DNA from: Mariprofundaceae bacterium
GTDB lineage: Bacteria > Pseudomonadota > Zetaproteobacteria > Mariprofundales > Mariprofundaceae
Direction of reading: 5' to 3'
Assembly: GCA_021772895.1 (NCBI GenBank)
Contig: JAJFLC010000008.1
Coordinates: forward strand, 1 to 54,621
Length of the DNA stretch: 54,621 nucleotides
Shown piece after piece: positions 1-54,621 of this stretch. Within the stretch, counting starts at the first letter, position 1. Each line of letters starts with the position of its first letter. A model generated the notes under the pieces. It did no database searches and had not been told where the DNA came from. It saw nothing but the letters and a program-made list of their open reading frames with translations. Made by a program: the position numbers and the translations under genes.

Positions 1-1
1 A

Positions 2-340
2 AAACGTGAAGATGTTGAACGTGGTCAGGTTCTGGCTAAACCAGGTTCGATCAACCCGCATACCAAATTCAAGGCAGAAGCTTATATTCTGACGAAAGAA
101 GAGGGTGGTCGTCACACACCATTCTTTAACGGTTATCGTCCCCAGTTTTACTTTCGTACAACTGATGTGACGGGTTCTGTTGAGCTTCCATCAGGAACAG
201 AGATGGTGATGCCTGGCGATAACATTTCAATGGATGTTGAGCTGATCACACCGATCGCAATGGATAAAGAGCTGCGTTTCGCAATTCGCGAAGGTGGCCG
301 TACTGTTGGTGCCGGTGTCGTTACCAGCATCACTGCGTAA
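2..340 (+). CDS. tuf: elongation factor Tu, C-terminal part (partial)
   Basis: This is the 3' end of the EF-Tu gene; the 5' part lies outside the window. The visible 112 residues run from [15 protein letters not shown] to VVTSITA and cover the last part of domain 2/3, with the conserved [19 protein letters not shown] and [16 protein letters not shown] segments. EF-Tu delivers aminoacyl-tRNA to the ribosome as a GTP complex in the cytoplasm. It ends 10 nt before rpsJ, the usual tuf-rpsJ junction at the head of the S10 operon. The GTPase domain cannot be judged. Confidence 0.97.
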
Positions 341-350
341 AGGGACTATT

Positions 351-662
351 ATGGCAACTACTCAAAGTATTCGTATTCGTCTGAAAGCATTTGATCATCG
401 TATTCTCGATAAAAGTGCTGAAGACATTGTGGCAACTGCTAAACGTACAGGTGCTGAGGTTCGTGGTCCTATCCCGATCCCAACACGTATCAAAAAGTTT
501 TGTGTGATCAAGTCACCACACAAATACAAAGATTCACGTGAGCAGTTCGAAATCCGTACACATAAACGTCTTTTGGATATCGATAAACCGACACCACAGA
601 CTGTGGACGCATTGATGAAACTTGATCTTCCATCCGGTGTGGATGTTGAGATCAAGCTATAA
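351..662 (+). CDS. rpsJ: 30S ribosomal protein S10
   Basis: 103 residues, the normal length for S10, which binds the 3' major domain of 16S rRNA in the 30S head and also acts in NusB antitermination complexes. The start is the ATG at 351 in AGGGACTATTATGG. The same frame stays open upstream to 294, but that part overlaps tuf. The motifs [14 protein letters not shown] and [19 protein letters not shown] are diagnostic. It is the first complete gene of the S10 operon, 13 nt before rplC. Confidence 0.98.
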
Positions 663-675
663 GCGGGAGTAAGTC

Positions 676-1305
676 ATGAGTGGATTGATCGCCCGTAAAG
701 CGGGTATGACCCAAATTTTTGATGAACGTGGATCTACGGTCGCAGTGACTGTGCTGAATGTAGAGCCTTGTAAAGTAATCGCACGCCGTACCACTGAAAG
801 AGATGGCTACGATGCGATTCAGATCGGACATGGTGCTGCCAAGCGTCAAAATTCCCGTGCAATGCAAGGGCATTATGCCAAGCAGGGTCAGGAAGTGATG
901 GGCGGATTACGCGAATTTCGTGTGACTGCGGATGCCGAGTTTGAACTTGGTCAGGAATTGAATGCAACCATGTTTGAAGCAGGCCAGAAACTTGATGTTG
1001 CAGGCACTTCAAAAGGTCGCGGTTTTGCAGGTGTTATGAAGCGTTACAACTTCGCGGGTGGACGTGCAACACATGGTGCTGAAAAGGTTCATCGCCAGAT
1101 GGGTTCTACGGGCCAGTGCCAATGGCCAGGCCGTGTATTCCCAGGTAAAAAGATGCCGGGTCACTATGGCGCAGAGCGTGTAACGGTTCAGAATATTGAA
1201 GTGATTCGCATTGATGAAGAAGCGAATCGTATCCTGGTCAAGGGTGCAGTTCCGGGTGCTAAGAATGGCCTGTTAGAACTCCGCTCTGCCGTGAAGGGAG
1301 CGTAA
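676..1305 (+). CDS. rplC: 50S ribosomal protein L3
   Basis: 209 residues, typical of bacterial L3, an early-assembly protein near the peptidyl transferase centre. The N-terminus GLIARKAGMTQIFDERG and the central loop with HGAEKVHRQMGSTGQCQWPGR and VFPGKKMPGHYG are family hallmarks; the conserved Gln in that loop is the residue PrmB methylates in other bacteria. An SD-like GGGAGTAAGTC precedes the ATG. It is followed 2 nt later by rplD in the S10 operon. Confidence 0.98.
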   Translation: MSGLIARKAGMTQIFDERGSTVAVTVLNVEPCKVIARRTTERDGYDAIQIGHGAAKRQNSRAMQGHYAKQGQEVMGGLREFRVTADAEFELGQELNATMFEAGQKLDVAGTSKGRGFAGVMKRYNFAGGRATHGAEKVHRQMGSTGQCQWPGRVFPGKKMPGHYGAERVTVQNIEVIRIDEEANRILVKGAVPGAKNGLLELRSAVKGA

Positions 1306-1307
1306 CG

Positions 1308-1931
1308 ATGGCAAAGATCGATATTGTTGATCAGGCCAATAAAAAAGTTGGTACACGTGAGTTGAGTGCTGCTGTGTTCGGTTTGGATGCAGACGCAGGA
1401 TTCGTACATCGTGTTTATACTTCGCTGGCAAGTGCTCAGCGTTTTGGCAGCTCAAAAACAAAATCACGCGGTGAAGTATCCGGCGGTGGTAAAAAACCTT
1501 TCAAGCAGAAAGGAACAGGTCGTGCCCGTCAGGGTTCAACCCGTGCAACCCAGTTACGTCATGGCGGTATTCCACATGGTCCTAAGGGTGAGAGCAGCTT
1601 TACATCCCGTGTGAATAAAAAAGAGCGTCAACGTGCAGTCCGTTTGGTTCTTTCTGATGCTGTTCGTGAAGGACGTTTGGTTGTGCTTGATAAGTTCGAG
1701 CTATCTGCGCCAAAAACAAAAGATTTTGTAACAGTGGCAAATTTGTTGACACCATCCTCAGGGCTTTATGTTTTGGGAGAAGCCAATCAGGCAGTTGAGC
1801 TGTCCGGGCGTAATATCCCGAATGCTAAAATTGTTTTGAATGGTCAGATAAATTTGCATGACCTTTTGAAATATGATCGCCTTGTTATGACTGAAGCTGC
1901 GATTGCAAAGATTGAGGAGAGTTTGGCATGA
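1308..1931 (+). CDS. rplD: 50S ribosomal protein L4
   Basis: 207 residues, the family length. L4 lines the nascent-chain exit tunnel. The extended loop is visible as GGGKKPFKQKGTGRARQGS. In E. coli L4 also represses the S10 operon by binding its leader; that leader lies outside this window, so regulation cannot be assessed. The last four bases (ATGA) overlap the rplW start, which implies translational coupling. Confidence 0.97.
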   Translation: MAKIDIVDQANKKVGTRELSAAVFGLDADAGFVHRVYTSLASAQRFGSSKTKSRGEVSGGGKKPFKQKGTGRARQGSTRATQLRHGGIPHGPKGESSFTSRVNKKERQRAVRLVLSDAVREGRLVVLDKFELSAPKTKDFVTVANLLTPSSGLYVLGEANQAVELSGRNIPNAKIVLNGQINLHDLLKYDRLVMTEAAIAKIEESLA

Positions 1932-2227
1932 GTGCAAATAGCGAACATTTCAACATATTGCGCCAGCCGGTGATTACCGAAAAGAGCTATGAAGCTTCCG
2001 GTGGTTCGAATCAATACACTTTCCGTATTGCGCGTGAAGCAACCAAGCGACAGGTCAAGGCTGCAGTAGAAGCGATTTTTGAAGTTGATGTTGAGAAAGT
2101 TCAGGTTATCAACATGCCGGGTAAGGAAAAGCGTCGTGGTCAGCATACAGGCCATCGCGCTGGATATCGCAAGGCTATGATTCGTTTGGCTGAAGGCCAG
2201 ACCCTTGAAGTGGCAGAAGAGGTATAA
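1928..2227 (+). CDS. rplW: 50S ribosomal protein L23
   Basis: 99 residues, normal for L23, which sits at the exit of the peptide tunnel and docks trigger factor, SRP and the translocon. Motifs: ILRQPVITEKSY near the N-terminus and the C-terminal FEVDVEKVQVINMPGK. The start overlaps the rplD stop as ATGA, and rplB begins 3 nt after its stop. The SD (TTGAGGAGAG) lies inside rplD. Confidence 0.97.
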   Translation: MSANSEHFNILRQPVITEKSYEASGGSNQYTFRIAREATKRQVKAAVEAIFEVDVEKVQVINMPGKEKRRGQHTGHRAGYRKAMIRLAEGQTLEVAEEV

Positions 2228-2230
2228 ACG

Positions 2231-3061
2231 ATGGCGCTGAAAGCATTAAGACCAATGACCAATGGCTCACGTGGACGTGTAGCTGTTGTAAACCCGGACC
2301 TGTATAAAGGTGCTCCGGAAAAAAGTTTGACTGTTGGCCTGACCAAGTCCGGCGGCAGAAATAACAATGGCCGTATAACTTCCGGTCATCGTGGTGGCGG
2401 ACATAAGCGTCTTTATCGTGTGGTTGATTTTAAGCGTGACAATCCTGGCGTTGAAGGTAAGGTTGCCCGCGTTGAATATGATCCTAACCGTACGGCACAT
2501 ATTGCCCTGGTTGTATTTTCTAATGGTGATAAGCGTTACATCCTCGCACCACAGGGACTTCGTCCGGGTGATGTCGTGATGTCCGGGCCGGATGCTGAAA
2601 TTCGTCCGGGTAATGCATTGCCGCTGGCAAGTATTCGTGTCGGTACGATGTTACATAATATTGAAATGCGTCCTGGCAAGGGTGGGCAGATGGCTCGCAG
2701 TGCCGGTGTTGGCATTCAGTTGATGGGTAAAGAAGGCGATAAGGCTATCCTGAAACTCCCTTCCGGTGAGTTTCGTCGTGTAGAAATTCGTTGTATGGCA
2801 AGCATCGGTGTGATGGGTAATGCTGATCACTCCAACCGAAAGGTTGGTAAGGCTGGTCGCTCACGCTGGTTGGGTATTCGTCCAAACGTACGTGGTGTTG
2901 CGATGAACCCGGTTGATCATCCGCATGGTGGTGGTGAAGGTCGTACATCCGGTGGTCGTCATCCTGTGACGCCTTGGGGTGTCCCAACAAAAGGTCATAA
3001 GACCCGCAGTAAAAACAAGGCGTCGAATCGTGATATTATTCGTCGTCGTAACCAGAAGTGA
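2231..3061 (+). CDS. rplB: 50S ribosomal protein L2
   Basis: 276 residues, as expected for L2, a primary 23S rRNA binder needed for subunit joining and peptidyl transfer. It shows the [20 protein letters not shown]-terminal RNA-binding segment, and [20 protein letters not shown] with the conserved histidine near the peptidyl transferase centre. It lies between rplW and rpsS in the S10 operon with an 8-nt gap downstream. Confidence 0.98.
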
Positions 3062-3069
3062 GGTAAGTT

Positions 3070-3345
3070 ATGGCGCGTTCACTGAAGAAAGGGCCGTATA
3101 TTGAGGCTTCTCTGGAGAAAAAAGTCCAGGCAGCTCAAGAAGGCAGCAAAGGAGTGATCAAGACCTGGTCGCGTCGCTCCACGATTTCACCTGAGTTTGT
3201 GGGATTGAACTTTGCAGTGCATAACGGGAATAAATTCATTCCTGTGCATGTGACAGAAAACATGGTCGGCCATAAGCTTGGCGAATTTTCGCCAACCCGT
3301 ACCTATTATGGTCACGGTGCTGATAGAAAGGCCAGGAAGAGGTAA
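3070..3345 (+). CDS. rpsS: 30S ribosomal protein S19
   Basis: 91 residues, matching S19, which forms a complex with S13 in the 30S head and contacts A- and P-site tRNA. Motifs: [13 protein letters not shown] at the N-terminus, [14 protein letters not shown], and the C-terminal [25 protein letters not shown] ribosome-binding site precedes ATG at 3070. It is followed 5 nt later by rplV. Confidence 0.98.
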
Positions 3346-3350
3346 GGGCG

Positions 3351-3692
3351 ATGAGTGAAGAAGTACGCGCTCTGCAAAAAGATGCGCAGATTAGTGCCCA
3401 AAAGGCTCGCTTGATGGCAAATGCCATTCGCGGTATCGGAGTTGATCGTGCTTTGGCAGTGCTTGCATTGTCGCCAAAGAAGTCGGCTCGGTTGTTTGAG
3501 AAGGTACTGAAATCTGCTGTTGCGAATGCTGAGCAGAATAATGGTTTGGATGTTGATGCTTTGTTCGTTTCAACTGTGAAAGTTGATGAAGGCGCTACTT
3601 TGAAGCGCTATCGTCCAAAAGGCATGGGTCGTATGCGTCAACGCTTTCGCCGTCGTAGTCACATTACAGTGGCTGTGGCTGAGCGCGGTTAA
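3351..3692 (+). CDS. rplV: 50S ribosomal protein L22
   Basis: 113 residues. L22 contacts all six 23S rRNA domains, and its beta-hairpin reaches into the exit tunnel. The C-terminal hairpin [20 protein letters not shown] is clear, as are [15 protein letters not shown] and [16 protein letters not shown]. This hairpin is where macrolide-resistance changes occur in other bacteria; nothing unusual is seen here. Confidence 0.97.
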
Positions 3693-3704
3693 AGGAGCTC
3701 TTAG

Positions 3705-4352
3705 ATGGGACAAAAGGTTAATCCAATTGGTTTCCGCGTCGGTATTACCCGCGGCTGGGAATCAATATGGTATGCAGAAAAGAATTTTGGTGAACAGTTG
3801 CGCGCTGATATTCGCATGCGTCGTTATGTGAAAGCTCGTTTGCAACATGCTGGCATTTCCAGAATTATTATTGAACGGCCTGCCGATAAGGTGAAGTTGA
3901 CTGTTCACACTGCCCGTCCAGGTGTTGTGATTGGTAAAAAGGGTTCTGAAATTGAGGCTCTGCGTCGCGATTTGGCAATAAAATTTGGACAGGAAGTTCA
4001 GGTTTATATTATTGAAATTCGCCGTCCTGAAGCTGAAGCGCAGTTGGTGGCTGAGAATATTGGCTTCCAGCTTGAGAAGCGTATTGCATTCCGCCGTGCT
4101 ATGAAGCGTAGCATGCAGGGTGCACTTCGTATGGGTGCAAAAGGTATTAAAGTTCAATGTTCGGGTCGTCTTGGTGGTGCAGATATTGCGCGTATCGAAG
4201 GTTACCGTGAAGGGCGTGTTCCGTTGCATACGATGCGTGCGGATATTGATTATGGCTTTGCGGAAGCAAAGACTACATATGGAATTATTGGTATTAAAGT
4301 TTGGGTATTCAATGGCGAAAAGCTTGGCGACGCTGTTGAGACTGAAGCATAA
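3705..4352 (+). CDS. rpsC: 30S ribosomal protein S3
   Basis: 215 residues with an N-terminal [19 protein letters not shown] segment, a type II KH domain around residues 38-107 (GXXG loop seen as [14 protein letters not shown]) and the C-terminal S3 domain with [15 protein letters not shown]3 forms part of the mRNA entry tunnel and helicase activity of the 30S subunit. It is slightly shorter than E. coli S3 at the C-terminus. It is followed by rplP. Confidence 0.98.
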
Positions 4353-4367
4353 AGAGGCTTGTAGATC

Positions 4368-4790
4368 ATGTTACAACCTAAAAAGATTAAATGGCGTAAA
4401 CACCATAAAGAATTACAGCGTATTCGTGGTATTAGTGAGCGTGGTGCGAATTTGAATTTTGGTGATATTGGTTTGAAAGCAGTTGAGCCTGGCCGTATTA
4501 CTGCGCGCCAGATTGAAGCTGCTCGTATTACCATGACGCGCCATATCAAACGTCAGGGTCGGGTATGGATTCGTATGTTCCCGGATCTTCCTGTATCCAA
4601 GAAACCTGCTGAAGTGCGTATGGGTAAAGGCAAAGGTTCACCGGAATATTGGGTGGCAGCTGTGAAAGCAGGCCGTATCCTGTATGAAATGAATGGTGTG
4701 GATGAAGAGTTGGCGCGTGAGGCACTGACGCGTGCTGCTGCGAAGCTTCCGATTCGTACCAAGATTGTTGTTCGCGGAGTTGGGCGATGA
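4368..4790 (+). CDS. rplP: 50S ribosomal protein L16
   Basis: 140 residues. L16 organises the A-site region of the 50S subunit. Motifs: [15 protein letters not shown], the central [20 protein letters not shown] and [20 protein letters not shown]; the Arg in the last stretch lies in the region of the known YcfD-hydroxylated arginine. The stop overlaps the rpmC start (ATGA at 4787), so the two are likely translationally coupled. Confidence 0.97.
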
Positions 4791-4984
4791 GTGATATGAA
4801 AAAAGCGAAAGAGTTGCGTGAAATTTCTGATTCCGATCTGAAAGAACGTGTGAATATACTGGCTGCTGAAGGCATGAAGCTGCGTTTCCAAAAAGCGACC
4901 ATGCAGTTGACCAATACAGCGCGTGTTGGTCAGGTGAAGCGTGAAATCGCATGCATCAAGACCATTCTGAATGAGCGCGGTTAA
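4787..4984 (+). CDS. rpmC: 50S ribosomal protein L29
   Basis: 65 residues, typical of the two-helix L29 protein next to L23 at the tunnel exit. Features seen: [17 protein letters not shown], then [28 protein letters not shown], the conserved second helix. It overlaps rplP by 4 nt and precedes rpsQ by 8 nt. Confidence 0.96.
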
Positions 4985-4992
4985 GGGGTTAG

Positions 4993-5259
4993 ATGATGTC
5001 TGAAGAAAGTAATAAACGCCGGCTTGAAGGCGTGGTAGTGAGTAACAAAGGTGAAAAGACCGTTGTTGTTCAGGTAGAGCGTAAGTTTCTACATCCGCGC
5101 TATCGCAAAACCATTCGTTCGCACAAAAAATACATGGCGCATGATGCTGAGAACACCTGCATGATCGGTGATACCGTTCGCATCATTGAGTCTGCACCGA
5201 TCTCACGTAGAAAACGTTGGGTGATGGAAGCAGTTGTTACCCGCGCTGAGCAGTTGTAA
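4993..5259 (+). CDS. rpsQ: 30S ribosomal protein S17
   Basis: 88 residues if the first of two adjacent ATG codons (4993, 4996) is used. S17 is a primary 16S rRNA binder with an OB fold. Motifs: LEGVVVSNKGEKTVVVQVER, HPRYRKTIRSHKKYMAHD and the GDTVRIIESAPISRRKRW loop. GGGGTTAG upstream serves as the ribosome-binding site. Which ATG is used cannot be decided by eye. Confidence 0.97.
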   Translation: MMSEESNKRRLEGVVVSNKGEKTVVVQVERKFLHPRYRKTIRSHKKYMAHDAENTCMIGDTVRIIESAPISRRKRWVMEAVVTRAEQL

Positions 5260-5273
5260 GCGAGGTATAGGCG

Positions 5274-5642
5274 ATGATCCAGAATGAAACCGTTTTAGAG
5301 GTTGCTGACAACTCAGGCGCTCGTAAGGTTGCCTGCATTAAGGTGCTGGGTGGCTCCAAGCGTCGCTATGCGCGTGTTGGCGACATTATTGTTGTGGCTG
5401 TGAAAGATGCAGCACCTGGTGGTAAGGTGAAAAAGGGCGAAGTGCAACGTGCTGTTGTTGTTCGTACTGCGAAAGAGTTCCGTCGTAAAGATGGCAGTTC
5501 AATCCGCTTTGATGAAAATGCAGCTGTATTGTTGACCAAGGCAAACGAACCAATTGGTACCCGTATTTTTGGCCCTGTAACGCGTGAACTTCGCAGTAAG
5601 GGTTATATGAAAATTATTTCTCTGGCTCCAGAAGTTCTGTAG
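5274..5642 (+). CDS. rplN: 50S ribosomal protein L14
   Basis: 122 residues, the invariant length of L14, which forms inter-subunit bridges and binds the RsfS silencing factor. Motifs: [20 protein letters not shown], the [19 protein letters not shown] segment and [16 protein letters not shown] at the C-terminus. It opens the spc-type half of the cluster. Confidence 0.98.
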
Positions 5643-5663
5643 TCAGGGAAGGTGAGGAATAAG

Positions 5664-5993
5664 ATGGCGACAAATATCAAGTCCCGAATCCGCCGTGATG
5701 ATGAGGTGGTTGTGATTGCCGGTCGTGACAAAGGCGCACGTGGCAAAGTGATTCGAATTATCTCTGCCGATAACCGTGTATTGGTCAGTAAAATTAATAT
5801 GATCAAACGTCACACACGTCAGACTCCAAATAGTGCCGGTGGTATTATTGAGAAAGAGGCTCCGATCGCAATTTCCAACGTGCAGTTTTACTGCTCAAAT
5901 TGTGATGGTGGTGTTCGTCTTGGCGCGAAACAACTTGAAGATGGACGCAAGGTTCGCACTTGTCGCAAATGCGGCGAAGTGCTGGATCGCTAG
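5664..5993 (+). CDS. rplX: 50S ribosomal protein L24 with zinc-ribbon C-terminus
   Basis: 109 residues from ATG at 5664, preceded by GGTGAGGAATAAG; the frame also reads from GTG 5652, but that would destroy the SD. L24 starts 50S assembly. The KOW motif is at residues ~13-40 ([18 protein letters not shown]). The C-terminus has CSNC and CRKC pairs separated by a DGRKVRT segment, a zinc-ribbon form of L24 found in many bacteria. Confidence 0.97.
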
Positions 5994-6003
5994 GAGTTTT
6001 GTA

Positions 6004-6543
6004 ATGGCGCGTTTGAAAGAAGATTATAAAGCACGTGTTGTGCCGGCTCTGACCAAAGAGTTTGGTTATGGCAATGCGATGCAGGTTCCGAGTGTTAGCA
6101 AAATCGTGATCAACATGGGTGTTGGTGAAGCATCTCAGAATCGCAAAGAAATTGATGGTGCGATGGCGGATATGACTGCAATTGCAGGTCAGAAACCAGT
6201 GATGACCAAGGCACGCAAATCCATTGCGAACTTTAAACTTCGTGATGGCATGATTGTGGGTTGCAGCGTAACACTGCGTGGCGAACGGATGTGGGAATTT
6301 TTGGATCGTTTGGTGAACGTTGCCTTGCCACGTATTCGTGATTTCAGGGGTGTGAGTCCCAAATCATTTGATGGTCGTGGTAACTTTACACTGGGTGTTA
6401 AGGAACAGATTATCTTTCCAGAAATTGATTACGATAAGATTGATAAGATTCGGGGTATGGATATCACCATCTGTACCACAGCCAATACTAATGATGAAGG
6501 ACGCGCATTGTTGAAGCAATTCAGCATGCCGTTCCGTAACTAA
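6004..6543 (+). CDS. rplE: 50S ribosomal protein L5
   Basis: 179 residues from the ATG at 6004 after TAGGAGTTTTGTA; the open frame runs further upstream only by overlapping rplX. L5 binds 5S rRNA and forms a bridge to S13. Motifs: [32 protein letters not shown] and the C-terminal [19 protein letters not shown]. It is followed by rpsN. Confidence 0.98.
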
Positions 6544-6554
6544 AGGAGCTTGCA

Positions 6555-6740
6555 ATGGCGACTAAGGCTCTGATTGCCAAGTGCAATCGCAAACCAAAAT
6601 TTAAAGTTCGTGCGTATACGCGCTGTCAGCTATGCGGACGTCCGCATTCGGTGTACAGAAAGTTCGGTATTTGCCGTATCTGTCTGCGTAAACATGCCCT
6701 GGCCGGTGAAATTCCGGGCATGGTCAAATCAAGCTGGTAA
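6555..6740 (+). CDS. rpsN: 30S ribosomal protein S14, zinc-binding short form (S14 type Z)
   Basis: 61 residues with two cysteine pairs, CQLC (about residues 24-27) and CRIC (about 40-43), and the [14 protein letters not shown] core. This is the short zinc-coordinating (C+) S14. Most alpha/beta/gamma-proteobacteria encode a ~100-residue zinc-free S14 at this position, so the short form is a useful lineage marker. S14 assembles late into the 30S head. AAAGGAGCTTGCA is a strong ribosome-binding site. Confidence 0.97.
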
Positions 6741-6767
6741 TCGGATGCGGGTAGGAGAGTATATCTT

Positions 6768-7163
6768 ATGATGATGGATAGAATTGCCGATATGTTGACT
6801 CGCATTCGTAATGCGCAGACAGCCGGTATTGAAAAAATTGAATTGCCTGCAAGTAAAACATTGCTCGCTATGGCGGAAATTCTGAAAGAAGAGGGTTATA
6901 TCACTGCTGTTAAGGCATATAACCACAAAGGTCACCGTTTTTTGCGTTTGACACTTCGTTATGACGAAGAGGGCGCGCCAGTGATTCGTGAAATTCAGCG
7001 TGTTTCCAAGCCAGGGCGTCGTGTTTATTCAAACGCAGAAGAGCTTCCTCGTGTTCGTCGCGGCTATGGTGTTGCTGTAGTGAGTACCTCACAGGGAATT
7101 ATGACCGATAAAAAAGCACGTACTGCCAAGATTGGCGGCGAAGTGCTTTGCACCGTATTTTGA
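6768..7163 (+). CDS. rpsH: 30S ribosomal protein S8
   Basis: 131 residues if the first of three in-frame ATG codons (6768, 6771, 6774) is used. GTAGGAGAG lies 10 nt upstream of the first, which is long, so translation may begin at any of the three. S8 is a central-domain 16S rRNA binder and, in E. coli, the translational repressor of the spc operon. Motifs: DRIADMLTRIRNAQTAG and GVAVVSTSQGIMTDKKAR. Confidence 0.97.
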   Translation: MMMDRIADMLTRIRNAQTAGIEKIELPASKTLLAMAEILKEEGYITAVKAYNHKGHRFLRLTLRYDEEGAPVIREIQRVSKPGRRVYSNAEELPRVRRGYGVAVVSTSQGIMTDKKARTAKIGGEVLCTVF

Positions 7164-7174
7164 GGTAACACAAT

Positions 7175-7708
7175 ATGTCTCGAATTGGTAAACAACCTAT
7201 TACTGTCGCTTCAGGTGTTGATGTTAAAATTGACGCCTCGAGTGTAACGGTCAAAGGCCCTAAAGGCGAAATGACATCACCACTTTTTGATGGTATTACA
7301 CTTTCGCAGGAAGGCACTGTGCTTCAGTTGGCTTGTGCGGACTTGGGCAATAAAAAAATGAAAGGAAACTTTGGCCTGTGCCGTGCATTGTTGGCAAACA
7401 ACATCATTGGTGTGAGCGAAGGTTTTAAGAAAATACTTGAACTGCGCGGCGTTGGTTATCGTGCGCAGGCTCAAGGTAAAAAACTGAATCTTTCACTGGG
7501 CTTCTCACATCCTGTTGAATATCAATTGCCGGATGGTGTTGACGTGCAGGTCGAGAAGAGCAACATTATTATCAGTGGTTTTGATAAGCAGAAAATTGGG
7601 CAGGTTGCTGCTGAAATTCGTGCTTACCGTCCGCCTGAGCCATATAAAGGTAAGGGTGTTCGTTATGTTGGTGAATATGTTGCAATGAAGGAAGGTAAAA
7701 AGGCCTAA
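7175..7708 (+). CDS. rplF: 50S ribosomal protein L6
   Basis: 177 residues made of two tandem L6 folds, as usual: SRIGKQPITVASGVDVKI at the N-terminus and the C-terminal IRAYRPPEPYKGKGVRYVGE signature. L6 sits near the sarcin-ricin loop. It ends 171 nt before rplR, by far the largest gap in the ribosomal cluster; that gap is described separately. Confidence 0.98.
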   Translation: MSRIGKQPITVASGVDVKIDASSVTVKGPKGEMTSPLFDGITLSQEGTVLQLACADLGNKKMKGNFGLCRALLANNIIGVSEGFKKILELRGVGYRAQAQGKKLNLSLGFSHPVEYQLPDGVDVQVEKSNIIISGFDKQKIGQVAAEIRAYRPPEPYKGKGVRYVGEYVAMKEGKKA

Positions 7709-7879
7709 TTAGGCACTTTTTCGAAGTGATTTAGAACGCAAGACCGAAAGTGATATTTTGGTTTTGTATGCAAAATTAAATGCGTATGTTTTTTAATTTT
7801 GGCATTTCAGATCTGAAATGCACGGGTGCTCCGAATTATTCGAAGTATTCCTGATAAGTTTAGGCAGGAGATTTATACA
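7709..7879. other. structured 171-nt gap between rplF and rplR
   Basis: No gene is seen here. The gap holds several inverted repeats: an imperfect ACCGAAA/TTTTGGT hairpin (7743-7762), a perfect 10-bp stem CAAAATTAAA/TTTAATTTTG with an 11-nt loop (7771-7801), and a perfect 20-bp palindrome with arms GCATTTCAGA/TCTGAAATGC (7802-7821). None is followed by a convincing U tract, so a simple terminator is unlikely. No good sigma70 promoter pair was found. The gap may be an untranslated regulatory or processing element between the two halves of the spc operon. Confidence 0.6.
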
Positions 7880-8233
7880 ATGTCTGCAAAGCGTTACGAA
7901 AATAGTGCTGCAATCCGACGCTCTCGTCGTGTTCGCGCACGTGTGAAATCAACGGGTCGTTTGCGCCTGAGCATATTCCGTTCAGCACGCCATATTTATG
8001 CCCAGATTATTGATGATGCTCAGGGCAAAACTCTGGCGGCAGCATCCAGTCTTGATAAAGAGATCAAGGGTGGCGGTAACCGTGAGGCTGCGGGAGCAGT
8101 AGGGAAGCTGCTTGGCGATCGTGCTGCCAAAGCAGGTATTAATGAAGTCTCTTTTGACCGTGGTTCTTTTTCATATCACGGTCGTGTAAAAGCTCTGGCA
8201 GATGGTGTACGTACTGCCGGGCTGAAGTTCTAG
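7880..8233 (+). CDS. rplR: 50S ribosomal protein L18
   Basis: 117 residues from ATG at 7880, preceded by GGCAGGAG at 7863-7870. A GTG at 7826 keeps the frame but lacks an SD and would give an atypical extension. L18 delivers 5S rRNA to the 50S subunit together with L5. Motifs: [19 protein letters not shown], a [20 protein letters not shown] segment and the C-terminal [18 protein letters not shown]. Confidence 0.97.
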
Positions 8234-8243
8234 GAGTATATCC

Positions 8244-8723
8244 ATGATCAATGCTGAAGAATTGGAACTGACCGAAAAGCTGGTTACGATTAATCGTATC
8301 TCTACAGCGACTGCCGGCGGACGCCGTATGGGATTTACTGCCCTGATGGTTGTAGGTGATGGCAATGGCCACGTTGGTTTTGGCCACGCAAAAGCGAAAG
8401 AGGTTCCGGAAGCGATTCGTAAGGCCAATGAAATTGCTCGTAAATCAATGATTTATGTGCCTCGTAACGATGGAACGATTCATTATCAGGTCACTGGCCG
8501 TCAGGATGCTTCGCGTGTTTTGATGAAACCTGCCAGTGAAGGTACTGGCGTGATTGCCTGTGCTGCTGTGCGTGCGGTTGTCGAGGCTGCTGGAATTCAG
8601 GATGTGCTGACAAAGAGTCAGGGTTCCCGTAATCCTATCAATGTGGTTCGGGCAACAGTGAATGGCCTGAGAGAGTTGGAAAGTCCTGAACAGATTGCCG
8701 CTCGCCGCGGTAAAGCTGCCTGA
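8244..8723 (+). CDS. rpsE: 30S ribosomal protein S5
   Basis: 159 residues with the double-stranded RNA-binding-like N-terminal domain (LVTINRISTATAGGRRMGF, then GDGNGHVGFGHAKAKEVPEA) and the C-terminal domain with KPASEGTGVIACAAVRAV. S5 shapes the mRNA entry channel and affects decoding accuracy. It is preceded by TAGGAGTATATCC and followed by rpmD. Confidence 0.98.
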   Translation: MINAEELELTEKLVTINRISTATAGGRRMGFTALMVVGDGNGHVGFGHAKAKEVPEAIRKANEIARKSMIYVPRNDGTIHYQVTGRQDASRVLMKPASEGTGVIACAAVRAVVEAAGIQDVLTKSQGSRNPINVVRATVNGLRELESPEQIAARRGKAA

Positions 8724-8764
8724 TTTTTAGTATAGTATTAGCGTTTAAGTAGGAGCAAAGGGAC

Positions 8765-8956
8765 ATGGCCAAAAAGAGCGTTATTCGTGTTCGCCAGATC
8801 AAGAGTGGCATTGGTTACTCTAAAGATCAGAAGGCGACCCTGGCAGGTCTGGGCTTCCGTCGTATGAATCAGACGGTTGAATTAGAAGATACACCATCCG
8901 TTCGCGGTATGGTGAAAAAGGTGAACCATCTCGTTCGCATTGAAGATGCGGAATAA
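8765..8956 (+). CDS. rpmD: 50S ribosomal protein L30
   Basis: 63 residues, usual for bacterial L30. It shows [40 protein letters not shown] and the C-terminal [15 protein letters not shown] signature. TAGGAGCAAAGGGAC is the ribosome-binding region. Many bacterial lineages lack this gene, so its presence is mildly informative. Confidence 0.97.
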
Positions 8957-8976
8957 GGCGAGATAGGGAGACAATC

Positions 8977-9426
8977 ATGAAACTTAATGATATTCAGTCA
9001 ACAACCGGGTCTCGAAAGGGGCGTAAACGCTTAGGCTGTGGCATCGCCACTGGCCATGGTAAAACCGGTGGACGTGGCCATAAAGGTCAGAAGTCCCGTT
9101 CAGGTGGTAAAATTATGCGTGGTTTTGAAGGTGGTCAAATGCCTTTGATTCGTCGTGTTCCAAAACGCGGCTTTACACCGCTTTCAAGAAATGAGTTTCA
9201 AATCGTGAATGTTGGGCAGCTTGAAAAACTTGAGGCTGGCAGCAAGGTTGATGCTGCAACGTTGTTTGAAGCAGGGATTGTTCGTAATGCTGTTGATCCC
9301 ATTAAGCTGCTTGCAAAAGGCGAGATTTCTAAAAAAATATCATTAACAGTGGCGGCTGCATCAGCATCAGCAAAAGCTAAGCTTGAAGCCGCTGGCGGCT
9401 CTCTTTCTGTAACAGAGGCCGAATAA
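8977..9426 (+). CDS. rplO: 50S ribosomal protein L15
   Basis: 149 residues. The glycine-rich basic N-terminus is characteristic (KGRKRLGCGIATGHGKTGGR, then GHKGQKSRSGGK and GFEGGQMPLIRRVPKRGF). L15 assembles late into the 50S subunit, bridging rRNA domains. The C-terminal third is alanine-rich. secY begins 1 nt after its stop, the standard rplO-secY pair. Confidence 0.97.
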   Translation: MKLNDIQSTTGSRKGRKRLGCGIATGHGKTGGRGHKGQKSRSGGKIMRGFEGGQMPLIRRVPKRGFTPLSRNEFQIVNVGQLEKLEAGSKVDAATLFEAGIVRNAVDPIKLLAKGEISKKISLTVAAASASAKAKLEAAGGSLSVTEAE

Positions 9427-9427
9427 G

Positions 9428-10759
9428 ATGTCGCAGGCAGGTCAGCTGGGTGGGTTGGCAAATGTTGGAAAAATTCCGGAGCTAAAAAACCGAATTCTTT
9501 TCACATTGGCAATGCTGATTGTTTATCGTCTGGGAGCTCATGTTCCCGTTCCAGGTATTGATGGAACGGTCTTGGCACAGTTCTTTGATCAGGCTCAGGG
9601 AAGCTTACTGGGCATGTTTGATATGTTTTCCGGTGGTGCACTTTCACGCCTGACAATCTTTGCACTGGGTATTATGCCGTACATATCTGCCGCTATTATT
9701 TTACAGCTGATGACCATCGTATCTCCAAAACTGGAGCAGTTGAAAAAAGAGGGTGAAGCGGGGCGTCGTAAGATTACGCAATATACCCGTTATGGCACTG
9801 TGTTTTTGGCCTTTTTCCAAGGTATTGGTATGTCCATTGGTTTGGAGTCGTTCTCTGTTGCCGGTCAGCCGGTTGTGATTGATCCGGGATGGGGCTTCCG
9901 CGCTATTACGGTGATTACACTTGTGACAGGTACGGTGTTTTTGATGTGGGTTGGTGAACAAATTACGGAACGTGGCATCGGAAATGGTATCTCAATGATC
10001 ATTTTTGCCGGTATTGTAGCGGGACTTCCTTCTGCGATTGGTGGCACTTTAGAGTTGGCACGTACGGGCGAATTTTCTGCTGTTGGTGTGATTGGTCTTT
10101 TCCTTATGGCGGTTGCGGTAACAGCTATGGTGGTATGGTTTGAGCGTGCACAACGCCGAATTCCAATTCAGTATGCAAAACGACAGGTGGGTAACCGTTT
10201 GTATGGTGGTAAGGCATCATTTTTGCCATTGAAAGTGAATACTGCGGGTGTGATTCCGCCGATCTTTGCCTCCTCCCTGATTTTGCTACCAGCGACGTTT
10301 GCACAATTTACCAAAGGTACGGAAGGTTTTGCCTGGTTGGGTGATATCTCTGCTATCCTTTCACCTGGACAGTGGCTCTATATGGCGTTGTTTACTGCAC
10401 TCGTTGTGTTTTTCTGTTTCTTTTATACTGCGATTGTCTTTAACCCGAAAGATACTGCGGATAACCTGAAGAAAAATGGTGGTTTTATTCCAGGCATTCG
10501 TCCGGGGCAGAAAACAGCGGATTATGTTGATTCGGTATTGACCCGTATTACCGTTGTTGGCGCAGCCTACGTGGCTATGGTTTGTTTGTTGCCTGAATGG
10601 TTGATTAGCACATATTCGGTTCCTTTTTACTTTGGTGGAACAAGCTTGTTGATCATTGTGGTTGTAACAATGGATACCATGAGTCAGATCCAGTCGCATC
10701 TGATGAGTCATCAGTATGAAGGTTTGATGAAGCAGGCCCGCCTGAAAACCAGCCGCTAA
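9428..10759 (+). CDS. secY: preprotein translocase subunit SecY
   Basis: 443 residues with about ten hydrophobic segments, the expected topology of the SecYEG channel in the inner membrane. Motifs: PGIDGTVLAQFF near the plug region, TIFALGIMPYISAAIILQL, GIGNGISMIIFAGIVAGLP, RRIPIQYAKRQVG (cytoplasmic loop contacting SecA or the ribosome) and the ANNLKKNGGFIPGIRPG-like loop, here ADNLKKNGGFIPGIRPGQ. The C-terminus ends in HLMSHQYEGLMKQARLK. adk starts right after its stop. Confidence 0.98.
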   Translation: MSQAGQLGGLANVGKIPELKNRILFTLAMLIVYRLGAHVPVPGIDGTVLAQFFDQAQGSLLGMFDMFSGGALSRLTIFALGIMPYISAAIILQLMTIVSPKLEQLKKEGEAGRRKITQYTRYGTVFLAFFQGIGMSIGLESFSVAGQPVVIDPGWGFRAITVITLVTGTVFLMWVGEQITERGIGNGISMIIFAGIVAGLPSAIGGTLELARTGEFSAVGVIGLFLMAVAVTAMVVWFERAQRRIPIQYAKRQVGNRLYGGKASFLPLKVNTAGVIPPIFASSLILLPATFAQFTKGTEGFAWLGDISAILSPGQWLYMALFTALVVFFCFFYTAIVFNPKDTADNLKKNGGFIPGIRPGQKTADYVDSVLTRITVVGAAYVAMVCLLPEWLISTYSVPFYFGGTSLLIIVVVTMDTMSQIQSHLMSHQYEGLMKQARLKTSR

Positions 10760-11404
10760 ATGAACATTGTTTTGTTTGGACCTCCGGGTGTTGGTAAAGG
10801 CACTCAGAGCGATAATCTGGTGAATGAATTGGGCATTACTCATTTTGCAATGGGAGATATTCTTCGCGAAGCGGTTAAAGAAGGTACTGCACTTGGTTTG
10901 AAAGCCAAGACGTACATGGATAGCGGAAAACTGGTTCCTGATGCATTGGTAATCGGGATGATCGAAGCGCGGATTATGGATCCTGAAGTGACGGGTGGTT
11001 TTTTACTTGATGGTTTTCCACGCAACGTTTCTCAGGCTGAAGCTTTGGCATCAATGCTTGAAAAACATGGAGAAAGCATCGATCGAGTTGTGTTTATGGA
11101 TGCTCCTGAAGCGATGCTTCTGAAGCGCTTAAGTGGCAGGTTGATATGTAGGGCTTGCGGTTTTGGATTTCATCGGCATTATTCGCCACCCCGTAAAGAA
11201 GGGCGTTGTGATCGCTGCTCTGGAGAGCTCTACCAGAGGGATGATGATAAGGAAGAAGTGATAGGTCAGCGGCTTGAAGTTTATGGCGAGCAGACAAGGC
11301 CTCTACTTGAATATTACAAGGCTTTACCGGCATTCAGAAGGTTGGATGCATCCGGGGAGATGACAGCAGTTTATGCTGAGCTGATGAAGGCGGTTAAGAA
11401 CTAG
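10760..11404 (+). CDS. adk: adenylate kinase, zinc-LID form
   Basis: 214 residues. It interconverts ATP + AMP and 2 ADP in the cytoplasm. P-loop FGPPGVGKGTQ at residues ~5-15, AMP-site GFPRNVSQAEAL, and the LID domain with CRAC and CDRC pairs flanking GFGFHRHYSPPRKEGR. The four-cysteine LID is the zinc form; enterobacterial Adk lacks these cysteines. The ATG follows the secY stop with no spacer and no clear SD, suggesting translational coupling. Confidence 0.97.
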   Translation: MNIVLFGPPGVGKGTQSDNLVNELGITHFAMGDILREAVKEGTALGLKAKTYMDSGKLVPDALVIGMIEARIMDPEVTGGFLLDGFPRNVSQAEALASMLEKHGESIDRVVFMDAPEAMLLKRLSGRLICRACGFGFHRHYSPPRKEGRCDRCSGELYQRDDDKEEVIGQRLEVYGEQTRPLLEYYKALPAFRRLDASGEMTAVYAELMKAVKN

Positions 11405-11407
11405 AAC

Positions 11408-11626
11408 ATGGCAAAAGAAGATATTATTGAAATGTCAGGGGAAGTGGTTGAAAAACTTCCTAATGCAATGTTCAAGGTGAAACTTGAAAATGAGCATGAA
11501 GTGCTCTGTACGATTTCAGGTAAAATGCGAAAGTTTTATATTCGTATTTTACCCGGTGATAAGGTGACAGTTGAAATCTCTCCTTATGATCTCTCACGTG
11601 GCCGAATTAGCTATCGTGAAAAATAA
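11408..11626 (+). CDS. infA: translation initiation factor IF-1
   Basis: 72 residues, the standard length. A single OB fold: [41 protein letters not shown], and [22 protein letters not shown]-1 occupies the 30S A site during initiation. It starts 3 nt after adk. The secY-adk-infA-rpmJ order is shared with many non-gamma lineages, whereas E. coli has infA elsewhere. Confidence 0.97.
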
Positions 11627-11647
11627 GCTTCGGCTTGTTGTTGAATT

Positions 11648-11668
11648 GACAAATTTTAAAAGTTTGTC
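11648..11668. repeat. imperfect inverted repeat between infA and rpmJ
   Basis: GACAAATTTT and AAAGTTTGTC can pair as a short A/T-rich hairpin in the 80-nt gap between infA and rpmJ. No run of T follows, so it is not a classic terminator. It may be an RNA structure that adjusts expression at the spc/alpha boundary; that is inference. Confidence 0.35.
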
Positions 11669-11706
11669 GCCAAGTTTGTTAGAAATGAAGCGACGGAGGT
11701 AGATCT

Positions 11707-11820
11707 GTGAAGGTCCGTGCGTCAGTGAAAAAAATGTGTAATAAGTGTCGGGTTATCCGACGCAAAGGCGTGGTTCGCATACTTTGCGAAAACCCGCGTC
11801 ACAAGCAGCGTCAGGGTTAA
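11707..11820 (+). CDS. rpmJ: 50S ribosomal protein L36, zinc-binding form
   Basis: 37 residues from a GTG start, with CGGAGGTAGATCT just upstream as the ribosome-binding site. The sequence [17 protein letters not shown], followed by a Cys and a His near the C-terminus ([12 protein letters not shown]), gives the CXXC...C...H zinc ribbon of the C+ L36 form. It sits between infA and rpsM, its usual place at the start of the alpha-operon segment. Confidence 0.96.
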
Positions 11821-11849
11821 TCTTGATTGACTGCGACAAGGAGGCTTAA

Positions 11850-12218
11850 GTGGCACGTATTGCCGGTGTAAATATTCCGACGCATAAACGCGTTGTAATT
11901 TCGTTGACTTATATTTTTGGTATTGGTCAGGGAAATTCCCGTGACATTTTGGCGAAAGCCAAAGTGAGTCCAGATGCTCGCGTCAAGGATCTCAGTGAAG
12001 CTGAGGTGAATACGATCCGTGATATTATTAATGCGGATTATACTGTTGAAGGCGATATGCGCCGTGAAGTCACCATGAGTATCAAACGTCTGACTGATCT
12101 TGGTTGTTATCGTGGGCTTCGCCACCGTAAAGGACTTCCAGTTCGTGGACAGCGTAGTAAAACAAATGCCCGCACCCGTAAAGGCCCTCGCCGTACTGTT
12201 GCTGGCAAGAAGAAATAA
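11850..12218 (+). CDS. rpsM: 30S ribosomal protein S13
   Basis: 122 residues from a GTG start preceded by AAGGAGGCTTAA, a near-perfect SD. S13 in the 30S head contacts tRNA and bridges to L5. Motifs: [36 protein letters not shown] and the C-terminal [20 protein letters not shown]. It is followed by rpsK, 16 nt on. Confidence 0.98.
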
Positions 12219-12234
12219 GGTTTGAGGAAGTAGA

Positions 12235-12624
12235 ATGGCTGCACCGAAAACAACAACAAAAAAGCGCACACGTAAGAACATTGCCAATGCAGTGGCTCAT
12301 GTGAAAGCGTCTTTTAACAATACGATCATTACTTTTACCGATGAATCCGGGAATGCGATCAGCTGGGCGACCAGCGGTGGTTCCGGCTTCAAGGGCTCTC
12401 GTAAAAGTACGCCGTTTGCTGCGCAGGTTGCAGCTGAAGATGCGGCACGTAAAGCAATGGATCATGGCGTCAAGAATGTCTCCGTGCTGGTAAAAGGACC
12501 TGGTTCAGGTCGTGAGTCAGCATTGCGTGCGATTGCCGCAGTTGGCTTAAATGTAACATCCATCCGTGATGTAACCCCAATCCCTCATAATGGCTGCCGC
12601 CCTCCAAAGCGGCGCCGCGTTTAG
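12235..12624 (+). CDS. rpsK: 30S ribosomal protein S11
   Basis: 129 residues. S11 forms part of the mRNA path near the platform. Motifs: [40 protein letters not shown], and the conserved C-terminal [20 protein letters not shown]. It lies 12 nt before rpsD in the alpha-operon order. Confidence 0.98.
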
Positions 12625-12636
12625 GAGTTTTAGACA

Positions 12637-13266
12637 ATGGCTCGTTATCTCGAGGCTAAATGCCGTCTTTGTCGCCGTGAAGGTGAGAAGCTCTATTTGA
12701 AGGGTGGAAAATGTTATTCTGACAAGTGCCCGATCGAACGCCGTCCGTATGCGCCGGGTATGCATGGCCAAAGCCGTCGTCAGAAAGTATCTGATTATGG
12801 AACACAGCTGCGTGAAAAACAGAAGGTGAAACGTGTTTATGGTTTGCAGGAAAAGAAATTTCTTGCCTATTATAAAGAAGCAGATCGCATGACTGGTGTT
12901 ACAGGTTTGAATTTGTTGCGTTTGTTGGAATCACGCCTGGATAACATTGTTTATCGTATGGGGCTGGCTTCATCACGGACAGAAGCACGTCAGTTGGTTC
13001 GTCATAATCATATTAAGGTCAATGATCGTTGGATGAATATTCCTTCTTATCAGGTGCCTGTTGGCTCCAAGATTTCAATCAATGAGAAGGCAGCAGAACA
13101 TTTGCGTGTGAATGCATCTTTGGAATCTGCATCACAGCGTGGCACTGCAGAGTGGCTTGATGTTGACTTAACAACCAAGCAGGCCACCTATCGCGAAATG
13201 CCTGTGCGTGAACAGCTTGATCCGGGTATCCGCGAACAGCTGATCGTTGAATTGTACTCCAAGTAA
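12637..13266 (+). CDS. rpsD: 30S ribosomal protein S4, zinc-binding form
   Basis: 209 residues. The N-terminus carries [18 protein letters not shown], followed by a further Cys (DKC), the four-cysteine C+ zinc form. The S4 RNA-binding domain begins around residue 98 ([20 protein letters not shown], then [10 protein letters not shown]). S4 nucleates 16S rRNA 5'-domain assembly and in E. coli represses the alpha operon. It is followed by rpoA. Confidence 0.98.
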
Positions 13267-13283
13267 GCATTGAGGACATAAGT

Positions 13284-14252
13284 ATGGATCTGATTAAACC
13301 ACGTTCGATCACGGTTGAAGAAATTGTACCTGGTCGTACAGCAAAGATTAGCTTTGAACCACTGGAACGTGGCTATGGAACGACGCTTGGTAACAGCCTG
13401 CGCCGCATGCTATTGTCTTCGCTTTCCGGCGGGGCAGTAACCTCAGTCAGGTTCGAAGGTGTAACACACGAGTTTGATACCATGAAGGGTGTTCGTGAAG
13501 ATGTGATGGATATTATCCTGTCACTGAAAGAACTCGATTTGGGCATGCATTCCGATGAAAGTGTTTCCATTACACTGGATGCAAAAGGTCCTGCCATTGT
13601 CACTGCTGGTGATATTCAGTGCCCAACAGGTGTTTCGATTACAAACCCTGAAATGATTTTGGCTCATCTGAATGAAGATGCGACGTTAAAATTTGAAGCC
13701 ATTGTTGAAAAGGGTCGTGGTTATGATCCTGCTCAGGAACGTGAGTCTGATGATCGTGTCGTAGGATTTCTTCTCGTTGATGCTTCTTATTCACCAATTC
13801 GTCGTGTGGCAACCCGTGTTGAGAATGCACGTGTGAGTCAAAAAACTAATTACGACAAATTGATCATGGAAATCGAGACCAATGGTTCGATCTCCCCGGA
13901 AGAGGCGATTGGCGCTGCGGCACAAATTATTCAGGATCAGCTTGCTGTGTTTGCTGATTTTAATGCGATGGAAGATGAGAGTGTGCAGGATTCAGATGAT
14001 GTAGGTATCGCCGATGTTCTGGCTCAGCCTATTGATCATCTTGACTTGTCTGTCCGTTCCATGAACTGCCTGAAAAGTGATGATATTTTCCGTGTGGGTG
14101 ATCTTGTTCAGCGTACCGAGCAGGAGATGCTTCGTACACCAAACTTTGGCCGGAAATCATTAACTGAAATTAAAGAAGTGCTTGAAAATATGGGATTAGG
14201 CTTGGGTATGAAGCTGGAAGACTGGCCCCCTGTAGAATCTACAGAAGCATAA
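13284..14252 (+). CDS. rpoA: RNA polymerase subunit alpha
   Basis: 322 residues. The N-terminal dimerisation domain includes [21 protein letters not shown] linker around residues 230-250 ([15 protein letters not shown]) is followed by the C-terminal domain with [20 protein letters not shown] and a helix-hairpin-helix [20 protein letters not shown]. The alpha CTD contacts UP elements and activators. It sits between rpsD and rplQ, 21 nt before the latter. Confidence 0.98.
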
Positions 14253-14273
14253 GGATTAGAGAGGTATCACACG

Positions 14274-14669
14274 ATGAGACATCGTAAACATCATGGTTCT
14301 CTTGGGTTGCCAACCGGTCATCGGCGTGCAGTCATGGCAAACCTTGCAACAGCAATATTGACACATGGCCGTATCGAAACGACACAGGCTAAGGCCCGCG
14401 CAGTTCGTCCATACGTTGAAAAGCTTATAAGCTTGGGTAAAGCAGGAGATTTACATTCACGGCGTCAGGCGTTGTCAAAGCTTCGCTATCGTCCGATTGT
14501 TGATCGTCTTTTTAATGATGTTGCGCCTGTGTTTGCTGAACGCCCAGGTGGTTATACACGCATTATCAAAACCCGTTTCAGAGCTGGTGATGCTGCTCCG
14601 ATGGCAATTATTGAGTTGGTTGCTGCAATTGAAGCTGTTAGTGAAGTTGTTGAGACTGAAGAATCATAA
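14274..14669 (+). CDS. rplQ: 50S ribosomal protein L17
   Basis: 131 residues. L17 lies near the peptide tunnel exit. Motifs: MRHRKHHGSLGLPTGHRRAV, LATAILTHGRIETTQAKA and the C-terminal PGGYTRIIKTRFRAGDAAPM. The family core ends at about residue 118 and a short acidic tail follows. It is the last gene of the ribosomal cluster, 23 nt before a strong terminator. Confidence 0.97.
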   Translation: MRHRKHHGSLGLPTGHRRAVMANLATAILTHGRIETTQAKARAVRPYVEKLISLGKAGDLHSRRQALSKLRYRPIVDRLFNDVAPVFAERPGGYTRIIKTRFRAGDAAPMAIIELVAAIEAVSEVVETEES

Positions 14670-14691
14670 AGATTTTTTTTATTTGTTTTTA

Positions 14692-14723
14692 AAAGAGGCT
14701 GCCATTGGCAGCCTCTTTTTTTT
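14692..14723 (+). terminator. rho-independent terminator after the ribosomal cluster
   Basis: A perfect 12-bp stem, AAAGAGGCTGCC paired with GGCAGCCTCTTT, closes a 3-nt ATT loop and runs into a T tract. It lies just past rplQ and marks the end of the S10-spc-alpha transcript. Confidence 0.93.
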
Positions 14724-14800
14724 GTAAAAGTATGTGTTGAATCTTTTATTCAATAATCTCTCATTGACCCGAAGTTCATTAGCGGTTTGAATGCGCCGAT

Positions 14801-15469
14801 ATGAAATATTTACTCCGTTTTTTAACCTTTATGATCATGGCGGTTACGTTATCCTCCTGTTCGGAAATGCCACCACTGCTTATCTTTAATGAGGATGCGG
14901 ATAAACCAGATTATGCTCAGGGAAGTCAAAGAAGCTCCGCTTCCGCAGCTTCACGGGTTCCACTGGATGTTCCACCGGAATTGAGGGGAGAGGTTGAAGT
15001 TCCTTCACCGGGAGCGATCAGTCAGGACGGGTCGGTAATCATGGGCGGTCCTGATAAAAAACTGATTGCCGGTAGAGCTGTTTCGCTTGATGCTAAAGTA
15101 TATGATAACAGTGCTGGAGAGGTTTTTTCGGCGGTGGTAGATGCCATGACTGCGCTGAATATGCCGGTGCAAAGTGTGGATTCGCCGAGCGGAACATTGA
15201 CAACGGATTGGATACGGCAAAATTCAGTGAGTGCCAATGCATCTGCTTCTGTACTTACTGGTCTGTTTGGTGGTGATGGGGTGCAAGGCTTGCGTTACCG
15301 CTTTGTAGTGCGTGTATTGCGTCAGACAGTTGGAGAAGGAAAGATGACAAGGCTGGAAATTCGAACCATTGGCCAAGCATATGTTAGCAACCATTGGGTG
15401 AACCGTCCTATCAAAAGAAAGGTAAATAAAGAGCTTTTTACAGCGACCGAAGAAAGACTTTCGAGGTAA
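14801..15469 (+). CDS. BamC/NlpB-like outer-membrane lipoprotein
   Basis: 222 residues. The signal peptide ends in a lipobox LSSC, with the lipidated cysteine at residue 20. The mature N-terminus is low-complexity, then SRVPLDVPPELRGEVEVPS resembles the segment BamC uses to bind BamD. Residues ~105-165 contain an AVVDAMTALNMPVQSVD stretch and SGTLTTDWIRQN; the TLTTDW motif matches the first helix-grip domain of BamC. It is shorter than E. coli BamC (344 residues) and probably lacks the second domain. Role inferred: accessory factor of beta-barrel assembly. No clear SD is visible. It is convergent with trpC. Confidence 0.7.
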   Translation: MKYLLRFLTFMIMAVTLSSCSEMPPLLIFNEDADKPDYAQGSQRSSASAASRVPLDVPPELRGEVEVPSPGAISQDGSVIMGGPDKKLIAGRAVSLDAKVYDNSAGEVFSAVVDAMTALNMPVQSVDSPSGTLTTDWIRQNSVSANASASVLTGLFGGDGVQGLRYRFVVRVLRQTVGEGKMTRLEIRTIGQAYVSNHWVNRPIKRKVNKELFTATEERLSR

Positions 15470-15487
15470 ATAAAAACAATCCAATAT

Positions 15488-15522
15488 AAAGGGTGGTGAT
15501 TGAAAGATCGCCGCCCTTTTTT
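15488..15522. terminator. bidirectional terminator between the lipoprotein gene and trpC
   Basis: AAAGGGTGGTGAT pairs with ATCGCCGCCCTTT around a short loop with two G-U pairs in RNA. T residues follow on the + side and A residues precede it, giving a T run on the - side. It lies in the 56-nt convergent gap and can serve both operons. Confidence 0.8.
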
Positions 15523-15525
15523 ACG

Positions 15526-16329
15526 TTATATTGTGTATTGTTGTGATGCCATGAGCTTCTTTAAGGCATCGCCGGGAACGGGTTGGCGGATAAGAGATTC
15601 ACCAACTAAAAAACCATGTACACCGACCTGATTCATCAAATGAATATCATCATGGGAATAGATTCCTGATTCAGTGATGACGGTTTTTCCCTCAGGTAGA
15701 CCATGCAAAAGTGACAGCGTTGTATCCAGGTTCGTTTCAAATGTGTGCAGGTTCCGATTGTTGATGCCGAGCAGTGGCGTGTTTAATTTAAGTGCTCTTT
15801 CCAGTTCTTCCGCGTTATGAACTTCTGGGAGTACAGATAAACCAAGCTCAGAGGCTGTTTGAGCCAGTTCCAGTGCCAAAGCATCATCCACCATGGCCAG
15901 AATAATTAAAATGCAGTCAGCGCCCATTTCACGGGCTTCTGCGATCTGGTAGGGATCAACGATAAACTCTTTTCGGAGAATCGGGATGTTGACTGCTTGA
16001 CGAATCGCGCGGACATTGTCATCTGAGCCTTGAAAATATTTCACATCGGTTAAAACGGAAAGGCAGGTAGCACCTGCATTTTCATAAGACCGGGCAATCC
16101 AGACGGGATCAAAATCTTCACGAATCATTCCTTTCGATGGTGATGCCTTTTTCACCTCTGCAATGACTGCATTCTCTTTTTGGCTGATTTGTTGGATCAG
16201 CGCTCCGGAAAAGTCTAAAGGTGTATAAGCCTTTGCTTGTTCAAAGATGATTTGTTCGGAGATGTTCTTTTTGCATGTTGCAACCCATTGCCGTTTATAT
16301 GCGGCGATTTCATTGAGAATTGAGCTCAT
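15526..16329 (-). CDS. trpC: indole-3-glycerol phosphate synthase
   Basis: 267 residues, monofunctional TrpC. It closes the indole ring of CdRP in tryptophan synthesis. TIM-barrel motifs: VIAEVKKASPSKGMIREDFD (catalytic Lys region), LSVLTDVKYFQGSDDNVRAI, PILRKEFIVDPYQIAEAREM, GINNRNLHTFETNLDTT and the phosphate-binding VITESGIYSHDD. Last gene of trpEGDC; its start overlaps the trpD stop by 4 nt. Confidence 0.97.
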   Translation of the reverse strand: MSSILNEIAAYKRQWVATCKKNISEQIIFEQAKAYTPLDFSGALIQQISQKENAVIAEVKKASPSKGMIREDFDPVWIARSYENAGATCLSVLTDVKYFQGSDDNVRAIRQAVNIPILRKEFIVDPYQIAEAREMGADCILIILAMVDDALALELAQTASELGLSVLPEVHNAEELERALKLNTPLLGINNRNLHTFETNLDTTLSLLHGLPEGKTVITESGIYSHDDIHLMNQVGVHGFLVGESLIRQPVPGDALKKLMASQQYTI

Positions 16330-17387
16330 GCTTTTTCTCGTGATGTTTTGTTCGTTTGAGACGCTTGCTGCGTAAATTGGATAAGTGCAGTAAGTATCTT
16401 TTGAACTTCGCCTGAATCGATTTTTTCAGCAGCCAGTGCAATGCCTTCACCGATGCTATCAACCTGCTTGCTTATCCATAGGGCAGCACCTGCATTTAAA
16501 AGGACGATATCGCGTGCTGCGCCTTTTTGGCCTGCAAAGATGTGTTTGATAATTTCTGCATTAAAGGTGGCATCGCCGCCTTTCAGGGCTTCAGGTGTGG
16601 TAAAGGGCATGCCGAATGCAGAAGGGTCAATCTCAAAAGGTTCGATGTCCAGACCCGCTTCAACAAGAAAGGCATCGGTAATATCGGTGGTTGTGATTTC
16701 ATCGAGTCCATCACGTCCATGCACAATCAGTGCGCGTTTGATACCAAGCTGTTTTAAAGCATCGGCAACCAGTTCCAGTTTGTCTTCAGCGTAGACGCCG
16801 AGTAATTGATATACTGCACCTGCTGGATTGGTCAGTGGTCCCAGCAGATTAAAGATAGTGCGAACCCCCAGCTCCCGGCGAGCAGGCCCTGCATGGCGCA
16901 TGGCAGGGTGGTGATTGGGTGCAAAGAGGAAACCGATACCGACTTCATCGATGCATTTGGCAACTTGTTCGGGTGTGAGATCGAGCTTTACACCGAGTGC
17001 TTCCAGTACATCGGCGGCACCGGACTTGGAAGACATGGCGCGGTTGCCATGTTTGGCAATGGGTTGTCCACATGCAGCAATAACGATTGAAACCGCCGTT
17101 GAAATATTAAATGTGCTGGCGCCATCACCACCTGTACCGCAAGTATCCAACAGGTTTTTTGAGTCGGAATGAATATGTGTAGCAGCATTGCGCATGGCAC
17201 GTGCTGCACCGGCAACAATGTCAGCCGATTCTCCTCGAATGGAGAGGCCAAGTAATAAAGCACCGATTTGAGCTGGTGTGGCAGCACCTTGCATGATCAG
17301 GTTAAACACTTTTTCAGAAGTTTCGCCTGATATGGGTTGTCCTGTTTGCAGCGCTTGCAAGGTCTGCTGGATTAAATCTTTACTCAT
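16326..17387 (-). CDS. trpD: anthranilate phosphoribosyltransferase
   Basis: 353 residues. It transfers the phosphoribosyl group from PRPP to anthranilate. Motifs: DTCGTGGDGASTFNISTAVS (PRPP loop), KHGNRAMSSKSGAADVLEAL, the anthranilate-site HHPAMRHAGPARRELGVRT and NLLGPLTNPAG. TrpD is separate from TrpG here, not fused as in enterobacteria. It overlaps trpC and trpG by 4 nt each. Confidence 0.97.
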   Translation of the reverse strand: MSKDLIQQTLQALQTGQPISGETSEKVFNLIMQGAATPAQIGALLLGLSIRGESADIVAGAARAMRNAATHIHSDSKNLLDTCGTGGDGASTFNISTAVSIVIAACGQPIAKHGNRAMSSKSGAADVLEALGVKLDLTPEQVAKCIDEVGIGFLFAPNHHPAMRHAGPARRELGVRTIFNLLGPLTNPAGAVYQLLGVYAEDKLELVADALKQLGIKRALIVHGRDGLDEITTTDITDAFLVEAGLDIEPFEIDPSAFGMPFTTPEALKGGDATFNAEIIKHIFAGQKGAARDIVLLNAGAALWISKQVDSIGEGIALAAEKIDSGEVQKILTALIQFTQQASQTNKTSREKA

Positions 17388-17953
17388 ACCGATATCTCCA
17401 GAAAGTTTTTTAACATCTGGTGTCCATGTTCAGTCAAAATCGATTCGGGGTGAAATTGAACTCCAAAGGTTGGGTGTTGCCGATGTTGCAGGCCCATTAG
17501 CTCTCCCTCCTGGGTCCATGCAGTGCGCAGCAGGATTTCAGGCAGTGGCTCTTCAACGATCAGAGAGTGATACCTTGTTGCGGTAAAAGGCGAAGGAATA
17601 TTGGCAAAAACACCTTCACCTGTGTGTTCGATGGGGCTGGTTTTACCATGCATTAATCGAGGTGCACGGATGACTTTTCCGCCAAATACTTCGGCAATGG
17701 ATTGATGCCCTAAACAAACACCCAGAATAGGGATGCTGCCGGAAAAACGTTGAATCACATCCATTGAGATGCCTGCTTCATGTGGGGTGCACGGGCCGGG
17801 AGAGATCAAAATATGGGCAGGGTTCATAGTTGCGATTTCATCGAGTGTGATCTGATCATGACGAAAGACTTTTGGTGAATCGTTTAATTCGCCCAGATAT
17901 TGAACCAGATTAAAGGTGAAGGAGTCGTAGTTATCGATCACAAGCGTTGTCAT
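17384..17953 (-). CDS. trpG: anthranilate synthase component II (glutamine amidotransferase)
   Basis: 189 residues from ATG at 17953, which overlaps the trpE stop (ATGA); the frame is open further upstream only inside trpE. It is a class I glutamine amidotransferase feeding ammonia to TrpE. Motifs: LVIDNYDSFTFNLVQYLGEL, ISPGPCTPHEAG, the nucleophile in ILGVCLGHQSIAEVFGG, and the His/Glu pair in FGVQFHPESILTEHG. A close relative, PabA, is very similar; the trp context favours TrpG, possibly shared with folate synthesis. Confidence 0.96.
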   Translation of the reverse strand: MTTLVIDNYDSFTFNLVQYLGELNDSPKVFRHDQITLDEIATMNPAHILISPGPCTPHEAGISMDVIQRFSGSIPILGVCLGHQSIAEVFGGKVIRAPRLMHGKTSPIEHTGEGVFANIPSPFTATRYHSLIVEEPLPEILLRTAWTQEGELMGLQHRQHPTFGVQFHPESILTEHGHQMLKNFLEISV

Positions 17954-19356
17954 TTTGATTGCTCCTGAGCCAGCGCTACAGAACGGAACATGGCTGTAGC
18001 CTTGTTGACACACTCCTGATACTCACTGGCCGGGTCTGAATCAGCCACAATGCCTGCACCAGCTTGGACGTTAATCACATCATCCTGAATCACCGCTGTA
18101 CGAATGATAATGGCGGTATCCATGCGCGCTCCACCAAAAGAGATGTAACCAATGCAACCACCGTAGGGGCCACGTTTTTCATTTTCGAGTTCATTAATGA
18201 TCTGCATGGCCCGGATTTTTGGAGCACCTGAGAGTGTACCTGCCGGGAATGTGGCTGCTAAGAGGTCAAGTGCATCCACATCATGCCTTAAGTCACCTTC
18301 AACCTGAGAGACGATATGCATGACATGCGAATAGCGCTCGATACCCATTGATTCGCTCACCGTGATTGATCCATATTCGCATACACGGCCAAGATCATTG
18401 CGCCCCAGATCAACAAGCATGAGATGCTCGGCCAGTTCTTTTTTGTCCTGAAGAAGATCCTGCTCAAAAACCTGATCTTCATTCTCATTTTCACCACGCG
18501 GACGTGTGCCTGCAATCGGGCGTACAATGGCTCGATTGCCCTCCTTGCGGACCAGAATTTCAGGTGATGATCCGATCAAAACAGTGTCATCCACATGCAG
18601 ATAAAAGAGATATGGAGAAGGGTTGATATGTCGAACCGCTCTGTAAATCGAAAGTGGATCACAGGTGAGCGGTGCAGAAAAACGTTGAGACAGTACCACT
18701 TGAAAGATATCACCGGCCAGAATGTACTCCTTGGCCTGTGCTACCATGGCCTCATATTCAGCCTGCGCCATGTGTGATTTTGGGGCGGCAGTATGATCAT
18801 AATCACTGTCCAGATGCATCGGTTCCGGCGCACTGTTTTCAGCAAGCTTTTGCTCCATACTGTTCAGAAGTTTTGTGGCTTCCAGTGCATCATTCTCGAG
18901 CACGCACAGATGCATGACCCCTTTCAAACTGTCCATGATCACAAAACGATCAATCAGCATAAAGGCAGCGATGGGCGCATCCGTTGAGGCGGCTTCCACA
19001 CCCGGTTCAAAGCGATGGATAATGTCGTAGGAGAAATAACCCACAGCCCCGCCGCTGAAAGGTAAGTCCCCAACAGCTTCAGCAGCCTCCTGAGCGATAA
19101 CCTCCTGACGGATCCATGTGAGAATATCGTTTCCAGCCTGGCTGGATGCAGTGCCATCACGATGATGAACTTCCAGAGTGTCTTTTTGTTCGATAGAAAT
19201 CTGTGAGGGTTCAAAGCCAATGATGCTGAATCGGCCCCAGTGTTCACCACCTTCAGCACTTTCAAAAAGAAAACATTCGCCATTGCCACGAAGGCGCGAA
19301 AATACGGAGACCGGTGTATCACAGTCGGCTGAAAGCGTGCGTCTGAAAAGTTTCAT
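17950..19356 (-). CDS. trpE: anthranilate synthase component I
   Basis: 468 residues from ATG at 19356, with GAGGGTGG about 8 nt upstream; a TTG at 19371 would overlap that SD. It converts chorismate plus ammonia to anthranilate. The N-terminal regulatory region has LFESAEGGEHWGRFSIIGFE, which carries the Trp-binding LLES-like motif as LFES. Catalytic motifs include AKEYILAGDIFQVVLSQRF, IAGTRPRGENENED, LVDLGRNDLGRV and TFPAGTLSGAPKIRAM. First gene of trpEGDC and divergent from tRNA-Ala. I see no Trp-rich leader peptide or attenuator. Confidence 0.96.
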   Translation of the reverse strand: MKLFRRTLSADCDTPVSVFSRLRGNGECFLFESAEGGEHWGRFSIIGFEPSQISIEQKDTLEVHHRDGTASSQAGNDILTWIRQEVIAQEAAEAVGDLPFSGGAVGYFSYDIIHRFEPGVEAASTDAPIAAFMLIDRFVIMDSLKGVMHLCVLENDALEATKLLNSMEQKLAENSAPEPMHLDSDYDHTAAPKSHMAQAEYEAMVAQAKEYILAGDIFQVVLSQRFSAPLTCDPLSIYRAVRHINPSPYLFYLHVDDTVLIGSSPEILVRKEGNRAIVRPIAGTRPRGENENEDQVFEQDLLQDKKELAEHLMLVDLGRNDLGRVCEYGSITVSESMGIERYSHVMHIVSQVEGDLRHDVDALDLLAATFPAGTLSGAPKIRAMQIINELENEKRGPYGGCIGYISFGGARMDTAIIIRTAVIQDDVINVQAGAGIVADSDPASEYQECVNKATAMFRSVALAQEQSK

Positions 19357-19377
19357 TTTAGCCACCCTCAAATGCTG

Positions 19378-19407
19378 TTGACACTATCATAAGCTCATGG
19401 CTGTATT
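19378..19407 (+). promoter_or_regulatory. predicted sigma70 promoter of tRNA-Ala with GC-rich discriminator
   Basis: A perfect TTGACA (19378-19383) is followed, after 18 nt, by TGTATT (19402-19407; 4 of 6 consensus bases). The next bases are CGCGGCCGC, a GC-rich discriminator typical of stable-RNA promoters under ppGpp/DksA control. Transcription would start about 28 nt before the tRNA. The trpE promoter must lie on the opposite strand in the same 85-nt gap. Confidence 0.55.
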
Positions 19408-19441
19408 CGCGGCCGCAAAAGTTCGCAAGATCGATTGCTCT

Positions 19442-19517
19442 GGGGCCATAGCTCAGCTGGGAGAGCGCTACGCTGGCAGCGTAGAGGTCGACGGTTCGAT
19501 CCCGTCTGGCTCCACCA
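19442..19517 (+). tRNA. tRNA-Ala, anticodon GGC
   Basis: 76 nt including an encoded CCA end. Acceptor stem GGGGCCA/TGGCTCC with one G-U pair, D arm AGCTCAGCTGGGAGAGC, anticodon stem CTACG/CGTAG enclosing loop CTGGCAG (anticodon GGC at positions 34-36, reading GCC and GCU), and T arm GACGGTTCGATCCCGTC. It is a single tRNA, not part of an rRNA operon. Confidence 0.97.
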
Positions 19518-19523
19518 GACACA

Positions 19524-19565
19524 AGGCCGGGAATCACACGATTGTGGTTTCCGGCTTTTCTTTTT
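19524..19565 (+). terminator. rho-independent terminator of tRNA-Ala
   Basis: GCCGGGAATCAC (19526-19537) pairs with GTGGTTTCCGGC (19544-19555), 12 bp with two wobble pairs and a 6-nt loop. The run TTTTCTTTTT follows. The 3' arm is also the point where the first copy of the long direct repeat begins (19546). Confidence 0.88.
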
Positions 19566-19941
19566 AAAGCGCTGATATTTGCGATCGTTTTCATGTGTTG
19601 CGAAACATACATTCTCTGCAATCAGGCCGCTATACCGGATTGATCCGCAAGGTTTGGTTTTGGTGACAAAATGTTGCTGTTTAACGATTAGCGAAAAACA
19701 CTCTTTTTCACAAATTATCTTGCCGTAAAAGGCCATAAAAGACTGTTTTTACGGAAATTATTTGTATGGTTTGTGTATTTTGCAGGCTTTTTGGTTGCTT
19801 TAGGAAAAATGAAGGTAATTCACTGCTGATTCCGTTTGCCCGGCTTGAGAAAGTTGGAAGGGAGGTTGCTTGAAGATATGAGCTTAAAGAAAAACTGGAT
19901 GCAACCTAGATAAATATCAAGTTATGAAAGCCTGACCCTGT
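19546..19941 (+). repeat. long direct repeat, copy 1 (downstream of tRNA-Ala)
   Basis: About 396 bp that is highly similar to 21192-21516. It begins inside the 3' arm of the tRNA terminator (GGTTTCCGGCTTTTC) and ends at GCCTGACCCTGT. The alignment with copy 2 is gap-free for some 240 bp at offset 1646, with a handful of substitutions. Copy 1 then carries 71 extra bp between two GGTTGCTT octamers (19793-19800 and 19864-19871) that copy 2 lacks. No convincing gene lies in it. Confidence 0.9.
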
Positions 19942-20052
19942 GTTCTCTGAGCCCATAGCGATTTCAGCCCTGCTGTAGCTCTCTTCCAGAGACATCTCAC
20001 CGAGCAGTTCCCAGTAATGTGATAGATAGATTTGGTAGTTTTGATATTTCAT
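19906..20052 (-). CDS. possible 48-residue small protein, unknown
   Basis: The ATG at 20052 follows an SD-like CAGAGGTGCAAT. The frame reads MKYQNYQIYLSHYWELLGEM, then a Glu-rich segment (SLEESYSRAEIAMGSENTGS), and stops at 19906. I do not recognise it. Its last ~12 codons lie in direct repeat copy 1, so the reading frame may be the remnant of a longer gene cut by the rearrangement. Weak support: only an SD and an open frame. Confidence 0.3.
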   Translation of the reverse strand: MKYQNYQIYLSHYWELLGEMSLEESYSRAEIAMGSENTGSGFHNLIFI

Positions 20053-20337
20053 ATTGCACCTCTGTTTAAGAGATGCAACACGCTGTCTATTAATTACCTC
20101 ACTAGAAAGAAGAAGACAGGATACGTTTTACTTGAAATGTAAAACTCCTGCTAAGGGGCGCAGCCCCCTAGACTCCTGCTCAAGATTGTAATATTATACA
20201 CGCATAAACTATTAACTTTATTCTACGATAAATAATTAATGCTATTTTAATGTAATTTTAATTAAACTCTGAAACACTTCATTCACAACTCACCCCTTGG
20301 ATTGGTTATTAGATTAACTCTTGCTTGGGGCGGAAAG
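19942..20337. other. non-coding stretch between direct repeat copy 1 and the NYN gene
   Basis: Apart from the small minus-strand frame whose start lies at 20052, I see no gene. The stretch contains the GC-rich hairpin described at 20144-20180, then about 100 bp of very A/T-rich DNA (20181-20280). Base composition differs visibly from the neighbouring operons, in line with DNA that was gained or is decaying. Confidence 0.6.
20144..20180. repeat. small hairpin flanked by 9-bp direct repeats
   Basis: Two copies of ACTCCTGCT (20144-20152 and 20172-20180) flank a hairpin, GGGGC-GCA-GCCCC (20155-20167). The layout resembles a tiny insertion with target duplication, or a structured repetitive unit. 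Its origin is unknown. Confidence 0.5.
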
Positions 20338-20358
20338 ACCGCCAAATGGCGGTTTTTT
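20338..20358 (+). terminator. terminator-like hairpin upstream of the NYN gene
   Basis: ACCGCC/GGCGGT with a short A/T loop, followed by TTTTTT. It would end any transcript coming from the left and so insulate the NYN gene, whose start is 22 nt further on. No annotated gene on the left obviously needs it, so it may belong to an unseen small RNA or act as an attenuator. Confidence 0.7.
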
Positions 20359-20380
20359 CATTTGTGGGTAAGGGGAGAGT

Positions 20381-21067
20381 TTGAAGACCGCTATTTATAT
20401 TGACGGGTTTAATCTTTATTACGGACGCCTGAAAAATACGCCACATAAGTGGTTGGATTTACATTCACTATTTGCTGACAAAATCATTCATGTTCAAGAG
20501 CCTTCATCTCAAGTTGAAAAAATAAGCTTCTTTACTGCTGATGTGTTGGGTAAGTTCGCATCACGAGGAACCTTGGCTAACGAGGCACAAGATTCATATC
20601 ACAGAGCGCTGAGAAATGTACACCCCGGCATGGTTGAAGTCATAAAGGGCTATCATTCTCCTCAGAAGATGCATTACCCAGTATATAAGACTCCTCCTGA
20701 TAAATCTGACAAGGTTGCTATATGGCGTCTTGAAGAGAAGCAAACAGATGTAAACATTGCTTTGCATGCATATAGAGATGCGCTTTCAGGGGATTATGAG
20801 CAGATAGTGCTGGTTACTAATGATGCTGACCTTGTGCCTTTACTTAAAATGCTCCGTGAGGATGTGGGTGGAAAGGTTAAAGTCGGAGTGGTTTTTCCGA
20901 TTAAAAAGGTTGAATGTCTTGAAGAGTCCCGACCTCAAGGTAGTGCATTAATCAAATATGCAGATTGGACACGACGCCATATTTTGGATGAAGAGTTGGA
21001 GGCATCACAGTTTCCAGAAATGATTCCGACTAAAAAGAAGCCAATAAGAAAGCCATCGTATTGGTGA
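20381..21067 (+). CDS. NYN-domain (PIN-like) putative ribonuclease
   Basis: 228 residues from TTG at 20381, with AAGGGGAG just upstream; no in-frame ATG suits the family start. NYN domains are PIN-like metal-dependent RNases. Acidic-site motifs are visible: AIYIDGFNLYY (Asp8, Asn11), EEKQTDVNIALHA (Glu118/119, Asp123) and VLVTNDADLVPLL (Asn147, Asp148, Asp150). The C-terminal ~25 residues are basic (TKKKPIRKPSYW), fitting RNA binding. It is the only gene between two long direct repeats downstream of tRNA-Ala, which suggests acquisition or duplication. The target is unknown; defence or RNA turnover are possible. Confidence 0.87.
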   Translation: MKTAIYIDGFNLYYGRLKNTPHKWLDLHSLFADKIIHVQEPSSQVEKISFFTADVLGKFASRGTLANEAQDSYHRALRNVHPGMVEVIKGYHSPQKMHYPVYKTPPDKSDKVAIWRLEEKQTDVNIALHAYRDALSGDYEQIVLVTNDADLVPLLKMLREDVGGKVKVGVVFPIKKVECLEESRPQGSALIKYADWTRRHILDEELEASQFPEMIPTKKKPIRKPSYW

Positions 21068-21191
21068 ATCATTAATGAGGCTTTTTAATTGAGCTTGTAC
21101 AAGTACTTGCTAGTTGGTTAGCTAGGTAGTACAAATCGTGTCTATCTGACGTTATGTACTAAAAGTTAGATTGTTGAGGTTGAGAATTAAG

Positions 21192-21516
21192 GGTTTCAGG
21201 CTTTTCTTTTTAAAGCGCTGATATTTGCGATCGTTTTCATGTGTTGCGAAACATACATTCTCTGCAATCAGGCCGCTATACCGAATTGATCCGCAAGGTT
21301 TAGTTTTGATGACAAAATGTCGTTGTTTAACGATTAGCGAAAAACACTCTTTTTCACAAATTATCTCGCCGAAAAAGGCCATAAAAGACTGTTTTTACGG
21401 AAATTATTTGTATGATTTATGTGTTTTGCAGGTTTTTAGTTGCTTGAAGATGATGAGCTTAAAGAAAAACTGGATGCAACCCAGAGAAATATCAAGTTAT
21501 GAAAGCCTGACCCTGT
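21192..21516 (+). repeat. long direct repeat, copy 2
   Basis: About 325 bp matching 19546-19941. It begins with GGTTTCAGGCTTTTC, which is the tRNA-terminator 3' arm without its 5' arm. It lacks the 71 bp between the octamers of copy 1. After the shared GCCTGACCCTGT the two copies diverge. Here the flank continues to an A/G-rich segment and GGGGACGCTACCC (21533-21545). Confidence 0.9.
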
Positions 21517-21695
21517 TTCCTCTGGGCAAAAGGGGACGCTACCCTTTAAATGAAATCACCTTAATACCGAGGGAGTTTCGGATAAATCTAACTAAAAGAG
21601 GTTTACAAACAAACGTTAAAACTAAATTGGGTTATTTTAGATAAAATCCTTTGAAAATAATAATTTAATATTAATTTAACAATTATATTATATGT

Positions 21696-21720
21696 AAAAA
21701 GGCTAAAAATAGCTTTTTAG
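21696..21720 (+). terminator. A/T-rich terminator-like hairpin
   Basis: AAAAAGGCTA and TAGCTTTTT pair around a short A-rich loop, with one bulge. The stem is weak, but it sits in the 691-nt gap between the NYN gene and the SDR gene and could end the NYN transcript. Nothing else in 21517-21800 looks like a gene. Confidence 0.45.
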
Positions 21721-21800
21721 GGCAATGATAAAGTAAGAAAAAATTCAAATTAAAAGCAGTGTACGATGACACCGATTTCACAGTGAAGGGAATCGGCGGT

Positions 21801-22730
21801 ATGCTAGCCAACGAAAAAAAATCTGAGTGCGGGGCGAAGTCCGCTGGATACGTTTTGAATCATACGATACAGACATTGTTGATTTTGGGTTGTGGTTATG
21901 TCGGTGAAAAGCTGGCGGCTGCATGTTTACGGCAGGGTATACAGATTATTGCTACAACACGTAGTAAAAAGCGGGCAGAAGCACTGCGGGTTATGGGGAT
22001 TGATGCTGTGGTGGTTGATTCGCCAGCGTTGTTGCCGGATGATATTTTACAGCAATGTGATGCGATATTGGATTCGATTCCACTGACTCGCCATGAAGAA
22101 GGCATGCATGCTTCGCAGGTTGATTGGTTGCCTGCGATCACACCAAAGTTGCATAATCTTGCATGGGCGGGATATCTCTCTACAACAGGGGTTTATGGCG
22201 ATGCAGAGGGTGCATGGGTGGATGAGCTTTATCCATGCCAACCCACAAGTGAAAGAGGAAGGCAAAGGCTTGTGGCTGAGAAGGCATGGCTTGATTCACC
22301 TCTGCCCGCAGAGATTTTTCGTCTGGCAGGAATTTATGGGCCAGAACGGAATATTGTCCCCCGTCTTAAAGCTGGTGGTTATAAGGCTGTAAAATGGAAC
22401 CCTCCTCATTTTTCGAGCCGAATTCATGTGGATGATATTGTGATGGCGCTTGTTGTTGCGATGACATCACCAAGGCGAGGACGCATTATTAATCTGGCAG
22501 ATGATGAGCCATGCCCACATGTTGATTATGTGACTGAGTTTGCAAGGCTCATCGGCGCGCCAGCACCTCAGCTACTCACGCCGGAAGAGGGTGAGCAGGA
22601 GCTTTCAGCTGCGATGCTTGATTTTTTCCGGGATAATAAACGTGTATCGAATCGATTATTACATAGAGAGTTGCTACCAAGGCTTAATTACCCGGGTTTT
22701 AAAGATGCCGTAGAAGGGTTGGATGTTTAA
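21801..22730 (+). CDS. NAD(P)-binding SDR-family protein, YeeZ-like
   Basis: 309 residues if ATG 21801 is used (GAAGGG about 10 nt upstream). A GTG at 21759 has no SD, and a TTG at 21855 would place the Rossmann motif nearer the N-terminus. The nucleotide-binding loop LLILGCGYVGEKLAAACLRQ is clear, followed by YLSTTGVYGD, which carries the catalytic-type Tyr-Gly context of extended/atypical SDRs, then AEIFRLAGIYGPERN and SSRIHVDDIVMAL. The substrate is unknown. It resembles the YeeZ group of nucleoside-diphosphate-sugar epimerase relatives. Confidence 0.8.
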   Translation: MLANEKKSECGAKSAGYVLNHTIQTLLILGCGYVGEKLAAACLRQGIQIIATTRSKKRAEALRVMGIDAVVVDSPALLPDDILQQCDAILDSIPLTRHEEGMHASQVDWLPAITPKLHNLAWAGYLSTTGVYGDAEGAWVDELYPCQPTSERGRQRLVAEKAWLDSPLPAEIFRLAGIYGPERNIVPRLKAGGYKAVKWNPPHFSSRIHVDDIVMALVVAMTSPRRGRIINLADDEPCPHVDYVTEFARLIGAPAPQLLTPEEGEQELSAAMLDFFRDNKRVSNRLLHRELLPRLNYPGFKDAVEGLDV

Positions 22731-22733
22731 AGG

Positions 22734-22835
22734 TTATGCCAGAGTAATGATAATGATCATGGCCAGCATGAATCCAGTAATAACCCAGGCTTGCCAACGG
22801 GGAAGTGATTTGACGTTTTCCTGATGTCTGATCAT
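22734..22835 (-). CDS. possible 33-residue single-pass membrane peptide
   Basis: Reading from ATG at 22835 it encodes MIRHQENVKSLPRWQAW, then a hydrophobic helix (VITGFMLAMIIIITLA), and stops at 22734, antisense to and 3 nt beyond the SDR stop. The basic N-terminus and C-terminal helix are typical of small inner-membrane proteins. The SD is poor. I do not recognise a family. It lies in an otherwise gene-free 185-nt gap. Confidence 0.4.
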   Translation of the reverse strand: MIRHQENVKSLPRWQAWVITGFMLAMIIIITLA

Positions 22836-22915
22836 GTAACTATTTTTCGCCAGTTAATGGGTGAACTTTAATGAATCGCTATAAAATTTCTGCCATGTAG
22901 TGCTAGGCTAGCCCT

Positions 22916-23305
22916 ATGCAGATACATATGCCGATGGATCAGTTTCAATATCTGGCTGAGAAGGCGATGGCTTCACTGCCTGAAAAATTTCGGGATGCCA
23001 TCGAAAATGTGGTGATTTGTATCGAAGAAGAACCCGATACTGATACGCTTGAAGCGATGCGAGCTGAATCATCAAATGAGCTTCTTGGCCTTTATCAGGG
23101 CTGGCCGCTGCCGGAGCGTGGCATCAGTTATGCAGGTCACTTACCGGATACGATTCATTTGTACCGTAAGCCTATTCTCGCTTTTTGCGACGAAACAGGA
23201 GAATTACCGGAACATTGTGTCCGACATGTATTGATTCATGAAATTGGACATTATTTTGGGTTTAGTGATGAAGAGATGGAGGCCATTGAGTGTCAGCAAC
23301 CATAA
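22916..23305 (+). CDS. zincin-like metallopeptidase family protein
   Basis: 129 residues. The C-terminal VLIHEIGHYFGFSDEEMEAI holds the HEXXH zinc site plus the downstream Asp/Glu-rich tail of the small metallopeptidase family (Zincin_1 type). The N-terminus DQFQYLAEKAMASLPEKFRD is also family-like. Two ATG codons (22916 and 22928) are possible starts. Its last 16 nt overlap the start of the moxR-like gene, suggesting co-expression. The substrate is unknown. Confidence 0.87.
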   Translation: MQIHMPMDQFQYLAEKAMASLPEKFRDAIENVVICIEEEPDTDTLEAMRAESSNELLGLYQGWPLPERGISYAGHLPDTIHLYRKPILAFCDETGELPEHCVRHVLIHEIGHYFGFSDEEMEAIECQQP

Positions 23306-24231
23306 AAGAAGATGTACGGGAAGATATGCGGGGAAAAATCAAGGCACTGGAAGTACAGTTGTCTCACGTCGTAGCAGGAAAACAGCAGGCCATTCGGCAG
23401 GTATTGATTGCCATGTTTTGTGGTGGGCATGTGTTGATTGAAGATTTGCCAGGTATGGGAAAAACGACATTGGCGCAGGCACTTGCAGCAAGTATGGATA
23501 CAGATTTTGGTCGCATTCAGTTTACGGCGGATCTGTTACCTGCTGATATTATTGGCGTGGATATTTTTAATCCCGCAGAGCGATGTTTTGAATTTCATCC
23601 CGGACCAATTTTTCACCATATTGTGCTTGCGGATGAAATTAATCGAGCCACGCCTAAGGCACAGTCCGCACTGCTTGAAGCGATGGCCGAAGGGCAGGTG
23701 AGTATTGAGCGAGAGACACGCAAATTACCGACGCCTTTTTTTGTGATCGCAACACAGAATCCTACAGAACACCTTGGCACCTTTCCTTTGCCTGAATCAC
23801 AGCTTGATCGCTTTTTCATGCGTTTATCATTGGGGTATCCGGATCAGCAGTCTGAAAGACAGTTATTAAAGGGTGAAGTGGGCCGTGAGCAATTGCAGGG
23901 TCTGAAACCTGTTGTAACGCTGCAACTGCTTGAGAAGGTTCGTTCGCAGGCTCAGCAAATACATGTATCAGATATATTGATGGACTATCTGTTGCAGTTG
24001 CTTGAGTTGAGCAGAAATGGTGAATGGCTAAAGCAGGGTGTTTCGCCTCGTGCGGGAAAAGATCTGCTTCAAGCTGCAAAAACATTGGCATGGATGGATG
24101 ACAGGGATTATGTGACTGCTGCGGATGTGCAGGCGGTGTGGTTGCCATGTCTGGCACATCGTGTGGTAGCGGCAGGTAATCATGAGGCCGCATTGATGCA
24201 GGTACTGGAGAGTGTGGCGGTACCGGCTTAA
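23290..24231 (+). CDS. MoxR-family AAA+ ATPase
   Basis: 313 residues from GTG at 23290, overlapping the metallopeptidase gene; ATG 23326 is an alternative. Walker A is in EDLPGMGKTTLAQALAAS, Walker B in HHIVLADEINRATPKAQSAL, sensor 1 in FFVIATQNPTEHLGTFPLPE, and a C-terminal lid domain follows with SPRAGKDLLQAAKTLAWMDD. MoxR ATPases act as chaperones in clusters with DUF58 and transglutaminase-like genes, as here. The membrane process served is unknown. Confidence 0.93.
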   Translation: MSATIKEDVREDMRGKIKALEVQLSHVVAGKQQAIRQVLIAMFCGGHVLIEDLPGMGKTTLAQALAASMDTDFGRIQFTADLLPADIIGVDIFNPAERCFEFHPGPIFHHIVLADEINRATPKAQSALLEAMAEGQVSIERETRKLPTPFFVIATQNPTEHLGTFPLPESQLDRFFMRLSLGYPDQQSERQLLKGEVGREQLQGLKPVVTLQLLEKVRSQAQQIHVSDILMDYLLQLLELSRNGEWLKQGVSPRAGKDLLQAAKTLAWMDDRDYVTAADVQAVWLPCLAHRVVAAGNHEAALMQVLESVAVPA

Positions 24232-24330
24232 TAACCGATCGTGGTTTGTTTCATATTCCTCTCCAATGACTGGTTTCCTTTGATGTTAAGGCTTGAAGGA
24301 AGGGTGGACAAAATGTCTGAAAACGGATGA

Positions 24331-25368
24331 ATGACATTGGCATATGACCCGGCTGATTTAAGACTGCCCAGCGGACTATTAAGGCTGCTGGATGTGCTGG
24401 TGCGGTTACGCATTTCGGTTTCACCTGCATGGCAACTTGGCATGACCCGGCCGGGAGTGATGTTGCTCGCTGTACTGGTTGGTGTGTGGCTGGCTGCATT
24501 CTATTCGGGCAATAATCTATTGTATTTATGCGGTGCGATGCTGATGTCTTTGGCGATTGCCTCCGTTTGGCAGGCTGTTCGTTTGTTAAAGTCGATTCCC
24601 TTTCTGGCGGTGAACTTTCCCGAATATACACAAGCAGAAGAAGCGTTTGTTTTACGAAAAATGTTGCCTGTTGCATCACTTTCGATAGGGCTTGTAGATG
24701 TGATATGGCATGCCGATGCGGTTGATGTTCAGTTGCAGTTGCGATTGGATAAATCAGCGCTTCTAACCGGGCGGGTGTTGGCAGGTCAACGCGGTGTGTT
24801 CAAGCTTCGCAAACAAACGCTGGCGACAAGTGCACCGCTTGGTTTGTGGCAACTCAGCTATACGAGGGATGAGGCATTGGATTGGGTGGTATTGCCCAGG
24901 CCTGTGTTATGGCAGGCATCGATGTCTGGCAATGTTGCTGAGAGACAGGTGTTTGAAGGGGATGAACTGCGAGATTTGCGGGGTTATATGCCGGGAGACC
25001 CAATTTCGCGTATTCACTGGCGTAAGGCTGCTTCCGATAGTGCCCGCTGGTCGGTGAAGCGATTTGAAGCACATGAAAATGAAATCGAAACGATGAAGCT
25101 TCGGATCGATTTGCGTGTGCCGGGAATGACAGGAGAAACGGCAGGCGCGAAGTCTTTTGAATATCTTCTTAGTCAGGCATGGTACTGGGTGGAAGGCCAT
25201 CTGAAAAAGGATAAATCCGCCGTTGAGGTTGTGCTGGGCCATCAGCAGTTTGAGTTGTCACAGCCTGAGCAAAAACAGGCATGTATCAAAGCGTTGGCAA
25301 TGGCCATGCCTCAGCAGACTGCTCCTGTAGGCCAGGGTGGCATATTACTCTCGCTGGTGAATGATTAA
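24331..25368 (+). CDS. DUF58 domain protein, membrane-anchored
   Basis: 345 residues. Two hydrophobic helices lie near residues 40-75 (PGVMLLAVLVGVWLAAF and NLLYLCGAMLMSLAIAS). The DUF58 signature is LRGYMPGDPISRIHWRKAAS, around residues 212-235, followed by WSVKRFEAHENE. It lies in the moxR-DUF58-tgpA arrangement and abuts the next gene directly. Such proteins are thought to partner the MoxR ATPase. Confidence 0.92.
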   Translation: MTLAYDPADLRLPSGLLRLLDVLVRLRISVSPAWQLGMTRPGVMLLAVLVGVWLAAFYSGNNLLYLCGAMLMSLAIASVWQAVRLLKSIPFLAVNFPEYTQAEEAFVLRKMLPVASLSIGLVDVIWHADAVDVQLQLRLDKSALLTGRVLAGQRGVFKLRKQTLATSAPLGLWQLSYTRDEALDWVVLPRPVLWQASMSGNVAERQVFEGDELRDLRGYMPGDPISRIHWRKAASDSARWSVKRFEAHENEIETMKLRIDLRVPGMTGETAGAKSFEYLLSQAWYWVEGHLKKDKSAVEVVLGHQQFELSQPEQKQACIKALAMAMPQQTAPVGQGGILLSLVND

Positions 25369-27267
25369 ATGGCTGTTGTAAACATGTATCCCACACGTCT
25401 GCTGCTTGCTGAAAGGCTAACATTGGCCGTGCTGCTTTCGGGCGTGGCCTCATTGGCATTGTCCGATTTTGTGAGCCCGCTTTACTGGGTGATGGTGGTG
25501 CTCATGGCGGTGGTACGTTTATGGCGTGGGCCGCTGTTTTCTCTCACTGAGATGCAGACCAGCATGATTGGCTGGGCCGGTTTTGTATGGGTGGGTTTGG
25601 AACTGTTGCTGGGCCGGGCACTGGTTGTCGCGTTTACTGATTTTTTACTGATTCTTTCTTTGGCGATCGTCATTGAAGAAGCCGTGCCTCGGAATCAGTT
25701 GCATCGAATGCTGGTGGGTTTCTTTCTGATATTAGGGGCGGCTGTTTTGACCGATAGTGTGCTTTATATCATTCCTCTGGCGAGTTTTGTGTGGTTTGTC
25801 TGGCGTGCATCCCAGTGTCTGTATGGTATGCAGCTTCCTGGTGGTGATTTGCCACTTACAGCATGGCGATCAGATGTTCGGATTTTATTTGGAATGTTTG
25901 CAATGGCTGGGCTGTTGTTTGTTTTGCTACCTCGTTTTGACTTTCAATCATATCTGAAGCCTGTGCAGCCGCGCATGCAGACCAGTGGTTTTTCATCGCA
26001 GGTTCAACTGGGAGACTTTGCGCGAACGCTTGATGCAACGGTTGTTCTCCGTGTTGAACCTGTTGGAGATGATCATAAAAATTTTCGGAACAGGATGATG
26101 GGGCGTTATTGGCGAGGAATATCATTAAGCACATACATTGGAAATGGATGGAAAGAAGTACCTGAACGGAGGGTCTCACACTGGCAGAAGGGTAGTGAGG
26201 TAAAGCTTACGGATGAAGCGCCAGATTTGAAATTTGCTGTTTATAGAGAGGCCAGCGACCACCCGTACGTTTTTGTGCCTGATGGTTTGGGGAAAATTAC
26301 TCAGATACCTGCAGCCATGCGCATTGGAGATCAGGGCAGCATTCGTTTTACATCCCCACCATCACGGCGTTTGCGAATGGTGATGCAATCGACTGGACGT
26401 GGCGCAGGGCTGAAACACCTTCGTGCGCCTGTGGCGCAGGAGAAGGAAGATGGACCGGTTCCGAAAGAGGTGGCTGTGTGGGCTGAGAAGATTGCAGGCG
26501 ATGAGGTTTCTTCAGAGGCAAGACTTGGTCGACTCATGGCGGAGCTTAAGGGTTGGGAATATGATCTGAATGCAAGTTTTGATCATGAGACCCCAATTGT
26601 CTCATTCTTGAGACAGAAACGTGGCCATTGTGAATTTTATGCAAGCACGCTGGTATTGGCAGCCAGATCGTTGGGGGTTCCTGCCCGGGTTGTGAATGGT
26701 TATTATGGTGGTGAGTGGAATGAGACGGGCGGTTTTTATCTTGTTCGGCAACAACATGCCCACAGTTGGGTTGAGGTATGGATTGATGGGCAGTGGCAGC
26801 GTTTTGACCCGACACCAGCTTCACGCTGGCAGTTGTCCGGTGTTCGGTTTCCTGCATTGGATGAGGTATGGGAGACAGTTAAACTTAGCTGGTATCGCTA
26901 TGTGCTTGAATTTCAGGATTCAGATCGAAATCAGGCATTTCAATCATTCATCAGTCTGTTGAAAACGTATATGGTGTGGATTGTTTTAATCATTTCAGGC
27001 GTTGTTTTGGGGCTGTTTCTGAAAAGAAGCAGGTTTAGGTTTCCCCGATTTTTTTCGGGTGATTTGTATGCCATGCTGGATGGGTGGCTCATCAAACGGG
27101 GTGTTAACAGGCGTTGCCATCAACCTCTGAGGCATGTGTCTTTACCCAAAGGGATCGAGAAAAAACAGTGGCAGATGTTTGTGCAAAGCTGGGAACACCA
27201 GGCTTATGGAGAGCATGAAAAATGGAGTCGATGGGACTTAAAACGCCATCTGCGTGCGCTTTCTTAA
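25369..27267 (+). CDS. TgpA-type membrane transglutaminase (DUF3488 plus transglutaminase core)
   Basis: 632 residues. The N-terminal ~190 residues contain about six hydrophobic segments (DUF3488 part). The transglutaminase-like domain follows with catalytic Cys421 (KRGHCEFYASTLVLAARSLG), His465 (QQHAHSWVEVWIDG) and Asp480 (RFDPTPASRW). A further membrane helix lies near residue 535 (TYMVWIVLIISGVVLGLFL) with a basic cytoplasmic tail. TgpA of Pseudomonas is essential there and faces the periplasm. It begins right after the DUF58 stop. Confidence 0.93.
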   Translation: MAVVNMYPTRLLLAERLTLAVLLSGVASLALSDFVSPLYWVMVVLMAVVRLWRGPLFSLTEMQTSMIGWAGFVWVGLELLLGRALVVAFTDFLLILSLAIVIEEAVPRNQLHRMLVGFFLILGAAVLTDSVLYIIPLASFVWFVWRASQCLYGMQLPGGDLPLTAWRSDVRILFGMFAMAGLLFVLLPRFDFQSYLKPVQPRMQTSGFSSQVQLGDFARTLDATVVLRVEPVGDDHKNFRNRMMGRYWRGISLSTYIGNGWKEVPERRVSHWQKGSEVKLTDEAPDLKFAVYREASDHPYVFVPDGLGKITQIPAAMRIGDQGSIRFTSPPSRRLRMVMQSTGRGAGLKHLRAPVAQEKEDGPVPKEVAVWAEKIAGDEVSSEARLGRLMAELKGWEYDLNASFDHETPIVSFLRQKRGHCEFYASTLVLAARSLGVPARVVNGYYGGEWNETGGFYLVRQQHAHSWVEVWIDGQWQRFDPTPASRWQLSGVRFPALDEVWETVKLSWYRYVLEFQDSDRNQAFQSFISLLKTYMVWIVLIISGVVLGLFLKRSRFRFPRFFSGDLYAMLDGWLIKRGVNRRCHQPLRHVSLPKGIEKKQWQMFVQSWEHQAYGEHEKWSRWDLKRHLRALS

Positions 27268-27322
27268 TATCACTGTTAGATTGCGCAAAACTATCGTAAA
27301 TTATCTCTGTTAGGGGGATCCT

Positions 27323-28105
27323 GTGGGAATTCTTGAAGGAAAAAAAGGTCTGATTCTTGGTGTGGCAAATGATAAGTCCATCGCCTGGGGTGTGACGCAA
27401 GCATGCAAGCGTGAAGGCGCTGAGCTTGGTTTTAATTATCTCGGAGAAATGCTGGAGAAGCGAGTTCGTCCACTGGCAGAATCGATGGATGCCACATTGA
27501 TCGAGCCACTTGATGTGAGCGATGATGCTCAAATGGATGGCTTTTTTGAAATGGTTGAAAAGAAGTGGGGCAAGCTTGATTTTCTGGTGCATTCCATTGC
27601 ATTTGCCAATAAAGACGCCTTAAAAGGCAATTTCCGGGATACCAGCCGGGCTGACTTCCAGCTTGCTCTGGATATTTCCGCATACTCGTTTATTGCCTGT
27701 GCCCAGCGTGCCTCGAAATTGATGAGCGAGGGTGGAAGTATGGTCACCATGTCTTATCTGGGAGCTGTGCGTGCGGTTCCAAATTATAATGTTATGGGTG
27801 TAGCCAAGGCTGCGCTTGAGGCATCGACCCGTTATCTGGCTCAGGATCTTGGGCGTGATGGTATTCGTGTGAATGCGGTGTCTGCCGGCCCAATCAGAAC
27901 GCTGGCTGCATCTGCCGTTGGAGATTTTCGCAAACTCATGGATAAAAGCGCGCGTGGTTCCATGCTTGGCCGTAATGTCTCACAGGAAGAGGTTGGCAAT
28001 ACAACGGCTTATCTGCTTTCGGATATGGCATCAGGTGTTTCCGGTGAAGTGCATTACGTTGACAACGGCTTCCATGTGGGTGCTGGCGATCCGGGTATCG
28101 AATAA
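27323..28105 (+). CDS. fabI: enoyl-[acyl-carrier-protein] reductase (NADH), FabI type
   Basis: 260 residues from a GTG start with TAGGGGGATCCT upstream. It performs the last step of each fatty-acid elongation cycle. Visible: the N-terminal LEGKKGLILGVANDKSIAWG cofactor site, MSYLGAVRAVPNYNVMGVAK with Tyr145, Tyr155 and Lys162 as the catalytic set, and the C-terminal SGVSGEVHYVDNGFHV. FabI is the triclosan and isoniazid-family target. It is followed 3 nt later by aroC. Confidence 0.97.
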   Translation: MGILEGKKGLILGVANDKSIAWGVTQACKREGAELGFNYLGEMLEKRVRPLAESMDATLIEPLDVSDDAQMDGFFEMVEKKWGKLDFLVHSIAFANKDALKGNFRDTSRADFQLALDISAYSFIACAQRASKLMSEGGSMVTMSYLGAVRAVPNYNVMGVAKAALEASTRYLAQDLGRDGIRVNAVSAGPIRTLAASAVGDFRKLMDKSARGSMLGRNVSQEEVGNTTAYLLSDMASGVSGEVHYVDNGFHVGAGDPGIE

Positions 28106-28108
28106 GTC

Positions 28109-29170
28109 GTGTCCGGTTCATCTTTTGGTCAGATATTTCGTGTAACAACGGCCGGGGAATCACATGGCCCGGCACTGGTTGCGATTGTTGATGGTTGCCC
28201 TGCCGGTATTGAATTGAATGAATCGGACATTCAACCCGATTTGGATCGTAGAAAACCCGGCCAATCCAAATACACCACACAACGCAAAGAAGATGATATT
28301 GTAGAAATACTTTCCGGTGTTTTTGAAGGCAAAACCACAGGTTGTCCGATTGGGTTGCTGATTCGGAACACTGATCAACGCAGTAAAGATTATTCAGACA
28401 TCAAAGATAAATTCCGTCCGGGTCATGCAGACATGACTTATTTTGAGAAGTATGGAATGCGCGATTATCGTGGTGGTGGCCGTTCTTCAGCACGTGAGAC
28501 GGCTGTTCGGGTGGCGGCTGGGGCAGTGGCAAAAAAAATGCTCTTATCCTTCGGCATTGCAATTCGAGGCTGGGTGGATCAAATCGGCCCTGTGAAAGTT
28601 GATTCAAGTCGTTTTGATTTGAATGAGATTGAAAAAAATGCTTTCTTTTGTCCTGATGCGGTGGCTGCTGAAGCGATGGCAGGCTTTATGGACAAGTTGC
28701 GTAAGGAAGGAGATTCGATTGGTGCAGCCGTTTCCGTTGAAGCACATGGTATGATTCCGGGGCTGGGTGAGCCTGTTTTTGATCGTTTGGATGCGGATAT
28801 TGCCAAGGCGATGGTGTCGATTCCTGCGGTGAAAGGTGTCGAAATGGGTGATGGTTTTGCCTGTGTTGAAGCAAAAGGTTCCGAGTTTGGCGATGCGATG
28901 CGAAAAGAGGGTTTTACCAGTAATCACGCGGGTGGCGTACTGGGTGGTATTGCTAATGGTGATGCAATCCGTGCACGTCTGGCACTTAAACCGACCTCTT
29001 CGATTCTGAAATCACGTCCGACTGTAGATATTCATGGTAATGAGACTGAAATTATCACAAAAGGCCGACATGATCCGTGTGTGGGCATTCGAGCGGTTCC
29101 GATTGCTGAGGCGATGTTGGCGCTGGTGCTGGCTGATCACATGTTAAGGCAACGTGCGAGCAAAATATAA
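28109..29170 (+). CDS. aroC: chorismate synthase
   Basis: 353 residues from a GTG start. It forms chorismate from EPSP with reduced FMN, the precursor used by the trpE product elsewhere in this window. Motifs: [20 protein letters not shown] at the N-terminus, [58 protein letters not shown], and [20 protein letters not shown] near the C-terminus. Confidence 0.98.
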
Positions 29171-29206
29171 AATAAAAGGCCTGACCATTTTTTTATGCCT
29201 GGCTGA

Positions 29207-30094
29207 TTAATGATCAGCGACGCGAATTCTTGGATTAAACTCCTTTTCTGGAGCTGACATTTCTGAAACCGGCGGCAGATCTATGGCTTTTTGCTCAGGG
29301 GCCTGATCTTCCCAGTTATCATCATCTTCCCAGTTATCACTATCATCACTCCAATCATCATTTTCTCCGTTATCAGATGGTTTGGCGGGAGGGTTGCCAT
29401 CGTAGATCAGGTATTCGCGATTTTGCCTCCATGCTTCACGGGTGAAGAGATAAGGATCAAGTGCAAGCTCATCACGCAGGTTTGATGCATCCAACAGACG
29501 TGCTCTTTTCTCGACATATTTGAGCACAGTCAGAGGAATCGTAACAGGAGGTGCTAGAACCAATGCTGCCCAGAAGAGGCCATCGGTTGCAGTCGCTGTA
29601 ATGAAGTCCGGTGTATTGCGGATAGAATTAGATCCATATATGGGGTAAACAATATAGGCACCCTGTGAGACACCCCATACAGCAAGCGTTTGTCCAAAAT
29701 CTTCCTGGTGTTTTTCAAGTCCCACATGTGAAGCAACATCAATCAGACCCACAAGGCCGACACTTGAGTTGATAACAAAACGGAAAAGGTCTCCAACCCC
29801 CTGCTGTACCTTTCCTTGCAAGAAGTCATTTAAAATGGTGTTTGGATACGTCAGATTATCATAAAAATTCGAGATGGCTTTACGCATTTTTGGATCACTT
29901 CCAGACATATACCCTTCTGCAAGCGGTTTTAAGACGGCTTTGTCCAGCGTGTTATTAAACGCCTCTGTGCTGCGGTTTACCCCTTCAATAGGATCATGAT
30001 TGTTTTGTACTGTTGCACAGCCAGAAAAAAACAGCAGTGCAAGCAGTAAAAATGTTGTCAGTAGATGCTGATGATTGGGTGCAATTGCAAACAT
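29207..30094 (-). CDS. mlaA: MlaA (VacJ) outer-membrane lipoprotein
   Basis: 295 residues from ATG at 30094; a TTG at 30130 keeps the frame but gives a poor signal peptide, and neither start has a clear SD. The signal peptide ends at Cys26 in LLFFSGC. The MlaA domain shows NNHDPIEGVNRSTEAFNNTL, NDFLQGKVQQGVGDLFRFVI, GQTLAVWGVSQGAYIVYP and TAMLEA-like helices. It removes phospholipid from the outer leaflet of the outer membrane with OmpC/MlaFEDB. Unusual is a strongly acidic C-terminal tail (DDWSDDSDNWEDDDNWED) beyond the family core. No other mla gene is nearby. Confidence 0.92.
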   Translation of the reverse strand: MFAIAPNHQHLLTTFLLLALLFFSGCATVQNNHDPIEGVNRSTEAFNNTLDKAVLKPLAEGYMSGSDPKMRKAISNFYDNLTYPNTILNDFLQGKVQQGVGDLFRFVINSSVGLVGLIDVASHVGLEKHQEDFGQTLAVWGVSQGAYIVYPIYGSNSIRNTPDFITATATDGLFWAALVLAPPVTIPLTVLKYVEKRARLLDASNLRDELALDPYLFTREAWRQNREYLIYDGNPPAKPSDNGENDDWSDDSDNWEDDDNWEDQAPEQKAIDLPPVSEMSAPEKEFNPRIRVADH

Positions 30095-30120
30095 GGGTGT
30101 ATTATGGCTTGATAAATTAG

Positions 30121-31164
30121 CTATGGGCAAGGGTTTGGAATAGCCCGGTGAATTTCGTCTATGGCCTGGGTTAAGTCATCTGTGAGATTAAGCGAGACAC
30201 TGGCAATATTGCTGCGAAGTTGCTGCATGGTGGTGGCGCCAATAATGGTGGATGTTACAAACGGACGCGTGTTCACAAAACTTAAGGCCATCTGAGCACA
30301 ATCAAGATGATATTCTGCGGCTAAAGCAGCATAGGCTTTTGTGGCTTCAATGCCTTGTTTTGTTGAGTAGCGTTGATAATCAGGGAAAAGCGTAAGCCTT
30401 CCGTTTTCAGGCTGTTGCTTGTTCAGGTATTTCCCGGAAAGTGCGCCAAACCCAAGCGGCGAGTAGGCCAGCAGACCAACCTGTTCACGGTGGGATATTT
30501 CAGCCATACCGATTTCATAGCTGCGGTTAAGAAGGTTGTAGGGGTTTTGAATGGAAACGACTCGCGGCAATGCATGTTCTTTTGCAACATTCAAATATTG
30601 CATGGTTCCCCATGGTGTTTCATTGGAAATACCGATATGCCTGATCTTTCCCTGTTTGACCAATTCGCCGAGTGCTTCAAGTGTTTCTACAATCGGTGTT
30701 GTTATGGTCTCTTCTGCCTGTGTGTAACCAAGCTGACCAAAATAGTTTGTTTTGCGTTCAGGCCAGTGCACTTGATAGAGGTCGATGTGATCGGTCTGAA
30801 GGCGTTTAAGGCTCCCTTCAACAGCGGCAAAGATATTTTTTTGATCCAGTTTGGCTTCACCCTTTCGAATATGCGGGCACCATGCTGTCGGCCCACACAC
30901 CTTGCTGGCTAAAACAACATCATCGCGGTGGCCACCCTTTTTTAACCAGTTGCCGATGATGATTTCGCTTGCGCCATAGGTGTCAGCCTTCGGAGGTATG
31001 GCATAAAGCTCAGCGGTATCGATAAAATTAACACCCTGATCCCGTGCATAATCCAGTTGTTCAAAGGCTTCTGATTGTGTGTTTTGGTTGCCCCATGTCA
31101 TGCTTCCAAGACATATGAGACTGACCGAGATATCGGTGTTGCCAAGTTGTTTATACTTCATCAT
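30121..31164 (-). CDS. tas: NADP(H)-dependent aldo-keto reductase, Tas type
   Basis: 347 residues, length and sequence very close to E. coli Tas. (alpha/beta)8 barrel with the tetrad Asp/Tyr in VNFIDTAELYAIPPKADTYG, Lys in VVLASKVCGP and His in HIDLYQVHWPERKTNYFGQ. SNETPWGTMQYL, VSIQNPYNLLNRSYEIGMAE and STIIGATTMQQLRSNIAS mark the cofactor part. The start may be 31164 or the adjacent ATG. The natural substrate is uncertain. Divergent from the CDGSH gene. Confidence 0.92.
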   Translation of the reverse strand: MMKYKQLGNTDISVSLICLGSMTWGNQNTQSEAFEQLDYARDQGVNFIDTAELYAIPPKADTYGASEIIIGNWLKKGGHRDDVVLASKVCGPTAWCPHIRKGEAKLDQKNIFAAVEGSLKRLQTDHIDLYQVHWPERKTNYFGQLGYTQAEETITTPIVETLEALGELVKQGKIRHIGISNETPWGTMQYLNVAKEHALPRVVSIQNPYNLLNRSYEIGMAEISHREQVGLLAYSPLGFGALSGKYLNKQQPENGRLTLFPDYQRYSTKQGIEATKAYAALAAEYHLDCAQMALSFVNTRPFVTSTIIGATTMQQLRSNIASVSLNLTDDLTQAIDEIHRAIPNPCP

Positions 31165-31203
31165 GCGCTTTTTACTGTAGCCAGCTTCATTTGTCTAATG
31201 ATC

Positions 31204-31209
31204 TATAAT
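31204..31209 (+). promoter_or_regulatory. putative -10 box for the CDGSH protein gene
   Basis: A perfect TATAAT lies 30 nt before the ATG at 31240, in the 75-nt divergent gap with tas. No convincing -35 hexamer is seen 16-18 nt upstream, so an activator or an extended promoter may be involved. Confidence 0.35.
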
Positions 31210-31239
31210 CATAAAACCTGATGATAGCAGGAGGTGGGC

Positions 31240-31881
31240 ATGGCAAAAAAAATACAAACATATCAAGGGGAAAATATCACGGTTCATTTTGATGCAAGCC
31301 GTTGTATGCATGCTGGAAAATGTGTCCATGATTTACCCGAGGTTTTCAGGCCGGAGTCACGTGGCCGATGGATATTTCCAGATGCTGCTGATGTTGAAGC
31401 TTTATCCGAGATGATTGCCACCTGTCCATCGGGCGCGTTGACGTATGTTCGTATGGATGTTTCAAAGAGTGAGAAAAAACCGGAGGTCAACAGTATCTCA
31501 GTGATGCCTGGCGGGCCACTTTATGTTCATGCAGACATGGAGATTCATGACGTGCCGGAACCATCATACCGGGCTGCTCTGTGTCGTTGTGGGGCTAGCT
31601 GTGCGCCGCCCTATTGTGATGGTGCGCATAAATCAGCGGGTTTTAAGGATGGTAGTGGTGATTTTTCAGGGCAGGTAGAAGAGATATCTATCAATGGCTG
31701 CCTGAGCATTTCAACGGTTTCTGATGGACCGTTATTGATTAAGGGTGGCTGCCAGTTACGGGATATCAAAGGGACTGTGTTTGCATCTCATGAACAGTTT
31801 GTCTTGTGTCGCTGTGGGGCATCTGCCAACAAACCTTATTGTGATGGCAGCCATGTTGGTATAAATTTCAAAGCCGATTGA
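31240..31881 (+). CDS. CDGSH iron-sulfur protein with N-terminal 4Fe-4S domain
   Basis: 213 residues from ATG at 31240, chosen because GCAGGAGGTGGGC places an ideal SD 5-6 nt upstream; GTG 31234 would overlap it. Residues ~10-70 form a divergent mono-cluster ferredoxin domain (CMHAGKCVHDLPEVF and ATCPSGAL). Two CDGSH/mitoNEET-type motifs follow: LCRCGASCAPPYCDGAHKSA near residue 118 and LCRCGASANKPYCDGSHVGI near 195. Each CDGSH site binds a labile 2Fe-2S cluster through three Cys and one His. The role is likely iron-sulfur handling or electron transfer. Confidence 0.92.
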   Translation: MAKKIQTYQGENITVHFDASRCMHAGKCVHDLPEVFRPESRGRWIFPDAADVEALSEMIATCPSGALTYVRMDVSKSEKKPEVNSISVMPGGPLYVHADMEIHDVPEPSYRAALCRCGASCAPPYCDGAHKSAGFKDGSGDFSGQVEEISINGCLSISTVSDGPLLIKGGCQLRDIKGTVFASHEQFVLCRCGASANKPYCDGSHVGINFKAD

Positions 31882-31886
31882 TCTAC

Positions 31887-32210
31887 TTATGCTTTGGCAC
31901 CGGATAGATTCAGGCCAACAACACCTGCAATAATCAAAACAATGCTGATCATTTTTAACAGGTTCATGGGCTCTTTAAAATAGAGCACACCGATCACAGC
32001 AATCAGGGCTGTGCCAACACCTGCCCAGATGGCATAGGTCATGCCGACTTCAAGTTTTTTGAGTGCCAGTGCCATAAGTACAAAAGAGGCGGTATAAAAG
32101 ATTACAAGCAGTCCGGACGGCAGCAATTTTGAGAAACCATCGGACAGTTTCATGGCTGTGGTTCCTCCGACTTCAAAGACAATGGCAAAACCAAGATAAA
32201 TCCAGTGCAT
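31887..32210 (-). CDS. small multidrug resistance (SMR) family transporter
   Basis: 107 residues with four hydrophobic helices. The membrane Glu used for proton coupling in EmrE is at Glu13 (YLGFAIVFEVGGTTAMKLSD). Helix 3 has the YAIWAGVGTALIAVIGVLYF signature, and the C-terminus has IAGVVGLNLSGAK. SMR pumps expel quaternary ammonium compounds or guanidinium (Gdx). There is no partner gene, so a homodimer is expected. No guanidine riboswitch was recognised upstream. It is convergent with the CDGSH gene, 5 nt apart. Confidence 0.93.
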   Translation of the reverse strand: MHWIYLGFAIVFEVGGTTAMKLSDGFSKLLPSGLLVIFYTASFVLMALALKKLEVGMTYAIWAGVGTALIAVIGVLYFKEPMNLLKMISIVLIIAGVVGLNLSGAKA

Positions 32211-32229
32211 ATGTTCCCTCCTTCTTTAT

Positions 32230-32958
32230 CTATTCCGGTGAAACGCTTTGTATCAATGCTTTAGGTTCAACCACTGTGTATGTACCCGCTTTTAAACCGG
32301 TTTGTTCCAGTGAAAGGGTACCAATATGTGTTCGTGTCAGTGCGGTCACATGATTGCCGATGGCAGCAAACATTCTGCGCACCTGATGATAGCGACCTTC
32401 ATGGAGTATAAGCACGGCCTGCTTTTCTCCAACTGCGGTCATTTCTGCGGGAAGGCAGGCTCTGTAATCATCTTCGAGCATCAGTTTCCCGCTGGCGAAG
32501 AGTTCCATCTCATTACCACTCAGGGGTTGATCCAGTGTCACAGCATAGGTTTTGGAGATGTGATGTTTTGGACTGGTCAAGTGATGGTTGAGTTGCCCGT
32601 CATCGGTAAGAATCAGGAGTCCCGAAGTCTCCTTGTCGAGTCTGCCGACACTGGAAAGCGGCGGTTTACGATATTGCCACTGCTCTGGAAGATCATCATA
32701 GATCAGCACACCCTTCTCTTTATGCGAGCATACGGCATCAAGCGGTTTGTGATAGATTAGTGTTAACCCTTCAGGGTGATCAAGCGGTTCCCCATCAAAC
32801 AGGACAAACACCGGATCAACTTTTTCAGATGGTGACTTTACGACTTTTCCATCGCAGGTGATTAACCCCTGCTTGACCCAACTCTTCACATCTTTACGCG
32901 AACCATAAGCGAGATTGGAGAGCAGCTTGTCCAGACGCTCGGTTTTATTCATACTCAT
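32230..32958 (-). CDS. rsuA: 16S rRNA pseudouridine synthase, RsuA family
   Basis: 242 residues from ATG 32958 (ATG 32952 also possible); the longer frame runs deep into the neighbouring gene. The N-terminal S4-like segment is RLDKLLSNLAYGSRKDVKSW. The catalytic Asp lies in SSVGRLDKETSGLLILTDDG. The LILHEGRYHQVRRMFAAIGN motif is strongly RsuA/RluE-like. RsuA makes pseudouridine 516 in 16S rRNA. The start overlaps the upstream methyltransferase gene by 14 nt; the two may act together on rRNA. Confidence 0.9.
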   Translation of the reverse strand: MSMNKTERLDKLLSNLAYGSRKDVKSWVKQGLITCDGKVVKSPSEKVDPVFVLFDGEPLDHPEGLTLIYHKPLDAVCSHKEKGVLIYDDLPEQWQYRKPPLSSVGRLDKETSGLLILTDDGQLNHHLTSPKHHISKTYAVTLDQPLSGNEMELFASGKLMLEDDYRACLPAEMTAVGEKQAVLILHEGRYHQVRRMFAAIGNHVTALTRTHIGTLSLEQTGLKAGTYTVVEPKALIQSVSPE

Positions 32959-34033
32959 AATCGTAATCCCAACCTTCTTCATTTGTTGTCTGAGCCGGGC
33001 GTTGTTTTGTCCGCGGGTTCGCGCCCCTGGAGGCCTCAATAATTTTAAACCCCTGCTCCTGAACGACAGCGTGATGCTCCATCAGCATGCGATCCAGTAC
33101 CGCTTCATAAGCCAGCTTTCGATTGGCTACCATGTAGAGCTTGCCATTGCGCTTCAATGAGTTACAGGCGTTGGCAATAATTGTTTGTCCGAGTGGAACA
33201 TCCTGACTTTGCCCGCTATGAAAGGGAGGGTTACATACAACCCAGTCCAGTTTTAAGGGTAATGGATCAGTCACTGCATCGAACCAGTGTGGTTTAACTT
33301 TATTTTGCCATATTTGGATATTCTGCTCTGCACATTCAAGCGCCAGTCGGTCGGCTTCGACCAGATGAAGGCTATCGATATCTGGATGTGATTTGAGAAT
33401 GTTTACGGAAAGAAAACCATAACCACAGCAGAGATCCATGCCTGTTCCGAACAGTGCGTCGGGCAGATGTTGAAGTAAAAGCTGTGAACCGATGTCTGCT
33501 CTATCCCAACTGAATAGTCCGGGTTGTGAAATGAGTCCATGGCCTTCAATCACTCCGGACCTGACATTAGAAATCCACTGCGCCGTGAGCTCTGCATCCA
33601 ACGTATCAGTTTTTCTGGCTGAAAAAACACGACATTTGGATTTAGAGGATGAACTTACACTTCCGGCAAGTTTCTTGAGTGCAGACTCATAACTTTTAGC
33701 GCCATGGTTATTGGCGCATGCCATCAACAGTTTTCCGCCGTCAACCAGATGACTCATTGCATCGGCCATCCAGCCCAGCGTTTGTTGTTTGTTCTTTGAT
33801 GGTATCAAAAGGATAAGGTCAAACTCACCTTCAAGGTTGTGTGAGCAGTTGAAACCCAATCGTAACAGTTCGTCACAGGCAGGCTTGAAGTGCTGTAGAA
33901 TGGTAAGTTGATCACATTGTTTGCTGATCTCTTTTAGCCGTAGATCGGCATGCGCATTCATGATGGCAGCACGTGCGGTCTTATCATGTAAGGAATCAAA
34001 TGTGGCTTGATAGAGAAGTTGTGTGGCAGGCAT
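32945..34033 (-). CDS. class I SAM-dependent rRNA guanine-N2 methyltransferase, RsmC/RlmG-like
   Basis: 362 residues from ATG 34033; ATG 34099 and TTG 34114 keep the frame. The N-terminal half is a degenerate methyltransferase-like domain. The C-terminal half has the SAM motif GTGMDLCCGYGFLSVNILKS, the VEADRLALECAEQN acidic loop and the catalytic NPPFHSG. Duplicated-domain architecture and NPPFH are features of RsmC (16S G1207) and RlmG (23S G1835). I cannot choose between them. The C-terminal ~35 residues (basic, then EEGWDYDYEYE) are an extra tail. Confidence 0.87.
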   Translation of the reverse strand: MPATQLLYQATFDSLHDKTARAAIMNAHADLRLKEISKQCDQLTILQHFKPACDELLRLGFNCSHNLEGEFDLILLIPSKNKQQTLGWMADAMSHLVDGGKLLMACANNHGAKSYESALKKLAGSVSSSSKSKCRVFSARKTDTLDAELTAQWISNVRSGVIEGHGLISQPGLFSWDRADIGSQLLLQHLPDALFGTGMDLCCGYGFLSVNILKSHPDIDSLHLVEADRLALECAEQNIQIWQNKVKPHWFDAVTDPLPLKLDWVVCNPPFHSGQSQDVPLGQTIIANACNSLKRNGKLYMVANRKLAYEAVLDRMLMEHHAVVQEQGFKIIEASRGANPRTKQRPAQTTNEEGWDYDYEYE

Positions 34034-34081
34034 GATCGTGAATGTAGAAAGAAGATGGATTTCTGTCCAATTGATTGATGT

Positions 34082-34111
34082 TTGTCGGTTTTGATGCATA
34101 TGAACTATGAT
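34082..34111 (+). promoter_or_regulatory. predicted promoter of the KAP NTPase gene
   Basis: TTGTCG-type -35 (34082-34087, read as TTTGTCGG) and TATGAT -10 (34106-34111) with about 18 nt between. The start codon follows 20 nt downstream with an AGGAGGGGG SD. It is divergent from the methyltransferase gene. Confidence 0.42.
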
Positions 34112-34130
34112 CAATGACAGGAGGGGGATT

Positions 34131-36665
34131 ATGAGTGAACTATTAGAGATTCAATTGCCCGATGAAAAGGAGCTTGCAAAGCTTTCTAAAATATCTATTG
34201 GTGCATATGCGGCACGATGTGCCTTAAGAGCACTTCCAACGACTGTAGTTGGAGATGAACTCTCTACGTGGGGAAACGATTTTGACCGCAATATGCGATG
34301 CACTGAAATGGCAGTGTTATTAGCATCCCTGGGGCCATTAATCGAGATGGAGACTGTCCAGGATATCATTTCAGACGTTTCAACTGGTATGGATGATATC
34401 GTTGCTAAAGCCAATGCCAGATCTGCATTTGTAGCCGTTGCAGAAGCACTTCATGCTGTTGATGAGAAGGGTGATATCAACACCATGGCCGGGTTTGCTG
34501 AAAAAGCGAGTGTAGCTAGTAGAGCAGCTACCGGGAAAGGCAGCGATGATCAGCAGTCCGCACATGATATGGCCAATAGAGCGGCAATGAGAGATTTGAT
34601 GGTTTTAATGAAAGAGGAATCCAGTCCGCATTCGGTTTTTAATTCGTCGCTTTGGCCTGATGGGGAACCTGATGGATGGTTTGATTCTCTTGGTCATTGG
34701 AATTCGGCGTTAGATGTCAAAGGGCTGGGAGCGACTGTCAGTCGTTATCAGGGGTTTTTGTATGGACGGCCGGACTGGGAATCTTGCAAAGAGGCCGTTA
34801 ATCATTGGTACAGTGAATACGGCGGTGAAGAAGGCCGGAAGCCGATAGAGGAATTAGCCAAACAGCCAGAAGATCTTCAATTCGGGGCATCTGGAAGTGC
34901 CACCTTGAATATGGATGGCGCTGCTTTGGAGGATCATCTCGGGCGAGATGTTCTGGTCAAAGCACTTTGTGAGCTGCTCGATTACCCCGATTACAGTGGA
35001 CGACTCACCATAGGTTTGATGGGTCATTGGGGCTCGGGTAAATCGAGTGTACTTAAAATGCTTGAGAAAGCACTGACTGAAAAAGACAAAGAAAAAAACA
35101 AGTTTTGGCAGCCAGAAAGCGAATTTATCTACGCCGAATTCAATGCATGGGCATACGAACATACCGATAATATTCAGGCAGGTCTGGCACAGGAAGTGGT
35201 CAATGGATTGACTGGTAGGCTTAACATTTTCCAAAAGCTGCTGCTGGCATCCAGATTGGCAATCATGGAACACCCTTGGAGATTCCTGTATACGTTTTTT
35301 GTGGTTGCCATAGCCGGTACAACAGCACTCTTTTACCAAACATGGTTTGATCAAAATCAGCATTTAATTGCTCAAGGTGGCCTTACAGCACTTATTATTG
35401 GAATGTTGATTTCAATCGTTCCGCAGATCAAACAAATGGTCGCCAATCCTATGGCCAAACAGTTACAGACCTATTTGCGACTGCCCGAGTTCGGAAGTTA
35501 TCTCGGTGCATTGCCCGTGATACAGAGGCAGGTTCACAATATTTGTGAAATCAGATTAAACACTGGTCAACGTGCAACATGCAGATGGCCGGGGCCAAAG
35601 AGGCGTTTCCTGTTTGTCGTTGATGATTTGGATCGTTGCGGTGTAAAGGGTATTGTAGAAACTCTGGAAGCAGTACGGCTTGTGATGGATCTTGAAAGTG
35701 TCACGGTTATTATCGCCATTGATCACCGTATGGCCCTGGCTGCTCTGACAAATCACTATTATGAACTGTCTGAGAAAGGGAGTGAAAGAACGCCTCAAGC
35801 TATTGCTCGCGACTATCTGGGAAAAATATTTCAGGTGCCAATCCTGCTTGACGAACCGCTGGAAAATATTGAATTTTATGTAAAGAAAAGCCTTTTTAAT
35901 CATTTGCTTCATTCGAGCGATGAAAGCAAAACTAACACTGGAAATGGCAAAGGTTCGGGCGATGGTGTTGGTGAAATTGATGGAGCCGGGAATGGCAGTG
36001 ACTCGGGCGATAGTGCTGATGAAGTTGATGGAACCGGGAATGGCAGTGACTCGGGCGATGCTGCCGGTGAAATTGATGGAACTGGAAATGGCAGTGACTC
36101 GGGCGATGCTGCTGGTGAAGTTGATGGAATTGAAGAGGGCATGAACATCAAAGAAAAAGCGACTTCAGGAGTGATGGAGGATTCGCAGGATGAGCTGAAT
36201 CGGTTTGTGCATCTTGCCAAGGGCTTTGATATTGCAAACCCAAGGCAGCTCAAGCGTTTGCACAACTGTTATAGATTGTTAAAGGGCTATGAGTGGCATT
36301 GTCGAAATGAAAGGAGAAGTTTTGGAGAAGAGACCTGGCCGGATAATCTGGTGGTGATGACGATGCTTTTCTGGCTTGAGTTTCTTTACAACTGTGAATG
36401 GGATAAGAGAGAGTGGGAGGAGAAAAATCTATTGGAAAGTTTTGATCATGAGGATAGCGGATCTTTATTGAACAATAGGTATTATGATGTAGGACATAAG
36501 AATCGTTTACTCAACGTATTACACGACACCTTTTTTGTTGGGGACAAACCGGAAACGTCCTATTTTACACTTAAGCATAAAGTTGAACCCTTCATGCTCC
36601 CTTTTGCCGAGCGCAAGAACAGCGACACGAAAAAAGAAGCTGAAGTGGAGAAGCAGGTCAAATAA
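34131..36665 (+). CDS. KAP-family P-loop NTPase with tandem-repeat insert
   Basis: 844 residues from ATG 34131, right after AGGAGGGGGATT. Residues 1-~270 are helical with no domain I recognise. The KAP NTPase domain starts near 275: Walker A GLMGHWGSGKSSVLKMLEKA (about 293-312), two membrane-spanning helices inserted at about 384-432 as is typical of KAP proteins, and Walker B FLFVVDDLDRCGVKGIVETL (about 492). A low-complexity linker of four 16-residue repeats lies at about 604-667, and FDIANPRQLKRLHNCYRLLK is a C-terminal KAP motif. KAP NTPases include the phage-exclusion protein PifA. The gene stands alone with its own promoter and terminator; a defence role is inferred, not shown. Confidence 0.9.
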   Translation: MSELLEIQLPDEKELAKLSKISIGAYAARCALRALPTTVVGDELSTWGNDFDRNMRCTEMAVLLASLGPLIEMETVQDIISDVSTGMDDIVAKANARSAFVAVAEALHAVDEKGDINTMAGFAEKASVASRAATGKGSDDQQSAHDMANRAAMRDLMVLMKEESSPHSVFNSSLWPDGEPDGWFDSLGHWNSALDVKGLGATVSRYQGFLYGRPDWESCKEAVNHWYSEYGGEEGRKPIEELAKQPEDLQFGASGSATLNMDGAALEDHLGRDVLVKALCELLDYPDYSGRLTIGLMGHWGSGKSSVLKMLEKALTEKDKEKNKFWQPESEFIYAEFNAWAYEHTDNIQAGLAQEVVNGLTGRLNIFQKLLLASRLAIMEHPWRFLYTFFVVAIAGTTALFYQTWFDQNQHLIAQGGLTALIIGMLISIVPQIKQMVANPMAKQLQTYLRLPEFGSYLGALPVIQRQVHNICEIRLNTGQRATCRWPGPKRRFLFVVDDLDRCGVKGIVETLEAVRLVMDLESVTVIIAIDHRMALAALTNHYYELSEKGSERTPQAIARDYLGKIFQVPILLDEPLENIEFYVKKSLFNHLLHSSDESKTNTGNGKGSGDGVGEIDGAGNGSDSGDSADEVDGTGNGSDSGDAAGEIDGTGNGSDSGDAAGEVDGIEEGMNIKEKATSGVMEDSQDELNRFVHLAKGFDIANPRQLKRLHNCYRLLKGYEWHCRNERRSFGEETWPDNLVVMTMLFWLEFLYNCEWDKREWEEKNLLESFDHEDSGSLLNNRYYDVGHKNRLLNVLHDTFFVGDKPETSYFTLKHKVEPFMLPFAERKNSDTKKEAEVEKQVK
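35940..36131 (+). repeat. four in-frame 48-bp tandem repeats within the KAP gene
   Basis: Units start at 35940, 35988, 36036 and 36084. Each encodes 16 residues of the form GNGSDSGDAAGEIDGT. Unit 1 differs most (GNGKGSGDGVGEIDGA); units 3 and 4 are nearly identical, including at third codon positions, which points to recent duplication. The unit is acidic and glycine-rich, likely a flexible linker or a calcium-binding-like segment. Confidence 0.95.
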
Positions 36666-36681
36666 CGACCTGCTTCTTTTT
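36650..36681 (+). terminator. rho-independent terminator of the KAP NTPase gene
   Basis: GAAGCAGGTC (36650-36659) pairs perfectly with GACCTGCTTC (36667-36676) over a 7-nt loop that contains the stop codon, then TTTTT follows. The 3' arm lies outside the coding frame. Confidence 0.9.
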
Positions 36682-36695
36682 CAGTCCGCCTCGAT

Positions 36696-37154
36696 TTATT
36701 TCTTTCCCGAACTGCCAAAACCTCCGGCACCGCGTTCAGTTTTAGAGAGTTCGGAAACGGGCTGGAAATCTGCCTGTACAAAAGGTGCGATAATCATCTG
36801 AGCGATGCGCTCACCACGCTGGATATGGAAGGGCGTTTTGCCATGATTCATGAGGATGACACCCACTTCTCCACGGTAATCGGCATCAACGGTGCCAGGT
36901 GTGTTGAGTACGGTGATTCCATGTTTCAGCGCTAAACCTGAGCGAGGGCGCACCTGCGCTTCATAGTTGTCCGGCAGTGCCATGGCAAAACCGGTTGGAA
37001 TCAGGGCGTGCTCTCCCGGCTCGATGACAACATCACGATCAACTGCGGCACGAAGATCAGCACCGGCGGCATGGGTGGTTGCGTAAAATGGCAATTCAAG
37101 CCCTTCACCATGGGGTAGTTGTTTGATCTCTACGGTTGGGTTGCGTGCGCTCAT
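36696..37154 (-). CDS. dut: dUTP diphosphatase (dUTPase)
   Basis: 152 residues of the trimeric dUTPase family. It hydrolyses dUTP to dUMP, keeping uracil out of DNA. Motifs: [58 protein letters not shown] and the C-terminal [10 protein letters not shown] arm that covers the active site. The ATG overlaps the coaBC stop by 4 nt, the same coaBC-dut order as in many proteobacteria. Confidence 0.97.
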
Positions 37155-38338
37155 TTTTGTAACTCCATAATTTGTCTGGTTAATTTCTGTGCCAGTTGCT
37201 CTTTTGCAAGCGGTTCAATTTGTTCTGTTTGCTCGGGGGTGATCCACCAGCCACCTGCATTTTCTTTCCCCATATTGCTCACATCATTGGCAAAAATGGC
37301 ATCGACTGCTTTGCGATCAAGTTTTTCACGGGCATGATCAATGTGGGCGGATGATTCGGCTGCAAATGCAATCACATGGGCGGGCCTGCCGTCCATCTTT
37401 GCCACATGGGCAACAATGTCAGGATTGGCTGTCAGTTCGATCTGTAGTTGTTCAATATCACCACGTTTCAATTTTTCAGTGATCAGCTTGCTGAAACGGA
37501 AATCACTGATTGCAGCCGTACCAATAAAAACATCTGCATTCAAAGCAGCTGTTTTGCAATGGACTAACATCTCTTCGGCAGATTCCACACCAATTCGTTG
37601 AACCCGACTTGCAGATTCGGGTGTGCCTGGCCCTGCAATGAGTGTGACACTGGCACCAAGTGCAGAGGCTGTATGAGCCAGATGAACCCCCAGTGTTCCT
37701 GTGGCACGGTTGGTTAAAATCCGAACCGCGTCCCAACGCTCCCATGTTGGCCCTGCATTGATAACCCAATGTTGATTGTCCAGAATCTGTGGATTGAGAA
37801 GGGGAACGAGATCGTTGGCAATCGTTTCAGGTTCATTCAAACGACCCGGCCCGATTTCGCCGCAGGCCAGTTCGCCGGAAGCAGGGCCAGAAAATTTGAA
37901 TCCCTTGGTCTTGAGCGTTTCGACATTCTTTTTTGTAGCATCACTTTCCCACATCGAGTGATTCATAGCAGGCGAAATGAGCGTAGGTGTTTCGTTGACC
38001 TGCATAATGGTGGTTAGCAGATCATCGGCGATTCCGTATGCCAGTTTGGTTAGCAGGTTGGCCGTGGCAGGTGCAATGACAATGGCATCAGCCCATCGGG
38101 CCAGCTGGATATGCCCCATCTCTCGCTCACGGGTCAGGTCAAAGAGTTGGGTATGTGTCTCATGGCCTGTCAGTGCATCAAAGGTCAGAGGTGTGACAAA
38201 CTCACATGCAGACTTTGTCATCACACAACGTACGTTTGCGCCTCGTTTGATTAGCAGGCGAACGAGTTCAGCAGTGCGGTAGACGGCAATGCCCCCTCCG
38301 ATACCGATCAGGATGTTTTTTTTATCCAGCATGGTCAC
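37151..38338 (-). CDS. coaBC: bifunctional phosphopantothenoylcysteine decarboxylase/synthetase
   Basis: 395 residues; GTG 38338 and ATG 38332 are both possible starts, and a GTGGA lies 8 nt before the GTG. The CoaC half has [39 protein letters not shown] and the Cys in [14 protein letters not shown]. The CoaB half has [20 protein letters not shown] and [20 protein letters not shown]. The enzyme makes 4'-phosphopantetheine on the way to coenzyme A. It lies between bcp and dut on the - strand. Confidence 0.96.
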
Positions 38339-38351
38339 GCTTTAATTCCAC

Positions 38352-38831
38352 TTAGGCCTGCAACTCTTTAAGCGTTTTCAGAACCTCAGCAACATGATCT
38401 TTTACTTTTACTTTGCGCCAAACGTAAGCGATATCACCTTCGGGATTAATAATGAAAGTGGATCGTTCAACGCCAAGGTATTCTTTGCCGTAATTCTTTT
38501 TTATCTGCATGACATCAAAGGCTTTGCAGAGAAGTTCATCAGCATCGGAGATGAGTGGGAAGTTCAAAGACTGTTTTTCTGTGAAATTTGCATGTGATTT
38601 CACAGAGTCACGACTGACGCCAACAATGGCGGCGTCGGCACCTGAGAAATCGGGAAGCGCATCGCGAAATTCACACGATTCAGTGGTGCAGCCGGGCGTA
38701 CTGTCTTTTGGATAAAAATAGAGAATGATCCATCGCCCATTCAAATCGGAGAGTTTCAGTCTGCCTTCCGGCCATGTTGGTAGCTCAATGTCCGGTGCTG
38801 CATCGCCCGGATTCAATGTGTAGTCGCTCAT
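38352..38831 (-). CDS. bcp: thioredoxin-dependent peroxiredoxin, Bcp/PrxQ type
   Basis: 159 residues from ATG 38831, with AGGAGAAGCGCC upstream; the longer frame is unsupported. It reduces peroxides. Peroxidatic Cys48 and resolving Cys53 are in the STPGCTTESCEFRD motif, the atypical 2-Cys pattern of PrxQ. The thioredoxin-fold core shows GRWIILYFYPKD and the C-terminal VERSTFIINPEGDIAYVWRK. It is followed 13 nt later by coaBC. Confidence 0.96.
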   Translation of the reverse strand: MSDYTLNPGDAAPDIELPTWPEGRLKLSDLNGRWIILYFYPKDSTPGCTTESCEFRDALPDFSGADAAIVGVSRDSVKSHANFTEKQSLNFPLISDADELLCKAFDVMQIKKNYGKEYLGVERSTFIINPEGDIAYVWRKVKVKDHVAEVLKTLKELQA

Positions 38832-38936
38832 GGCGCTTCTCCTTTGTTGCCCTTTTCGTTTCATCTTGGGGTTTCTTCTTCCTAGGGGCAATCATGAATG
38901 ATAAATTGCACGTTTGAAACAGACGAGGAGTTTTTG

Positions 38937-39860
38937 ATGCAAATCATGCTAGCAGAGCCACGCGGATTTTGTGCGGGCGTGGATAGAGCCATTGAAATCG
39001 TGGAGCGCGCACTGGATGTGTACGGCGCACCAATCTATGTACGGCATGAAATTGTACATAATAAATTTGTTGTCGAAGATCTTCGTACAAAGGGCGCTGT
39101 TTTTGTTGATGAGGTGGATGATGCACCGGATGATTCATTGCTGATTTTTTCTGCACATGGGGTGAGTAAGGCTGTTCGTGAACGTGCAAGCCAGCGTGGA
39201 TTGAAAGTGATTGATGCCACCTGTCCGCTAGTCACTAAAGTACATATTGAGCTTCTCCGCCATTATCAGCGGGGGGATCAGGTTATCCTCATCGGCCATG
39301 CAGGGCATCCCGAGGTGGAAGGAACCATGGGGCAAGCACCGGAGGGTACTGTATTGTTGGTTTCTACACCCGATGATGTTGAAACGTTGTCAGTCAAAGA
39401 TGAAAACAGACTTGCTTTTGTTACCCAGACGACTCTTAGTGTTGATGATACGGCTGATGTGATTGAAACACTAAAGAAACGGTTCCCAAACATTCAGGGC
39501 CCGAAACGTGAAGATATCTGTTATGCGACCAGTAATCGGCAGTTGGCAGTTAAGGAGCTTTCCGATACATGTGATGTGGTGCTGGTGATTGGTTCGAAAA
39601 ACTCTTCCAACAGCAATCGTTTAAGAGAGGTTGCTGAACGCAGAGGTGCCGATGCCTGGTTGATTGATGGTCCGGAAGATATTAACCCGGACTGGTTGAA
39701 AAACAGATCCAAAATTGGCATCACAGCAGGTGCTTCTGCACCTGAAGTATTGGTTCAGCGAGTCATTGAATACCTGCGTGAACAAGGTTGTGGTGATGTG
39801 GAAGTTTCCAGCGTCATTGAGGAGAATGTCACTTTCAGCTTACCTGAATTGTTACGCTGA
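38937..39860 (+). CDS. ispH: 4-hydroxy-3-methylbut-2-enyl diphosphate reductase
   Basis: 307 residues from ATG 38937 after GAGGAGTTTTTG; an upstream ATG at 38898 keeps the frame but lacks such an SD. The last enzyme of the MEP isoprenoid pathway. The 4Fe-4S cluster Cys residues lie in [16 protein letters not shown] (Cys12), [13 protein letters not shown] and [12 protein letters not shown]. The catalytic region [13 protein letters not shown] is present. Divergent from bcp. Confidence 0.97.
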
Positions 39861-39888
39861 GTTGAGTCCGCTTGATATATTGACCGGG

Positions 39889-42141
39889 CTATTTATTTTT
39901 TAATACAAACACACCGTCCCAATTGTGCGGCGGGGGTGTTTTTCGGTAACCATTTACTCTGGCCAGCATGACTTCATACAAGCTGTTGTCTGCTACCTCA
40001 TCAATAAGACGTTCAAGAATTTTTGCAGCTTCATCGAATTTACCTTCTTGCATCAGTCCCCAGGCTTTCTCATAGGTTCGATGTGGTTGAAGATCTGCTT
40101 CACTAACTTTATTGCGTGGCGCAAGCGGCATATACAGATCAACAGCTTGTTCGCGGCCTATAACCTTTACCCGATCTACAAAGGTTGCTGCGATGTCATT
40201 ACGAATCTGAAGGTAGGTGTCACGGCTTATCAGAATAGGAACGCGATAGATTTTACATGCGCCTTCAAGCCGGCTGGCAAGATTGACGTGATCTCCCATA
40301 ATGGTGTAGTTCAATTGTTTGTGGGTTCCCATGTTGCCAACCACCATGGGGCCATCATTGATACCGATTCTTGTATGGATTTCAGGGTAACCTTTTTTAG
40401 CCCACTCCTGACGTAAGGTGGCAAGTGCTTTTTGCTGTTCAAGTGCAGCCAATACGCTTTGGGTTGGATGATCCGGCATGTCCAGCGGCGCACCAAAAAA
40501 AGCGATGATGGCATCGCCTTCATACTTATCGATGGTGCCACCATGTTTGAGAATGATATTACTCATGGCTGTAAGGTAGAGATTCAGGAAGTGCACCAGC
40601 TCCTGCGGCGAAAGTTTCTCAGAGAAAGATGAAAAAGCTGCAATGTCTGAAAACATGGCAGTAATATGGCGTTCTTCACCACCGAGTTGTAATAACTCCG
40701 GTTTTTTCACTAAATTATCCACTACATTTGGAGCCAGATAGTGAGAAAATGCATCATGAATAAAAGCACGTTTTCTCGATTCGATAATGTATTCGAGAAG
40801 TGTGAGAGGGAGCGTGGTCAGAAGAATACCAATGATCAGATAGGTGGCTTTTAACCATAAGCCATAGCTGGAAAACAACCAAAAGGAAACAACGGCAATA
40901 AGCACTGGAAGACCAAATATGCTAAGTGTTTGCACAATCGCACCGCGATGATAAACCAGATATCCGGATAACAGACTGAGCAGAAGAATTAAAAAAAGTT
41001 CAGCAAGCTCGAGGTACGCTGGCCGACTGATTTCCTGATTGTTCAGGATGTTGGCAACGGCAGTGGCATGGCCTTCTACGCCGGGGAATATGGAATCAAA
41101 CGGACTGGGACGGTAATCAAGTACGCCGACAGCCGTGACACCAAACAGCACAATGCTATTTTTTAAAAGAGTTGCATCGGCTTGGTTGGCAAGAATGTCG
41201 GCTGCGGAAATATGGGTAAAAGTGTGTCCAGGGCCGTAGTGGTTCAGTAACATGTTACCTGTAGGATCTGTTTGAATGATTCGATTTCCTAACCGGATCT
41301 CTTTCACACCATCAAAACCGACTTTGACTGATACGTCAGGCCAGTCGAGAAAAGTACGCAGCGTTTGCATGGCCAGATTGGGATAGATGTAATCATTAAA
41401 TTCAGCAATGAGTGGAATACGGCGTACGGCTCCATCGGAGTCCGGGAAAAAATTGAAGAAGCCAACAGCATCGGTTGATTGTGTGAACCGGGGTAGATTG
41501 CTTTCGACTGCGGCAATACGTGGAATGTGATGTTTTGCATCATGAGAGAATTCGGAGGTTATGGAAGATGATTGCATAAGCTCTGCATTTTTGGGCAGTG
41601 ATTGTATGGTTAATTCCGGGATTTTACTGTTTTGGGCATAAAAAAAGTAACCGGGCACAAGTCGATCATGGTATTGCTGGAATACTTCTTCCAGTTTGTT
41701 ATCCAAATCACCATTCTGTTGGTGGGCACGCAGCCATTTGCTGACAGTCGCATTTTCATTTCCAGAATCTTTTAGTAACCGTAACGATGTGGTGAGTGGA
41801 TTATCCTGTTTTTCAGAAAAAACGATATCGAAGCCGAGTGTTTTAACACCATATTGATTCATCAGACGATCAACGATCAGTGCTATTTTATCGCGGGGCC
41901 ACGGCCAGCGGCCAACTTTTGAAAGGGAATGATCATCAATGGCGACAATAATAATCCGTGGGTCCGGGGTAATCGTGCCTCTGATTTTAAAGCGTTCGTC
42001 TAATGTTTTCAGTTCGATTTGTTCAATAAGGTCAGGCTGAATCACCGCGATTGAGAATGCCAGAAGTGACATGGCGATAATAAGGGGAAATCCAAACCAT
42101 CGCTGATGGCGCTCGATAAATTCAGCAATAGGCTGCAGCAC
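39889..42141 (-). CDS. CHASE2-domain class III adenylate cyclase
   Basis: 750 residues from a GTG start with GGAGGGAAA upstream. An N-terminal membrane helix is followed by a periplasmic CHASE2 sensor (residues ~40-340, with VDRLMNQYGVKTLGFDIVFS and DYRPSPFDSIFPGVEGHATA), three more helices, and a class III cyclase domain with FSDIAAFSSFSEKLSPQELV and KYEGDAIIAFFGAPLDMPDH (metal Asps), THKQLNYTIMGDHVNLASRL (Lys and Asp typical of ATP selectivity) and the transition-state Asn/Arg. It likely makes cAMP in response to an extracellular signal. The ligand is unknown. A C-terminal helical tail follows. Confidence 0.92.
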   Translation of the reverse strand: MLQPIAEFIERHQRWFGFPLIIAMSLLAFSIAVIQPDLIEQIELKTLDERFKIRGTITPDPRIIIVAIDDHSLSKVGRWPWPRDKIALIVDRLMNQYGVKTLGFDIVFSEKQDNPLTTSLRLLKDSGNENATVSKWLRAHQQNGDLDNKLEEVFQQYHDRLVPGYFFYAQNSKIPELTIQSLPKNAELMQSSSITSEFSHDAKHHIPRIAAVESNLPRFTQSTDAVGFFNFFPDSDGAVRRIPLIAEFNDYIYPNLAMQTLRTFLDWPDVSVKVGFDGVKEIRLGNRIIQTDPTGNMLLNHYGPGHTFTHISAADILANQADATLLKNSIVLFGVTAVGVLDYRPSPFDSIFPGVEGHATAVANILNNQEISRPAYLELAELFLILLLSLLSGYLVYHRGAIVQTLSIFGLPVLIAVVSFWLFSSYGLWLKATYLIIGILLTTLPLTLLEYIIESRKRAFIHDAFSHYLAPNVVDNLVKKPELLQLGGEERHITAMFSDIAAFSSFSEKLSPQELVHFLNLYLTAMSNIILKHGGTIDKYEGDAIIAFFGAPLDMPDHPTQSVLAALEQQKALATLRQEWAKKGYPEIHTRIGINDGPMVVGNMGTHKQLNYTIMGDHVNLASRLEGACKIYRVPILISRDTYLQIRNDIAATFVDRVKVIGREQAVDLYMPLAPRNKVSEADLQPHRTYEKAWGLMQEGKFDEAAKILERLIDEVADNSLYEVMLARVNGYRKTPPPHNWDGVFVLKNK

Positions 42142-42257
42142 TTTCCCTCCTGAAATTTAGAATATAGGATTATATGGGAGCGTAGCTATTAAGTGAGAAA
42201 AAGTGAAGGCAGGCTGCTATGAAACATACCTGCCTTCATGATATATAAGAAGGTCAG

Positions 42258-42629
42258 TTAGTCGCGACGAGTCCGCTCTGCCTGTTCCTGTTCTGTCTTG
42301 CAGTCGATACACAGTGTGGTGACTGGGCGGGCCTGTAGGCGTTTGATGCTGATATCACCACCGCACGATTCACACATGCCAAATTCTTCGTCTCTTATCC
42401 GTATCATTGCCTGATCAATTTTTTTAATCAGCTTGCGTTCACGATCTTTGATACGAAGCTCAAAATTACGATCGGTCTCCATGCTGGCTTGGTCGGTTGG
42501 GTCGGGAAAGGCATTTTGTTCCTGTTCATGCATGGTGTGCATGTTCTCAGTTTGTCCTTCTTCAAGATCAGAACGCCATTGGCTTAGCTGTTTCTCGAAA
42601 TCACCCAGTTGTTTTTTTGTCAATGCCAT
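42258..42629 (-). CDS. dksA: RNA polymerase-binding transcription factor DksA
   Basis: 123 residues from ATG 42629 after GGAGGCATGCA; the longer frame has no SD. DksA acts with ppGpp on rRNA and tRNA promoters. The coiled-coil runs from ~15 to 85, with an acidic DPTDQASMETDRN tip that enters the secondary channel. The zinc finger pairs CESC and CIDC, with GGDISIKRLQARPVTTL between, give the canonical C4 form. It is shorter at the N-terminus than E. coli DksA (151). Confidence 0.95.
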   Translation of the reverse strand: MALTKKQLGDFEKQLSQWRSDLEEGQTENMHTMHEQEQNAFPDPTDQASMETDRNFELRIKDRERKLIKKIDQAMIRIRDEEFGMCESCGGDISIKRLQARPVTTLCIDCKTEQEQAERTRRD

Positions 42630-42663
42630 TGCATGCCTCCAGAAGCATGGTTTTGTGAAAGGA

Positions 42664-42720
42664 GAAAAATAGCATTTTTCCTCTTTCACACTGAATAAGA
42701 GCAGATAAGTGCTTATTCAG
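42664..42720 (-). promoter_or_regulatory. paired inverted repeats in the dksA 5' region
   Basis: Two perfect inverted repeats precede dksA. GAAAAAT/ATTTTTC with a 3-nt loop lies at 42664-42680 and CTGAATAAG/CTTATTCAG with a 12-nt spacer lies at 42691-42720. On the transcribed strand the first is followed by CTCC and by an A/T-rich stretch. They may be an operator or an RNA structure controlling dksA; no regulator is identified. Confidence 0.4.
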
Positions 42721-42790
42721 AGGTTCCATCATGAGTCTACCCCATTTTTATGGAAGCCGCGAACCTTAGCGGCTGACCGCAAAAGTTCAA

Positions 42791-43426
42791 TCAATTCCGG
42801 CATAGAAGCGAGGTGAAGTGTTGATTCCATTGGCTGGCAACAATTTGAAGTTCGGGAAGTTGTTCGGCATAGCGTATCATGTTCACACTTTTTTTACTTG
42901 TGCCACACGGATTGATTGCCGTAAACCAGTCCGGGGCAACATTCATATTTAACACCATACCATGATAGGCGACACCATGTTGAATGCGCAGACCAATGGC
43001 GGCTATTTTTCCGTCATCGGTCCATACACCCGGCAGCCCACACTGGCGTTTTGTGTTGATATTGAACGTAGCCAGCAGGTTGATCGCTGATTGTTCGAGC
43101 AAGTGAACATACTCTTTAGGGAACATGTGTCTCTTTTTAAGCGCAATGATGGGGTAAAACATCACCTGGCCGGGGCCATGAAACGTGGTTTCACCACCTC
43201 GGTCTGTATCAATCAAGGGTGCGGGCAGTGCCGATTGTGTGCGGTTGTCTATAGCGCGCTTTCCAGTGGTATAAACAGGATCGTGTTCACATGCCCAGAC
43301 TATTTCCTCTTTTTGTCCTGAAGCAACAGCCTCGGCATGTATTTTTAACTGTTGCCACATCGGTTCATAAGGCTGACGCCCCAGCCATTCAAAAGATGGA
43401 ACCGCTTTTATTTGTGGTAGGTTCAC
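42791..43426 (-). CDS. lipB: octanoyl-[acyl-carrier-protein]:protein octanoyltransferase
   Basis: 211 residues. LipB transfers octanoyl from ACP to lipoyl domains. Motifs: RGGETTFHGPGQVMFYPIIA, the substrate-site DGKIAAIGLRIQHG (Lys) and the catalytic Cys in FTAINPCGTSKK. It starts 4 nt inside the ppnP stop. No lipA neighbour is seen. Confidence 0.96.
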   Translation of the reverse strand: MNLPQIKAVPSFEWLGRQPYEPMWQQLKIHAEAVASGQKEEIVWACEHDPVYTTGKRAIDNRTQSALPAPLIDTDRGGETTFHGPGQVMFYPIIALKKRHMFPKEYVHLLEQSAINLLATFNINTKRQCGLPGVWTDDGKIAAIGLRIQHGVAYHGMVLNMNVAPDWFTAINPCGTSKKSVNMIRYAEQLPELQIVASQWNQHFTSLLCRN

Positions 43427-43731
43427 TTGAAATGACAGATATAATCCAGAAGCTCTATCACTTCGATATCAAATGAACTGTTGGCTGGCACGTTAAAACT
43501 CTCACCTTCTGTGTGATTACTCCAATCATGATTACCAGCCAGACGAACACGACATACACCACCGAGCAATTCCATAACTTCTGCCGCATCGGTGCTGAAG
43601 TGATAGGTGCCGGATAACATGATACCCAGTGTTTTGTGTTCACCATCAGCGGTGATGATGGCGCGGCTGGTTACTTTGCCAGCATCATAGATATTAGCTT
43701 TTTTGGTGATGGTTGCGTGATTATAGTGCAT
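43423..43731 (-). CDS. ppnP: pyrimidine/purine nucleoside phosphorylase PpnP
   Basis: 102 residues of the DUF1255 cupin family. It cleaves nucleosides with phosphate to free bases. KTLGIMLSGTYHFSTDAAEV and the C-terminal GESFNVPANSSFDIEVIELL match YaiE/PpnP of E. coli, as does the small cupin size. It overlaps lipB by 4 nt. Confidence 0.92.
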   Translation of the reverse strand: MHYNHATITKKANIYDAGKVTSRAIITADGEHKTLGIMLSGTYHFSTDAAEVMELLGGVCRVRLAGNHDWSNHTEGESFNVPANSSFDIEVIELLDYICHFK

Positions 43732-43764
43732 CAGCTTTGCCTTAGTCCTTTCTTAGTGCGTTCA

Positions 43765-44922
43765 TTAATATTTGCTTAGCGATGAGTCAATCTCATCCGC
43801 CCAGCGGATAATGCCACCCGCAAGATTTTTGACGTTGTTGTAACCTTTGGATTGTAAAAATTCAACAGCCTGAGCCGAACGACCGCCAAGTTTGCAATGC
43901 ACCACAACATCGCGATCAGTTGGGATTTCAAGATAACGTTCTGCCACCTGACCCAACGGAATTTTCACCGTGCCATCAATGGCACAGATCGCAATTTCAT
44001 GATCCTCACGGACATCGAGGATGTATAATTCAGGATTGTTATCCATCATGTTTTTTAATTCACCGGGTGTAATATCATATTCAGCCAAAGCTTCCTCCTG
44101 ATCTAACGTTTCACTTGGCGGCAAGCCGCAAAAATCTTCATAGGCCTCAACATCGCCGATACTTGGGTGATCGCCACAGGCAGGGCAGCCTGGGTCACGG
44201 CGCAGTTTAACCTCTCTAAATTTCATATCCATTGCATCATAAAGCAGTAGTCGCCCACTTAATGAGGTGCCCTGATCAAGAATGATCTTCACAGCTTCAG
44301 TCGCCTGAATCACGCCGATGACACCGGGCAACACACCAAGTACGCCGCCTTCGGCACACGATGGCACAAGGCCCGGTGGCGGTGGTTCAGGATAGAGACA
44401 ACGATAACATGGCCCTTCGGCATGGTTGAACACAGTCGCCTGACCTTCAAACTGGAAAATAGAAGCATAAATAAGCGGTTTATCTTCCAATACGCAGGCA
44501 TCGTTGACCAGATAGCGGGTTGGGAAGTTGTCTGTACCATCCACGATCAAATCATACTGGGCTATAATTTCACGCGCATTATCACGGGTGATGCCAGCGC
44601 CATGTAGCTCTACATTCAGGAACGGATTGATGCCGATGAGCTTGTCTTTGGCCGATTCCACTTTTGGTCGTCCGATATCTGATGTCGAATGCGCAATCTG
44701 GCGTTGCAGATTGGAATCATCCACTACATCAAAATCAACAAGACCAATGGTGCCAACACCGGCGGCAGAGAGGTAGAGCGAGATCGGGCTTCCCAGACCA
44801 CCGGTTCCCACACACAAAACCTTCGCCTGTTTAAGTTTCTCCTGACCCTCCAAACCCACCTGTGGCAAGATAATATGGCGGTTGAATCGTGCCAGCTCTT
44901 CTGCGGATAAAATGTCAGACAT
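43765..44922 (-). CDS. MoeB/ThiF-type adenylyltransferase fused to a rhodanese domain
   Basis: 385 residues from ATG 44922, with TTGGAG six bases upstream; the TTG itself would be an alternative start at 44934. The E1-like domain (about 1-250) has the ATP site CVGTGGLGSPISLYLSAAG, the QRQIAHSTSDIGRPKVESAK strand and zinc Cys pairs CYRC and CPAC. The rhodanese domain (about 285-385) keeps the catalytic loop HCKLGGRSAQAV with its Cys. The fusion activates a ThiS/MoaD-like sulfur carrier and delivers sulfur, as in MoeZ-type proteins. The carrier served is not identified. Confidence 0.92.
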   Translation of the reverse strand: MSDILSAEELARFNRHIILPQVGLEGQEKLKQAKVLCVGTGGLGSPISLYLSAAGVGTIGLVDFDVVDDSNLQRQIAHSTSDIGRPKVESAKDKLIGINPFLNVELHGAGITRDNAREIIAQYDLIVDGTDNFPTRYLVNDACVLEDKPLIYASIFQFEGQATVFNHAEGPCYRCLYPEPPPPGLVPSCAEGGVLGVLPGVIGVIQATEAVKIILDQGTSLSGRLLLYDAMDMKFREVKLRRDPGCPACGDHPSIGDVEAYEDFCGLPPSETLDQEEALAEYDITPGELKNMMDNNPELYILDVREDHEIAICAIDGTVKIPLGQVAERYLEIPTDRDVVVHCKLGGRSAQAVEFLQSKGYNNVKNLAGGIIRWADEIDSSLSKY

Positions 44923-44934
44923 GATGAACTCCAA

Positions 44935-45258
44935 TACTGGGTTTAGATAAGCAGTCGCAAGTATGCCTGCTTTTATGACAGGAAAAAGCCTCTTCTTGTA
45001 GCGGTTTTTAAATTGCTTATGGATGACCTAGTCTGTTCTTGATTTTGTACAAAAATAAACAGATTAATGAAATGTATAATTAAAAGGGTAGGCCTATACG
45101 TCCTGGTTTTGATATATACCCATGAATAAATATGCAGTTGGATAATCGAATTTCAAATATGCTGGACGGTTAAATGCTAAGATGGGATGTTTTCTTATGG
45201 CTTTGGTAGGCATTGTGAAAACACTGTGTTTTTTCATGATCCTGTTTAATATCACGGC
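44935..45258. other. intergenic region between moeB-rhodanese and maf
   Basis: 324 nt with no convincing gene. A TATAAT lies at 45075-45080 without a matching -35. A GAAAACAC/GTGTTTTTTC inverted repeat lies at about 45216-45235 just upstream of maf. It separates divergent operons and so probably holds both promoters. Confidence 0.45.
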
Positions 45259-45816
45259 ATGGAAATTATTCTGGCATCAAAATCACCACGTCGATTGCAA
45301 TTGTTACAGGCTGCAGGCTTTGCGGTGGAAGTGCGTCCGAGCCATGTGGATGAGACGCCACTGCCCGGTGAATCGGTGGTTGATATGGTGCAGCGATTGT
45401 GCCGATTGAAGGCGGCTGCATGTCCGGTGAATGATCATCCTGTGATTGCAGCGGATACACTGGTTGCGCTGGATGATGAAGCACTTGGGCAGCCTGTGGA
45501 CATGGGTGATGCCAAAGTGATGCTACAGAAGCTCTCCGGGCAGGCACACCATGTGTATACTGCCGTATGTGTGCGGCTGGGAGAGAAAAGTCTGGCTGGT
45601 ATGGTCAAAACAGACGTCCGTTTTCGTGTATTGGAAAATCGTGAAATTGATGTTTATCTTGAGCATAATGATGTGCTGGATAAGGCGGGTGCGTATGCGA
45701 TTCAGGCAGGTGCTTCCAGTTTTATTGAGGCGATCGAAGGGCCTTTGGACAATGTGATTGGGTTGCCTGTGGGTTTAACAAGAGAATTGCTGATGAATTT
45801 ATGTGGGGATGCATAA
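45259..45816 (+). CDS. Maf-family nucleoside triphosphate pyrophosphatase
   Basis: 185 residues. Maf proteins hydrolyse non-canonical dTTP/UTP-type nucleotides to monophosphates. Motifs: ILASKSPRRLQLLQAAGF, HPVIAADTLVALDDEALG, GQAHHVYTAVCVRLG and NVIGLPVGLTRELL. The gene neighbours rng, the usual maf-rng pair of proteobacteria. Confidence 0.93.
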   Translation: MEIILASKSPRRLQLLQAAGFAVEVRPSHVDETPLPGESVVDMVQRLCRLKAAACPVNDHPVIAADTLVALDDEALGQPVDMGDAKVMLQKLSGQAHHVYTAVCVRLGEKSLAGMVKTDVRFRVLENREIDVYLEHNDVLDKAGAYAIQAGASSFIEAIEGPLDNVIGLPVGLTRELLMNLCGDA

Positions 45817-45857
45817 GTGGCTCCATACATGGATACATCATTACAAGGAGAGATTGA

Positions 45858-47390
45858 ATGAGCGCAGAGATATTGGTGAATGTTGCGCCATTTGAGACTC
45901 GGATTGCCCGGATCGAGAGTGGGCAGGCTGAAGAACTTTATATTGAACGTGAAAATGAACGTGGGTTGAAAGGTAATATTTATAAAGGCCGGGTTCAGCG
46001 TGTTCTGCCGGGAATTCAGGCTGCCTTTGTAGATATTGGTCTGGAGAAGGCCGGGTTTCTTTATGCAGGCGATATCGCGGTACCTGAATCGTATGAAGCG
46101 GAATTGGCTGCGGCTGAAGAGGTTGAAAATACACCGGAAGATGCGTCGGATAGCAATGTGGAGGAGGATGAACCGCAGCGTCGGATCATTCCTTCCATTT
46201 CCACGCTTGTAAAAGAAGGACAGGAAATTTTTGTTCAGGTTTCAAAAGATCCGATTGCATCAAAAGGGCCAAGACTTACCAGTCTGTTAAGTCTTGCTGG
46301 CCGTTATCTGGTTTATTTACCTTCGGTCGATCATGTTGGTATCGCTCGCAGACTTGGCGAAGGGGAAGAGCGCGAACGGCTTCTGCAAATAGGTCAGGCG
46401 ATCAAACCTGATGGCGGCGGCTTGATTATCCGAACCGTTGCAGAAGGACATGATAAAGATGATCTGAAACGGGATTTGGAATTTCTGCTGAGGCTTTGGA
46501 AAGATCTTCAAAAGAGAAGCGAACATGCGGCTCCGGGTTCAATGATTTATACGGATTTGAATCTTTATCTGCGTGTAATGCGTGATTATGTGGATGATGA
46601 AGTCGAGAAGATTCATGTTGATTCACGTGAGGCTTACCAAAGTATGAAAAAATTTGCTCGGCACTTCATGCCTGAGGTTGCCAAGCGGCTTTATTATTAT
46701 CCCGGCGAACGCCCGATCTTTGATGTTTATGGTGTAGAAGAAGCCATCAATCGAGCACTCAAACGTCAGGTATCATTACGCTCCGGTGGACACATCGTGA
46801 TTGACCAGACTGAAGCGCTTGTTGCGATCGATGTGAATTCAGGTTCATTTGTCAGCTCCAGAAACATGGAAGAGACCGGTTTTAAAACCAATCTGGAAGC
46901 CGTGCACGAAATTGTGCATCAACTGAGGCTTCGTAATCTGGGTGGCATTATCGTGGTTGATTTTATCGATATGCAGGAAGATGAAAACAAAACACGTTTG
47001 ATCGAAGTGCTTGAAGAGACACTTAAACGGGATAAATCCAAAACAAACATTGCACAGTTTTCATCGCTTGGGCTTGTAGAGATGACACGGAAACGAACAC
47101 GGGATTCACTTGGCCGTGCGTTACAGGAAAACTGTGAACGATGCCATGCCACGGGTTATGTGAAGAGTCCGACAACGATCTGTTATCAACTGTTTCGGGA
47201 GATTGTGGCTGAGGCGCGCGCTTACCCTTGTGAGAAACTGATGGTGATTGCACACCCAAGCCTGATTGATTTGATGTTGGGTGAAGAGGGTGAAGATGTT
47301 GCGGCACTTGAACATTTTCTGAGTAAAGAGATCAGCTTCAAGAGTGATTCCAAGCTTGCACCGGAGCATTACGAAATCGCACTTCTATGA
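45858..47390 (+). CDS. rng: ribonuclease G
   Basis: 510 residues, about 20 longer than E. coli RNase G (489), because of an acidic insert at residues ~77-115 (EEVENTPEDASDSNVEEDEP) within the S1 domain. It matures the 5' end of 16S rRNA and acts in RNA decay. The catalytic Asp pair is in VAIDVNSGSF and GGIIVVDFIDMQEDENKTRL, with the zinc-link CERCHATGYV. An SD AGGAGAG precedes the ATG. It overlaps hemW by 4 nt. Confidence 0.96.
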   Translation: MSAEILVNVAPFETRIARIESGQAEELYIERENERGLKGNIYKGRVQRVLPGIQAAFVDIGLEKAGFLYAGDIAVPESYEAELAAAEEVENTPEDASDSNVEEDEPQRRIIPSISTLVKEGQEIFVQVSKDPIASKGPRLTSLLSLAGRYLVYLPSVDHVGIARRLGEGEERERLLQIGQAIKPDGGGLIIRTVAEGHDKDDLKRDLEFLLRLWKDLQKRSEHAAPGSMIYTDLNLYLRVMRDYVDDEVEKIHVDSREAYQSMKKFARHFMPEVAKRLYYYPGERPIFDVYGVEEAINRALKRQVSLRSGGHIVIDQTEALVAIDVNSGSFVSSRNMEETGFKTNLEAVHEIVHQLRLRNLGGIIVVDFIDMQEDENKTRLIEVLEETLKRDKSKTNIAQFSSLGLVEMTRKRTRDSLGRALQENCERCHATGYVKSPTTICYQLFREIVAEARAYPCEKLMVIAHPSLIDLMLGEEGEDVAALEHFLSKEISFKSDSKLAPEHYEIALL

Positions 47391-48553
47391 CTTCTTCTCC
47401 ATTACTTTTATATGTGCATATCCCTTATTGTGTGCATAAATGCCATTACTGCGACTTTAATTCACATGTTCGGGCTGAGCCTGATTGGGAACATTATCAG
47501 CATGCATTGTTGAGAGAATTGGCGTATTGGGCGGCAGAGCCACAGTTTTCCGGGCGAAAAATCAGTTCTATTTTTTTTGGTGGAGGCACACCATCACTGG
47601 CACCACCTTCACTCATATCCTCGGTGATCAAACAGACATCCAATCTGTTTGAGGTTGATCAAGCAGTAGAAATTTCGCTTGAGGCCAATCCCGGTACGGT
47701 TGATGCATCCTATTTTGAGGGTTTTAAAGCAGCGGGTATCAATCGGCTCTCTATGGGTGTACAGAGTTTAAATAATGATGAACTGAAATGGCTTGAACGT
47801 ATTCATGATCGGGATCAGGTGTTTGAGGCTTTTACACACGCACGGGCATCGGGCTTTGATAATATCAATCTTGATTTGATGTATGGCCTTCCAGATCAAA
47901 CTGTTGATGGGTGGATGGACACGCTTCATGAAGCGATCCGCTTGGATCCTGAACATCTGTCGTGTTATCAGTTAACTGTTGAGCCCTATACAAAGCTGGC
48001 GACGAACGTCGATGCAGTGGCTGATCGTTTACCTGACGAAGATTTGGCGTTGAAGTTCCTTAAATTGACAAGAACACACCTGGCAGACGCAGGATATGCT
48101 GCTTACGAGATATCCAATTTTGCTAAATTTGGATTTCACTGTTGTCATAACGATGGCTATTGGCGTTATCATGATTATATCGGTATTGGCGCGGGAGCTT
48201 CGGGGAAGTGGGACCTTCCAGACGCTGGTGTGAAACGTTATAGCAATATTCGGCAGCCTGAAAAATACATTGAGGCAGCAACTCAAAACAGCCTCGCAAT
48301 CAACAGTGATGAAATATTAAAATGTAAAAAAGCAGCAGCAGAAGCTTTTTGGTTGGGTCTGCGACGAAATAATGGCATTAATCTTGCTGTGTTTTCCGAA
48401 CGTTTTGGGGAAGATGTAAATACACTGTTTGGAGATGTGATTGATCCATGGGTTCAACGCGAATGTTTAGAAGTGAATCATCAGCACTTACGGCTGACCG
48501 ATACCGGTCTGGCCCTCGCCGATGCGATTGCAGAAGAGGCGATCGCACTTTAG
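47387..48553 (+). CDS. hemW: radical SAM heme chaperone HemW (formerly annotated HemN-like)
   Basis: 388 residues. The radical SAM 4Fe-4S motif is at Cys15, Cys19 and Cys22 (YVHIPYCVHKCHYCDFNSH). FFGGGTPSLAPPSLI and SMGVQSLNNDELKWLERIHD follow. The C-terminal HemW-type signature CHNDGYWRYHDYIGIGAGAS is clear. It lacks the extra N-terminal Cys of HemN coproporphyrinogen dehydrogenase, so heme insertion is the likely role. The start overlaps rng as ATGA. Confidence 0.93.
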   Translation: MTSSPLLLYVHIPYCVHKCHYCDFNSHVRAEPDWEHYQHALLRELAYWAAEPQFSGRKISSIFFGGGTPSLAPPSLISSVIKQTSNLFEVDQAVEISLEANPGTVDASYFEGFKAAGINRLSMGVQSLNNDELKWLERIHDRDQVFEAFTHARASGFDNINLDLMYGLPDQTVDGWMDTLHEAIRLDPEHLSCYQLTVEPYTKLATNVDAVADRLPDEDLALKFLKLTRTHLADAGYAAYEISNFAKFGFHCCHNDGYWRYHDYIGIGAGASGKWDLPDAGVKRYSNIRQPEKYIEAATQNSLAINSDEILKCKKAAAEAFWLGLRRNNGINLAVFSERFGEDVNTLFGDVIDPWVQRECLEVNHQHLRLTDTGLALADAIAEEAIAL

Positions 48554-48588
48554 ATCATTTTCCAAATTTTAGTTTGACGGAGTTCTGA

Positions 48589-49515
48589 TTGTCCAGCAAG
48601 GCATTGTTGGAACTCAGTCAGGAGGAGGTTGCGTTTCTCTGTGCTGAGCTTGAACATGCGATCGGGATGCATAATGAGTGGGTGCATCAGTTCCATGTTG
48701 CGCTTGTGACCGTAAAAAGAATTCCTGATCATTATATTGAAAAAGATTCCCATTTTACTTGCACACTTGGTGGCTGGCTTGAGCGAAACAAGGGCTTTGT
48801 CGAAAGAAATGATGATTTGAAAGAGATTGAAAAAATTCATCACTTAATGCATGAAGAGGCATGCCGACTCTCCTATCTTTATAACAACGAAGAGCCCATA
48901 AAAGTTGGAGAGTATGATGCTTTTATTGAACATAAAGCATTGTTGGAAAAAATCATTCATAAGCTGGAAGATTCGCTCAAACTTGCCAAAACAATGTTTG
49001 ATCCTTTAACAGGTGTGTTCACACGTGAGGCACTGTCTCCGCTTTTGAATCATGAGCTGGCTCGCATGCGACGGCAGGGCCATGAATCCAGTATGGCAAT
49101 ATTTGATCTGGATTATTTTAAATCGGTGAATGATACACATGGGCATTTAGTGGGTGATCGTGTGCTGCGTGCGAGCTCTGAGTTCCTGAAAGGCCAGATG
49201 CGCCCCTATGATTCTATTTTTCGCTACGGCGGGGAGGAGTTCCTTATTTGTTTGTCTGATACCAGTGGATTCGATGCATATAAGATCATCGATGATCTCC
49301 GCCATGGTTTGTCTGAGCTTCCTATTAGTATTGATGTTGATACGGAAATTTATATCACGGCTTCTGCCGGACTTGCAGATATAACTGTGGGTTTGATGGT
49401 TGAAGAAAATATCTCACGCGCTGATCAGGCGCTTTATGCAGCAAAGAAAAATGGCCAAAACAGCGTGGTACATTATAAAAGTTTGATAAAGGATGAAATT
49501 GTTACAAATTTATAG
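48589..49515 (+). CDS. DgcZ-like zinc-sensing diguanylate cyclase (CZB + GGDEF)
   Basis: 308 residues from TTG 48589, with ACGGAGTTCTGA upstream. The N-terminal CZB domain has the zinc set His28, Cys58, His84 and His88 seen in E. coli DgcZ (AIGMHNEW, HFTCTLGGWL, HHLMHEEA). The GGDEF domain has an active RYGGEEFLICLSD site, with an RPYD inhibitory site five residues upstream, which E. coli DgcZ lacks. It would make c-di-GMP with zinc inhibition and product feedback. Low zinc should turn it on. Confidence 0.93.
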   Translation: MSSKALLELSQEEVAFLCAELEHAIGMHNEWVHQFHVALVTVKRIPDHYIEKDSHFTCTLGGWLERNKGFVERNDDLKEIEKIHHLMHEEACRLSYLYNNEEPIKVGEYDAFIEHKALLEKIIHKLEDSLKLAKTMFDPLTGVFTREALSPLLNHELARMRRQGHESSMAIFDLDYFKSVNDTHGHLVGDRVLRASSEFLKGQMRPYDSIFRYGGEEFLICLSDTSGFDAYKIIDDLRHGLSELPISIDVDTEIYITASAGLADITVGLMVEENISRADQALYAAKKNGQNSVVHYKSLIKDEIVTNL

Positions 49516-49521
49516 GAGCGC

Positions 49522-49632
49522 ATGATGTTCTCTATTGAATGGATGTTTGATGATACTGGGGTGTTGGTGAGCTGGGTAACGGGTTCTGGTTGGTGTCAGC
49601 TGTTTCTCATGGCTCCTGAAATTACGTTATAA
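49522..49632 (+). CDS. possible 36-residue small protein, unknown
   Basis: ATG 49522 (or the adjacent ATG 49525) lies 5-6 nt after TATAGGAG, which overlaps the stop of the diguanylate cyclase gene. The frame reads MMFSIEWMFDDTGVLVSWVT and stops at 49632 (SGWCQLFLMAPEITL). The good SD and tight coupling to the c-di-GMP gene favour translation. I do not recognise it. The only negative evidence is its size. Confidence 0.42.
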   Translation: MMFSIEWMFDDTGVLVSWVTGSGWCQLFLMAPEITL

Positions 49633-49671
49633 TGACTAGGTATGAATATTTGATAGGAAGAGGAGATCAGG

Positions 49672-51129
49672 ATGTCAGAAAAAACACTTGAACACTTTTC
49701 AGGGATGGTCGCGAATGTTAAAGAGACCGCCGCAAGTAAACATATCACGGTTACAGCACCTTATGATGGCGCTGCGATTGCAACACTGACAACTGCAACA
49801 AGTGACACGATTAAAACTGCCCTGACCCATGCTCAAGCCTTACATCTGGATTATAACGGCAGGCTTTCTGTTGCTGAACGCATTGAGATTCTGCGCAGGG
49901 CCAGTGTACTGATGCATGAGCAGGCAGATATATTGGCACTTGAGGCAGCTCGGGAAGGTGGCAAACCGCTTATCGATTCGCAAGTGGAAGTGGCGCGGGC
50001 GATTGATAGCATCGATATTTGTATTGAAACGCTGAGAACTGAGTCTGGGCACGTGATTCCTATGCGAGTCAATGCTGCCTCTTCAGGTCGGCTGGCATTT
50101 ACACAGCATGAACCCATCGGTGTGGTGGTTGCGGTCAGTGCCTTTAATCATCCGATCAATCTTATTGCGCATCAGGTGTTTCCGGCCATTGCTGTGGGTT
50201 GCCCGGTGATTGTTAAACCTGCGGAAGATACGCCGCTCTCCTGTTTTCGATTGGTGAAGATTTTACGTGAAGCGGGGCTGCCAGATGGCTGGTGTCAGGC
50301 GGTGTACCCTGAAACGCTTGATGTGGCAGAGAAACTTGTGACAGACCCGCGTGTGGCGATGTTTAGTTTTATCGGCAGCGCCAAAGTCGGCTGGATGCTT
50401 CGTTCGAAGCTGGCTCCGGGTACACGTTGTGCCTTGGAACATGGGGGTGTGGCCCCTGTGATTTTAGCTGAAGATGCTGATCTGGATGAAGCGCTGCCGG
50501 CGATTTTGAAGGGTGGTTTTTATCATGCCGGGCAGGTATGTGTTTCGGTGCAACGTGTTTATGCACAAAAGAATATTGCCAAACATTTTGCACAGCGTTT
50601 GGCCGATGCCGCTTTCAAACTCAAGGTGGGTGATCCAACGTTTGCTGAAATCGATGTTGGGCCATTGATTCGCCCGCGCGAGGTGGAGCGGGTGCACGCA
50701 TGGGTGACCGAAGCGGTTGATGCAGGTGCGACACTGCTCGCTGGCGGTGAATCGTTGTCCGCTACAACCTATGCACCGACTGTGCTGTTTAATCCACCGG
50801 AATCCGTTCGTATCAGTCGTGAAGAAGTGTTTGGGCCAGTGGTTTGTGTTTATGCGGTTGATGATCTGGATGAGGCGATAACACGTGCCAATGCGCTGGA
50901 TGTTTCGTTTCAGGGCGCAGTGTTTACCAGGAATATGGATTGTGCACTGCGCGTATTTGGTCGTTTGAATGCATCTGCGGTGATGGTCAATGATCATACG
51001 GCGTTTCGGGTTGACTGGATGCCATTTGCAGGCCTGAAAACATCGGGTCATGGCGTGGGTGGTATTCCGCATACCATGCGGGACATGCGGATTGAAAAAA
51101 TGATGGTCATTCGCTCAACTGAGCTGTGA
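49672..51129 (+). CDS. NAD(P)-dependent aldehyde dehydrogenase
   Basis: 485 residues of the ALDH superfamily with catalytic Cys290 in HAGQVCVSVQRVYA and general-base Glu256 in CALEHGGVAPVILAEDADL. The NAD-binding site shows FSFIGSAKVGWMLRSKL, and DWMPFAGLKTSGHGVGGIPH lies at the C-terminus. It resembles lactaldehyde/phosphonoacetaldehyde-type enzymes more than betaine ALDH. It sits 25 nt before an acetolactate-synthase-type gene and probably acts on an aldehyde linked to that enzyme; the substrate is unknown. Confidence 0.93.
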   Translation: MSEKTLEHFSGMVANVKETAASKHITVTAPYDGAAIATLTTATSDTIKTALTHAQALHLDYNGRLSVAERIEILRRASVLMHEQADILALEAAREGGKPLIDSQVEVARAIDSIDICIETLRTESGHVIPMRVNAASSGRLAFTQHEPIGVVVAVSAFNHPINLIAHQVFPAIAVGCPVIVKPAEDTPLSCFRLVKILREAGLPDGWCQAVYPETLDVAEKLVTDPRVAMFSFIGSAKVGWMLRSKLAPGTRCALEHGGVAPVILAEDADLDEALPAILKGGFYHAGQVCVSVQRVYAQKNIAKHFAQRLADAAFKLKVGDPTFAEIDVGPLIRPREVERVHAWVTEAVDAGATLLAGGESLSATTYAPTVLFNPPESVRISREEVFGPVVCVYAVDDLDEAITRANALDVSFQGAVFTRNMDCALRVFGRLNASAVMVNDHTAFRVDWMPFAGLKTSGHGVGGIPHTMRDMRIEKMMVIRSTEL

Positions 51130-51154
51130 CAGAGAAGGTAAAGAGGAGATAAAT

Positions 51155-52816
51155 ATGAAAGCGTCCGACCTGTTGGTAAAATGCCTCGAAGAAGAAGGTG
51201 TGGAATACATTTTTGGTGTTCCGGGTGAAGAAAATGCTGATTTTATGATGTCGCTGGAGGCATCGGATAAAATTCGTTTTATTTTGACCCGTCATGAGCA
51301 AGGGGCTGCCTTTATGGCGGAGATTTATGGTCGTTTGACCGGAAATCCAGCGGGTTGTCTGGGCACGTTGGGGCCGGGTGCGACCAACTTGATTACAGGC
51401 GTAGCAGATGCCAATATGGATTGTGCTCCGATGCTGGTATTAACGGGTCAGGGTGCAGCAACACGGTTGCATAAAGAGTCTCACCAGATCATGGATGTGG
51501 TGGCTATGTTTGAGCCGGTCACAAAATGGGCGACATCGATTCAGCATGCAGACAACATTCCTGAAATTGTTCGCAAGGCCGTGCGACTGGCGAGATCGGA
51601 AAAACCCGGAGCCTGTCTGATCGAATTATCGGAAGATATTGCTGAACATGAAACTGAAAACAAACCCATGAAGCCTGTACGTTTTCGCCGTCCTGTTCCA
51701 GATAGCAAGGTTATAGAACGCGCTTTTGAAATGATTAAACAGGCAAAATCTCCGATCATTATCGCTGGTAATGGCTGCATTCGCAAACGTGCCAGCGCAC
51801 AGCTTCGGAAGCTGTGTGAAAAAACCGGGATCGGTGTGGTCAGTACATTTATGGCCAAGGGCTGTGTGGATATGGATGCCCCCTATTCGCTTTATACCAT
51901 TGGTTTGCAGGCCAGAGATTATGCGGATTGTGCAGTTGCAGCAGCCGATCTGGTCATCGCTATCGGTTATGACATGGTGGAATATCATCCAAGTTTGTGG
52001 AATCCAAATGGTGATGAGAAAATTGTGCATATTGATTTTTTGCCAGCAGAAATTGATGCGTGTTATCACCCTGATATTGAAGTGGTTGGTGATCTTGCCC
52101 ATGCCTTGTGGATGTTAAATGAATGTGTGGACGCGGAGGAGGGATTTTCTCCTGAGACCTTTGATTTTTCACAACAGCAGCAAATGCGGGCTTCGATGAC
52201 CGGGGATCTCGAAGCACATAAAGATGATAAGGAAGAAACTGTGGTGCGGCCACAGAAGGTGCTTTGGGACGTGCGTGAAGTGATGGGAGCGGAAGACATA
52301 TTATTGTCGGATGTGGGGGCACATAAGATGTGGATTGCCCGGCATTATCATTGCCATGAACCGAATACCTGTCTGATTCCTAATGGTTTCTGCTCGATGG
52401 GGTTTGCACTTCCGGGTGCGATTGCGGCTGATCTGGTTTTTCCTGATCGAAATATTCTGGCAATTAGTGGTGATGCAGGATTTATGATGAATGTGCAGGA
52501 GATGGAGACAGCCCGCAGGCTCAACTCGAATATCACTGTGATGGTGTGGGAAGATAAGGCCTATGGGCTGATCGCCTGGAAACAGGAATCACAGTTTGGC
52601 AAACATACTGATCTCTCTTTTGGAAATCCTGATTGGATGCAGTTAGCCGATGCTTTTGGCTGGGGTGGTCATAAAGTTGTCAATAGTGATGGATTGCGAG
52701 CAACCCTTGAGATTGCATTGGCGGAAGCAGGGCCCAGTCTGCTGGTTGTGCCTATTGATTATCGTGAAAACATGAAGTTGACCAACCGACTTGGCGGCAT
52801 TGCCTGCTCGATTTAG
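51155..52816 (+). CDS. ThDP-dependent acetolactate-synthase-type enzyme
   Basis: 553 residues. The ThDP-activating Glu48 lies in FILTRHEQGAAFMAEIYGRL and the ThDP/Mg motif begins at about 439 with SGDAGFMMNVQEMETARRLN. GTLGPGATNLITGVADANMD is typical of acetolactate synthases. The sequence is closest to the catabolic or stand-alone type; no small regulatory subunit lies nearby. The linked aldehyde dehydrogenase suggests a combined role in aldehyde or 2-keto-acid metabolism. The reaction is not proven, and other ThDP decarboxylases or ligases are possible. Confidence 0.88.
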   Translation: MKASDLLVKCLEEEGVEYIFGVPGEENADFMMSLEASDKIRFILTRHEQGAAFMAEIYGRLTGNPAGCLGTLGPGATNLITGVADANMDCAPMLVLTGQGAATRLHKESHQIMDVVAMFEPVTKWATSIQHADNIPEIVRKAVRLARSEKPGACLIELSEDIAEHETENKPMKPVRFRRPVPDSKVIERAFEMIKQAKSPIIIAGNGCIRKRASAQLRKLCEKTGIGVVSTFMAKGCVDMDAPYSLYTIGLQARDYADCAVAAADLVIAIGYDMVEYHPSLWNPNGDEKIVHIDFLPAEIDACYHPDIEVVGDLAHALWMLNECVDAEEGFSPETFDFSQQQQMRASMTGDLEAHKDDKEETVVRPQKVLWDVREVMGAEDILLSDVGAHKMWIARHYHCHEPNTCLIPNGFCSMGFALPGAIAADLVFPDRNILAISGDAGFMMNVQEMETARRLNSNITVMVWEDKAYGLIAWKQESQFGKHTDLSFGNPDWMQLADAFGWGGHKVVNSDGLRATLEIALAEAGPSLLVVPIDYRENMKLTNRLGGIACSI

Positions 52817-52884
52817 TTTGAACCAGTTTAGATTGGATTGGGTCGTTTGGCTTGAGCAGGCTCAGATTGAGTTGACAAAAAGAG

Positions 52885-53005
52885 TCAGGATCGGATGTTC
52901 GGAAGAGGTTTCAGGGCTTTTCTGATCGCCTCTGGTAGCAAGCCGTTGATAAATAACTCGGCTTCAAAAGGCATCAAATCTTCCAATGTTTCGCCTACAC
53001 CTACT
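52885..53005 (-). pseudogene. C-terminal FtsY-like remnant
   Basis: Read on the - strand this encodes VGVGETLEDLMPFEAELF, then INGLLPEAIRKALKPLPNIRS and a stop. The GVGETXXDLXPFXAXXFXXXL pattern is the distinctive end of FtsY, the SRP receptor. Upstream, the frame meets a stop codon at the junction with the solo transposon end, so the other ~90% of the gene is missing. A tail beyond the usual FtsY end is present. It looks like a gene fragment left by, or carried with, mobile DNA. The intact ftsY is presumably elsewhere. Confidence 0.6.
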
Positions 53006-53015
53006 TAACTTGACT

Positions 53016-53036
53016 TAATTAAGTATTCTGTCCCTG
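53016..53036 (+). repeat. solo transposon end matching the RAYT right end
   Basis: TAATTAAGTATTCTGTCCCTG matches the right end at 54601-54620 (TAATTAAGTATTATGTCCCC) with two differences in the shared 20 bp, and in the same orientation. The ftsY-like remnant lies immediately to its left. Confidence 0.85.
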
Positions 53037-53152
53037 TGATTTCGAAATCCTGAGAAATACAGCGGTTCTGCCCTAAATGATGGAAGGGCGATCAACAGTG
53101 AAGAGAGTCCATCACTTGATTAATGATTGGCAGGCATCTAAAGTTCAACTAC

Positions 53153-53165
53153 TAAGTTAAACTTA
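53153..53165. promoter_or_regulatory. palindrome at the toxin-antitoxin start, likely autoregulatory operator
   Basis: TAAGTT-A-AACTTA is a perfect 6+6-bp inverted repeat and ends where the SD (TTAGGAG) begins. A half-site-like AAGTT lies at 53141-53145. Phd/YefM antitoxins repress their own operon by binding palindromes at this place. Confidence 0.55.
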
Positions 53166-53174
53166 GGAGTGGAT

Positions 53175-53405
53175 ATGAACATCAATACGAAAGAGCTGCG
53201 CCAACACCTGAGTGAATACCTGGATCGTGCTTCGCGAGGGCATTCGATTGAGATCAGCATGCGTGGCAAGCCTGTTGCTGTTTTGACCTCGCTTATGCCT
53301 AAAGCCACGATGGAAGAGGATGCGCTGTTCGGTTTGTGGGCTGATCGAGGCGAGATGGATGTTGAAGCCGAAGTTCATGCCATGCGGCAGGGCAGAAGCT
53401 TTTAG
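53175..53405 (+). CDS. Phd/YefM-family antitoxin
   Basis: 76 residues from ATG 53175, with TTAGGAG five bases upstream; GTG 53169 would overlap that SD. The N-terminal Phd/YefM fold is seen as MNINTKELRQHLSEYLDRAS and IEISMRGKPVAVLTSL, the DNA-binding half. The C-terminal third is acidic and probably binds the toxin. Its TAG overlaps the toxin GTG by 1 nt, so they are coupled. Confidence 0.92.
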   Translation: MNINTKELRQHLSEYLDRASRGHSIEISMRGKPVAVLTSLMPKATMEEDALFGLWADRGEMDVEAEVHAMRQGRSF

Positions 53406-53782
53406 TGCTCATTGATACTGATATTATTATCTGGCACATGCGCGGCAACGAAAAAGCCCGCAAAGCAATTCTTGAAGTTGAACGCCCATCCATTTCGATC
53501 ATCACCCAGATGGAGCTTGTACAAGGCTTGAGAGACAAGGCGGAGCAGTCTGCACTTCATCGCTTTATCGACCAGCGGGGCTTCTCTGTGTTTCCAGTAG
53601 GTGAGTCAATCAGCCAGCGTGCGTTGGTGCTGATGGAGGAGTGGCGATTGAGCCATGGCCTATTGATGGCCGATGCGTTGATTGCGGCAACTGCGGTGGA
53701 TTACGGCCAGACATTGTTAACGGGTAACCATAAGCATTACAGCTTTATTCCTAGTATGACCGTGAAACGATTCAAGCCTTAA
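53405..53782 (+). CDS. vapC: VapC-type PIN-domain toxin (endoribonuclease)
   Basis: 125 residues from a GTG start. The PIN acidic triad is visible as Asp4/Asp6 (MLIDTDIIIWHM), Glu37 (ISIITQMELVQGL) and Asp90 (HGLLMADALIAATA), with Asn108 in TGNHKHYSFIP. VapC toxins cleave initiator tRNA or rRNA in other bacteria. Paired with a Phd-like antitoxin (hybrid vap/phd module). It lies between the solo and left transposon ends. Confidence 0.93.
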   Translation: MLIDTDIIIWHMRGNEKARKAILEVERPSISIITQMELVQGLRDKAEQSALHRFIDQRGFSVFPVGESISQRALVLMEEWRLSHGLLMADALIAATAVDYGQTLLTGNHKHYSFIPSMTVKRFKP

Positions 53783-53889
53783 TCGGATGTGAGAGTTAAG
53801 TGTGTTTAGTAAACTGTCACCGTAATTTTAACAAAACGCTGCATTTTTGAGAACTCCACCTGTTTCATTTGCGATAAATTCTAAGTTTC
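53783..53889. other. gap between vapC and the transposase left end
   Basis: 107 nt with no gene seen. The left transposon end begins at 53890. Confidence 0.5.
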
Positions 53890-53909
53890 GGAGACATAAT
53901 ACTTAATTA
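53890..53909. repeat. left inverted end of the RAYT element
   Basis: GGAGACATAATACTTAATTA is the inverse complement of the right end with one mismatch in 20. It overlaps the transposase stop codon (TTA at 53903-53905 on + strand). Confidence 0.88.
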
Positions 53910-54565
53910 TCCACATTTCGCTTTGGGCCAGGCTTTTTCTTGCCGAGCTCACGCCCAGCTATGGATGACATCTTCGACATAAAACTCTCTCCCCCTAATG
54001 GCCTTCCCGTTCTTTCATGCATGCGAACATCATCAAACAAGGCTTGATCTCCACCTGCCAATAGCTCACCCCAGTCGCTAACCCTGTCAAGCATCGGCTT
54101 AACCTTTACCAACACGTCATCTTTTCCTGCAAGATGCGCCTGAGCACTACTCCAACGATAATCTTCAGGTCGTTTTACCAGCTTTGCCCGAACAGGGTTC
54201 AGCTCAACATATCGACATGCCGCCAGAAGGTAATCTTCATCCATTGCAAACGATGCAAAGCGCCCTTGCCACAGATAACCCTTCCAGCCTTTCTTAAAAT
54301 TGACATGACGGGTATATCGTCTGTGCGCTTCTCCAATGCCACGAGCCAAGCTCTCTTTGCTTTGAGGAACAACAACCAAGTGTACGTGATTTGGCATCAG
54401 GCAATATGACCACACCTCAACGCCAGTAGAGTCACACCACTCACGCATCAACCTCAAATAAATTTCATAATCTTCATCATCAAAAAAAGTGTCCATCCTG
54501 CGAACCCCACGCTGGGTTACATGATGAGGGATTGTCGGAATTACTACGCGTGCGATTCGTGCCAT
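53903..54565 (-). CDS. REP-associated tyrosine transposase (Y1_Tnp, HUH family)
   Basis: 220 residues. The HUH motif is His60-Val-His62 (YCLMPNHVHLVVVPQSKESL), and Tyr119 in CRYVELNPVRAKLV is the catalytic tyrosine. N-terminal ARIARVVIPTIPHHVTQRGV and the C-terminal basic tail (GKKKPGPKRNVDN) are RAYT-like. Single-stranded DNA transposases of this type move or process REP/BIME sequences. Intact by eye. Confidence 0.93.
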   Translation of the reverse strand: MARIARVVIPTIPHHVTQRGVRRMDTFFDDEDYEIYLRLMREWCDSTGVEVWSYCLMPNHVHLVVVPQSKESLARGIGEAHRRYTRHVNFKKGWKGYLWQGRFASFAMDEDYLLAACRYVELNPVRAKLVKRPEDYRWSSAQAHLAGKDDVLVKVKPMLDRVSDWGELLAGGDQALFDDVRMHERTGRPLGGESFMSKMSSIAGRELGKKKPGPKRNVDN

Positions 54566-54600
54566 AGCAAAACAATGTAACGAAACACCTCATACGTCAA

Positions 54601-54620
54601 TAATTAAGTATTATGTCCCC
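54601..54620. repeat. right inverted end of the RAYT element
   Basis: TAATTAAGTATTATGTCCCC, inverse of the left end at 53890-53909 with 19 of 20 matching bases. One base of sequence follows before the window ends. Confidence 0.9.
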
Positions 54621-54621
54621 G

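Follow-up and report, generated by a model that had tools for sequence, protein, structure and literature searches.

KAP-family P-loop NTPases occur both in defence and in non-defence settings. A solitary example is PifA, with which the F plasmid excludes phage T7. The way in which PifA and other solitary KAP NTPases recognize their targets is, to our knowledge, not well understood. Another described member, QatA of the qatABCD system, is reported to bind DNA, to form heptamers/octamers and to affect the phage range of qatABCD, yet it is not essential against some phages (PMC13279940). These findings support a view of KAP NTPases as assembly-type immunity components and favor no particular mechanism for the protein described below. 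Here we analyze a KAP-family NTPase gene in a stretch of 54,621 nucleotides from a Mariprofundaceae bacterium, hereafter the window. The KAP region of its product scores against the defense profiles QatA, PifA and PDC-S20, which are its best profile relatives.

A KAP NTPase With a Predicted Membrane Insert

The KAP gene (34131-36665, plus strand) is an open frame of 844 amino acids plus stop, and a good Shine-Dalgarno sequence, GGAGGGGG, lies at 34120-34127 ahead of the ATG at 34131; an upstream ATG at 34107, in the same frame, is a possible alternative start. The Pfam family KAP_NTPase (PF07693) matches residues 272-713 (34944-36269, plus strand) with 117.6 bits against a curated cut-off of 20 (E = 8.5e-34). 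Walker A (GHWGSGKS, residue 298) and Walker B (FVVDDLDRC, residue 495) are both intact, and an NPRQLKRLHN motif begins at residue 703. Two hydrophobic helices (residues 385-403 and 412-430; 35283-35420, plus strand), assigned by hydropathy only, form a predicted transmembrane hairpin within the NTPase domain. Both fall between Walker A and Walker B, an insert position typical of KAP NTPases, and the large membrane-inserted KAP NTPase of the original prediction is borne out in this respect. Inside the same domain, ahead of the NPR motif, a 48-bp tandem repeat of 3.6 copies (35955-36129, plus strand; TRF score 273) encodes a Gly/Ser/Asp/Asn-rich linker, each unit specifying in frame an acidic stretch of 16 residues (GNGSDSGD...). 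The copy number of this repeat could differ among strains.

An intrinsic terminator (36649-36682, plus strand) overlaps the stop codon. Its 11-bp stem, AGAAGCAGGTC/GACCTGCTTCT, is perfect, as had been predicted, and is followed by a T run; the predicted fold has an energy of -24.7 kcal/mol and a z-score of -6.25, equaled by none of 200 shuffles. A simple terminator scanner gave no call at this position; the likely reason is that pairing of the stem can continue into the T run. The gene had also been credited with its own promoter, a claim that did not hold up: the promoter-like match at 34082-34111 (9/12) is one of nine such sites, with 5.8 +/- 2.3 expected by chance. The G+C content of the gene (45.5%, vs 46.6% for the window) gives no sign of foreign origin by base composition.

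A Single-Gene Insertion Between rsmC and dut

As originally described, the KAP gene is set between minus-strand genes, an rsmC-like methyltransferase on one side (32945-34033; MTS, E = 4e-48) and dut/coaBC on the other (dut, encoding dUTPase, 36696-37154; dUTPase, E = 3e-34), and both flanks are housekeeping genes. The whole segment from the rsmC start to the dut stop (34034-36695) measures 2662 bp, a gene-sized insertion of which the KAP coding sequence takes up 95%. At two loci of the same genus (L027 and L028) rsmC directly adjoins dut, with 10 bp from start to stop codon in L028; the insertion in the window amounts to ~2.65 kb. No match to the KAP protein was found at E <= 1e-5 in 60 related genomes, three of them of the same genus. 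Among 398 genomes drawn from the phylum only eight gave any match, the window's own genome included, and in the other seven the matched stretches lie in the KAP region. In 18 further relatives, rsmC stood beside dut in nine genomes with a gap that was always <= ~0.7 kb, and none of these gaps held a visible KAP gene.

The KAP gene is therefore an accessory single-gene insertion rather than a lineage-wide gene, and the absence of matches from the 60 relatives together with the adjacency of dut and rsmC in two same-genus genomes indicates a sporadic gain. Universal presence at the same locus, which the original prediction had named as evidence against a defense role, is thus not what these genomes contain. 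Neither an integrase, a transposase nor long terminal repeats are seen in the rsmC-dut segment, and the ends of the insertion show no conspicuous target-site duplication or inverted repeats. Prophage or plasmid genes do not surround the KAP gene either. In the scanned parts of the window outside this segment, the genes are those of core chromosome (ribosomal proteins, secY, RNase E/G). Single-protein scans of genome contigs and viral contigs and a tblastn search of phage records recovered no relative of the KAP protein. Elsewhere in the window, at 31234-31878 (plus strand), a divergent 4Fe-4S ferredoxin-like domain (Fer4_19) is fused to two CDGSH iron-sulfur motifs.

An Unnamed N-Terminal Domain

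Residues 1-270 of the KAP protein carry no Pfam, NCBIfam or PADLOC domain, in agreement with the earlier statement that the first ~270 residues match no known domain. By eye, the motifs AxRxxLRxxP ... LW ... WY are common to the window protein and to L004, a KAP protein encoded in a different genome. A direct BLASTP comparison of the two N-termini was unconvincing (E = 0.056), and their kinship emerged with profiles only. The search chain led from the L004 N-terminus to L057 and from there to L059, L060 and L063, whose profile recovered L066 and L067. Against profiles built without it, the window N-terminus scored E = 9e-4 with four sequences (best shuffle 0.58), 4.4e-7 with seven (best shuffle 0.028) and, in 5,002 sequences, 2.6e-9 with 59 (best shuffle 0.3), the shuffle sets comprising about 2,000-5,000 sequences. 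Among 419 real ORFs the window protein reached 2.7e-9 and the best unrelated ORF 0.89. With a 32-sequence profile, likewise made without the window, the KAP gene was the sole match in the whole six-frame genome (E = 4.6e-7).

Judged from these profile matches, residues ~17-240 (34178-34850, plus strand) are a divergent homologous copy of an unnamed, all-helical domain of ~230 amino acids, here referred to as the N-domain. Its landmarks in the window protein are, in order, AARCALRALP, D155, LWPDGEP, W190, RYQGFLYGRPDWE and VN. The window copy retains 19 of the 37 strongly conserved columns, among them AxRxALRxxP, D, LW, P, Y, L, G, W and VN, and has lost the tryptophans of WxVWxxW. Structure prediction of the window N-domain, made with an alignment of only eight sequences, gave a helical model of poor quality, with a pLDDT of 46. 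For a canonical N-domain (L145), an alignment of 44 sequences including the window's gave an all-helical model with a pLDDT of 90.6 and a pTM of 0.87, which describes the domain of L145 and not that of the window. Searches with the L145 model matched no structure in PDB (best E = 1.1) or BFVD (best E = 2.1), the L145 sequence had no match in PDB, and no description of the domain was found in the literature searched. A tblastn search of plasmids with the window N-terminus returned only marginal matches in NRPS genes (E >= 0.02), which we took as chance.

The N-terminal modules of KAP NTPases seem to vary. The window's own genome (G000) encodes a second KAP NTPase near the end of contig 7 (586-1527, minus strand; locus L012; Pfam, 7.6e-43), in a frame of 457 residues at which the N-domain profile found no match. 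An 823-residue frame in genome G081 (L003) joins a KAP NTPase to a different N-terminal region that is macro-domain-like by eye. On the Sinorhizobium plasmid pBSY16_2 (L175), a large KAP-type P-loop NTPase gene has as its neighbors a DarT-family ADP-ribosyltransferase and a macro-domain protein, surroundings that resemble a DarTG toxin-antitoxin locus.

The N-Domain Joined to Other Modules

A DNA pattern for the N-domain motif (RALR-LWP-WY), searched in about 85,000 species genomes, yielded 75 loci, overwhelmingly Alphaproteobacteria by record title, and all ORFs encoded at these loci match the N-domain profile. We scanned 66 N-domain proteins, 64 of which had been picked by the N-domain motif alone. 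Their Pfam partners were KAP in six (the window protein and L004 included), TIR_2 in two, one of them also matching ThsB_TIR, Abi_C in two and EVE in one; AAA_16 and NPHP3_N matches overlap the KAP domain where located. Below the Pfam cut-offs lie a third TIR match (L104, 0.0068), the Abi_C match of L109 and the EVE match, and a PADLOC scan adds SAVED-TIR, ThsB and AbiJ. No metabolic family occurred among the Pfam matches of the 66 proteins, and by sequence annotation the recognized partners (KAP, TIR, Abi_C and EVE) are of immunity type. In about 50 of the 66 the C-terminal part has no database model, these proteins ending in ~300 residues that match nothing.

Two architectures stood out beside these. 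Tandem N-domains occur in L097 (Rubrimonas) and in L101 (a Hwanghaeella MAG), where a TIR domain follows. In L105 and L106 (Roseibium) and in L103 the N-domain is followed by an EVE-like domain, which in the two Roseibium proteins precedes the KAP NTPase; it reaches E = 5.8e-4, below the cut-off, in L106 and was recognized by eye in L105 and L103.

The genes adjoining N-domain genes showed no clear enrichment for defense families. They include ABC transporters, sigma-70 and metabolic genes, and the PADLOC matches among them are mostly to generic ATPases/helicases. The window gene itself sits in core chromosome. No clear association with other defense genes emerged, a finding that would have strengthened an immunity role. 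The ordinary neighbors, the many N-domain genes that stand alone between housekeeping genes, and the hydrophobic segment found behind the N-domain in 24 of 53 complete proteins would all suit a cell-envelope or stress role, in which the N-domain proteins, the window KAP protein among them, serve as membrane scaffolds or in signaling, TIR, Abi_C and KAP having been recruited as signaling modules, and are accessory without being anti-phage. Such a role appears unlikely to us, since the recognized partners are solely conflict-type modules and the distribution of the domain is very patchy.

Proposed Function of the KAP Protein

Our preferred reading, held with somewhat more confidence than doubt, is that the window gene encodes a solitary, horizontally acquired, membrane-anchored immunity NTPase, in which the N-domain serves as sensor, adaptor or oligomerization module and a trigger leads to an NTP-dependent block or to shutdown of the cell. 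Because the N-domain is elsewhere joined to known virus-defense modules, the gene probably acts by itself as an anti-phage (or anti-plasmid) system. From the accessory insertion, the scores against defense profiles and the KAP, TIR and Abi_C fusions we infer a defensive role, with sensing by the N-domain and the KAP part as effector; the original candidate defense gene survives on these grounds, with no sign of a defense island among the neighboring genes. Weighing against this reading are the ~50 of 66 N-domain proteins whose C-terminal parts match no model, the ordinary neighbors, the occurrence of KAP NTPases outside defense, and the divergence of the window N-domain with its lost WxVWxxW tryptophans and poor structural model.

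In the mechanism we propose, a cytosolic N-domain (residues ~17-240) would be coupled to the KAP P-loop NTPase, which the two-helix insert would anchor in the inner membrane. On encountering its trigger, the N-domain would bring about an NTP-driven assembly of the membrane NTPase, and the assembled form could then block the invader or disable the cell (exclusion or abortive infection). Our confidence in these last steps is clearly lower than in the immunity NTPase as a whole. The N-terminal 270 residues had been suggested to be either the sensor or the effector part. They do contain a separate, database-absent module, and sensor or adaptor is a likelier role for it than effector, given that known effectors are among the C-terminal parts that replace one another behind it. 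With the N-domain constant and the C-terminal modules variable, the N-domain is more likely to be the part for recognition, adaptation or assembly, and the KAP domain with its hairpin the output.

More broadly, and tentatively, as a proposal we would stop just short of backing, the N-domain may represent an undescribed all-alpha domain that acts as a shared trigger-recognition or assembly module of single-gene immune proteins, mainly in Alphaproteobacteria, with interchangeable outputs (KAP membrane NTPase, TIR, Abi_C or hydrophobic C-terminal segments), the window gene being a divergent copy from outside that class. If so, the ~75 fetched loci, and surely more, would share one domain, absent from the catalogs, by which candidate immune proteins can be recognized; neighborhood-based screens would miss these proteins, since their genes lie singly between housekeeping genes. 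The family would also offer a concrete swappable sensor/effector architecture and would help to explain target recognition by solitary KAP NTPases of the PifA kind.

Comparison With Known KAP Systems and N-Domain Proteins

PifA resembles the window protein in being a solitary KAP-type NTPase, and the kinship proposed in the original prediction has a basis in a profile match of E = 4.4e-14. The match is partial and distant: of the 720 positions of the PifA profile, the best stretch covers only 57 residues. The QatA profile gives the higher score, and neither profile is matched over its full length. Together with the membrane hairpin in the NTPase, the match could point to superinfection exclusion of the PifA type, in which the KAP membrane NTPase alone would block phage DNA entry or leak the membrane on contact with a phage component, the N-domain being a stabilizing scaffold. 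We regard this as improbable, as the PifA match is so short, the window gene lacks prophage or plasmid genes in its surroundings, and the conserved N-domain is shared with non-KAP proteins, which suggests an active role for it. The window gene also differs from PifA in being chromosomal and in carrying the N-domain.

An incomplete Qat system, in which the gene would descend from a QatA relative whose qatBCD partners are gone and would now be decaying or acting by itself, is very improbable: although QatA is the best NCBIfam and PADLOC profile (E = 2e-29 and 6e-27) and the best BLAST match (27% identity over the NTPase core), the window protein scores 102.8 bits against an equivalog cut-off of 600, its reading frame is intact, it is flanked by rsmC and dut and not by qatB/C/D as at annotated QatA loci, it has an N-domain and a different C-terminus where QatA (632-643 aa) has no N-domain, and the clade of Qat proteins in the KAP tree (97/96) excludes it.

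For an immunity NTPase of the kind that we prefer, the nearest counterparts in architecture are five proteins (L004 and, from Alphaproteobacteria, L105, L106, L120 and L150) in which, as in the window protein, the N-domain is followed by a KAP NTPase with a membrane insert. They are distant from it in the KAP domain (24% identity for L004), and some, unlike the window protein, carry the EVE-like domain. In the KAP tree the five cluster in one clade (92/95) without the window protein, which is placed elsewhere with weak support. A single origin was not rejected (p-AU 0.13), and repeated fusion of the N-domain to KAP is therefore possible, though not established. The N-domain-TIR proteins (L093 and L101) and N-domain-Abi_C proteins (L118 and, below the Pfam cut-off, L109) share the N-terminal domain of the window protein and differ from it in the C-terminal module, TIR or Abi_C in place of KAP.
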